Shown one piece after another: positions 1 through 32,525 of a stretch of DNA of 32,525 nucleotides. The stretch is taken from positions 1 through 32,525 of IMG/VR virus record IMGVR_UViG_3300032011_000064, one strand, 5' to 3'. A program made the translations under genes and the position numbers. The notes beneath the pieces were generated by a model. The model did no database searches, was not told the DNA's origin, and saw only the letters and a list, made by a program, of their open reading frames with translations. This DNA is from a virus. How positions within the stretch are numbered: position 1 is the first letter of the stretch; the number at the start of each line of letters is the position of its first letter.

Positions 1-1
1 T

Positions 2-856
2 GATAATATACGAGTAGATGGTAATAAAGTACAGTTTGTTCAAAGTATTGAATCAACAGACACAAATATAAGACCTATTGGTGTGAGTGAGATTGCTGAT
101 GCTAGAGTGTGGATGACAGAACCTCCACAAGCAATACCTCCAGTTGTTCCTGTTACTGTTCTTGCTGGTACTCCTATAGTTAATATGCCTGGTTGCGTGA
201 AGGTTCATAAGGAGAATGTAAAGCAGAGATCAAGAAATAAGATGTTGGTCGATGATGACCCTAAAGGAAATACAGTATTGTGTGATGCTGGTGCTCCTTA
301 CTATGATCCCGCAGACTATGATTATAGAGGACTAAGTTGGCAGAGTTTAAATACAGATTCAGAAGAAGCACCTGAAGGTATTGATACTGGAGATCCACCT
401 GCACCTGAGATACCAGATCCTCCAGGAGCACCTGAAACACCAGGTGAAACTGCTGGAAAGGTAGAGTGTCCTCCTCCTAATGCAAGACGTATTGGTGACC
501 TGAATCAGGCAGGTACAGAAAAGGTTATTGGATATAAATTAACTCCTGACGGTAAAGTTTGTGAGACACAATGGGAAGAACTAGGTGTTGCTGAACTATA
601 TCTACCCAGTGTTCCTATAGTATCTACTACTGCTACGATTGCTCTTGTTGCTACTTCATCTGCCCTACTTGCCAAACCCCTAGCAGACTTGCTCCTGAAA
701 GTGGTAAAGCCTGTGATAAAGAAGGTTGTGGCGAAGGTAAAGTCGATAATGGGGAAGAAGGATCCTGTTCTATCTGTTCGGGAACGGATTGAGGAACAGC
801 GAGATCGGAATCAGGCAATAAAGACTCTGAAGAAGGCTCTGAAGGCAAAGAAGTAG
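2..856 (+). CDS. Unknown protein, 5'-truncated, Pro-rich with a C-terminal hydrophobic segment
   Basis: The frame is open from the first bases of the window to the TAG at 854-856, so this is the 3' part of a longer gene. A GTG at 83 is only an internal candidate start. The visible 285 residues contain a Pro/Glu/Gly-rich stretch (about bases 360-470), a hydrophobic segment (about bases 600-690) that could span a membrane, and a strongly basic Lys/Arg-rich tail. I do not recognise a family. Long genes of this kind in cyanomyoviruses are often virion structural proteins, but that is only inference. The last 206 bases overlap the end of the converging minus-strand ORF. Confidence 0.6.
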   Translation, partial: DNIRVDGNKVQFVQSIESTDTNIRPIGVSEIADARVWMTEPPQAIPPVVPVTVLAGTPIVNMPGCVKVHKENVKQRSRNKMLVDDDPKGNTVLCDAGAPYYDPADYDYRGLSWQSLNTDSEEAPEGIDTGDPPAPEIPDPPGAPETPGETAGKVECPPPNARRIGDLNQAGTEKVIGYKLTPDGKVCETQWEELGVAELYLPSVPIVSTTATIALVATSSALLAKPLADLLLKVVKPVIKKVVAKVKSIMGKKDPVLSVRERIEEQRDRNQAIKTLKKALKAKK

Positions 857-1751
857 ATTCACTATTAGGATCTACCCACTGTGGTTGTGGTATCTGGTGT
901 TCATGTGGCATTATTTTTCCACCAGGTGCAGTAACAACTACATCAGCACATACACTAAAGTATGGTGACTTAGGATGGAACATAATACCCTGTTTTTTGA
1001 GTTCACCACAATTTTTAAGTCTTGCGATCTCAAAGTCTAATCTTTTATTAGCAACCAACTGAGTAGTCATATCAATTTGTGCTTGTGCCGCTTCATGACA
1101 TTGCCTTTGAAATTTTCTATTGACTGGTATAGAGAGTGTAGCAGATAGGCCAACATTAAATGATTGGTTTGCTCTCATATCAGTACGCACTGGTTTAAAC
1201 CATGATGGTGTCATCTCTCCACCAGTATCAACTATATCTGGTACACCATTAGGACTGTCTATATCTTGAATGATAGAGATGTCTGATCCATCAGGGAACC
1301 ATCTGATTGTTTCTCCAATAGTATTACCATCTGTTCCATCAGAGACATATGTTCTATCATCATACCAAGTTTCCCAAGGGTAGTTCTTGACGGTAACATA
1401 TGTTGGAACCATCTTACCTGTGGCATCAGTAGTATTATATTGTGGTTCGTTATAATAATCTTCCCAAGGGTCTTTCCTTGAGTCAGCAAATTGTACATAG
1501 GGTGTGAAGTTTACCGTACTACCTTGACACTGCACTCCACCACCATAAGTGTTAGTTATGTATGGACCTTGTAAAACTTGTATTGCCTGGTTCGTTACTG
1601 AGCCAGATGAGTTGGCGATAGGATTAGCAGTAGCACTAACTCCACCAACACCCTGTGCTAGTGCGACGTTAGGTGTTAAAAGACTACCTATAGTTGCTAT
1701 TGCGTAAAGGTGCTTGTTGTATCTGTGACGCTTTGTATGCTTGTTACTCTT
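651..1751 (-). CDS. Exported protein of unknown function, start codon unresolved
   Basis: A minus-strand frame ending at TAG (651-653) encodes a convincing protein. A basic stretch (residues KRHRYNK) is followed by a hydrophobic stretch ending in the signal-peptidase-like site NVALA/Q, then a Gly/Ala/Asn region, a Cys-containing middle, and a conserved-looking block near the end (KRLDFEIARLKNCGEL, then HPKSPYFSVCADVV). The C-terminal ~80 residues are Ser/Pro/Gln-rich and overlap the plus-strand gene. No ATG, GTG or TTG exists in frame near the signal peptide. The nearest in-frame ATG (2012) lies deep inside the upstream gene, where this frame reads as non-protein-like sequence. Possible explanations are a non-standard start, a -1 frameshift from the upstream gene, or a sequence error. 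The given upstream limit is approximate. Confidence 0.6.
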   Translation of the reverse strand, partial: KSNKHTKRHRYNKHLYAIATIGSLLTPNVALAQGVGGVSATANPIANSSGSVTNQAIQVLQGPYITNTYGGGVQCQGSTVNFTPYVQFADSRKDPWEDYYNEPQYNTTDATGKMVPTYVTVKNYPWETWYDDRTYVSDGTDGNTIGETIRWFPDGSDISIIQDIDSPNGVPDIVDTGGEMTPSWFKPVRTDMRANQSFNVGLSATLSIPVNRKFQRQCHEAAQAQIDMTTQLVANKRLDFEIARLKNCGELKKQGIMFHPKSPYFSVCADVVVTAPGGKIMPHEHQIPQPQWVDPNSESTSLPSEPSSESLLPDSDLAVPQSVPEQIEQDPSSPLSTLPSPQPSLSQALPLSGASLLGVWQVGQMK

Positions 1752-2173
1752 TGAATTATTGTTTGATTCGTCATTCCTGGTCCAGAATATGTCTGGGTAA
1801 ATTGAAAGGCTCCCCCAGGTTCTGCTATTGTGAAGTCGTTTTGTGCTGAGAAATTTAATGTATCGAATGAAGAGGTTACTGCTGCTGCAGTTGCTCCTCC
1901 GTCTTCTGCTGTTCCCACTGATGGGGAGACTTGTACTGTCGTTGTTGTTACATTGGGGTTGAGGGATCCACCATTGTTTTCTACCCCTACGCCAGTCACT
2001 GAGTACTCCCATCCTGTCCTATAGTCAATTGAATTTATAGTTTCCGTAACTGTAGATTCAGTTTCGGTGTGGCTCGTCATTGAACCTTGCTGAAAATTTG
2101 GGACCACGGGGACTGCCTTTGCAGCTCCCGTGCTACCTAATACCAACACTAATATAGTTATAAGCCTTTTCAT
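1697..2173 (-). CDS. Small exported protein, Thr/Ser-rich
   Basis: The 158-residue protein starts at an ATG with a clear signal peptide: MKR, a Leu/Val core, then GAAKA before VPVV, the likely cleavage point. The mature part is rich in Thr, Ser, Val and Asn, with alternating patterns typical of beta-sheet secreted or surface proteins. It lies 11 bases after the stop of the upstream exported protein and overlaps the next frame by about 55 bases, suggesting one operon of three exported proteins. From memory, similar small proteins occur in other cyanomyoviruses, but I know of no assigned function. An envelope or particle-surface role is possible. Confidence 0.75.
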   Translation of the reverse strand: MKRLITILVLVLGSTGAAKAVPVVPNFQQGSMTSHTETESTVTETINSIDYRTGWEYSVTGVGVENNGGSLNPNVTTTTVQVSPSVGTAEDGGATAAAVTSSFDTLNFSAQNDFTIAEPGGAFQFTQTYSGPGMTNQTIIQRVTSIQSVTDTTSTFTQ

Positions 2174-2184
2174 AACCTAGTTTC

Positions 2185-2685
2185 CTAGTTAATTTGCAGC
2201 TCAGTTACGAATTGTCCAGTCGCGGATGTACCTGCGCCGCCAGCCACTACGGTCAAAGCACCTTGCGAAGTTACAGTACCAGCCAAGGATCCAGCACTTC
2301 CAGCAGCAGTAGATAATTGATCACCGTATGCCGAAACATCACCGATGTCTGGTCCAGTTGTATCAATCGCATCACCTTGAGTAAATGCCTGAGTGAAGCT
2401 GAATGACTCGCCTGGATCATCCTGAACTGCAGCTATAGTTCCAGGAGCATATACACCTGAAGTTATAGTACCAGCCGATATTGTGTTAGCTGTCGTTCCA
2501 TCAGTTGTGTCCACATTATTACCAGTGATACTAAATGATGAACCAATCCTCTGCATCTGTGTTGCAGCAGCATTGACTGTTAGCTGAACACTAGAAGTCA
2601 TTCTGGATGTCATATCAGCTTTAGCTGATGGTGCTACCATTGCACCTGTCATCAATAACATTACAATAGGTAAGAATCTTTTCAT
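2185..2685 (-). CDS. Small exported protein, Ala/Gly/Thr-rich
   Basis: This is the first gene of the minus-strand exported-protein group. From the ATG at 2685 the protein is 166 residues with a textbook signal peptide (MKRF, a hydrophobic core, APSAKA before DMTS). The mature part is low in charge and rich in Ala, Gly, Thr and Ser, like a beta-structured secreted protein. A TTG at 2700 would add five residues; I prefer 2685 because it matches the MKR start of its neighbour, though the AAAGGA stretch lies too close to this ATG to act as a normal ribosome site, so the TTG remains possible. No family recognised. Confidence 0.72.
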   Translation of the reverse strand: MKRFLPIVMLLMTGAMVAPSAKADMTSRMTSSVQLTVNAAATQMQRIGSSFSITGNNVDTTDGTTANTISAGTITSGVYAPGTIAAVQDDPGESFSFTQAFTQGDAIDTTGPDIGDVSAYGDQLSTAAGSAGSLAGTVTSQGALTVVAGGAGTSATGQFVTELQIN

Positions 2686-2736
2686 TCCTTTAGACAACAA
2701 ACCTATATGTATATATGCAGCAAAAATACTTAAAAA

Positions 2737-2766
2737 ATTATTAAGGTATATTTAAATTCTTGACAA
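2737..2766 (-). promoter_or_regulatory. Possible sigma70-type promoter for the exported-protein genes
   Basis: On the minus strand, TTGTCA (2766 to 2761), an 18-base spacer and AATAAT (2742 to 2737) precede the exported-protein group. The -35 box overlaps the -35 box of the divergent psbA promoter. The region is very AT-rich, so a chance match is quite possible. Confidence 0.35.
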
Positions 2767-2788
2767 GTGCTTAACATTTGTTTATAAT
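2760..2788 (+). promoter_or_regulatory. Consensus sigma70 promoter of psbA
   Basis: TTGACA at 2760-2765 and TATAAT at 2783-2788 are separated by exactly 17 bases: a perfect vegetative sigma70-type promoter. Transcription should start near 2795. This would let the host polymerase transcribe psbA without phage factors. Confidence 0.85.
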
Positions 2789-2793
2789 AAATA
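2786..2793 (+). promoter_or_regulatory. Possible late promoter element overlapping the psbA -10 box
   Basis: AATAAATA fits the T4-family late -10 pattern NATAAATA. It overlaps the sigma70 -10 box by three bases. If used, psbA could be transcribed both early and late. The motif is AT-rich, so chance is a real alternative. Confidence 0.35.
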
Positions 2794-2794
2794 A

Positions 2795-2938
2795 CATCGG
2801 GTGAGCATCTGCTGACCTACTAGTACCCCAAACCGAGACCAAGGGGATTAAGTCTCTCATATCCATCAGTAAAGGGATTGATGGAAATAATCGTATCGCT
2901 TCTACCCTTTGAAGCCCTACTTTTTAAATTGTCCTATT
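2795..2938 (+). ncRNA. Structured psbA leader RNA (PhotoRC-like candidate)
   Basis: The ~144-nt leader between promoter and psbA folds by eye into several elements. Hairpin 2800-2817 has GGU and AGC arms pairing with ACC and GCU. A possible H-type pseudoknot pairs CCCC 2826-2829 with GGGG 2843-2846, interleaved with GAGAC 2835-2839 pairing GUCUC 2852-2856. A hairpin pairs UCCAUCA 2862-2868 with UGAUGGA 2879-2885, and another pairs GCUUC 2898-2902 with GAAGC 2911-2915. The loops of the last two hairpins contain AAAGGG (2871-2876) and CCCUUU (2905-2910), perfect complements that could kiss. There is no ribosome site before the psbA ATG. PhotoRC RNA motifs are known upstream of psbA in cyanobacteria and cyanophages; membership here is inferred from position only. 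Confidence 0.6.
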
Positions 2939-4021
2939 ATGACAACTCTACAAAAAAGGGAACAAGGACTCCTTTCTGGATGGTCCGAGTTCTGCGAGTG
3001 GGTCACAAGTACTAACAACCGCATCTATGTTGGTTGGTTCGGTGTCTTGATGGTTCCTTGCCTATTAGCTGCTACTACATGCTTCATCGTAGCATTCATT
3101 GCAGCACCTCCTGTCGATATCGACGGAATCAGAGAGCCAGTTGCTGGATCTCTTATGTTTGGTAACAACATCATCTCTGGTGCAGTTGTTCCTTCATCAA
3201 ACGCTATTGGTTTACACTTCTATCCTATCTGGGAAGCTGCTAATTTAGATGAGTGGCTTTACAACGGTGGTCCTTACCAGTTGGTAATCTTCCACTTCCT
3301 TATCGGAATCTCAGCATACATGGGAAGACAGTGGGAACTTTCATACCGTTTAGGTATGCGTCCTTGGATCTGTGTTGCTTATTCAGCACCTGTATCTGCT
3401 GCTTTCGCAGTATTCCTTGTGTATCCATTTGGTCAGGGTTCATTCTCTGATGGTATGCCTCTCGGTATATCTGGTACGTTTAACTTCATGTTCGTATTCC
3501 AAGCAGAACATAATATCTTAATGCACCCATTCCATATGGCAGGTGTTGCAGGTATGTTCGGTGGAGCATTATTCTCTGCTATGCATGGTTCTCTTGTTAC
3601 ATCTTCTCTAATCAGAGAGACAACAGGTTTAGATTCACAGAACTATGGATACAAATTCGGACAAGAAGAAGAAACATACAACATTGTTGCAGCACATGGA
3701 TACTTTGGTAGACTTATCTTCCAGTATGCTAGCTTTAATAATAGTCGTAGTCTTCACTTCTTCCTTGCTTCATGGCCTGTGATTTGTGTATGGTTAACCT
3801 CTATGGGTATCTGCACAATGGCGTTTAACCTAAACGGATTCAACTTCAACCAGTCGGTTGTTGATGCATCTGGTAAGGTTGTTCCTACTTGGGGTGATGT
3901 ATTGAACAGAGCAAACCTTGGTATGGAAGTAATGCATGAAAGAAATGCACACAACTTCCCACTTGACTTAGCATCTGCTGAGACATCTGAAGTTGCACTT
4001 GTTGCTCCAAGCATCGGTTGA
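2939..4021 (+). CDS. psbA: Photosystem II reaction-centre protein D1
   Basis: The 360-residue protein matches cyanobacterial D1 throughout. Recognisable parts are the N-terminal [18 protein letters not shown] block, [21 protein letters not shown], the P680 and iron-ligand region ([20 protein letters not shown]), the QB pocket ([15 protein letters not shown]), and the manganese-cluster end ([12 protein letters not shown]). The C-terminal extension after LDLA should be removed by host CtpA. Gln131 corresponds to canonical residue 130, the Gln (D1:1-like) rather than Glu variant. The start at ATG 2939 gives the normal D1 N-terminus. In the host thylakoid it would replace photodamaged D1 during infection. 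It is monocistronic, with its own consensus promoter, structured leader and terminator, and no Shine-Dalgarno sequence. Confidence 0.98.
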
Positions 4022-4048
4022 TAAAACTCAATCAGTGTGTTATATTTA

Positions 4049-4079
4049 AGAGACCCTCACAAAAGGGTCTCTTTTTTTT
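4049..4079 (+). terminator. Rho-independent terminator of psbA
   Basis: A 9-bp perfect stem AGAGACCCT (4049-4057) / AGGGTCTCT (4064-4072) with loop CACAAA is followed by a run of seven T. It lies 28 bases after the psbA stop. Confidence 0.93.
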
Positions 4080-4115
4080 ATCTCTTTTTATAGATACTCT
4101 AGACAAATTATTCTT

Positions 4116-4769
4116 ATGAAAATATTTTTAGACACAGCAGAGGTCTCAACAATCCTTAATCATTTTGAAACAGGTTTGATTGATGGAGTAACAACTAACC
4201 CTACTCTTATTAGAAAGAGTGGTAGAGATCCTGAAGATGTATACCTAGAACTTTCTGAGGCAGGTGTAAGGGACATTAGTATGGAAGTAGTAGGAAGTCG
4301 TGAAGAGATGACCTCTGAGGGTCGTAGACTTGCTACTAAGTTCCAAGAGGTTGCTACCATAAAGGTTCCTTGCACACCAGATGGTTTATATACCTGTAAT
4401 CAGTTGGCAAAGGACGGCACAAAGGTTAATGTTACTTTGATTTTTGATGCAGCACAGGCAATACTTGCTGCTAAAGCAGGAGCAACATATGTTTCACCAT
4501 TTGTAGGAAGGCTTGACGATAACTCTGTTAATGGGTTAGATGTAATCAAAGATATTTCAGAAATTTACCAAAGACATTGGATAAAAACTGAAATTCTTTC
4601 TGCTTCTATCAGAGGAGTGAAAGCAGTGTCTACTTCTTTTGCTCTTGGTGCTCATGTAGTAACTATGCCACCATCAGTTTTTGAGAAGATGTACAATCAT
4701 GTTCTTACTGACAAAGGATTACAATTATTTGATGCCGATTGGGCTTCAGTAGTTGCTCAAACTAAATAA
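4116..4769 (+). CDS. talC: Transaldolase (short TalC/FSA type)
   Basis: The 217-residue protein has the length and motifs of the small TalC/fructose-6-phosphate aldolase-like transaldolases: FLDTAEV at the N-terminus, DGVTTNPTLI, the Schiff-base lysine K83 in TIKVPCTPDGL, NVTLIFDAAQA, ATYVSPFVGRLDD, ILSASIRG, and a C-terminal region ending in FDADW. It transfers dihydroxyacetone units in the pentose phosphate pathway. In cyanophages talC is a common host-metabolism gene thought to push carbon through the oxidative pentose phosphate route to NADPH and ribose. It follows the psbA terminator and heads the run of small genes to 7843. No clear ribosome site precedes the ATG. Confidence 0.96.
   Translation: MKIFLDTAEVSTILNHFETGLIDGVTTNPTLIRKSGRDPEDVYLELSEAGVRDISMEVVGSREEMTSEGRRLATKFQEVATIKVPCTPDGLYTCNQLAKDGTKVNVTLIFDAAQAILAAKAGATYVSPFVGRLDDNSVNGLDVIKDISEIYQRHWIKTEILSASIRGVKAVSTSFALGAHVVTMPPSVFEKMYNHVLTDKGLQLFDADWASVVAQTK
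4762..4769 (+). promoter_or_regulatory. CTAAATAA motif, possible late promoter
   Basis: CTAAATAA overlaps the talC stop codon and lies 18 bases before the glutaredoxin ATG. The same octamer occurs at three other gene junctions. It resembles the T4 late -10 box, but here it is partly dictated by coding sequence. Confidence 0.25.
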
Positions 4770-4786
4770 AATTTTAGACAGTCAGT

Positions 4787-5023
4787 ATGAATTTTACTGT
4801 TTATTCCAAAGAAGGATGTCCTTATTGCACAAAGGTAGTGCAAGTGTTAGAGTTGGCAAAGTTAAGACATGTTGTTTATAAACTAGATGAGCATTTTGAT
4901 AAGCAATCATTCTATGGTCAGTTTGGTGAGGGAACTACATTCCCTCAAGTGGTCATAGATTCTACCAATCTTGGTGGATGTGTAGAAACAGTTCAGTATC
5001 TTAAGGAGAAGAAATTAGTCTAA
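4787..5023 (+). CDS. Glutaredoxin (NrdC-like)
   Basis: The 78-residue protein has the glutaredoxin fold signature: an N-terminal strand (FTVYSKEGCPYC) with the redox pair C11-x-x-C14, the cis-proline motif TTFPQVV, and a glycine-rich GGCVET glutathione-binding segment. It would reduce disulfides, most likely as electron donor to phage or host ribonucleotide reductase, although no nrd gene lies in this window. It follows talC by 17 bases and overlaps the next gene by one base (TAATG). Confidence 0.93.
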   Translation: MNFTVYSKEGCPYCTKVVQVLELAKLRHVVYKLDEHFDKQSFYGQFGEGTTFPQVVIDSTNLGGCVETVQYLKEKKLV

Positions 5024-5388
5024 TGAAAAAACTTGACGATTTTGAAACTGTATATGACATGATTGAACATGCCATCGAACTTGCGTTTGATGGTAAGATG
5101 CAATTGAAGTTTTATCAGTTTCTAGAATATCGTAAGACAAAAAAATATGAAGTAGATGCTTTTATAGAAAGTTCTACTGCTGCTGAAATATCTGATCAAG
5201 TATTAGAACTTGAACAATACATTAAAGGAGGTGCAGATAACAATCACAAACAATTGCGTGAAGCATATGGTCATATACCAAAACCTAAAGCACGTAAGAT
5301 AAGAGCTTACTTGTACAGTATATTAGAAGATGCATGGAGGTATAGTCGTGACCGAAGACCAGGAAGGAGGAAAAAGAACTCTAAATAA
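5023..5388 (+). CDS. Conserved-looking hypothetical protein, basic C-terminus
   Basis: The 121-residue protein is soluble and mostly helical by composition, with an acidic N-terminal half and a very basic Arg/Lys tail (RDRRPGRRKK). The tail could bind nucleic acid, but no family is recognised. Its ATG overlaps the glutaredoxin stop (TAATG), so the two are probably translationally coupled. The 3' end overlaps the next small gene by about 40 bases. Confidence 0.75.
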   Translation: MKKLDDFETVYDMIEHAIELAFDGKMQLKFYQFLEYRKTKKYEVDAFIESSTAAEISDQVLELEQYIKGGADNNHKQLREAYGHIPKPKARKIRAYLYSILEDAWRYSRDRRPGRRKKNSK

Positions 5389-5554
5389 AAGCAAACCCGA
5401 AATGAATCGGGGAGTGGAATTACTGTTACGAAATAGGAGGAGGAGACCAGACCCACCAAAAACATTTCAAATAAAGTTTGGAAAATTAATTGCTTTCTGG
5501 AAGAGAGAAATTATTTTTCACTTTAACTTTTACTTAGACATCAGAAAAAAGTAG
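5348..5554 (+). CDS. Small basic hypothetical protein
   Basis: I chose GTG 5348 because GGAGG lies seven bases upstream, a much better ribosome site than that of the in-frame ATG 5330. The product is 68 residues, strongly basic (LLLRNRRRRPDPP) with an aromatic, hydrophobic second half (KFGKLIAFWKREIIFHFNFYLDI). Its small size and coupling to the upstream gene are typical of conserved cyanophage genes of unknown role. A nucleic-acid or membrane-surface association is possible from composition only. Confidence 0.68.
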   Translation: MTEDQEGGKRTLNKSKPEMNRGVELLLRNRRRRPDPPKTFQIKFGKLIAFWKREIIFHFNFYLDIRKK

Positions 5555-5572
5555 ATCTCTTGGAGGAGTATT

Positions 5573-5812
5573 ATGGACATGACCATAGTAACATTGACAC
5601 TAACAACAGTTGTGTCATTTCTTGCATTATTAGTAGGGGGTATGATAGGATGGATGGCAAGACAACATTCATATGAAACAACACCTCAAGTAGTGTACAC
5701 TCATCCAGAAATGTTTGATGAAAATGGACAGTTAGTTCCCGATGAAATTTTAGCCCTAAGAATTGAAAACAATTATGACATCAACACCGAAGAAACAACC
5801 GAGGAAGAGTAG
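5573..5812 (+). CDS. Small membrane protein, hypothetical
   Basis: The 79-residue protein has a single N-terminal transmembrane helix (about residues 4-29, TLTLTTVVSFLALLVGGMIG) followed by an acidic soluble tail ending in EETTEEE. A good ribosome site (GGAGGAG) precedes the ATG. The short lumenal/periplasmic N-terminus with a cytoplasmic tail suggests a bitopic inner-membrane protein. Function unknown. The 3' end overlaps the next gene. Confidence 0.75.
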   Translation: MDMTIVTLTLTTVVSFLALLVGGMIGWMARQHSYETTPQVVYTHPEMFDENGQLVPDEILALRIENNYDINTEETTEEE

Positions 5813-6302
5813 CACAGTTGTAGCAAAATCTACAAAAAAGAGAGCTGCAAAGACACCTACACTACCACCTAATCCATTTGTGAATGAGATTTTGGATTAT
5901 GTTTCTAGTCAAAAATCTAAAATTGCAAAGGTAGAAGCACTCAAAGAGTATCGTAATGATGCATTAGTTTCTATTCTCATATGGAATTTTGATGAGACAG
6001 TTGTTTCTATGATCCCTGAAGGAGATGTTCCTTTTACTCCTAATGATAGTCCACAAGGAACAGATCATACTTCTCTTCGTAGAGAACAAAGAAATCTTTA
6101 TCACTTTGTAAAGGGTGGTAATGATAGTTTGAATAATTTACGTAGAGAATCTATGTTTATTCAGATGCTTGAAGGACTTCATCCAAGTGAAGCAAAGATT
6201 GTAGTACTTGCAAAGGATGGTAGATTGCATGAAGACTATGCAGTGACATATGATCAGGTTAAAGAAGCTTATCCTGATATTACGTGGGGTGGTAGATCAT
6301 GA
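5775..6302 (+). CDS. Conserved hypothetical protein (DUF6433-like)
   Basis: From ATG 5775 the protein is 175 residues. A Lys/Ser/Thr-rich basic leader (residues 1-30) precedes a helical domain containing ILIWNFDETVVSMIPEGDVPFTPND and a C-terminal FIQMLEGLHPSEAKIVVLAKDG segment. I recall similar proteins widely in T4-like cyanophages and T4 relatives (DUF6433), without a known function. The start lies 38 bases inside the preceding gene; TTG 5763 is an alternative. The stop overlaps the next ATG. Confidence 0.78.
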   Translation: MTSTPKKQPRKSSTVVAKSTKKRAAKTPTLPPNPFVNEILDYVSSQKSKIAKVEALKEYRNDALVSILIWNFDETVVSMIPEGDVPFTPNDSPQGTDHTSLRREQRNLYHFVKGGNDSLNNLRRESMFIQMLEGLHPSEAKIVVLAKDGRLHEDYAVTYDQVKEAYPDITWGGRS

Positions 6303-6664
6303 CCGTTAATGTTGGTGGTAAGGAAGTAAAGAGGGGTGAAGAGGTGGTGGCAGAAGAAAAGAAAGAAGAAGTAAAATTTAACCCTGCTGATTACTGGTGT
6401 GAGATTATCTTAGAGAAGACCACAAGAGAAAAAGCAGAAGATAGGAGTCTTCCTACTGATGCATTTAATGTAACGTATATGGTAGAGGGTACAGAACATT
6501 TAGATGTAACTCGTTCTGAGAAGATGGCAAATGTTTTTGATATGTATTATGATAGGTATGGGAAAGATGTTGTTCAGAAAATTGATTATGGTGCTGGTAG
6601 TATAAGACCCAATCTTTGGGGTATTAAAGCCACTCCACCTAAGAAGGGGAAGAAAAGAAAATGA
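6299..6664 (+). CDS. Hypothetical protein
   Basis: This 121-residue soluble protein has a Lys/Glu-rich N-terminus and a basic end (PPKKGKKRK). The middle (NPADYWCEIILEKTTREKAEDRS) looks like a folded domain, but I recognise no family. It overlaps both neighbours by four bases, indicating an operon with coupled translation. Confidence 0.72.
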   Translation: MTVNVGGKEVKRGEEVVAEEKKEEVKFNPADYWCEIILEKTTREKAEDRSLPTDAFNVTYMVEGTEHLDVTRSEKMANVFDMYYDRYGKDVVQKIDYGAGSIRPNLWGIKATPPKKGKKRK

Positions 6665-6915
6665 GTGATGAACTTCGAGATCAAATTAATGAAATCATAG
6701 AGGCGGACATCCAACTCAAGATTAATGATTACATTGAGAAGACTGGTAAAGGATTTAAAGGTGAAGAACTGAAGGTTAACATACCTCAGAATGAGGTGGA
6801 TAAAATTATTAAAGAGTATAAGAGGATAAAGAAAGAGGAGAAGTCCAACTTAGGTCAAGTAAAGAAGATGGGTCTTGTTGATAAGAATGGGAGGCCAATA
6901 GATGGAAAAGATTGA
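6661..6915 (+). CDS. Hypothetical small helical protein
   Basis: The 84-residue charged protein is probably all-helical (DQINEIIEADIQLKINDYIEK, then KIIKEYKRIKKEEK), with no Cys and no membrane segment. Its ATG overlaps the upstream stop and its end overlaps the next start by 14 bases. No family recognised. Confidence 0.7.
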   Translation: MSDELRDQINEIIEADIQLKINDYIEKTGKGFKGEELKVNIPQNEVDKIIKEYKRIKKEEKSNLGQVKKMGLVDKNGRPIDGKD

Positions 6916-7138
6916 CACCCAAGGGATGAGTGGTGATGCAGTAAAGGGATGTACTGATAATGTATATCCTCGTGATGTTGAAGGCAATCCAATCTACCCA
7001 TCATTCAATCCTACACCATTACCTATCTTTGATAATAAAGAAAGGGCAGAGTTGAAAGAGATTATGTTGGAAGCCTTAAAAGAGTACCATGAGAAACCTA
7101 ATTATTCACCATATAGATTAGACGAACTACAAGAATGA
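6902..7138 (+). CDS. Hypothetical small protein
   Basis: The 78-residue acidic protein has a Pro/Asn-rich middle (NPIYPSFNPTPLPIF) and a C-terminal helix. It overlaps purN by four bases (ATGA), so it probably shares the purN message. No family recognised. Confidence 0.7.
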   Translation: MEKIDTQGMSGDAVKGCTDNVYPRDVEGNPIYPSFNPTPLPIFDNKERAELKEIMLEALKEYHEKPNYSPYRLDELQE

Positions 7139-7698
7139 GACTAGGAATTATGTGTTCTGGAAACGGAACCAACTTCGAGAACATAGTTACCAATCCCATA
7201 TGTAATAAGCATGAAGTTGTGTTGATGATACACAACACTAAACAATGTGGTGCTGTTAAGAGGGCAGCAAAATTTGGAATACCTCATGTAAGAGTTCCAC
7301 ATAAAGATGAAGAGAAGATGATAGAACTCTTTAAAGTATGGAGAGTTGATCTCATTATTCTTGCAGGATATATGAGAGTGATTAAAAATCCTGCTTCTTT
7401 CCCTGCTCCTATTATTAATGTACACCCATCATTACTACCCAAGTATAAGGGATTGAATGTAGTAGAGAGAGCAATGGAAGCAGGTGATAAAGAAACAGGA
7501 TGTACTGTCCATTATGTGAATGAAGAATTGGATGGTGGTGAAATAATTCTTCAAGGAAAGGTTCCCATTTTACCAGAAGATACTGTAGAATCATTAACAA
7601 AAGCAATTCAAAGAATGGAATATGGTATACTACCAGCAGCAATAGAACATGTTAAAAATTCTTTACCGACTACAGTATTGGACTATGTTAAGCACTAA
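7135..7698 (+). CDS. purN: Phosphoribosylglycinamide formyltransferase
   Basis: The 187-residue protein has the hallmarks of folate-dependent GAR transformylase: an N-terminal SGNGTNFENI phosphate-binding loop, the catalytic segment IINVHPSLLPKYKGL with N95 and H97, and GCTVHYVNEELDGGEI carrying the catalytic aspartate D133. It makes formyl-GAR in purine synthesis and would support the phage's nucleotide demand. purN is a known cyanophage metabolic gene. The glutamine-sensing RNA just downstream belongs to the same nitrogen/purine theme, but it is transcribed from its own promoter. Confidence 0.96.
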   Translation: MRLGIMCSGNGTNFENIVTNPICNKHEVVLMIHNTKQCGAVKRAAKFGIPHVRVPHKDEEKMIELFKVWRVDLIILAGYMRVIKNPASFPAPIINVHPSLLPKYKGLNVVERAMEAGDKETGCTVHYVNEELDGGEIILQGKVPILPEDTVESLTKAIQRMEYGILPAAIEHVKNSLPTTVLDYVKH

Positions 7699-7843
7699 CT
7701 ATCGGAACAACATAATAGATATTTGCTGCCGCATGATCTCAACTGATGGTGAGGTTGGATTGGATGAGAGGATATGGATGTCTAAATTATGTGAACATAA
7801 TGAACAGGCAAGAAGAATTCGTGATGAAATGTTAAAAGAATAA
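7685..7843 (+). CDS. Small hypothetical protein
   Basis: ATG 7685 gives a 52-residue protein (start MLSTNYRNNIIDICCRM) that overlaps the purN end by 14 bases. From memory, short proteins with NYRN..I.DIC(C)R and IWM.KLCE-like motifs recur in cyanomyoviruses, which supports this start over the in-frame upstream ATG at 7649 inside purN. Function unknown. Confidence 0.62.
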   Translation: MLSTNYRNNIIDICCRMISTDGEVGLDERIWMSKLCEHNEQARRIRDEMLKE

Positions 7844-7872
7844 CAAAACTGTATCAGGAAATACAAATAAAC

Positions 7873-7901
7873 TTGACTATATAGTAAGCAAGTGTTAGTA
7901 T
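7873..7901 (+). promoter_or_regulatory. Sigma70-type promoter of the riboswitch-peptide unit
   Basis: TTGACT (7873-7878), a 17-base spacer and TAGTAT (7896-7901) place the transcription start near 7908, immediately before the first aptamer. The fit of start site to aptamer supports it. Confidence 0.65.
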
Positions 7902-7910
7902 TAACACACA

Positions 7911-7953
7911 CGTTCAACCTCATAGGAGGTCGCAAGTAAGCCGACACGGAACG
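7911..7953 (+). ncRNA. Glutamine riboswitch aptamer 1 (glnA / downstream-peptide type)
   Basis: P1 is CGTTC 7911-7915 pairing GAACG 7949-7953. P2 is ACCTC 7917-7921 pairing GAGGT 7926-7930. The conserved CGCAAGT follows at 7931-7937. This order (CGTTCA, P2, CGCAA-T, GGAACG) matches my memory of the glutamine-binding glnA/downstream-peptide RNAs of cyanobacteria and marine phages. It is the first of two tandem copies. Confidence 0.82.
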
Positions 7954-7956
7954 GAT

Positions 7957-7998
7957 CGTTCATCCCTGCGGGGACGCAAATGTTCGACTGAAGGAACG
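7957..7998 (+). ncRNA. Glutamine riboswitch aptamer 2 (tandem copy)
   Basis: P1 is CGTTC 7957-7961 pairing GAACG 7994-7998. P2 is TCCC 7963-7966 pairing GGGA 7971-7974 with loop TGCG. CGCAAAT follows at 7975-7981, and GAAGGAACG closes the element. It is three bases after aptamer 1 and 22 bases before the ribosome site of the peptide gene, so glutamine binding could affect initiation of translation. Confidence 0.85.
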
Positions 7999-8031
7999 GG
8001 GCAAAAATCCCTACTACTTTGGAGAAAACCA

Positions 8032-8175
8032 ATGGCAAAAGTCACTTATCGTGGAGTCGAGTATGACTCTGCAGAGTACAACAAGAGCGTACTCACTGAA
8101 GCAGCTCAACACAGAAACCATGATCTTATGTATCGTGGAATCAAGGTAGAACGCAAGTTCGCATCTAAGAGTTGA
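8032..8175 (+). CDS. 47-residue YRG-motif peptide under glutamine riboswitch control
   Basis: The ORF starts at ATG 8032 with GGAG at 8021-8024 as ribosome site. It encodes 47 residues with two YRG motifs (VTYRGVEYDS near the N-terminus and MYRGIKVERKF near the C-terminus). This is the short downstream peptide expected behind this riboswitch class. The YRG pattern recalls the DUF4278-like cyanobacterial peptides, which as I remember include PirA, a small PII-binding regulator of arginine synthesis. If so, the phage would manipulate host nitrogen metabolism in response to glutamine. The family link is from memory of short motifs and is uncertain. The unit is monocistronic, with its own promoter and terminator. 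Confidence 0.82.
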   Translation: MAKVTYRGVEYDSAEYNKSVLTEAAQHRNHDLMYRGIKVERKFASKS

Positions 8176-8196
8176 GCTTAACCTTACTTGGTTCAG

Positions 8197-8224
8197 AGAG
8201 GGGTGTTGACACCCCTCTTTTTTT
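8197..8224 (+). terminator. Rho-independent terminator of the riboswitch-peptide unit
   Basis: A GC-rich stem AGAGGGGTG / CACCCCTCT (8197-8205 with 8210-8218; loop TTGA, or one pair longer) is followed by seven T. It lies 22 bases after the peptide stop. Its loop region also contains a TTGACA box. Confidence 0.93.
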
Positions 8225-8234
8225 ATGCAATAAT
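8206..8234 (+). promoter_or_regulatory. Sigma70-type promoter embedded in the terminator
   Basis: TTGACA (8206-8211) lies in the loop and 3' arm of the terminator hairpin. A 17-base spacer leads to AATAAT (8229-8234), 5 of 6 to consensus. Transcription would start near 8241 and enter the structured RNA region. Confidence 0.6.
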
Positions 8235-8240
8235 ATATTT

Positions 8241-8446
8241 GTTGAGTTGACGAACGCAACACGGGAGTGACTGAAAAAACTTGCTGGCATAAGGCTAGTT
8301 AAGGTGATGAGACACAGGTGGTGCTGCTTCTTCGGAAGAACCGACATACCAGTCGGGTCTCAGACAGTAAGGTAAAAATCTACTAATGTAGCAATGCCCC
8401 TTACTTGTTGGTACACATAACTCCAACCTCCCACCCACTCTAAATA
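8241..8446 (+). ncRNA. Candidate structured RNA, class not recognised
   Basis: About 200 bases without a plausible gene but with consecutive helices: GTTG 8246-8249/CAAC 8257-8260; AACT-GC 8278-8284/GC-AGTT 8294-8300; TGAGAC 8308-8313/GTCTCA 8357-8362, enclosing a C(UUCG)G tetraloop hairpin 8327-8338 and CCGAC 8341-8345/GTCGG 8352-8356; AGTAAGG 8366-8372/CCTTACT 8399-8405, enclosing CTAC/GTAG 8380-8391; and GTTGG 8407-8411/CCAAC 8423-8427. The loop ACCA (8348-8351) could also pair with TGGT (8319-8322). It follows a good promoter and precedes a short ORF, so it may be a leader or a free RNA. Cyanophage RNA motifs such as manA and wcaG are candidates to compare; I could not match it to any class. 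Confidence 0.6.
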
Positions 8447-8447
8447 A
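8440..8447 (+). promoter_or_regulatory. CTAAATAA motif, possible late promoter
   Basis: CTAAATAA lies 14 bases before ATG 8462 and resembles the T4 late -10 box. If active, transcription would start around 8454, which favours 8462 over ATG 8447 as start of the next ORF. Confidence 0.35.
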
Positions 8448-8461
8448 TGAGAAATAAAATC

Positions 8462-8617
8462 ATGAACAGAGGAAAATTAAAAGTTTTAATCATGGCTCTT
8501 AAAGAAGTCGTAGAAGAATTGGAGTCTGAAATCTATTCAGATGTAGAAGCATACCAATCAGTTCCTGTAGGAGACTATGAAGAAGTTTTTGAAGATGATG
8601 ATGGATATCCAGACTGA
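8462..8617 (+). CDS. Small acidic hypothetical protein
   Basis: ATG 8462 gives 51 residues: a basic start (MNRGKLKVLIM), an amphipathic helix (ALKEVVEELESEIYSD) and a very acidic end (YEEVFEDDDGYPD). An in-frame ATG at 8447 would add five residues. Neither has a clear ribosome site. The strong protein-like composition in a region otherwise made of RNA structure argues that it is real. No family recognised. Confidence 0.62.
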   Translation: MNRGKLKVLIMALKEVVEELESEIYSDVEAYQSVPVGDYEEVFEDDDGYPD

Positions 8618-8623
8618 GGCAAA

Positions 8624-8692
8624 TCCGACTTTTTATTCCAAAAAAGTCGGAAAAAAAACTCCAAGTAAAAATTGCCCTATTACTTTTTTTAT
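8624..8692 (+). repeat. Two-hairpin element, copy A
   Basis: An 11-bp stem (8624-8634 with 8641-8651, loop ATTCCA) is followed by an A-rich linker, ACTCC, a second hairpin AAGTAA/TTACTT (8663-8668 with 8680-8685), and a T run that ends at the thyX ATG. The same element, nearly identical, follows gene 32 at 14897-14967. It replaces a normal ribosome site in front of thyX. Confidence 0.8.
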
Positions 8693-9331
8693 ATGAATAA
8701 AGATATTAATTTAATCAGTGTCACTCCTGATGCTGAACAACACATGGCATATGTTGCTCGTGTTTCTAACCCTAAGAACCAAGACAATGATAAGTTCTCA
8801 GGGTTGTTAAAGTATTGCATTCAGCACGGTCACTGGAGTGTCTTTGAGCAAGCATTTATGACAGTAGAGATCAATACTACAAGAGGTATTGCTGCACAGA
8901 TTTTAAGGCATAGAAGTTTCACATACCAAGAGTTCTCTCAAAGGTATGCTGATAGTAATCTTCTAGGTGAAATAGAATTGCCTGAACTTCGCAGACAAGA
9001 TGATAAGAATAGACAGAATAGTATTGATGATCTAGATCCAGAGATGGTTGATAAGTTTAATAGGCAGATGAATACTCTGTTTAGTTCTGCCTTTGGTTTA
9101 TATAATCAGATGTTAAAGGCAGGTGTTGCTAAGGAGTGTGCTCGGTTTGTACTACCTCTTGCTACACCAACACGTATCTATATGACTGGTTCATGTCGTT
9201 CATGGATACATTATATTAATCTACGTTCAGCACATGGAACACAGAAAGAACATATGGATATTGCTAATGGTTGTAAGAATATTTTTGTAGAGAACTTTCC
9301 TGCAGTGTCTGAAGCATTAGAATGGATATAG
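8693..9331 (+). CDS. thyX: Flavin-dependent thymidylate synthase
   Basis: The 212-residue protein carries the ThyX signature RHRxxSxxxxSxR, seen as RHRSFTYQEFSQR, and the substrate-binding segments RFVLPLATPTRIYMTGSCRSW and GTQKEHMDIA. It methylates dUMP to dTMP with methylenetetrahydrofolate and FAD, supplying thymidylate for phage DNA. I chose ATG 8693 because it gives the usual ThyX N-terminus (INLISVTPDAEQHMAYVARVSNP); the upstream TTG 8672 lies inside the two-hairpin element. There is no Shine-Dalgarno sequence, only a T-rich tract. The 3' end overlaps the next gene by ten bases. Confidence 0.96.
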   Translation: MNKDINLISVTPDAEQHMAYVARVSNPKNQDNDKFSGLLKYCIQHGHWSVFEQAFMTVEINTTRGIAAQILRHRSFTYQEFSQRYADSNLLGEIELPELRRQDDKNRQNSIDDLDPEMVDKFNRQMNTLFSSAFGLYNQMLKAGVAKECARFVLPLATPTRIYMTGSCRSWIHYINLRSAHGTQKEHMDIANGCKNIFVENFPAVSEALEWI

Positions 9332-9915
9332 AAAGAGAGTCTTGTTCTTGGATCAACTATGGTGTTAATGATTTAAGTAATACTCCACTATGGGGTTTGA
9401 TACAAGAACAACTTAATAATCCTAATTTGATATGGGAAGATGGAATATCTGAAGACGATGGTGATAGGAAAAATGTTAAAATATCTAAAGTTGCTTGGTT
9501 AACTGATTTGTATTTGAGAGAGCAATTGTTTCACTCAGTTAATTTATATAATAAGGAAAATTGGAATTATGATTTATGTGGTACTGATGCACTTCAATAT
9601 GGAATTTATTCTGAGGGTGGAAAATATGACTGGCATATTGATGAGGAAGTGAAAGTACCTATGGGTGCAGAGGGTAAATTTCATATGAGAAAACTTAGTA
9701 TGACTATTTGGTTAAGTGATCCTGATGAGTATGAAGGTGGTGAATTTGATATAGAAACTGAAGGACCACATATATCTACAAGATATGATACTCTTAAATT
9801 AAAGAAAGGTTCTATAGTTATTTTCCCTTCTAGTAAATGGCACAGAGTTAGACCTGTTACTTCTGGTGTAAGAAAATCATTAGTTACTTGGTTTAGAGGT
9901 CTACCTTTTAGGTGA
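9322..9915 (+). CDS. 2OG-Fe(II) oxygenase, copy 1
   Basis: The 197-residue protein has the prolyl-hydroxylase-like double-stranded beta-helix pattern: iron ligands H105 and D107 (YDWHIDEE) and H174 (SKWHRVRPVT), and the 2-oxoglutarate-binding arginine R184 (SGVRKSLVTWF). Such enzymes hydroxylate proteins, nucleic acids or small molecules; the substrate is unknown. Several are typical of cyanomyoviruses. It overlaps thyX and sits directly before a paralogue. The C-terminal ~50 residues are almost identical in the two copies, while the N-terminal halves differ widely. Confidence 0.9.
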   Translation: MDIERESCSWINYGVNDLSNTPLWGLIQEQLNNPNLIWEDGISEDDGDRKNVKISKVAWLTDLYLREQLFHSVNLYNKENWNYDLCGTDALQYGIYSEGGKYDWHIDEEVKVPMGAEGKFHMRKLSMTIWLSDPDEYEGGEFDIETEGPHISTRYDTLKLKKGSIVIFPSSKWHRVRPVTSGVRKSLVTWFRGLPFR

Positions 9916-9921
9916 GGAACT

Positions 9922-10521
9922 ATGGATTATTTGAATTATAAAAAAGATAAAGATGTTGTTACCTATGCTATTAACGATTTGAGTAATACTAATATATGGA
10001 ATTTGATTCAAAAAAATATTAATAATAATTTAAAATTGGAAAGTGCCAAGGTTGGAGGAGAAGATGAAAAGGATGATGAACCGACTAGAAAATCTGAAAT
10101 TTGTTGGATAAATGATTCAAATCTAAGTATGGAATTGTTTAATGCAATTAATATATGTAATAATGAAAATTGGAGTTATGATTTAGATGGTTGTGGTGCA
10201 ATTCAATATGGAACTTATTCTGATGGTGGATATTATGATTGGCATTTAGATACAGAAGGCATAGTACCGTGTATAAATGGTAAATATCTTGCAAGAAAAC
10301 TTAGTATAACTATTTGGTTAAGTGATCCTGATGAATATGAAGGTGGAGAATTTGACATAGAAATTAAAGGACCACGTATGGATGTAAGATATGATACTCT
10401 TAAATTAAAGAAAGGATCTATCGTAGTTTTTCCATCTGATAAATGGCACAGAGTTAGACCTGTTACTTCTGGAGTAAGAAAATCATTAGTTACTTGGTTT
10501 AGAGGTCCGCCTTTTAGGTGA
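9922..10521 (+). CDS. 2OG-Fe(II) oxygenase, copy 2
   Basis: The 199-residue paralogue of the preceding gene retains all expected catalytic residues: H108 and D110 (YDWHLDTE), H176 (DKWHRVRPVT) and R186 (SGVRKSLVTWF), so it should be active. It starts seven bases after copy 1 with AGG as weak ribosome site. The N-terminal half is diverged and Lys/Asn-rich, which may give a different substrate. The last ~70 bases before the stop are nearly identical to copy 1 even at silent sites. Confidence 0.9.
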   Translation: MDYLNYKKDKDVVTYAINDLSNTNIWNLIQKNINNNLKLESAKVGGEDEKDDEPTRKSEICWINDSNLSMELFNAINICNNENWSYDLDGCGAIQYGTYSDGGYYDWHLDTEGIVPCINGKYLARKLSITIWLSDPDEYEGGEFDIEIKGPRMDVRYDTLKLKKGSIVVFPSDKWHRVRPVTSGVRKSLVTWFRGPPFR

Positions 10522-10525
10522 TCAA

Positions 10526-10533
10526 CTAAATAA
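10526..10533 (+). promoter_or_regulatory. CTAAATAA motif, possible late promoter
   Basis: CTAAATAA lies in the short gap between the second oxygenase and the next ATG (10556), 22 bases upstream of that start. It matches the motif at 8440 and 18630. Confidence 0.35.
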
Positions 10534-10555
10534 TTTTACACATTATCTTATTGAT

Positions 10556-10855
10556 ATGGCAACATACCCTGTTATAAACAAAGAAACTGGTGAACAGAAG
10601 GAAGTCGTAATGAGTGTCCATGATTGGGATCAGTGGAAAGATGACAATTCTGATTGGGACAGAGATTACTCTGATCCTTCTACCATGCCTGGACTAGGAG
10701 TTGAGGTTGGTGATTGGAAAGATAAATTAGTTAATAGAAATCCTGGATGGGGTGAGGTATTAAAGAAAGCAGATAAATCTGGAGGTATCTCTGGAAGACT
10801 AGCTAAAAGAGGTTCTTACGAATCTTCAACTCAATCTGCCTTTGATGTGGAATAA
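10556..10855 (+). CDS. Conserved hypothetical protein upstream of phoH
   Basis: The 99-residue, Trp- and Asp-rich protein begins with a short strand (TYPVINKETGEQKEVVM) followed by a helix with WDQWKDDNSDWDRDYSD. From memory it is regularly found just before phoH in T4-like cyanophages. The N-terminal strand resembles the start of FmdB-type zinc-ribbon proteins, but there is no cysteine, so it cannot bind zinc that way. Function unknown. It ends one base before the phoH ATG. Confidence 0.78.
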   Translation: MATYPVINKETGEQKEVVMSVHDWDQWKDDNSDWDRDYSDPSTMPGLGVEVGDWKDKLVNRNPGWGEVLKKADKSGGISGRLAKRGSYESSTQSAFDVE

Positions 10856-10856
10856 T

Positions 10857-11612
10857 ATGACATCTAAATCTAAAAATCGTAAGATAGTCGTTCCATACGG
10901 AATGAGTAATAAGCAAATGAAAAGAAAGAAACCTATTAATACGGACTTGATGAGGACAATAACTCCTCTAACTCCAAACCAAGAAGAATTATTCAGATGC
11001 TATGAGAATAATCAGAACGTAGTTGCATATGGATGTGCAGGTACTGGTAAGACATTTATAACTCTTTATAATGCACTTAGGGATGTATTAGATCCTAAGA
11101 CTCCCTATGAGAAGATCTATATTGTAAGGTCACTTGTCTCTACAAGAGAGATTGGTTTCCTACCAGGAGATCATGAAGATAAGTCTTCACTATATCAGAT
11201 TCCTTACAAACATATGGTCAAATATATGTTTGAGATGCCAACAGAGGCAGACTTTGAAATGCTCTATGGAAATCTTAAGTCTCAAGGTACAATTGACTTC
11301 TGGAGTACTTCATTTATAAGAGGAACTACTTTTGATAAAGCAATTGTTATTGTTGATGAATATCAAAACTTGAATTTTCATGAGTTAGATAGTATAATAA
11401 CAAGAGTTGGTCAAGATTCTAAGATCATGTTCTGTGGTGATGCTACTCAATCTGATCTTGTTAAGACTAATGAAAAGAATGGTGTGATTGATTTTATGAA
11501 GATCCTTCGCATCATGCCATCCGTTGATATTATTGAGTTCGGAGTCGAAGATATTGTTCGTTCTGGATTTGTCAAGGAGTATCTCTTAGCTAAATTGGAA
11601 ACAACTCTATGA
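10857..11612 (+). CDS. phoH: PhoH-like ATPase
   Basis: From ATG 10857 the protein has 251 residues. It shows Walker A GCAGTGKT (59-66) and Walker B IVIVDE (163-168), with the PhoH blocks YIVRSLVSTREIGFLPGD, GTTFD before Walker B, and MFCGDATQSDL. It is a P-loop ATPase of the PhoH family. phoH is widespread in marine phages and in some hosts responds to phosphate stress, but its biochemical role in infection is not settled. I chose 10857 over TTG 10842 and ATG 10845 because it avoids overlap with the upstream gene. The stop overlaps the next ATG. Confidence 0.94.
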   Translation: MTSKSKNRKIVVPYGMSNKQMKRKKPINTDLMRTITPLTPNQEELFRCYENNQNVVAYGCAGTGKTFITLYNALRDVLDPKTPYEKIYIVRSLVSTREIGFLPGDHEDKSSLYQIPYKHMVKYMFEMPTEADFEMLYGNLKSQGTIDFWSTSFIRGTTFDKAIVIVDEYQNLNFHELDSIITRVGQDSKIMFCGDATQSDLVKTNEKNGVIDFMKILRIMPSVDIIEFGVEDIVRSGFVKEYLLAKLETTL

Positions 11613-12292
11613 TTTTTGAGCATCATAATTTCTTAGGTGATATTGAATTAGAAAAGAAAGAAACTCCTGGTTGTAGATTGTATCAACTTCCTGATGGTAG
11701 TTGGGTTCCTTCTATTACTTCAGTCACTTCCTTTTATAATAGGCAGATCTTTATCAATTGGCGTAAGCGAATTGGTATTGAAGAAGCAAATCGTATCACA
11801 AAGAAAGCAACTACTCGTGGAACTGATTTCCATGAAGCAGTTGAAGTGTATATGAGGAACAATGAAATTGATTGGAATCAATTTAGACCTGCTACTCAGT
11901 TTATGTTTCATCATGCCAAACCTTATTTGGATAAGATAAATAACATACACGCTATAGAAAGAACCCTTTACTCCGAGTACCTTGGTCTTGCGGGTAGAGT
12001 TGATTGTATAGCAGAGTATGAAGGTGAGTTAGCAGTCATAGACTTTAAGACATCGGAGAAGATTAAACCTGAGAAGTGGTTGGAAAACTATTTCGTACAG
12101 GAAACCTTTTATGCTGCTGCTTACTATGAGTTAACTGAAATTCCTGTAAAGAAATTAATTACTATCATGGTTACGCCTGGTGGTGAAGTAAAAGTATTTG
12201 ACAAAAGGAACAAAGGGGACTATATTAAATTATTAGTAAGGTATATAAAAGAGTTTGTATCTAACAGTACTAGGAGACAGGATGGAGAATGA
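11609..12292 (+). CDS. PD-(D/E)XK exonuclease (RecB/MGME1-like)
   Basis: The 227-residue protein has the RecB-family nuclease motifs in order: H75 in RGTDFHEAVE, D132 in LAGRVDCIAEY, D145-x-K147 in AVIDFKTS, and Q164 in FVQETFYAAAYYEL. This is the single-strand DNA exonuclease arrangement seen in MGME1- and Cas4-like proteins. Placed between phoH and the replication genes, it probably acts in DNA processing, recombination or host DNA breakdown. No Cys cluster of Cas4 type is visible, which argues against a Cas4 proper. Confidence 0.88.
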   Translation: MIFEHHNFLGDIELEKKETPGCRLYQLPDGSWVPSITSVTSFYNRQIFINWRKRIGIEEANRITKKATTRGTDFHEAVEVYMRNNEIDWNQFRPATQFMFHHAKPYLDKINNIHAIERTLYSEYLGLAGRVDCIAEYEGELAVIDFKTSEKIKPEKWLENYFVQETFYAAAYYELTEIPVKKLITIMVTPGGEVKVFDKRNKGDYIKLLVRYIKEFVSNSTRRQDGE

Positions 12293-12539
12293 ACTAGAGA
12301 AGGTATTGAAGAGTAAGTTCTTCTCCGCTGCAGGTTTTGCACAAGAAATTGAAACCTTAGTGCAGTTAAATGAAAACATGAATTATATTGATGCTATCAT
12401 TCACTTTTGTGATAAGAATAGTATTGATTTGGAATCAGTTCCCAAACTTATTCCTAAACCATTAAAGGAAAAGATTAAGTATGAAGCATCAGAACTTAAC
12501 TTTTTAAAACGTAGTTCACGAGCAAAGTTACCACTATGA
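12282..12539 (+). CDS. 33: Late transcription coactivator gp33
   Basis: From ATG 12282, with GGAG six bases upstream, the protein has 85 residues. The middle and end (MNYIDAIIHFCDKNSIDLES, then KLIPKPLKEKIKYEASELNFL) match my memory of T4 gp33, which ties the sliding clamp to RNA polymerase at late promoters with sigma factor gp55. It is slightly shorter than T4 gp33. The family call is from remembered sequence. It overlaps the nuclease gene by 11 bases and the next gene by four (ATGA). Confidence 0.8.
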   Translation: MENELEKVLKSKFFSAAGFAQEIETLVQLNENMNYIDAIIHFCDKNSIDLESVPKLIPKPLKEKIKYEASELNFLKRSSRAKLPL

Positions 12540-12715
12540 CAGATCCAGATAAAAATCCTTTCTGGGGTGAACCTACTCCTACAGACCTTTGGGATGATAT
12601 GGATAGATTGAATGGTTTATACGAAGAACTTGAATGGGATCATACAGATTACTTAGATTTTGCAATTGAAGGTCAGCATATTACTATTAGAAACAAATCT
12701 AGAGAAGGTAGGTAA
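12536..12715 (+). CDS. Small acidic hypothetical protein
   Basis: This 59-residue ORF starts at the ATGA overlap with gene 33 and ends two bases before the next gene. It is rich in Asp, Glu, Pro and Trp (NPFWGEPTPTDLWDDMDRL, then YEELEWDHTDYLDF). The tight packing and similarity to what I remember at the same place in other cyanophages support it as a real gene. Function unknown. Confidence 0.72.
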   Translation: MTDPDKNPFWGEPTPTDLWDDMDRLNGLYEELEWDHTDYLDFAIEGQHITIRNKSREGR

Positions 12716-12717
12716 AT

Positions 12718-13332
12718 TTGACATATTATATAATGATGCCATTTGACTGCTACAAAACATATATTGCTATGAAGTCTCACTTTACTAAAGACTCTTATGA
12801 TTATCAGAGGTATGGTAATAGACTTCCTAGATTAAAGGTAACTTCTTTTTATAAAAGGAAGGATAGATTTTTCTTTGAGAAGATGTCTAGGGATTTTGCT
12901 GACAAAGAAATAGAGGAATTTTTTGTTGCTAATTTTATTTCTGGAACAGATCCACAATCAGTATACATGGCTGATATTATTAAAAATGGGAGAAATACTT
13001 TTACAGAATGGCAGAAAAGAAATCAATCACTTTCTTATACTTTTAAAGAAGATGTTGAAAATATTTTTGAGAAGAAAAAAATTGATGACGTGTTTAATTG
13101 TTCTAAAGGACACCCATCAATTCTTAAAAGTTATCTAGGGGGTGGCACATCACTTGAAACTATGGTAATATGTGATATAATATTAGGGTACGGAAAGGAT
13201 TTTGATAAACGATTGAATGACCCTGTGTGGGAAACCGTCAGTCGTAAGATCAAAAAATATAAACCTTTCATAAATATTAATGTACCCCGTTACAAAAAAA
13301 TCCTAAAGGAGGTTGTTATCCATGGCTCTTGA
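12718..13332 (+). CDS. 59: Helicase loader gp59
   Basis: The 204-residue protein resembles T4 gp59 in length and pattern: CYKTYIAMKSHFTKDSYDY, FYKRKDRFFFEKMS, EIEEFFVANFISG, and LVWN-like NDPVWETVSRKIKKYKP near the end. gp59 loads the replicative helicase gp41 onto gp32-covered forked DNA; gene 32 lies just downstream. The start is TTG 12718 if the weak GGTAGG ribosome site is used; ATG 12733 or 12736 are alternatives that lose only the first five or six residues. Confidence 0.85.
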   Translation: MTYYIMMPFDCYKTYIAMKSHFTKDSYDYQRYGNRLPRLKVTSFYKRKDRFFFEKMSRDFADKEIEEFFVANFISGTDPQSVYMADIIKNGRNTFTEWQKRNQSLSYTFKEDVENIFEKKKIDDVFNCSKGHPSILKSYLGGGTSLETMVICDIILGYGKDFDKRLNDPVWETVSRKIKKYKPFININVPRYKKILKEVVIHGS

Positions 13333-13570
13333 AAATGCTGCAATACTTGAAGAATTGAAAGAACGATATACTACTATCGTTGAACAACTTAATGAATTAT
13401 CCAACACTCGTATTAAAATACAGGGTGCTATAGAAGTACTTCAACAAATTGAAGATAGTAAAGCAGAGGAGGCACAAGCTGCCACCAAAAGCGAAGGCGA
13501 TGTGGGCGAAGAGTCTAGCATCGATATCGAGTCCTCTGACGGGTCCGATTCCGTCGAATCTGAGTCATAA
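13322..13570 (+). CDS. Small coiled-coil protein, hypothetical
   Basis: ATG 13322 has a strong AGGAGG about eight bases upstream. The 82-residue product is a helical coiled coil (ILEELKERYTTIVEQLNELS to QQIED) followed by a disordered, highly acidic Ser/Glu/Asp tail. It overlaps the gene 59 end by 11 bases. An acidic tail near gp32 and gp59 could bind basic DNA-replication proteins, but that is speculation. Confidence 0.75.
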   Translation: MALENAAILEELKERYTTIVEQLNELSNTRIKIQGAIEVLQQIEDSKAEEAQAATKSEGDVGEESSIDIESSDGSDSVESES

Positions 13571-13591
13571 ACAATTATTAGATAGAAATCG

Positions 13592-13933
13592 ATGACTTTT
13601 TTTCAATCAGATGTAGTTCGTGCGGAGATGGTAGAGATTAGTGAACTTCAAGAAGAAGTTTATTCTAATGTCTTTAAGTTTCCTACTATGTCAAAGGATG
13701 ATCAACGTAATCATGTTGATATTCTTGAAAGGTTGATCGAAAAGCAACAAATTATGTACACTCGTTTGAGTTTATCTGATGATCCTGATGCAAAGAAGAT
13801 GAAAGAGCAGATTGTTGAATCTGCTAAAATGATGGGGTTCCCATCTAGTTCTGATATGAATCAAGCATTTAGTCAAATGGCTACTATGGTTGATGTATTG
13901 AAAAAACAGATTGACAGGAATCAATTTACCTAG
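13592..13933 (+). CDS. DUF1825-like protein
   Basis: The 113-residue protein matches in pattern the DUF1825 family shared by cyanobacteria and their phages: N-terminal FFQSDVVRAEMVEISELQEEVYSNVFKFPTMS, the helix ILERLIEKQQIMYTRLSLSDDPDA, and KMMGFP. It is predicted all-helical and soluble. Its function is unknown in host and phage; the shared family suggests host origin or mimicry. It lies between the gp59 region and gene 32. Confidence 0.78.
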   Translation: MTFFQSDVVRAEMVEISELQEEVYSNVFKFPTMSKDDQRNHVDILERLIEKQQIMYTRLSLSDDPDAKKMKEQIVESAKMMGFPSSSDMNQAFSQMATMVDVLKKQIDRNQFT

Positions 13934-13977
13934 TAACATATAAAGGTACACAAAAGCCAAATCTAAAAACAAATCTA

Positions 13978-14886
13978 ATGTCATTTAAAGACCTAAAAAA
14001 ACAGTCCTCTCTAGGATCTTTGACTCAAAAATTAGTCAAAGAAGTGGAGAAGATGAACAACACAAGTGGAGGTGCTGATGAGCGTCTCTGGAAGCCTGAA
14101 GTTGATAAAACAGGTAATGGTTATGCCGTAATTCGTTTCTTACCTTCCCCTGAAGGAGAAGAAATACCTTGGGCAAAAATGTATTCTCATGCATTCCAAG
14201 GACCAGGTGGATGGTATATTGAAAACTCTTTGACCACAACAGGTGGCAAGGATCCAGTTTCCGAATACAATCGTGAACTCTGGAATAGTGGTAATGAGTC
14301 AGATAAAGATGTAGTTCGTAGACAGAAGCGTAAGCTCTCTTACTATGCAAACATATATGTTGTAAAAGATCCTACCAATCCTCAAAATGAGGGTGGAGTA
14401 TTCCTCTACAAGTTTGGTAAGAAGATCTTTGATAAGGTTATGGAAGCAATGCAGCCTGAGTTTGAGGATGAGACCCCAATCAATCCTTTTGACTTCTGGC
14501 AAGGTGCAAACTTCAAGTTGAAGATAGTGAAGAAGGATGGTTACTGGAACTATGACAAGTCAGAGTTTGATAAAGTAACACCTGTTCTAGATGATGATGA
14601 TGCACTAGAAGCATTATGGAAGAAGCAGTATTCTCTTGCTGCTGTGACTGCTGCTGATCAGTTCAAGTCTTATGATGATCTTCAGAAACGTCTGAAGTAT
14701 GTTTTAGGACAAAAACCTGCTCGTCGTGTAGATGAGGAAGTGGTTGATGAGGACAACTCTCGTGGTTCTTTCCAACCTAACTTTGAGTCACGTAAGGCAG
14801 AAGAAACTGTGACTGCTGCTGTAGCATCTGCTAGTTCAGAGGAGGATGATGCACTATCATACTTTCAGAAGTTAGCTAACGAATAG
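13978..14886 (+). CDS. 32: Single-stranded DNA-binding protein gp32
   Basis: The 302-residue protein has the T4 gp32 layout: a basic N-terminal cooperativity segment (FKDLKKQSSLGSLTQKL), an OB-fold core (YAVIRFLPSPEGEEIPWAKMYSHAFQ, GGWYIENSL, KRKLSYYANIYVVKDPTNPQNEG, VFLYKFGKKIFDKV), and an acidic C-terminal tail (EEDDALSYFQKLANE) for binding partner proteins. T4 gp32 uses three Cys and a His for zinc; here there is no cysteine at all, and the region after WYIE reads NSLTTTGGKDPVSEYN, so zinc binding is lost. It coats ssDNA in replication and recombination. The two-hairpin element copy B follows the stop. Confidence 0.96.
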   Translation: MSFKDLKKQSSLGSLTQKLVKEVEKMNNTSGGADERLWKPEVDKTGNGYAVIRFLPSPEGEEIPWAKMYSHAFQGPGGWYIENSLTTTGGKDPVSEYNRELWNSGNESDKDVVRRQKRKLSYYANIYVVKDPTNPQNEGGVFLYKFGKKIFDKVMEAMQPEFEDETPINPFDFWQGANFKLKIVKKDGYWNYDKSEFDKVTPVLDDDDALEALWKKQYSLAAVTAADQFKSYDDLQKRLKYVLGQKPARRVDEEVVDEDNSRGSFQPNFESRKAEETVTAAVASASSEEDDALSYFQKLANE

Positions 14887-14896
14887 TTGAGGGAAA

Positions 14897-14967
14897 TTCG
14901 ATTTTTTATTCCAAAAAAGTCGAAATAAAAACTCCGAGTAAAAATTGCCCTATTACTTTTTTTATTG
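14897..14967. repeat. Two-hairpin element, copy B
   Basis: Same arrangement as copy A: an 11-bp stem (14897-14907 with 14914-14924, loop ATTCCA, one G-T pair), linker AAATAAAAACTCC, hairpin AGTAA/TTACT with the same loop, and a T run. It lies between the convergent genes 32 and 53, and the T run overlaps the gene 53 stop. Stem differences from copy A keep pairing (C-G to T-A, and C-G to T-G). Confidence 0.8.
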
Positions 14968-15633
14968 GAATAGTCTAATATTTTCTGCTCGTTTTAAGGT
15001 TTCACCGACATATTCGGTGGAACCTTTTTTATATTTTGTAATATCCTCTATGTCATCTAAGACAACACTTATATATTCTGGTTTTAGGATAAAAATTTCT
15101 CTTTTCTCATTTTCCAAATTTTCTTCATATTTGTAGTTTGTTATTGGTCTGGTGATATTATTTGCTTCAGTTAATCCCCCAATAAAAAAATCATAGTATG
15201 TAACATTATAATCTGAACTTACCTCTAATCCTTTAGGCACTATAACTACACCATTACTATTTTTAACTTCTACAGTTTCATAATGATGAATCCCATTATA
15301 TATTTTATTATAGTCATTATCATATTTGTCTAAAAGATATCTATCAAAATCTGCTTGAGGTAATGGCCATTCATTTGGGATATTAACTATATTATTTGCT
15401 AATAGAATTAACCAATCTAGAGTAGAATCTTCATATACTTCATTAGCGACATTATCTGGTCTAGCATCTCCTACGACAGTATATTTTTTAAAGAAAGTTA
15501 GGTTTTGGTAAATATCCTCTCTCAAAAAAACTCTCTTAAAAAGATTTTTAACAGTAATATAGTCTGATATTTTAGCATTAGGTAATCTGCTAACATATTC
15601 AAAATCTGGTATTAGACTAAAGTAGTTGGACAT
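14962..15633 (-). CDS. 53: Baseplate wedge protein gp53
   Basis: The 223-residue protein fits the T4 gp53 family: N-terminal YFSLIPDFEYVSRLPN, a middle LDWLILLANNIVNIPNEWPLPQADFDRYLLDKY, and a LysM-like C-terminal part. gp53 connects wedge subunits during baseplate assembly. It is slightly longer than T4 gp53. It lies one base downstream of gene 48 in a four-gene minus-strand operon. Confidence 0.88.
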   Translation of the reverse strand: MSNYFSLIPDFEYVSRLPNAKISDYITVKNLFKRVFLREDIYQNLTFFKKYTVVGDARPDNVANEVYEDSTLDWLILLANNIVNIPNEWPLPQADFDRYLLDKYDNDYNKIYNGIHHYETVEVKNSNGVVIVPKGLEVSSDYNVTYYDFFIGGLTEANNITRPITNYKYEENLENEKREIFILKPEYISVVLDDIEDITKYKKGSTEYVGETLKRAENIRLFQ

Positions 15634-15634
15634 T

Positions 15635-16957
15635 TTAGAAACCTATTGCGTCTGGTATTGGAACAGTATCACCATAATCATCATTATATATTGGATTAAG
15701 TTCAGAATAAGTCATAGTCATTTGATAAGCAGTCATTACACCATCTTCATAAGTTGAATAATTTCCATTAGGAGCATAATTAACACCAAATGACGATAAA
15801 GCACATTCCTTAAATTTATTTAAATATTTGTGATTTTTACCCTCAGAATTTCTATAGGATAATTGAAATGTATGAGGAGATTTCATAAACAACCTTGATT
15901 TTGTTCTAATTGGAGACATTCCTTGTTTAAAAAATCTAAGAATTTTGATGACAGTCATAGCTTCATCTTTATCTCTTGGGGCAAGAAGAAATTGGAAACT
16001 GAATGTTCTTAAGTTAGGACCACCAAATAATAATTCCATATTTGGGTTAGCAATTGCACCTGTAGTTCTTGTTAATAATTCAGAACTACCTGATGCCATT
16101 CCTGCAATAACTGCTGCAAGAGCACCCTTTGTATCATTAAATGCGTCAGCAATTTTTCTTGCTTGATTTCCTACTTCCTTAGCACCTTCTCCTAGATCTT
16201 GTACTGCAGTTAATGCGACATTAGCTTTTGCCATGTCTAGTGGACTCATGGAACCATCACCAAATCTAACACTAACAGAATCTTGAATGCCAGCAGGAAT
16301 TGGGAGTATTACTGATCCAATACTTCTTTTATCAATATCGGTGGATCTTTCACTAAAAGCAAAAGTTTTTTTATCAAATGTTTTGGGTTCATATTTCATC
16401 ATATCAAATTTTAGAAAATCTTGTCCATTACCTCCACTTTGTCTTAAAGAATTGGGAAAAACATATGCACCAAATCCTTTTTCTCTGGTTCCAATAGCAG
16501 ATACACCTGCTGTCCCATTAATTGTATTTGTTGCATCATCTATGTTTTTTAATTTGGCTGTATTTTGATCATTACCAGATTCAGTTCCTTGATTAGGTTT
16601 TCCGTTAGATCTATAATATTCTCTTGACTCTGCTGAAGTTGATACAAGTTGTGATTCTATACTAGCTGCTTGAACTTTAGAAGCATTAGTAATATTTTTT
16701 TGGGACTTAGCATCTCCTGTTATATCTGCACTTGCATCATCATTCCAATTTACTATTGATGGTTGACTGGATGATCTTTCTCCTATTACTCTTTCTCCAT
16801 CTCCGTTTTCATTACTGTATTCAACAATTTCTACTTTATATGTTTTATTTCCATCCAGATCTTTAGTGGGCGTTATTCTTGTGCTTGTATAAATTTTTCT
16901 TCTATTTTTACCTTTACCCACATTGACTGGGCTTATTTTACTAGTAACTGCAGACAT
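15635..16957 (-). CDS. 48: Baseplate tail-tube cap gp48
   Basis: The 440-residue protein has the gp48-like C-terminal half: NPNMELLFGGPNLRTFSFQF, APRDKDEAMTVIKILRFFKQGM, and a final MTAYQMTMTYSELNPIYNDDY. The N-terminal third is Ser/Asn/Thr-rich and probably flexible, and it makes the protein longer than T4 gp48. gp48 caps the hub and, with gp54, starts tail-tube assembly. Gene 54 is nearby on the opposite strand. Confidence 0.88.
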   Translation of the reverse strand: MSAVTSKISPVNVGKGKNRRKIYTSTRITPTKDLDGNKTYKVEIVEYSNENGDGERVIGERSSSQPSIVNWNDDASADITGDAKSQKNITNASKVQAASIESQLVSTSAESREYYRSNGKPNQGTESGNDQNTAKLKNIDDATNTINGTAGVSAIGTREKGFGAYVFPNSLRQSGGNGQDFLKFDMMKYEPKTFDKKTFAFSERSTDIDKRSIGSVILPIPAGIQDSVSVRFGDGSMSPLDMAKANVALTAVQDLGEGAKEVGNQARKIADAFNDTKGALAAVIAGMASGSSELLTRTTGAIANPNMELLFGGPNLRTFSFQFLLAPRDKDEAMTVIKILRFFKQGMSPIRTKSRLFMKSPHTFQLSYRNSEGKNHKYLNKFKECALSSFGVNYAPNGNYSTYEDGVMTAYQMTMTYSELNPIYNDDYGDTVPIPDAIGF

Positions 16958-16971
16958 CAGATATAATCTTT

Positions 16972-17325
16972 TTACTTATTTAGGATGAATTTACCGTAAG
17001 GAAATCGGAGAAGGTCATCAAGTTCATCATAATCAACAATATAGAGTTGTCCTGCTAGTTCTTCCCATGTATAATTGCGAGATTGTCTCCAATGAAAGTT
17101 CAATCCTTTAAACCCCCAAGATTGTAAATCGGTACAAGCAATCAAAGGATGTTGGTCATATGTAATATTAGGAGTTTTTGCGTTGTATATAAAGGTATAG
17201 AATTGTCCTATTTCAGGTATAGGGGTTACTGTAGAATTTAATGCTTCCATAATAAGAAGCATCATTTCTTCAGGATCGCCTATAGATTTTTCTAAATCTT
17301 CGTTAATTTCTTCAATTCTATTCAT
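16972..17325 (-). CDS. Hypothetical protein in baseplate operon
   Basis: The 117-residue protein has an acidic helical N-terminus and an aromatic C-terminal half (SWGFKGLNFHWRQSRNYTWEELAGQLYIVDYDEL). It overlaps gene 4 by four bases and precedes gene 48, so it is co-transcribed with structural genes. I remember similar sequences at this position in cyanomyoviruses, without assigned function. A virion or assembly role is inferred from context only. Confidence 0.75.
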   Translation of the reverse strand: MNRIEEINEDLEKSIGDPEEMMLLIMEALNSTVTPIPEIGQFYTFIYNAKTPNITYDQHPLIACTDLQSWGFKGLNFHWRQSRNYTWEELAGQLYIVDYDELDDLLRFPYGKFILNK

Positions 17326-17765
17326 TTGATACCTAATTCTTTTTCGGTAATAATCTTAAATTCAATTTTTCTGTCTTTACACCATTCATCTGCTGATTTC
17401 CATTTTGCTTGATTTATAGCGTATGTCTTACATTCAAAAAGATATGATTTAGTCACTCTTTTTCTTTTCTTGGGTGATTTGGTTTGTTTAAGAGGTTTTA
17501 CCTCAATAACATAGGTTTTAAGTTTACCTGTTTTTTCTTTCACCTTTATGATAAAATCTGGAAAATAACGATGAACTCTTTTATCAACTGGAGATAAGTA
17601 AGGAATAAAGAATTCTTCACTTCCCCACTCAACAATATTTTCATTTATATCACACCAATTGCAAAATCTTCTTTCCCAAGAACTACGGCAAATAATATTA
17701 GTTATATCACCTTTATATTTTTTAGGTTTCTTGGGTTTGAATATGCTTTTAATACTTTCTGCCAT
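17322..17765 (-). CDS. 4: Head completion protein gp4
   Basis: The 147-residue protein resembles T4 gp4 (gp50/65), a head completion factor with a TnsA-like nuclease fold. Visible candidates for the active site are E31 in CRSSWERRFCNWCD, D70 in HRYFPDFII, and E88-x-K90 in YVIEVKP. It has a basic N-terminus (KPKKPKKYK). gp4 acts after packaging, before tail joining. It is the first gene of the minus-strand operon, 32 bases downstream of a perfect late promoter motif. Confidence 0.92.
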   Translation of the reverse strand: MAESIKSIFKPKKPKKYKGDITNIICRSSWERRFCNWCDINENIVEWGSEEFFIPYLSPVDKRVHRYFPDFIIKVKEKTGKLKTYVIEVKPLKQTKSPKKRKRVTKSYLFECKTYAINQAKWKSADEWCKDRKIEFKIITEKELGIK

Positions 17766-17797
17766 TTCTCTTATACATATTATATAAGGTCAAATAA

Positions 17798-17805
17798 TAT
17801 TTATA
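17798..17805 (-). promoter_or_regulatory. T4-type late promoter for gene 4 operon
   Basis: The minus strand reads TATAAATA, identical to the T4 late -10 consensus, in the gap between divergent genes 4 and 54. It lies 32 bases before the gene 4 ATG. It is consistent with the presence of gene 33. Confidence 0.7.
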
Positions 17806-17807
17806 AA

Positions 17808-18623
17808 ATGCCAAGGACATTTAACGTATCTGACATTAAAGCAAATTTATTAAAACCAGCAACAACTTCTCATTTTGAAGTTAATATACCTATTATTGAT
17901 GCGCTAAGAGTAAAAGGAAAATATAATCCTATAGATCAGAATCAGATTCAATTATTATGTTCAGAAGCATCTTTGCCTGGATCTAATTTAGCAACATTTG
18001 AAATTAATAATGATCGAATGGGTGTAACAGAAAAGCACGTTCATAGAAGAATATTTGATGATAGAATAGATTTAACTTTTTATGTTGATGCTGGAGCTTA
18101 TAAACCAATTGCTTTTTTTGAAGACTGGATAAATTATATCACTAGTCCTGCAGAAGATGCGGCAAAAGATTCAAATCCCACACTTAACAAAGAAATGGGT
18201 GAATATTTTTATAGGATGAGGTATCCTCAAGGTGATGATGGTTATATGGCTCAACAAGGGCTAACAGTTACAAAATTTGAGAAAGATCAAGCACTTGGTG
18301 GTGGTGCGTTAGAATATAAATTTGTAAACGCATTCCCTTTGGCAATAAATTCTATGCCAGTTTCTTATGATGGATCTTCATTATTAAAATGCACAGTATC
18401 GATGAGTTATATAAGGTATATTGTAACGCAGATAGAAACAGGTGGAACAGAGAATGATAAAGAGGCTATAAGAGAAATGATGAGGGGAAAAAATCCAGAT
18501 CCCATTAAGCAAGCACAAATAAACTCTCAAGGAGATATACCTTTTCCTGATACGTTAGGAATAGCAATAATGATGGGTCCAGATGGTGTCGCACGAAATG
18601 CAGCAACTGGAGAACCTATATAA
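17808..18623 (+). CDS. 54: Baseplate tail-tube initiator gp54
   Basis: The 271-residue protein belongs to the tail-tube/gp54 class: FNVSDIKANLLKPATTSHFEVNIP at the N-terminus, LLCSEASLPGSNLATFEI, RIFDDRIDLTFYVDAG, FFEDWINYI, and a C-terminal VSMSYIRYIV strand. These are features shared by gp19-like tube proteins and gp54. Its place next to 48, 53 and 26 favours gp54, which starts tube polymerisation on the baseplate. The first ATG has no ribosome site, only AT-rich sequence. Confidence 0.8.
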   Translation: MPRTFNVSDIKANLLKPATTSHFEVNIPIIDALRVKGKYNPIDQNQIQLLCSEASLPGSNLATFEINNDRMGVTEKHVHRRIFDDRIDLTFYVDAGAYKPIAFFEDWINYITSPAEDAAKDSNPTLNKEMGEYFYRMRYPQGDDGYMAQQGLTVTKFEKDQALGGGALEYKFVNAFPLAINSMPVSYDGSSLLKCTVSMSYIRYIVTQIETGGTENDKEAIREMMRGKNPDPIKQAQINSQGDIPFPDTLGIAIMMGPDGVARNAATGEPI

Positions 18624-18629
18624 ACCACA

Positions 18630-18637
18630 CTAAATAA
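18630..18637 (+). promoter_or_regulatory. CTAAATAA motif, possible late promoter
   Basis: CTAAATAA lies in the 40-base gap between genes 54 and 26, 26 bases before the gene 26 ATG. It is the same octamer as at 8440 and 10526. Confidence 0.4.
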
Positions 18638-18663
18638 ACATACTGAAGTGCTTATAGGACATT

Positions 18664-19383
18664 ATGCCTTTACCAAAAATTGCCACTCCCACCTATGAGT
18701 TGGAGTTACCTTCCACAGGTGCATCTATTAATTATAGACCATTTCTTGTAAAAGAAGAAAAGGTTCTTGTGATTGCTTTAGAGAGTGAAGATAATAAACA
18801 AATTACTACTGCTATCAAATCAGTTCTTAAAAACTGTATTCTTAGTAAAGGAATTAAAGTAGAAGATCTTCCTACATTTGATATTGAATATTTGTTCCTC
18901 AATATTCGAGGTAAATCTGTTGGAGAAGATTTAGAAGTAAATATTATTTGCCCTGATGATGAGAAGACTCAGGTTCCAGTAACAATTGCTTTAGATGAAA
19001 TTGAAGTTCAAAAGGATGATAAACATACTAATAAAATCAAAATAGATGACTCTATTATGATGGAAATGAAGTATCCATCACTTGAACAATTTATTAAGAA
19101 TAATTTTGATTTTAATGAAAAAAATATGATGGATCAATCATTTGAATTGATCGCAGCTTGTATTGATAAGGTTTATACTGAAGATGAAGTATGGACTGCT
19201 GCTGATTGTACTAAGAAGGAAATGAAAGATTTCTTAGAACAAATGAATTCTCAACAATTCAAAGAGATTGAAACCTTCTTTGAGACTATGCCTAAATTAT
19301 CTCACACTATTAGTGTTACTAATCCTAAGACAAAAGTGAAAAGTGATGTGGTGTTGGAAGGATTATCGTCTTTTTTCGCATAG
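18664..19383 (+). CDS. 26: Baseplate hub subunit gp26
   Basis: The 239-residue protein matches the gp26 pattern: PLPKIATPTYELELPSTG, INYRPFLVKEEKVLVIALES, PTFDIEYLFLNIRGKSVGE, a possible zinc-like single Cys (NIICPDDE), and a C-terminal helix region ending in VLEGLSSFFA. gp26 takes part in hub assembly in T4. It is followed directly by gene 51, as in T4. Confidence 0.9.
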   Translation: MPLPKIATPTYELELPSTGASINYRPFLVKEEKVLVIALESEDNKQITTAIKSVLKNCILSKGIKVEDLPTFDIEYLFLNIRGKSVGEDLEVNIICPDDEKTQVPVTIALDEIEVQKDDKHTNKIKIDDSIMMEMKYPSLEQFIKNNFDFNEKNMMDQSFELIAACIDKVYTEDEVWTAADCTKKEMKDFLEQMNSQQFKEIETFFETMPKLSHTISVTNPKTKVKSDVVLEGLSSFFA

Positions 19384-19394
19384 CCCTACTGCAC

Positions 19395-19568
19395 ATGAGT
19401 TTGGAGGATTACTTCAGACTAAATTTTGCCTTGATGCAGTATCATAAATACAGCTTAACAGAGATTGAAAATATGATGCCTTGGGAACGAGACATCTATG
19501 TGGCTCTACTTCAACAACATCTTGAGGAAGAAAAATTAAAGCAACAGCAACAAGCGAATGCCCGTTAA
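19395..19568 (+). CDS. 51: Baseplate hub assembly protein gp51
   Basis: This 57-residue ORF (start MSLEDYFRLNFALMQYHKYS) starts 11 bases after gene 26 and overlaps the next gene by 11 bases. The pattern LTEIENMMPWERDIYVALLQQHLEEE is the gp51 hallmark. gp51 is a small catalyst of hub assembly in T4. The short length, order after 26 and motif make the call fairly safe. A CATAAATA box (19443-19450) lies inside it. Confidence 0.85.
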   Translation: MSLEDYFRLNFALMQYHKYSLTEIENMMPWERDIYVALLQQHLEEEKLKQQQQANAR

Positions 19569-21927
19569 GATCAGTCCATTAAAAATACTTAACGATCTCG
19601 GATATGAGATGGTAGACATCGAATCCGATGAGGACTATCTTAGTGCCTTGATGGAAGCTATAGTTAGTTTGCAAGGAGATGGTGGTAGTGGACGTGCAAG
19701 AGCAGATATTTTACAAGAAGAATTAATAAGAGTAAGAAAGGAAAGAAAGGCATCTGCACCAAGTGCAGGAATGAAAGTAACTCAGAAAAAAATAAGCACT
19801 TCTAAGTTTTTTGGAAGAGAAGAAAAGAAGAAAACACAAGCAGATACTACAGGAACCAGTTCTCTTTCTGTTAGAAGTAAAACTGGAAAATTAGATACTA
19901 AAAAACTTATCCCAGAACCTACTCAAGAAAAAGGAGGAGTATTAGCAGCCATTCTTTCTGGTGTTAATTCTATTGTTGATACATTAAAAGGAGAGAAAAA
20001 ACAAGATAAGAAACATTTTTCTTTTTTAAGGAAATTGATGGAGACTTCTAAAAGAAGAAAGAAAGAAAATAAATTAGAATTTAAAGTATTTGAAGGTTTA
20101 AAGAAGACAGTAACTAAAGTATTGGAACCTATGAAGAGTGCCTGGAGTAAGTTCATAGAATTTGTAGGAAATGTTCTTCTTGGTAACGTCCTTTTTAAAA
20201 TTTTAAATTGGATGGGTAATCCTGAAAATCAAGGGAAGTTGAATAGTATTATCAAATTTTTTGAGGATTGGTGGCCTGTACTTTTAGGGGGATATTTGAT
20301 ATTTGGAAATGCTTTAACTGGATTTGCTTTGGGATTATTGAAAAATATGGTAGTCTGGGGAGCTAAACTTGTTGCAACAGTTATTCCAGCACTTCTTAAA
20401 GCTGCTACCGCCATGGGACCGTGGGGACTAGCTGCCGCTGCTGTTTTGGGGGGAGGAATATATTTAGCTACGAGGAAGAAAAAAGAACCTGATCAAGATA
20501 TGGGGGATGATGGTGATGGTACGACAACAGAAAGAACCTCTCAATCCTTTACAACTAGGGGTGGTCCTGAAGCTGAGCAACTAAAAAACCAAATGGCAGA
20601 GAGTCGTGGAGAGGAAACTCAAGGATTTAAAGGAGGTGGATTAGTTGAACATGGTAATAAAGCTACTAAACAAGCTTCAAATATAATTCAAGGATTTAAT
20701 GAAGGTGGTCCAGTTATGGGTTATGGAATGGGTGAGATAAATCCAGATCAATTTGTTTTCAATAAGCAGGAATTTAAGAGTCATTATATAACGAAAGGTG
20801 ATAAGGTTATAAAGGATAAGGAAACTTTTACTGATATTGGTGGTTCTATTGGAGTTCCTGATTTGATAGAACATCAAACCCAACTGGTTGAATCTCTGCG
20901 TAAGGTAAAGGGATATGAAGATATTAATTTTATGGATGTTATGGAATATCCTAATAATCGGGGAAGACTTGTGGGTATGCCAGAAGAAACACTTTACCCT
21001 ATTCTTAATGCTAGTGATGCAGCAAAAGCAACAAGTGAAAAGATTAACGAAGGACACCGAAGATTTTTGGAAAATAATGATTTAATAAAACCTGATGGGG
21101 GTGTAAAGGGTTATAGTTATTTTGATGGAAAATTAAAAGTTGATGGTGAAGGAGAAAGAGATGCAGTTTTGGCAGAAGGTGCAATTAGAAAATTTAATAA
21201 AGGTGGATCAGTTCCTGGAAGTGGTAACAAGGATACAGTTCCTGCGATGTTAACTCCTGGTGAGTTTGTAATGAGTAAGGGAGCAGTCAATAAGTATGGA
21301 GTTGATGCTTTAGAGAATATGAATTCAGCTGCTGGTTCAGTTAAGAAATCTAAGAAGGATGATACAGTTCCTTCTATGTTAACTCCTGGTGAATTTGTTG
21401 TTTCAGCACCTGCAGTTCAGAAGTATGGTGTTGATACAATGGAGTCTATGAATTCTATGGGTGGAGGAACTAATAAACCTGAATTGAAAGAATCTGATGA
21501 AAGTGTATCAGTTAATAATGGAGGTTTAATTGGTGATTATAACAATATGAAATCTAATTATTCTACAGGAGGATTGGTTCAATATTTCCAAGGTGGTGGT
21601 TCTCCAGTAATACCTGAAGAATCGACAGGTTTCTTTAAGGGTATTGGTAATATTATGGGTGGTAAGACTTTTTCTGGTGAGGATCGTGTTAAACCACAAA
21701 GAGGTAGAGGGCAAGGTAATAAAATAAGAGCAGTAAGTTCTACATCTAAGCAACCAAATATAGAACCATCAGAGAAAAAGAAAAATGTTATTCGTGCATA
21801 TGAGCAGGAAAAAAATAAAATGTCAGATAGTCCAAATATTGAAAAATCTAATAGTGAAATACCTCAGTTTAATGTTATTGGTGGTAGGTCTGGTCCAAAA
21901 ATAAAAGTATTGGGGATTAGTGTATAA
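19558..21927 (+). CDS. Tape-measure-like tail protein 1
   Basis: The 789-residue protein has a charged, Lys-rich N-terminal third, a central hydrophobic block (about residues 200-305, with GNVLLGNVLFKILNWM and WWPVLLGGYLIFGNAL) holding several possible membrane segments, then a Gly-rich part. That part contains two repeats of the motif DTVPxMLTPGEFVxS...KYGVD (about residues 557-620). The TPGEFV motif is common in phage tail tape-measure proteins. Its place after gene 51 and before hub genes corresponds to T4 genes 27-29. I infer it helps set tail length or forms the ejected membrane-inserting rod. No close match recalled. Confidence 0.65.
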   Translation: MPVKISPLKILNDLGYEMVDIESDEDYLSALMEAIVSLQGDGGSGRARADILQEELIRVRKERKASAPSAGMKVTQKKISTSKFFGREEKKKTQADTTGTSSLSVRSKTGKLDTKKLIPEPTQEKGGVLAAILSGVNSIVDTLKGEKKQDKKHFSFLRKLMETSKRRKKENKLEFKVFEGLKKTVTKVLEPMKSAWSKFIEFVGNVLLGNVLFKILNWMGNPENQGKLNSIIKFFEDWWPVLLGGYLIFGNALTGFALGLLKNMVVWGAKLVATVIPALLKAATAMGPWGLAAAAVLGGGIYLATRKKKEPDQDMGDDGDGTTTERTSQSFTTRGGPEAEQLKNQMAESRGEETQGFKGGGLVEHGNKATKQASNIIQGFNEGGPVMGYGMGEINPDQFVFNKQEFKSHYITKGDKVIKDKETFTDIGGSIGVPDLIEHQTQLVESLRKVKGYEDINFMDVMEYPNNRGRLVGMPEETLYPILNASDAAKATSEKINEGHRRFLENNDLIKPDGGVKGYSYFDGKLKVDGEGERDAVLAEGAIRKFNKGGSVPGSGNKDTVPAMLTPGEFVMSKGAVNKYGVDALENMNSAAGSVKKSKKDDTVPSMLTPGEFVVSAPAVQKYGVDTMESMNSMGGGTNKPELKESDESVSVNNGGLIGDYNNMKSNYSTGGLVQYFQGGGSPVIPEESTGFFKGIGNIMGGKTFSGEDRVKPQRGRGQGNKIRAVSSTSKQPNIEPSEKKKNVIRAYEQEKNKMSDSPNIEKSNSEIPQFNVIGGRSGPKIKVLGISV

Positions 21928-24320
21928 TGGCAATAACCGCAAATAAACTTTTAGGGAAGAAGGAAAGTGGTGGAGCACTTGCGGTGCGTCCTACTACTTC
22001 TTTAGTATCATATAAAGGTATTGAGTCTTCTGATATTCAAAAATCTGAGAGTGATAGTTCTGAGAAAATTCTTTTTACTATTCAGAAAAAAATAATATTA
22101 GTTGATGACCTTTTGAAGGGAACTTTGGCTGAAAAGAAAAAAAGACAAAAGGATGAGAAAAGAAAGAAAGAGGATGAGAATAGAAAGAAAAAAGAATCTA
22201 AACTAGAGGATGCTACTACTGATAGTGATGATGAAGAGGAAAATAAACTTAAAATGCCTAGGCTTAGTTTCCTAGATGGGATAAAACAGTTTATTGGTAA
22301 TGTTCTTCTTGGATGGTTAGCTTTTAAATTAATTAAGCATTTACCTACAATAACTAAGTTTCTTAAACCGATAGCTGCCATCGCAGGTTTCTTTATTAAG
22401 TTTGGTGGATTACTTTTGAGTGGGTTAGTAACTTTTGTTGATTGGGGATATAAGGCACTTAATGCAACTCAAGAATGGATAGGTGATAAGTTTGGTGATG
22501 GTGCTGCTCAGAAATTTGAGTCCTTTATGGGCAATCTCACTAAGATGTTTAATGGGATTGTTCTTCTTGGTATGGGTATTGCCAAGATGGCGATGATGGG
22601 AAAAAAATCGAAAGGACCAAAATCGAAGTTGAGAAAATCTTTTGAGAAAAGGTGGAAAAAGAGTAAACCTGGTAAGTTTGTTAGAAATCAAAAAGCAAAA
22701 ACATTAAAATTAAAACGTAAACTTAATCAATCTAAAAAGAATTTTAAAAAGAATCTTTCTAAATCATTTAAGAAAAGTGCTCCTGGAAAGTTTCTTAGAA
22801 ATCAAAAGGCAAAAGGAATAAAATTAAAGCGTTCAATTAAACGATCTGGATCTAAGATTACTAAAAATCTATCTAAATCATTAAGTAAAACAAAATCAAA
22901 ACTTAGTAAAAATCTATCTAAATCATTAAGTAAAACAAAAACATCACTTAGTAAAGGTGCTGGTAAACTAGGAAAGACACTTAATAAAGGTGCTGGTAAA
23001 CTAGGAAAGACACTTAGTAAAGGTGCTGGTAAACTTGGAGAAAAACTTACTAAAGGTGCTAGTAAACTAGGTGGAAAGGTTTTTGGTAAGTTAGCTAGTA
23101 AAATTAAGATACCTATTATTGGTCCTTTGATTGTTGCTACTATGTCTATTATAAATGGAGAAGGAATTGGTAGAGCTGCTTTTAAGGGTATAGGTGCAGC
23201 ATTGGGAGGTGTTTTAGGTAATCTTATACCTATTCCTGTTGTGGGTATGTTAGTAGGTGAAGGTATTGGTTTATTTGTGGGTGATTTATTATATGAAGGT
23301 TTCTTAGGAAAAGGATGGGGTGCAGCAGGAACTAAATTAAAAGAAAGTTTAATGGGTATTGTTACTGGCGCGGGGAAAGTCGGTAAAGCAATGATGGATT
23401 GGATATTTGGTGGTGGACTACTAAGTCTTTTAAAGAGTGTTGGTGGTGGATTGATGAGATTTGCCAAATATCTTTTTGGTGGTGGTTTGTTGATGCAAAT
23501 TATTAAAGGGGCTGCAGGTGCGGCTAAGATGTTAGGGGAATTTATTTTTGGTGGAGGATTATTTAAACTTCTGGAATTTAGTGCAACTCTTCCATTTAAG
23601 TTTGGAAAGTGGATATTTTTTGATGCAATACCGTGGGTATTTGAAAAGTTGGGTGGAGCACTTAAATTATTAACAGAGTGGATGAAAGATGGGATGGCTA
23701 GATTTGTTAATAATTTTCCTCTATTCAATTTACCTCTTATGAAATTTAAGATACTGGGTATAGGTGTTGATATAAATTGGATGTTGGGTAAAGTATTTGG
23801 GGGGATTCCTTGGTTCCAACAATGGATTAATGGTGAAAATCAATTGATGAATTTTCCTGATTTCAGTATGTTTATTCCTGGATTAGGTCTTCCTTTCCTT
23901 ATGGGTCATGTAGGTAAATCATTGTTCCCAGGATCTTTCTTTGAGAATTGGCCTAGTGGAGTTTCTAGTGGTGTAAATGCAATAACTAAGGCAGTTGGAC
24001 ATAAAATAAATGACGCAAAAGAGAAAGTTCAACTAGAAAAGGAGAGAAAGAAGACAGAGAATGGTGATGAAAAACTTATATCAAAAGGTAACGGTGAAAA
24101 TATTCTTCCTTTGGATGTAAATTCTGTTAAAAAGAAAGCAACTAGTGTTTCTGAGAGTGCATCTTATGAAGAGGGTGCAGAAGAAACTATTATTGTTGAA
24201 TCAGGATCTCAGGAAAAGGGTACTCCAGAAACAAAATCTAAAGAGACATTAACACCTATTGCTGTCGGTGGTGGAGGTGGAAGTGATGAGATGGGTGATA
24301 GACTTTATAAAGGTGGTTAA
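21927..24320 (+). CDS. Tape-measure-like tail protein 2, repeat-bearing
   Basis: The 797-residue protein resembles its upstream neighbour in layout: a very charged N-terminus (DEKRKKEDENRKKKES), a hydrophobic block (FIGNVLLGWLAFKLI, then AIAGFFIKFGGLLLSG), a Lys/Ser/Gly-rich repeat region (about residues 230-385) and a long Gly-rich hydrophobic C-terminal half with repeated FGGGL motifs. Both proteins share the FIxFxGNVLLG(N/W) signature, so they may be ancient duplicates. It overlaps the previous gene by one base (TAATG). A tail-interior, tape-measure or membrane-penetrating role is inferred from composition and position. Confidence 0.62.
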   Translation: MAITANKLLGKKESGGALAVRPTTSLVSYKGIESSDIQKSESDSSEKILFTIQKKIILVDDLLKGTLAEKKKRQKDEKRKKEDENRKKKESKLEDATTDSDDEEENKLKMPRLSFLDGIKQFIGNVLLGWLAFKLIKHLPTITKFLKPIAAIAGFFIKFGGLLLSGLVTFVDWGYKALNATQEWIGDKFGDGAAQKFESFMGNLTKMFNGIVLLGMGIAKMAMMGKKSKGPKSKLRKSFEKRWKKSKPGKFVRNQKAKTLKLKRKLNQSKKNFKKNLSKSFKKSAPGKFLRNQKAKGIKLKRSIKRSGSKITKNLSKSLSKTKSKLSKNLSKSLSKTKTSLSKGAGKLGKTLNKGAGKLGKTLSKGAGKLGEKLTKGASKLGGKVFGKLASKIKIPIIGPLIVATMSIINGEGIGRAAFKGIGAALGGVLGNLIPIPVVGMLVGEGIGLFVGDLLYEGFLGKGWGAAGTKLKESLMGIVTGAGKVGKAMMDWIFGGGLLSLLKSVGGGLMRFAKYLFGGGLLMQIIKGAAGAAKMLGEFIFGGGLFKLLEFSATLPFKFGKWIFFDAIPWVFEKLGGALKLLTEWMKDGMARFVNNFPLFNLPLMKFKILGIGVDINWMLGKVFGGIPWFQQWINGENQLMNFPDFSMFIPGLGLPFLMGHVGKSLFPGSFFENWPSGVSSGVNAITKAVGHKINDAKEKVQLEKERKKTENGDEKLISKGNGENILPLDVNSVKKKATSVSESASYEEGAEETIIVESGSQEKGTPETKSKETLTPIAVGGGGGSDEMGDRLYKGG
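22863..23084 (+). repeat. Tandem repeats, 2 x 45 bp then 4 x 33 bp, inside tape-measure-like gene 2
   Basis: Two 45-bp units (22863-22907, 22908-22952) encode KNLSKSLSKTK-type 15-mers. Four 33-bp units (22953-22985, 22986-23018, 23019-23051, 23052-23084) encode KGAGKLGKTL(N/S)-type 11-mers. The first two 33-mers differ by one base. All units are in frame, so copy number can change without breaking the gene. Confidence 0.93.
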
Positions 24321-24342
24321 ATATAACTAGGAGGAATAACTT

Positions 24343-25791
24343 ATGGGACAAGGTAACAAAAATTTAAAAAGAAATGTAAGACCAGCAGCACCTGCTCTTC
24401 TTCAAAGAATTGATGTTATTTCTAATGAAAGTAAAGATTCTAGCGTAAGTTTGATAAGTGGAACTGTTCGTGTATTATATTGGGAGAGTATTTTATCTGA
24501 TACTGTGTCAGCATCTGTGGTTTTTACTGATGCTGGTAATACGATGACAAGGACTAAGAAAGGTCAGGGTCATGGAAAGAGAAGAAAAAAAGTAAGTGCT
24601 GTTGAAGGGTTGCCGATTGTTGGTGAAGAACGAGTTTCCTTAAAGTTTACAGATAATAATGATAATACTATAAGTTTTAGTCAAAGTTCTGATAATAATC
24701 TTTATATTAATAAAATTACTGCACTACCAACAGATTCTCAAACCACAAATAAATCCTATGAATTGAGCTTAGTATCTAAAGAATATATTGATAATGAAAA
24801 GTCTAGAGTTAGGGTTTGTAGGAGAGGTGAAGTTTCTGATCATGTTAAATTTATTTTGGAAGATGTTTTAAAAACTGAAAAAGAAATTTTATTAGATGAT
24901 ACTAAAGAACCTTTAGATTATGTTGGAAATAATAAAAAACCATTTTATGCAATTAATAAATTATCAACAAAAGCAGTCTCAGCAGAAAATCAAGGACTTG
25001 GTGATAGTGCGGGATATTTTTTCTTTGAAACTTCTGAAGGATATCATTTCAAATCTATTGATACTTTATTATCTGGAACACAGAAAAAATCTATTATCTA
25101 TAATGAAACACCTGATACTGCAGGTAAGGGTATTCCACCTGGATATGATATAAAAGCTTTAACTTTGGACATAGAAAATCGTATTAATGTCCAGAAAAAA
25201 TTACAGATGGGTGCATATTCTACTCGCAGTATTACATTCGATCCATTTAGCACCCAGTATGATGTGCAGACACTAGACGCTTTTAGTGAAGAGGGTCAGA
25301 AAAAAATAGAAGGAGAAGGTATAAAACTAGCAGGAAAACGATTACCAACACCAAATAAGGAGTTTGCAAAACCAGGAATGGATTCTGAGTTTTCTAGAAC
25401 TACTTTTTTATTATATTCAACAGGTCAACTCAACATGGGAAAATCTGAAGAACAATTAAATGAGTGTCAAGATGAAAACCTTAAAACAAGATTGATTGTC
25501 AATCAATCAATTATGCGATATAATCAATTATTCGCTTCTCAAATTACAATTACAATACCTGGTGAGTTCTCTTTACATGCAGGGGATACTGTTTTTCTAG
25601 ATATTCCTCAGATAAGTGAAAGTGAAAACAAATCTTGTGGTGACGAAGTAAATAAGGAGGATGGAGGTCTATATATTATAGCAGATCTTTGTCACTACAT
25701 TACTGCCAAAGAGACTTATACTAAGTTGAATTTGATTAGAGACTCCTTTGGTCGAGATGGTAATCCAACTAAAGGTAAAACTTTTAACTAA
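24343..25791 (+). CDS. Baseplate hub protein, gp27-like
   Basis: The 482-residue protein lies where T4 has hub gene 27 and has the look of a gp27/gpD-type hub: an N-terminal beta domain (VLYWESILSDTVSASVVFTD), KSYELSLVSKEYIDNEKSRVR, SDHVKFILEDVL, KPFYAINKLSTKA, and a C-terminal segment with GEFSLHAGDTVFLDIP and YIIADLCHYITAKETYTKLNLIRDSFG. Such proteins form the trimeric torus on which gp5 sits; a gp5-like gene follows. Sequence similarity to T4 gp27 itself is not evident to me, so the call rests on pattern and place. A good AGGAGG ribosome site precedes the ATG. Confidence 0.7.
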   Translation: MGQGNKNLKRNVRPAAPALLQRIDVISNESKDSSVSLISGTVRVLYWESILSDTVSASVVFTDAGNTMTRTKKGQGHGKRRKKVSAVEGLPIVGEERVSLKFTDNNDNTISFSQSSDNNLYINKITALPTDSQTTNKSYELSLVSKEYIDNEKSRVRVCRRGEVSDHVKFILEDVLKTEKEILLDDTKEPLDYVGNNKKPFYAINKLSTKAVSAENQGLGDSAGYFFFETSEGYHFKSIDTLLSGTQKKSIIYNETPDTAGKGIPPGYDIKALTLDIENRINVQKKLQMGAYSTRSITFDPFSTQYDVQTLDAFSEEGQKKIEGEGIKLAGKRLPTPNKEFAKPGMDSEFSRTTFLLYSTGQLNMGKSEEQLNECQDENLKTRLIVNQSIMRYNQLFASQITITIPGEFSLHAGDTVFLDIPQISESENKSCGDEVNKEDGGLYIIADLCHYITAKETYTKLNLIRDSFGRDGNPTKGKTFN

Positions 25792-25800
25792 GAGGAAATT

Positions 25801-26070
25801 ATGACAACCAACACTCCAAATCACGATCTAGACCATGAGGTCTATATTGATCCCAAGGATCATAAGGAGCATATCAATCATGGTATGATTGAATATACTG
25901 AGGAGGATTTAAAGATGCATAACGATGCCTTCCATGCCCACTCAGAGGATGAAGTTAATAATAATGATGGTAAGATTAATGACTGGCACACAAGGCACGA
26001 GGACAAGCATTTAGAAGTATATTGTGATAACCACCCAGATTCTCTGGAATGTAGAGTATACGACGACTAA
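25801..26070 (+). CDS. Small His/Asp-rich protein with a CP12-like C-terminal tail
   Basis: The 89-residue acidic protein is rich in His, Asp, Glu and Asn. Its last residues (EVYCDNHPDSLECRVYDD) fit the C-terminal CP12 pattern YC-x3-P-x4-C-x2-Y(D/E)D. In CP12 these two Cys form a redox loop that binds GAPDH and, with PRK, shuts the Calvin cycle in the dark. The rest of the protein does not look like CP12 and lacks its middle AWD-type motif. It sits between two hub genes, with a good ribosome site and a TAATG overlap to the next gene. It could be a virion protein with a chance or recruited CP12-like tail. Confidence 0.8.
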   Translation: MTTNTPNHDLDHEVYIDPKDHKEHINHGMIEYTEEDLKMHNDAFHAHSEDEVNNNDGKINDWHTRHEDKHLEVYCDNHPDSLECRVYDD

Positions 26071-27962
26071 TGGCAGAAGGAGGAGCGTTATTTAATCAGG
26101 ATTATTTGGGGGAATCTTTTGTCTGGTGGATTGGACAGGTTGCCGATGATTCCTATTGGAGAGATAACATTAATCCTGGAAAGTTTAAAGATAAGCAAGC
26201 TGTTCGTGGATGGGGATATCGTTATAAGGTAAGGATTTTTGGTCTTCATGATATAGGTGAAGATTCAATTTCATCTGAAAACTTGCCTTGGGCAAATGTA
26301 ATGTATCCGATTACTGCAGGGTCGTATCTGCAGAACTCTGGTCAAACTCCTATGATCAGGCAGGGTAATATTGTTTTTGGATTCTTCTTAGATGGATCTG
26401 AACAACAACAACCTGTTATTATGGGATGTATGGGAAATAATTCTCAATCCGTATTGGCAACTAAGATTGGTGATAATAGAGTTAGCAATACTCAAAATGG
26501 AACATTAGCAACTAGTGGTTATTCTGAAGGTAATGTAGATTATGAAGGAACTAGTTCTCCCACCCCACCTGATAAAGATAAAGGAGTTGAAAAACCAAAA
26601 GATCCTGAGTTAGCAAAAGAACTTGCTGATCCAGCTCCTGGAGTTAGTCTTAACCAATTTGGGCTGCCTATTAATAAATCAATATCTAAGTTACAACAAA
26701 AAGATATTAATAGTGCAAGGAAAGAAGTAGAACTAATTTTAGAAGGAAATCCAGCATTTTCTATAACCGCTCAACAAAATTTAATTAAAGATAGAGTTGC
26801 CAAAGGAATGGCAGCAAGAAAGAAAGAAGCAAATTCTCCTAGATCTCCTGTCCAACCAGGAGCAACGATTGAATCTGAAGCGGTTCATGTTCAGAGTTCT
26901 GCTGATATTAAATTGGATGAAGTTTTTTGTAAGAAAAGAGTTGTATTAAAACCAACTAGTATCGTTGAGTCTTGTAATAAGGCGATGCAAACTGATATGG
27001 ACAATATGACAATGAGTATTGATAAAGCTGTGAATGCATTATCAAGTTATACAGATGCTGTTTCTATGACTGAGGGTGTTAGAAATTTAAAGAAAGTTGT
27101 TAGTGATTCATCCAAAACTCAATCCAAATATATGAAAGTAATTATGGATAAGGTAATGGAATATAGTCAGAAAAAAATTAATAAAGAAATGACTGCTGCA
27201 GTTTCTGCATTACCTGCATGTAAAAGATGGCAGATGCTTGATTTGAAAGATAATATGACTCAAAATATTTTATCAGAATTTAATGGTATGACGGGAGGTA
27301 TGGGTGGTTTGATGGAAGGTATATTGAATAAAATGCTAAAGCTAGATGATATTGTTGATGAAGATGATAATCTGCAGACAGGATTGGTAACCCAAGCATT
27401 AAATGCTGCTTTTACTGACACATCTACAGGAGAAGAAAAACCAAAAGCTAAGCCCAGAGTTCCTATTTGTGTATCTGAAGATGCTATAGCTGCTGTAATA
27501 CATTCTAATATGCCAAAAATTGCAGAAACGAATAATAATATTCTTGATGGTATGGATACATTTATAGGTGATATGATGAATGAAATGGCTGGTGCTGGAG
27601 GTGCATCAGGAGGAATTTCGAGTGTGCTTTCTAAATTGGGAGATATTAGAGGAAATATGACATCAGCTTTAGATTTTGAAAATATTAAACAAAATGTTTT
27701 TCCTTTTGAACTTCCTCCAAATGAGGCAGTTGCTGATTACTATACTTTTTGTGGTGGAGGAGCATCTCAATCTCAATCACAATTACCAAGTGCAGCTTCA
27801 GTTGGTGATGCTGTTGAAGAATTAAAAAAGAGGGTGATACCTCCTCCAGAACCTTTACTAGCATTTGCTGAACCACCAAAAAATGCAGCTGATGTTATTC
27901 TGGGAGATAATCCTACCCTAAGAGGACAAGTTGGTGATGATGGTAGGGTTGAACTCTTGTGA
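26070..27962 (+). CDS. 5: Baseplate hub protein, gp5-like OB-fold N-terminus
   Basis: In the 630-residue protein, about the first 130 residues fit the gp5/VgrG OB-fold: WGYRYKVRIFGLHD, WANVMYPITAGSYLQNSGQTP, and the typical QGNIVFGFFLDGSEQQQPVIMGCM. A long helical region and a Gly-rich stretch follow. I see neither a T4-lysozyme-like domain nor a clear triple beta-helix, which T4 gp5 has. It would sit at the spike base on the gp27-like torus. It overlaps the upstream CP12-tailed gene (TAATG). Confidence 0.75.
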   Translation: MAEGGALFNQDYLGESFVWWIGQVADDSYWRDNINPGKFKDKQAVRGWGYRYKVRIFGLHDIGEDSISSENLPWANVMYPITAGSYLQNSGQTPMIRQGNIVFGFFLDGSEQQQPVIMGCMGNNSQSVLATKIGDNRVSNTQNGTLATSGYSEGNVDYEGTSSPTPPDKDKGVEKPKDPELAKELADPAPGVSLNQFGLPINKSISKLQQKDINSARKEVELILEGNPAFSITAQQNLIKDRVAKGMAARKKEANSPRSPVQPGATIESEAVHVQSSADIKLDEVFCKKRVVLKPTSIVESCNKAMQTDMDNMTMSIDKAVNALSSYTDAVSMTEGVRNLKKVVSDSSKTQSKYMKVIMDKVMEYSQKKINKEMTAAVSALPACKRWQMLDLKDNMTQNILSEFNGMTGGMGGLMEGILNKMLKLDDIVDEDDNLQTGLVTQALNAAFTDTSTGEEKPKAKPRVPICVSEDAIAAVIHSNMPKIAETNNNILDGMDTFIGDMMNEMAGAGGASGGISSVLSKLGDIRGNMTSALDFENIKQNVFPFELPPNEAVADYYTFCGGGASQSQSQLPSAASVGDAVEELKKRVIPPPEPLLAFAEPPKNAADVILGDNPTLRGQVGDDGRVELL

Positions 27963-27968
27963 TAAATA
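27961..27968 (+). promoter_or_regulatory. Late promoter motif before the giant structural gene
   Basis: GATAAATA, seven of eight to the T4 late -10 consensus, overlaps the stop codon of the hub gene and lies 25 bases before ATG 27994. GGAGG (27977-27981) lies between them. Confidence 0.55.
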
Positions 27969-27993
27969 ATTTAACTGGAGGTTATAATTTTTA

Positions 27994-30900
27994 ATGTTTA
28001 CGTTTTCAACACCAAATACTAAATGTAATATTACAGTTGGTTATATTTCATCTGAGAGAGGTTTTGTGGATGGTGTTGGGATCCATGAAGCTAACAAATA
28101 TGCTAAGCTTAATCCAGGAACTCAATTTATTTTTAAAAATAGAGATTTTGTAAAATATTTAAATATTAATGAAGTTAATGCATTAGTTCCTGATGACATG
28201 CTTCCAAGCAATCGTGCAGGTGCTGGATCATGTTCTGGAATTGTTGGATTAAATTTGGAAGGTGATACTAGTAAAAGTATTGATGAATCTCTTGGTGTTG
28301 ATAAAAGTGAAGTTGTTAATACTACTGAAGGTATTGCTAAGATAGTTGGAGGAAGTACTCAGTTAGATAATGTTGTAGCAGAAAAGGATAAAAAAAGGGT
28401 TAGTTTTTATGGTGGTGGTGGAGTAGGAGTTCACGCTGCTCCTATTATAGGTATTGATGGTTCTGTATTAGCAGTTCAAGTTATTCATGGAGGTTATGGA
28501 TACAAATATCCTCCTATTGTTGATATAACCGATGATACGGGTAAAGGTGGTGGTGTTGTTGCTAAATCTATTGTTAAAACACAAAACTGGGATGAAGCTG
28601 TTTTAGTAGAAGAGTTTGATAGAGAAGAGGATTATGAGGAATATGTACTAGATAAATGTGTTCCAGAAATAGAAAACGTTGGATATGGTCAGAGATGGGG
28701 TCCAGATGGTAAAAATTTGGGTAAATGGGATCCTAATGTTTATTTTAGTAAGACTGGTGATCCTATTAAATATGAAATTCAAAGATATCAACAATATTTG
28801 AATGATTTGCAAAAAGGATCTATTATTGAAAATGGTAGAATTAAAGGTTGGTGGACAACGAGAAAAAAATCACCATTAAGAATAACTTCTTCTGATAAAG
28901 TTACAAGAGAAAAGTTTGATGTTCAACATTGGGCATGGGGTGGAAGAGTAACTTCTTCTCCTTCTTCCAATAATTCCTCCAATAACAATAACAGTAACAA
29001 TAAAAATAACTCTTCTAATAATTCTTCATTAACAGGTGGTGGTTATGTAGAAGCTTCGTTCATTGTTTACACTTCAGGTGGTCACGGAAGGGGTTTAAAA
29101 TTTACATTTACAGCTGTAGATGATCCAACATCTTCTACAGTGCATAGCTTTCAAATAAAAGCAGACTCTTTTGCAAAAAATAAAAAATCAGAAGAAATAA
29201 AAATTAAAGTCAAGAGGAATACGAAATATAATGTAGTATCAAGTAGGACTAGGGGTTATGTTGAGCAAGGACTTCTTAAAGAATCTACTTTTGGAAAAAG
29301 AGGAATAGAGCAAGATACAGGAACAGGAAATTCAATTTTTACAGATTTGATAGGTACAAACGATGATGATGATGACTTACAAATTCAAACTAAAACTGGA
29401 ACTTTTACAGCAGGTAAGAGATCAAAGATAAGGGGTAATGATAGTTTTGGAATAACTTATGAGTTTAAAGATTCTGATGCTTTTAAGGGAGGATCTAATG
29501 GAGGATCTGAGGGAGCATCTGCGGGAGGATATGGGGGAAGTAAAAGCTCTGGAAATTCTGAAAATAAGAAAAAGACTGAAATATTTAAAACTTTTATGAA
29601 TCAATATGCAATATCTCCACAACAACCATCAAATGTCGCTGCTACAGATCAGGCAGGAAAAACTTATACTTTTGAATGGGAAGAAGATATTCCTTGGGAT
29701 GGTGATTATATTTTTAATATTCAGGCTGATAATGAAGCACATTTATATGTTGATAATGATCCAGTAGGTGATAAGATTTTGTTAGGAAGTGGTGGTGCAG
29801 CAGGACATACACTATCCCCTCCTACAAAAATTAAAAAACATCTTACCAAAGGAATGCGTAAGATTCAATTGAATCTTTTGAATCACCAAATCAAGGAAAT
29901 GGTGAAAGTTCAGAAAGATGTAATTGCAACTTCTGATGAAGTTACTTTTACTGTTACCACGGCTTCTCTTTATGCTAATGGTTTTGAAATTCCAGATTTG
30001 GGTATTAGTATAGGTAAGGAATATGGTAATGGTAAAGACATAAGGGAAACAATTACTAAAAAAGTTGAGTATGGAAGAGTTTATCCTGTAAAATTTACAA
30101 GTAGTAATCAGGCAACTACCCCTACTACAGCAAAAGGTACTGGTATTCCTATTGTATATAAGAATTTAAATCCAAGAAATAATCCTATTAAGGTTAGGAA
30201 TAATAGAAAAATTATTGATTTAGTGGATGGTAGTCGTAATAATACAAATGCTTCAATTGTAATAGATAAAACTGATGGTGGGGAGGTTACATTTACTGAT
30301 GATGGTAGAGGGTTTAAAGTTACTGGTACAAAGAGAGTTTTAACAACTATTACTTTAGTATGGTCTGATCATAGGCGTGGTGGTTATGCTCTTGATTCAT
30401 TTAGTGTAGGAGGTAAAACTTGGACTAGAACAAATAGACAACATGGGAGTGAAACAAAATCTGTGTATCTCTATCCAGATTCAGGATCATCTACTACAGG
30501 TGGAAATAATAGTTCACGTATCAAATTAAGAAATAGAGGTGAAAAAGTTATTGAAGTTGAAGATATTCCAGGAACTGATGCAGGTGGTGGTGGTGTGGGT
30601 GTATATTGGGATGATATTATTATTTCTGTAAATAATGGAAGACTTTTCGGTATTTCTGGTAATACTTGTAGTTTTACACTAGATGCTCCTGTAGGTGATA
30701 AGGGAGGTTCTACTCTAAAAGGAGAAAGAGCACATGTATTCAATAGTGTTGATTGGATAAAGAAGGCAAATAGAAAATTATGGAAAATGAATCCTAGTGC
30801 TGGTAAGGATTCTAATTTTATTAATAGATTTGGTATTCTTCCTTTTGATCCTACAGAAGTTGCTAAGATTGAAAAGAAAGTTAAAAAAACTGTTGAAGTT

Positions 30901-32525
30901 GCACCTACTGGAGCACCTCCTAGAGTAAAATTTGAGGTGGGTAATGATGGAAAGAATTATTTGAAAGTTATTGGTAATGGAAGAGTTAAAGTTGGATTTG
31001 AAATGGATGTGGATGATGGGACAAGAGGAAGATGGGGATGGGCAGTAAGAGAGGTAAAAATAAAAGCAGATGATGGTGAGGTTATATTAAAGAGGAGTGG
31101 AGCACGTTTTGAGAAACTTAGTGGAACTGGTACTTTTAGTTCTGGTAAAAAATATTTAATAAAATCTTTAGGTGGTAGTAGAACATCTGGATCAAAGATT
31201 GGTGTAGATAAAACACTCCTTCAATTTGATGATGCTGTTCAGTATGGTTTTGATGGTGCTGGATATGCTAATGTAAAAGTTAAGAGTGTTAATCTAATTT
31301 CAACTACTAAGGAGGTAGAAGAAAGTGTTCTTGGATATCCAAATTATCCTAGTGCATCTACTGAGGATTATGCAGGATTCCATGAAATTATTTGGAATAA
31401 TATTACTTTTCCAGAATCTGGAAATTATGCAGTTGCAATAATGGTTGATGATAATGCAGAACTTAAGTTTACTAGACCTAATAAAAAAGATATTGTTATT
31501 ACTAAACAAGGATTTTCTTTTGGGAATACTGCAACTACTTATGATAGTTTTGGATCTGCAATAGACGCAGTTGGTAAAGGAAAGTTTCGTCCTACAGGTA
31601 AGTCTGTTTTTATAAAATATTTTGAATCAGGAACTTATACATTAAATGCAGTTCTTGAGCAAATTCCAGGTGGGACAATAACACAAGGTAATGTAATGGG
31701 ACTTGCTATTGATATTAAAGCTGCATTTATTAGTAATGACGTTGAAGTAGTTTCTGCTAAATCTTGGAATGAAAATCCAATGGGAGTTGCAATGACTATT
31801 GATGCTCCATTAGCACCTCCTCCTAAACAAGAAATTCAAAAACAAGAAGGTAGATGTCCTAATAACCCTATTTGGACTACTAGATCTTCTGCTGATGAAA
31901 CTTGGTATCCAGTTAATGTGAATAATTGGGCTAAATTTATGAATCGTTATGCAATATCTCCTCTTCCTCCTTTAGGTGTAAAGGGAACTGATGGTGCTGG
32001 TACTGTTTTTAGAAATAGTTGGAAAGTAGAACTTCCTTATAAGGGATATTATGGTGTTAAAGGAACTGCAGATAATTTTGGAAGACTTTTTATTGATGGT
32101 GTAGAGGTTCTTGGACCTGATAGTGAGGTTAATTTTGATAGTTACAAATCTCTAAATCCAAAGACTAGAAAAATATTTTTGGAAAAGAAAACAATTGATG
32201 TAACAGTTGAGGTTGAGAATGAGAAACAATTTATTTGGAATACAATAGATCAAAAAGTTTTTAGTACTGCTGATTGGGCATCTAAGCAAAATAATACATC
32301 TACTACGATTGAAGGTGTTAAGAATGTAGATGTTACATTTAAAGTAAGTTCTGCATCTCTTTATGCCAATAATATTGAAATGCAAGGAGTATTTTCTGTT
32401 GGAAAGGAATATGGTAATCAGAATTTTAATGAAACTTATAACCGTAATATAGAAGTTGGTAAAGTATATGATGTGATATTTACAAGTAATAATCAAGCAC
32501 AAAAAAGTAGTAGGATTCCTATTGT
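27994..32525 (+). CDS. Giant virion structural / tail-fibre protein, 3'-truncated by the window
   Basis: ATG 27994 (GGAGG at 27977-27981) opens a frame without stop for 1510 codons, to the end of the window. The N-terminal ~310 residues include a Gly-rich IHGGYGYKYPPIVD motif. A Ser/Asn-only linker follows (about residues 320-346), then beta-rich domains. PA14-like sandwich signatures (pattern G-Y-x-(F/V/G)...ADN/DDN...L-(Y/F/K)) appear near 29701-29760, 31420-31470 and 32041-32100. Two larger modules begin with FMN(Q/R)YAISP and contain ASLYAN and (I/V)GKEYGN, near 29590-30150 and 31935-32525. This suggests a long modular fibre or baseplate-associated adhesin for host recognition. Exact family unknown. 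Confidence 0.85.
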   Translation, partial: MFTFSTPNTKCNITVGYISSERGFVDGVGIHEANKYAKLNPGTQFIFKNRDFVKYLNINEVNALVPDDMLPSNRAGAGSCSGIVGLNLEGDTSKSIDESLGVDKSEVVNTTEGIAKIVGGSTQLDNVVAEKDKKRVSFYGGGGVGVHAAPIIGIDGSVLAVQVIHGGYGYKYPPIVDITDDTGKGGGVVAKSIVKTQNWDEAVLVEEFDREEDYEEYVLDKCVPEIENVGYGQRWGPDGKNLGKWDPNVYFSKTGDPIKYEIQRYQQYLNDLQKGSIIENGRIKGWWTTRKKSPLRITSSDKVTREKFDVQHWAWGGRVTSSPSSNNSSNNNNSNNKNNSSNNSSLTGGGYVEASFIVYTSGGHGRGLKFTFTAVDDPTSSTVHSFQIKADSFAKNKKSEEIKIKVKRNTKYNVVSSRTRGYVEQGLLKESTFGKRGIEQDTGTGNSIFTDLIGTNDDDDDLQIQTKTGTFTAGKRSKIRGNDSFGITYEFKDSDAFKGGSNGGSEGASAGGYGGSKSSGNSENKKKTEIFKTFMNQYAISPQQPSNVAATDQAGKTYTFEWEEDIPWDGDYIFNIQADNEAHLYVDNDPVGDKILLGSGGAAGHTLSPPTKIKKHLTKGMRKIQLNLLNHQIKEMVKVQKDVIATSDEVTFTVTTASLYANGFEIPDLGISIGKEYGNGKDIRETITKKVEYGRVYPVKFTSSNQATTPTTAKGTGIPIVYKNLNPRNNPIKVRNNRKIIDLVDGSRNNTNASIVIDKTDGGEVTFTDDGRGFKVTGTKRVLTTITLVWSDHRRGGYALDSFSVGGKTWTRTNRQHGSETKSVYLYPDSGSSTTGGNNSSRIKLRNRGEKVIEVEDIPGTDAGGGGVGVYWDDIIISVNNGRLFGISGNTCSFTLDAPVGDKGGSTLKGERAHVFNSVDWIKKANRKLWKMNPSAGKDSNFINRFGILPFDPTEVAKIEKKVKKTVEVAPTGAPPRVKFEVGNDGKNYLKVIGNGRVKVGFEMDVDDGTRGRWGWAVREVKIKADDGEVILKRSGARFEKLSGTGTFSSGKKYLIKSLGGSRTSGSKIGVDKTLLQFDDAVQYGFDGAGYANVKVKSVNLISTTKEVEESVLGYPNYPSASTEDYAGFHEIIWNNITFPESGNYAVAIMVDDNAELKFTRPNKKDIVITKQGFSFGNTATTYDSFGSAIDAVGKGKFRPTGKSVFIKYFESGTYTLNAVLEQIPGGTITQGNVMGLAIDIKAAFISNDVEVVSAKSWNENPMGVAMTIDAPLAPPPKQEIQKQEGRCPNNPIWTTRSSADETWYPVNVNNWAKFMNRYAISPLPPLGVKGTDGAGTVFRNSWKVELPYKGYYGVKGTADNFGRLFIDGVEVLGPDSEVNFDSYKSLNPKTRKIFLEKKTIDVTVEVENEKQFIWNTIDQKVFSTADWASKQNNTSTTIEGVKNVDVTFKVSSASLYANNIEMQGVFSVGKEYGNQNFNETYNRNIEVGKVYDVIFTSNNQAQKSSRIPI

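Follow-up and report, generated by a model that had tools for sequence, protein, structure and literature searches.

The PhotoRC-II leader of cyanophage psbA: a predicted pseudoknot and two hairpins with conserved complementary loops

Results

A PhotoRC-II leader upstream of psbA

We analyzed a 32,525-nt stretch of viral DNA (IMG/VR record IMGVR_UViG_3300032011_000064, hereafter the window). It carries psbA, followed by a transaldolase gene, an order that is usual in T4-like cyanophages. Of the metabolic genes that marine viruses carry, psbA is one of the best known. The region immediately upstream of psbA matches the Rfam model of the psbA leader family PhotoRC-II (RF01717). The match spans 2813-2898, covers model positions 1 to 96 of 96, and scores 56.7 bits (E = 3e-07) against a curated gathering cut-off of 39. 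In the alignment, helices P1 and P2, the strings AACCGAGACC, GUCUCUCAUA and GGAAAUAAU, and the AGGG loop are all present in the window, and the psbA ATG (2939-2941) lies 41 nt 3' of the last model position. The window leader is a PhotoRC-II RNA. A first-pass annotation, made from the letters alone, had raised a PhotoRC motif as a possibility, and the Rfam models bear this out: PhotoRC-II is above its curated cut-off, while PhotoRC-I (RF01716) has no match at its own gathering threshold anywhere in the window. The features of the locus are as follows.

2760-2788, plus strand: sigma-70-type promoter, TTGACA-17-TATAAT, 12 of 12 consensus matches (consensus match only)
2799-2818, plus strand: P0, 5'-terminal hairpin of 7 bp with one mismatch, just 3' of the inferred transcript start (fold z -2.9; outside RF01717)
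2821-2850, plus strand: P1, predicted pseudoknot stem 1, CCCC 2826-2829 with GGGG 2843-2846, up to 8 bp with a bulge (annotated helix of RF01717; fold)
2835-2856, plus strand: PK, predicted pseudoknot stem 2, GAGAC 2835-2839 with GUCUC 2852-2856 (covariation)
2862-2885, plus strand: P2 hairpin, 9 bp, loop AAAGGG 2871-2876 (RF01717 helix; covariance alignment)
2871-2910, plus strand: proposed kissing helix between 2871-2876 and 2905-2910, with AGGG/CCC(U) as its conserved core (loop conservation)
2898-2915, plus strand: P3 hairpin with a 5-bp stem and loop UACCCUUU, which includes CCCUUU 2905-2910 (covariation; outside RF01717)
2916-2938, plus strand: SD-less initiation region, 23 nt and unstructured; CCUACU follows P3, and GUCCU precedes the ATG (spacing, SD scan)
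2939-4021, plus strand: psbA, photosystem II D1 protein, 360 amino acids (Pfam Photo_RC, 1.6e-86; translation)

The promoter would place the transcript start near 2795. Promoters with at least 9 of 12 consensus matches precede 253 of the 269 leaders with 150 nt of upstream sequence among the matches listed. Directly 3' of psbA is a strong intrinsic terminator with a 10-bp stem and a T run (4048-4073, plus strand), which suggests a monocistronic psbA transcript. Besides PhotoRC-II, the window has one other Rfam match at gathering threshold, a strong manA RNA (RF01745; 162.9 bits; 8240-8437, plus strand), which is likewise an orphan among the cis-regulatory RNAs of marine phages.

Collection and alignment of related leaders

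Leaders were taken from psbA relatives in IMG/VR and from four pattern scans, which together yielded at least 472 records, at least 476 motif candidates, at least 335 of these followed by psbA, and at least 278 unique leaders. Three of the four scans demanded a matched PK helix. Twelve named cyanophage isolates were added for reading. We used covariance models of P2 plus P3 to align 101 leaders, picked for diversity among the 261 that bear P2. Model R1 recovered 79 of 81 source leaders (it missed L100 and L449), and R2 recovered 100 of 100. Because the 101-leader alignment is fitted to the structure, controls in which the structure is slid along the sequences matter for its interpretation.

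The P1/PK pseudoknot

In the window, CCCC/GGGG and GAGAC/GUCUC interleave in the manner of an H-type pseudoknot. Both the arrangement and the coordinates agree with the first-pass annotation, and PK covaries without exception. Among the 278 unique psbA-linked leaders listed, PK occurs as GAGAC/GUCUC (125), AAGAC/GUCUU (91) and GAGAU/AUCUC (62), with no mismatched version, a count that leans on the three scans in which pairing was demanded. Since those scans required a matched helix, the fair test is a scan allowing all 16 combinations. In that scan, PK was matched in 92 of 92 psbA-followed matches listed. The same scan gave 28 matches without psbA: six contig-end cut-offs, one true PhotoRC-II copy (in contig L105), and 21 chance matches, of which six had a matched helix among those listed. 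When the unbiased sets are taken together (psbA relatives, unbiased scan, and window), the three versions number 81, 31 and 8 among the matches listed, again with no mismatch. The letters of P1 vary widely among leaders. This comparative evidence indicates that P1 and GAGAC/GUCUC are predicted correctly as a genuine H-type pseudoknot. The PK motif is absent from 28 of the 77 IMG/VR psbA loci that have enough upstream sequence.

P0, P2 and P3 hairpins

Folding of the whole leader gave a z score of -2.4 relative to shuffled sequences. Hairpins scoring at least 12 at the position of P0 are found in 166 of the 253 promoter-bearing leaders among the matches listed, compared with 13.7% of shuffles. 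The listed P0 stems comprise 105 distinct versions, indicating sequence turnover. The window P0, which scores 9.6 by the uninterrupted-stem criterion, is not one of the 166.

The individual fold z scores of P2 (2862-2885) and P3 (2898-2915) relative to shuffles are -4.1 and -5.9. Across the 101 diverse leaders, 93.3% of P2 cells and 97.1% of P3 cells are paired, and both-side changes occur at five of five P3 pairs; variants of the outermost P3 pair include A-U (51), G-C (31) and U-A (4). Taking the two hairpins as one structure, 94.7% of cells are paired in these leaders versus 57.1% when shuffled and 38 to 48% when slid, and there are 584 double-change cells versus 57 to 99 when slid. P3 strands also pair better with their own partners (0.960) than when re-dealt (0.664) in 60 of the 65 leaders of one set, which represent 15 unique strand pairs. 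P3 lies outside the Rfam model, yet by covariation it is among the best-supported parts of the leader.

P3 lies within 18 nt of P2 in all 261 P2-bearing leaders among the matches listed. Both hairpins are absent from 17 of the 278 unique leaders listed, all short, and a search of these 17 turned up no GGG and nothing stronger than weak, short hairpins; P2 and P3 are therefore not essential. The named isolates divide likewise: P-SSM2, P-RSM4, P-SSM7, P-TIM68, MED4-213, P-HM1, P-HM2, S-SSM4 and S-ShM2 (9 of 12) have both hairpins, and P-RSM6, S-SSM7 and P-SSM4 (3 of 12) have neither.

Complementarity of the P2 and P3 loops

The adjacent hairpins of the window carry exactly complementary loops, AAAGGG (2871-2876) and CCCTTT (2905-2910), located where the first-pass annotation had put them. 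It had also described a perfect 6-bp kissing pair. This pair is present in the window; a full 6-bp run occurs in two of the 261 leaders among the matches listed and is therefore nearly unique to it. For the loop counts, P3 was re-picked within 18 nt of P2 in all 261 leaders. Of the leaders listed, 76 allow at most 3 consecutive Watson-Crick pairs between the two loops, 154 allow 4, 29 allow 5, and 2 allow 6.

What recurs is the core of the pair: among the matches listed, AGGG is found in 259 of 261 P2 loops, CCC in 257 of 261 P3 loops, and AGG in every P2 loop. The four exceptions are still complementary, with GAAGG and AACCUU in L025 and L095, and GGAGG and CCUCC in L367 and L397. Otherwise the two hairpins vary freely, and their conserved letters are the complementary triplets. 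In one subgroup, the P3 loop is the sole CCC between P2 and the AUG (93 of 93 leaders listed); in the other two, further CCC triplets lie nearby in 62 of 65 and 83 of 102 leaders listed.

Shuffling the letters of the loops gives far less complementarity (0 of 200); the complementarity thus appears to be constant, not covarying. We tested for covariation between the loops and did not find it: in 96 of the 99 unique loop pairs, the mean duplex energy was -6.38 kcal/mol for cognate loops versus -6.66 kcal/mol for re-dealt loops, and re-dealt loops were at least as good in 4,998 of 5,000 permutations. The three excluded pairs (six leaders) had P3 picked too far downstream. Because cognate loops pair no better than re-dealt ones, the kissing helix is without covariation support. 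P2 loops of the GGAGGG type mostly face P3 loops of the CCCC type, a combination that can pair only with an A-C mismatch or with the A bulged out. The first-pass annotation had tied the pairing to conservation of the loops as pairs in related leaders, and in these relatives they are both conserved and complementary. We therefore regard a loop-loop interaction as predicted by conservation, not by covariation. Another potential partner for CCCUUU, AAAAAAGGGAA at the start of the psbA coding sequence, was rejected; it is not conserved, and L003 has GAGAGAG instead.

The initiation region

The psbA ATG had been described as having no ribosome site, and this extends to its relatives: no SD-like tetramer occurs 4 to 20 nt upstream of the ATG in any of the 278 unique leaders listed, the window included. 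The distance from the end of P3 to the AUG is 18 to 25 nt in 255 of 261 leaders among the matches listed, and the linker between P2 and P3 is 6 to 18 nt in the 261. An alternative start within P2 of the window, AAAGGG-AUUG-AUG (AUG at 2881-2883, opening a short overlapping frame), was set aside as a by-product of stem letters that is absent from the relatives compared.

Distribution in phages and hosts

The PK motif is present in all 12 named cyanophages. Under stricter filters, with which weak matches may be lost, PhotoRC-II was found in 1 of 400 host-family genomes. This lone match, on a 189-kb contig, has P2 and P3 of the phage type and therefore probably derives from a phage whose DNA entered a cell assembly. 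A host origin of the leader was considered and rejected: one of the 80 genome-contig psbA loci (a set that includes three with about 30 nt or less of upstream sequence) carries the PK motif, and its assembly, labelled Euryarchaeota, looks like phage DNA. The host psbA leaders examined are different: they lack the PK motif and form a simple hairpin near the start codon. On this comparison, the PhotoRC-II architecture appears to be specific to cyanophages.

In marine Prochlorococcus (L484-L534), the psbA leader has a hairpin of varying sequence, GUCUC...GAGAC or GUCCC...GGGAC, about 15 to 16 nt before an SD-less AUG. Several host psbA leaders end with a CGUCCUCAUG box, and a similar UUGUCCUCAUG is seen in the closest relatives of the window among the matches listed.

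Nearly all PhotoRC-II copies found precede psbA, with two non-psbA uses among the matches listed. Contig L105 (4333-5700, plus strand) has a copy without P3 before an open reading frame of 388 amino acids that by eye is virion fibre-like, and it has a complete copy with psbA at 5700. In the reverse complement of L412, from 8328 onward, P1, PK and P2 are interrupted before P3 and followed by small open reading frames, one of them by eye like an HNH homing endonuclease; this is possibly an insertion into the leader. Two psbA leaders with different P2/P3 types (1286-1407 and 11697-11816, both minus strand) lie on one 12-kb contig, L402, which either carries psbA twice or was assembled as a chimera.

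Discussion

A proposed role for the leader

Leader comparison establishes P1/PK, P2, P3, the conserved complementary loops, the spacing, the absence of an SD and the phage specificity as features of a predicted RNA architecture. The reading of it that we prefer, with our confidence about evenly divided, is that the leader may be a rigid, constitutively folded 5' domain of cyanophages that protects the mRNA and presents an SD-less start. This architecture would consist of the 5'-terminal hairpin P0, the H-type pseudoknot P1/PK, and hairpins P2 and P3 joined by AGGG-CCCU loop pairing. P0 and the pseudoknot would leave host RNase E neither a free 5' end nor single-stranded sites at which to enter. 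The kissing pair, if it forms in solution, would fix the distal half of the leader as a compact unit whose end lies some 21 nt ahead of the AUG. We estimate that its roughly 20 stacked base pairs (9 + 6 + 5) would extend about 56 Å, a distance that a 12-nt linker can bridge. The footprint of the 30S subunit is about 20 nt, and the end of the unit would lie near the upstream edge of the 30S initiation footprint, leaving the SD-less start open and offered to the ribosome. The outcome would be a stable, well-translated psbA mRNA during infection, and the leader may in this way control psbA translation or stability, as the first-pass annotation had suggested.

According to one study, RNase E rises in Prochlorococcus infected by phage P-SSP7, with antisense RNAs reportedly shielding the transcripts of the phage (PMC9692554). 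The folded 5' end and pseudoknot could serve T4-like phages as antisense shielding does P-SSP7. Our search of the literature found nothing on how phage psbA mRNA persists and is translated in a dying host.

Alternative explanations

A translational switch is an unlikely alternative. The P2 loop (AGGG, often GGAGGG or UAAGGG) would serve the ribosome as an SD-like site for docking or standby some 60 nt upstream, and the P3 loop would be an anti-SD mimic that masks it as long as no signal has opened the kissing pair. The AGG shared by all 261 P2 loops listed and the absence of an SD near the AUG fit this idea, as do P3 loops that resemble what we take to be the anti-SD sequence, exactly CACCUCC in L367 and L397. 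However, the P2 site is far from the AUG, no conserved start codon follows the P2 loop, many loops match the anti-SD by 3 to 4 nt only, some leaders lack P2 and P3 altogether, and no signal is known. In a further reading, which we think unlikely, the P2-P3 kissing unit would be an SD-independent ribosome docking module, held about 21 nt upstream of the AUG against the mRNA exit side of the 30S subunit and replacing the SD contact for psbA of marine cyanophages.

We consider it quite unlikely that the P2 and P3 loops are conserved for separate contacts, with the ribosome or with a phage or host protein, and not for pairing with each other. Nearly invariant core letters, and the lack of any excess of cognate over re-dealt pairing, speak for separate contacts. 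Against them speak complementarity far above that of shuffled-letter loops (0 of 200), L025 and L095, which have lost a G in P2 together with a C in P3, L367 and L397, which retain GGAGG with CCUCC, and the strict co-occurrence of P2 and P3.

It is very doubtful that the leader is a metabolite or protein receptor, either a riboswitch or an operator like that of T4 gene 32, that adjusts psbA to light or to the stage of infection. Receptors of ligands or proteins often contain pseudoknots and loop-loop contacts, and the letters ACCGAGACC and UCUCUCAUA are strongly conserved, but there is no SD near the AUG and hence no SD-sequestering helix, and nearly all PhotoRC-II copies listed precede psbA. 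In addition, the table of Weinberg et al. (2010) rates PhotoRC-II as probably not a riboswitch. Finally, P3 as an intrinsic terminator within a transcription attenuator is extremely improbable: P3 of the window is followed by CCTACTTTTT, with a terminator-like score, and a T run follows P3 in one subgroup as well (CTTACTTTTTTG), but many relatives have no T run (CCTACTTAAAACG, TCATACTTACCC), the T runs start at least 5 nt past the stem, and the stem is just 4 to 6 bp.

Comparison with known systems

PhotoRC-II was described by Weinberg et al. (2010), whose table lists it as probably cis-regulatory, and it was later reported in 15 cyanophages (PMC9602691, 2022). Rivas et al. (2020; PMC7657543) list it among the families with extra covarying base pairs, so part of the new pairs, perhaps the pseudoknot, may already be on record. 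In the portions of the literature covered by our searches, we found no description of P3 in connection with PhotoRC, PhotoRC-II or cyanophage kissing loops, and neither a function for PhotoRC-II nor experiments on control of psbA by its leader.

The family itself is known, and the window agrees with it in having a full-model match upstream of psbA in phage DNA. Beyond the printed Rfam model are the PK helix, P3, the loop pair, P0 and the fixed spacing: the RF01717 match ends at 2898, and the structure line of the model is printed without the PK helix, P3 or the loop-loop pair. These results suggest a 3' extension of the RF01717 model. PhotoRC-II has remained an orphan ever since its description in 2010, and the corrected architecture yields defined targets for mutation, namely the two loops, the PK helix, the 5' hairpin and the fixed spacer. 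PhotoRC-I (RF01716) is a leader of probable psbA genes in cyanobacteria; the window has no match to it at the gathering threshold.

Two further systems share parts of this architecture. In the gene 32 mRNA of phage T4, which is autoregulated by gp32, an open initiation region comes after a 5' pseudoknot. The psbA leader, also from a T4-like phage, has the same combination of elements; the gene is a different one, and gp32 autoregulation is without a counterpart shown in the psbA leader. Loop-loop contacts are also found in purine riboswitches and in dimerization kissing loops, which, like the predicted P2-P3 unit, link two hairpins through complementary loops. Unlike those systems, the psbA leader hairpins are adjacent in cis, are joined by a linker of 6 to 18 nt, and have no identified ligand core.

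Follow-up and report, generated by a model that had tools for sequence, protein, structure and literature searches.

The question raised by this locus is what a helix-rich stretch of about 200 nt, lying between a promoter and a very small gene, encodes, and whether it serves the gene behind it. The stretch belongs to a 32.5-kb viral record of IMG/VR that was analysed over its whole length of 32,525 nt (hereafter the window), and the genes near it (psbA, a purN-like formyltransferase gene, a DUF4278 gene, phrog_878, thyX and a 2OG-Fe(II) oxygenase gene) form the kind of set that a cyanophage should carry. The Rfam model of manA RNA (RF01745) matched positions 8240–8437 of the (+) strand over its full length (model positions 1–192 of 192) with 162.9 bits against a gathering score of 55.2 (E 1e-43); the match was recovered again under laxer search filters and is the only manA in the window. 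We regard this identity as practically certain and, since the score lies far above the RF01745 gathering threshold, there is no new RNA class here. A sequence-only reading of the same DNA had called the RNA unassigned and perhaps a new class, which is wrong, but had proposed the Rfam search that settled the matter and had named the manA/wcaG-type phage RNAs as a further guess. The first half of that guess holds, whilst wcaG RNA (RF01761), likewise a cyanophage riboswitch candidate, gave no match in a covariance-model search of the window (a wcaG search of 14 phage genomes returned 0 matches, with its controls also at 0, and is uninformative for those genomes). The structured RNA placed at 8241–8446 is real, with its extent corrected to that of the match, as the last bases of that interval are a late-promoter-like motif (Table 1).

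manA entered the literature as a riboswitch candidate (Weinberg et al., 2010; PMC2864571); Rfam 14 brought a corrected alignment of the family, with 48 significant base pairs (PMC7779021), and one manA has been reported in S-CREM1 (PMC9964418). Rfam files the family as cis-regulatory. The literature searched yielded neither an experimental study of manA, including its expression in infected cells, nor a ligand, and manA has been an orphan riboswitch candidate since 2010. The copy in the window shares with the published family (PMC2864571) the full-length match, all helices, the marine cyanophage setting (here a viral record with psbA, thyX and purN-like genes) and the position 5' of a gene, but its variable hairpin is capped by UUCG where the consensus has GAAA, and the genes downstream are phrog_878 and thyX rather than genes of mannose metabolism. 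The family is known; what is new here is a testable reinterpretation, suggested by the data below, of manA as an independent RNA moving between sites and not a switch for its neighbouring gene. Other RNA elements seen in the window were a PhotoRC-II RNA at 2813–2898 (+) (56.7 bits), immediately 5' of psbA (2909–4021), and two tandem glutamine-riboswitch-like aptamers at 7911–8002 (+) (23.5 and 33.2 bits, both below the gathering score of 35), which lie 5' of the DUF4278 ORF at 8032–8175.

Table 1. Features of the manA locus in window coordinates.
Feature	Position	Strand	Basis or remark
Terminator-like stem-loop of the upstream unit, holding the -35 hexamer TTGACA	8195–8220	+	sequence
Predicted sigma-70-type promoter, TTGACA-N17-AATAAT	8206–8234	+	11/12 consensus matches
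P1, 5'-terminal hairpin closing the 5' end of the transcript	8240–8261	+	RF01745 alignment
P2, closing the whole body: GGGAG (8263–8267) with CUCCC (8428–8432)	8263–8432	+	structure mapping
Multibranch domain closed by TGAGAC/GTCTCA	8308–8362	+	helices 4, 5 and 8 covary
Long hairpin with conserved internal loop	8366–8405	+	helix 9: 7/7 outer pairs covary
3' hairpin GUUGG/CCAAC	8407–8427	+	helix 11 in covariation analysis
Late-promoter-like CTAAATA	8440–8446	+	sequence
Small ORF, phrog_878	8447–8617	+	annotation

The helices singled out by the sequence-only reading are present, namely TGAGAC/GTCTCA (8308–8313 with 8357–8362), the C(UUCG)G hairpin at ~8327–8338 and two more compound hairpins. 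The multibranch domain comprises a GUGGUG hexaloop hairpin, the variable hairpin (UUCG-capped in the window) and an ACCA-loop hairpin. Folding energy was better than that of shuffled sequence, as had been anticipated, but modestly so, at -59.9 against -49.5 kcal/mol for 8241–8446 (z -2.4, 4/200) and -60.3 for 8240–8437 (z -2.6, 2/200 shuffles as good), and by itself is modest evidence for a structured RNA. The structure is confirmed by the decisive evidence, which is the family match together with covariation. The comparison of homologues that had been suggested was made with 67 non-redundant manA copies from IMG/VR and isolates, scored on the Rfam structure without P1, the length of which is too variable: 93.2% of cells were paired, 26 of 48 pairs had double changes, and the covariation score was 0.273 against 0.121 in shuffles (0/500), dropping to ≤0.068 once partners were slid by 1–3 columns. 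The P1 segment forms a hairpin of at least 4 bp in all 75 of 75 distinct loci. The P2 pairing GGGAG/CUCCC belonged to the search pattern used to collect the copies and so was unable to vary within that set; in P-HM1 and MED4-213, fetched by another route, it is GGGUG/CACCC and hence compensated. The loops are highly conserved across the aligned copies. Such a complex conserved fold with highly conserved loops favours the 2010 proposal (listed as a riboswitch candidate in PMC2864571) that manA is a riboswitch or other sensor controlling the downstream gene in cis, a reading which we regard as possible though not probable. Conservation of the loop nucleotides exceeds what a stabiliser needs, and this counts against manA being a generic 5' leader that protects the transcript from decay, or modifies RNA polymerase for terminator read-through, ahead of any gene; we consider that explanation rather unlikely.

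The promoter reported 5' of the RNA is indeed there (11/12 consensus, with TG preceding the second hexamer); it ends, at 8234, six bases 5' of manA, and its expected transcription start is the first base of manA. Among manA loci at large, a promoter with at least 10/12 matches stands 5' of the RNA in 108 of 113, compared with 22 of 363 control segments, and the first paired base of P1 falls 4–6 nt past the -10 hexamer in 69 of 75 loci, so that the RNA should start with the hairpin. Sequence and covariation show manA as an independent module that abuts its own strong early-type promoter, with its predicted 5' end in a hairpin and a long-range helix joining the ends of its body. Placement exactly at the predicted transcript start is also what a generic leader would show. 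The -35 hexamer lies inside a terminator-like stem-loop in 54 of 99 loci, as in the window, where a terminator stem-loop plus early promoter between genes (8195–8234) matches the arrangement of the PeSL cassettes of T4-type phages, shuffled between sites (Arbiol, 2010; Comeau, 2014; via PMC4503421); compared with PeSLs as that source presents them, manA has an extra conserved RNA of about 195 nt 3' of the promoter. Given that PeSLs have been described as agents of shuffling (work cited in PMC4503421), the promoter within the stem-loop and the movement of manA between sites would both suit a chiefly DNA-level mobile or recombination cassette with an incidental RNA fold, but covariation means selection on that fold, and the compensatory changes already make this explanation very improbable.

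Exactly one manA was present in each of 14 complete cyanomyovirus genomes (14/14) and one apiece in 43 more viral records (10 + 33), mostly fragments; ten other cyanomyoviruses and one podovirus were searched and gave no match, so that manA is not essential in general. One copy per genome is odd for a general leader. A single copy, a strong promoter and a structured RNA might equally describe a replication-origin transcript or primer, but GC skew has no switch at manA and the skew profiles of P-HM1 and P-HM2 are alike though their manA copies lie ~108 kb apart in record coordinates, which leaves this as the least probable of the explanations weighed here.

The neighbours of manA vary: it stands before talC, gp32, tRNA-Gly, a purL fragment or small ORFs, and after gp23 or pstS, with at least eight distinct neighbourhoods among isolates and up to 8 downstream contexts inside single 97% manA clusters. 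Where two copies are at least 95% alike, the DNA is unrelated on both sides in 116 of 159 locus pairs, which are not mutually independent and may include metagenome contigs that are chimeric across the conserved 200-nt stretch; the isolates P-RSM6 and P-SSM3 show the same relocation, with near-identical manA at differing places, and chimerism does not affect isolate comparisons. The clearest comparison is of two close relatives on the same host: in P-HM2 manA lies between the gp32 promoter and gp32, and in P-HM1 a similar promoter and gp32 flank a short stretch in its place; after gp23, P-HM1 has a promoter, manA, a terminator and CTAAATA, and P-HM2 a terminator and CTAAATA only. The small ORF of the window likewise occurs in S-T4 and Sf-CH5 behind a like terminator-promoter without manA. 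With or without a terminator, the module occupies differing sites in different phages at one copy per genome. The same RNA beside unrelated genes, and genes that retain their own signals at manA-less sites, are points against a riboswitch, and a leader would have to be one that the genes at empty sites manage without.

A late-type motif such as CTAAATA, the late promoter motif of T4-like cyanophages, occurs at most 25 nt from manA in 19 of 103 loci (1.6% of control segments) and within 60 nt 3' of it in 23 of 103 (3.9% of controls); in such loci late mRNA would exclude manA, a further point against a riboswitch. The tiny ORF noted behind the RNA (phrog_878) is present in the window, with its true start probably at ATG 8462, as the homologues in S-T4 and Sf-CH5 begin at the equivalent position. 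A terminator-like hairpin follows within 110 nt in 37 of 103 non-redundant contexts as against 23 of 412 controls, some of the 37 calls (L048, L107, L118) looking weak, and a tRNA follows directly in 9 further contexts, so that one or the other comes next in 46 of 103. The tRNA genes (Asn, Asp, Gly and others; L003, L025, L038, L050, L071, L105, L115, L037, L015 and, with tRNA-Gly in S-SSM7, L135) lie mostly within ~20 nt of the manA 3' end. The hairpins in the 37 contexts could serve a riboswitch as expression platform, but no shared platform is apparent downstream: manA is followed by one of several terminator hairpins of unrelated kinds, by a tRNA or by the plain leader of an ORF. By eye no overlap was seen between the manA 3' strand and the downstream terminator-like hairpins; a switch before a tRNA, or before terminators unrelated in sequence, would be unusual. 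The sequence-only reading had also mentioned a riboswitch, and this remains the published guess for the family, weakened by the single copy, the shuffled neighbours, the tRNAs and terminator-like hairpins downstream and the manA-less genes. A generic leader would accommodate downstream genes of any kind, tRNAs included, and terminator-like hairpins right after manA in many loci fit antitermination. The put RNA of phage HK022, which folds at the start of early phage transcripts and promotes terminator read-through, resembles manA, by description only, as a structured 5' RNA whose effect would extend to whatever gene comes next.

Of 80 scorable loci, 77 have their next gene on the strand of manA, and in 12 the preceding gene runs the other way. 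With a same-strand gene next in nearly every case, a riboswitch or a cis leader keeps some probability, and a generic leader would account for the bias; the bias counts against a trans RNA, since a free RNA gene need not show it. It suits a cis leader but also a module that settles between an existing promoter and the gene behind it (gp32 in P-HM2 being an example), two readings that look alike in sequence. Convergent downstream genes were considered as a means of excluding a cis role and abandoned, there being only three apparent cases: L131, where the annotation is probably wrong, and two more that lie over 350 nt from manA. In L131, from P-TIM68, the reverse-strand CDS after manA (2790–3095) overlaps a forward ORF shared with L068 and L097, and its annotation is doubtful. 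Neither a terminator nor a tRNA was found within 110 nt in 57 of 103 loci, which counts against a free manA RNA; in these loci, the window among them, transcription seems to continue into an ORF. In the window no terminator stands 3' of manA, and the small ORF is probably part of the early transcript too.

On balance we favour, with a probability of roughly 0.45, the reading that manA is an early-transcribed, self-contained mobile RNA acting mainly in trans. Somewhat more tentatively, manA may be misfiled as a cis-regulator and be instead an early, mobile, single-copy gene for a stable trans RNA of ~195 nt that has a host or phage target and is sometimes released by tRNA processing. On this mobile trans-RNA reading, manA would be made early in infection by the host RNA polymerase, be freed through termination, tRNA processing or cleavage out of a longer transcript, accumulate as a stable RNA of about 195 nt and work mainly in trans, bound to a protein or ribonucleoprotein of phage or host; in the window CTAAATA may drive a separate late transcript of the small ORF. 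The stable RNAs C and D of phage T4, small RNAs of unclear role encoded near tRNA genes, are comparable by description only. If manA is free-standing, ligand screens built around its neighbouring genes would be misdirected, and marine cyanophages would possess a dedicated early RNA with a target that pull-down could identify. With P-HM1, P-HM2 and P-SSM2 in culture, this can already be put to the test.

Some minor observations concern the surroundings of manA. In 23 of 111 loci (for example L045, L062, L082 and L040) manA is followed after a few bases by a conserved hairpin, GACCUAAGAUGCAA...GGGCAGAUGGUC, often with a T-run behind it; the hairpin has a conserved internal loop and gave no Rfam match there in the loci searched. 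Docking of the manA GAAA loop with the downstream CCUAAG...AUGG hairpin, as tetraloop and receptor, was considered and rejected because the two showed no clear link, GAAA occurring in 6 of 23 loci with the hairpin and 10 of 88 without. manA was also seen on bacterial MAG contigs (L160, L162) and a Prochlorococcus single-cell contig (L161), which may be phage DNA. Finally, the hypothetical proteins annotated over manA in P-HM1, P-HM2, S-SSM5 and P-SSM4, which overlap the RNA, probably do not represent genes (L125, 2503–2679; L134, 2555–2729; L128, 2569–2775; L133, 2566–2739).
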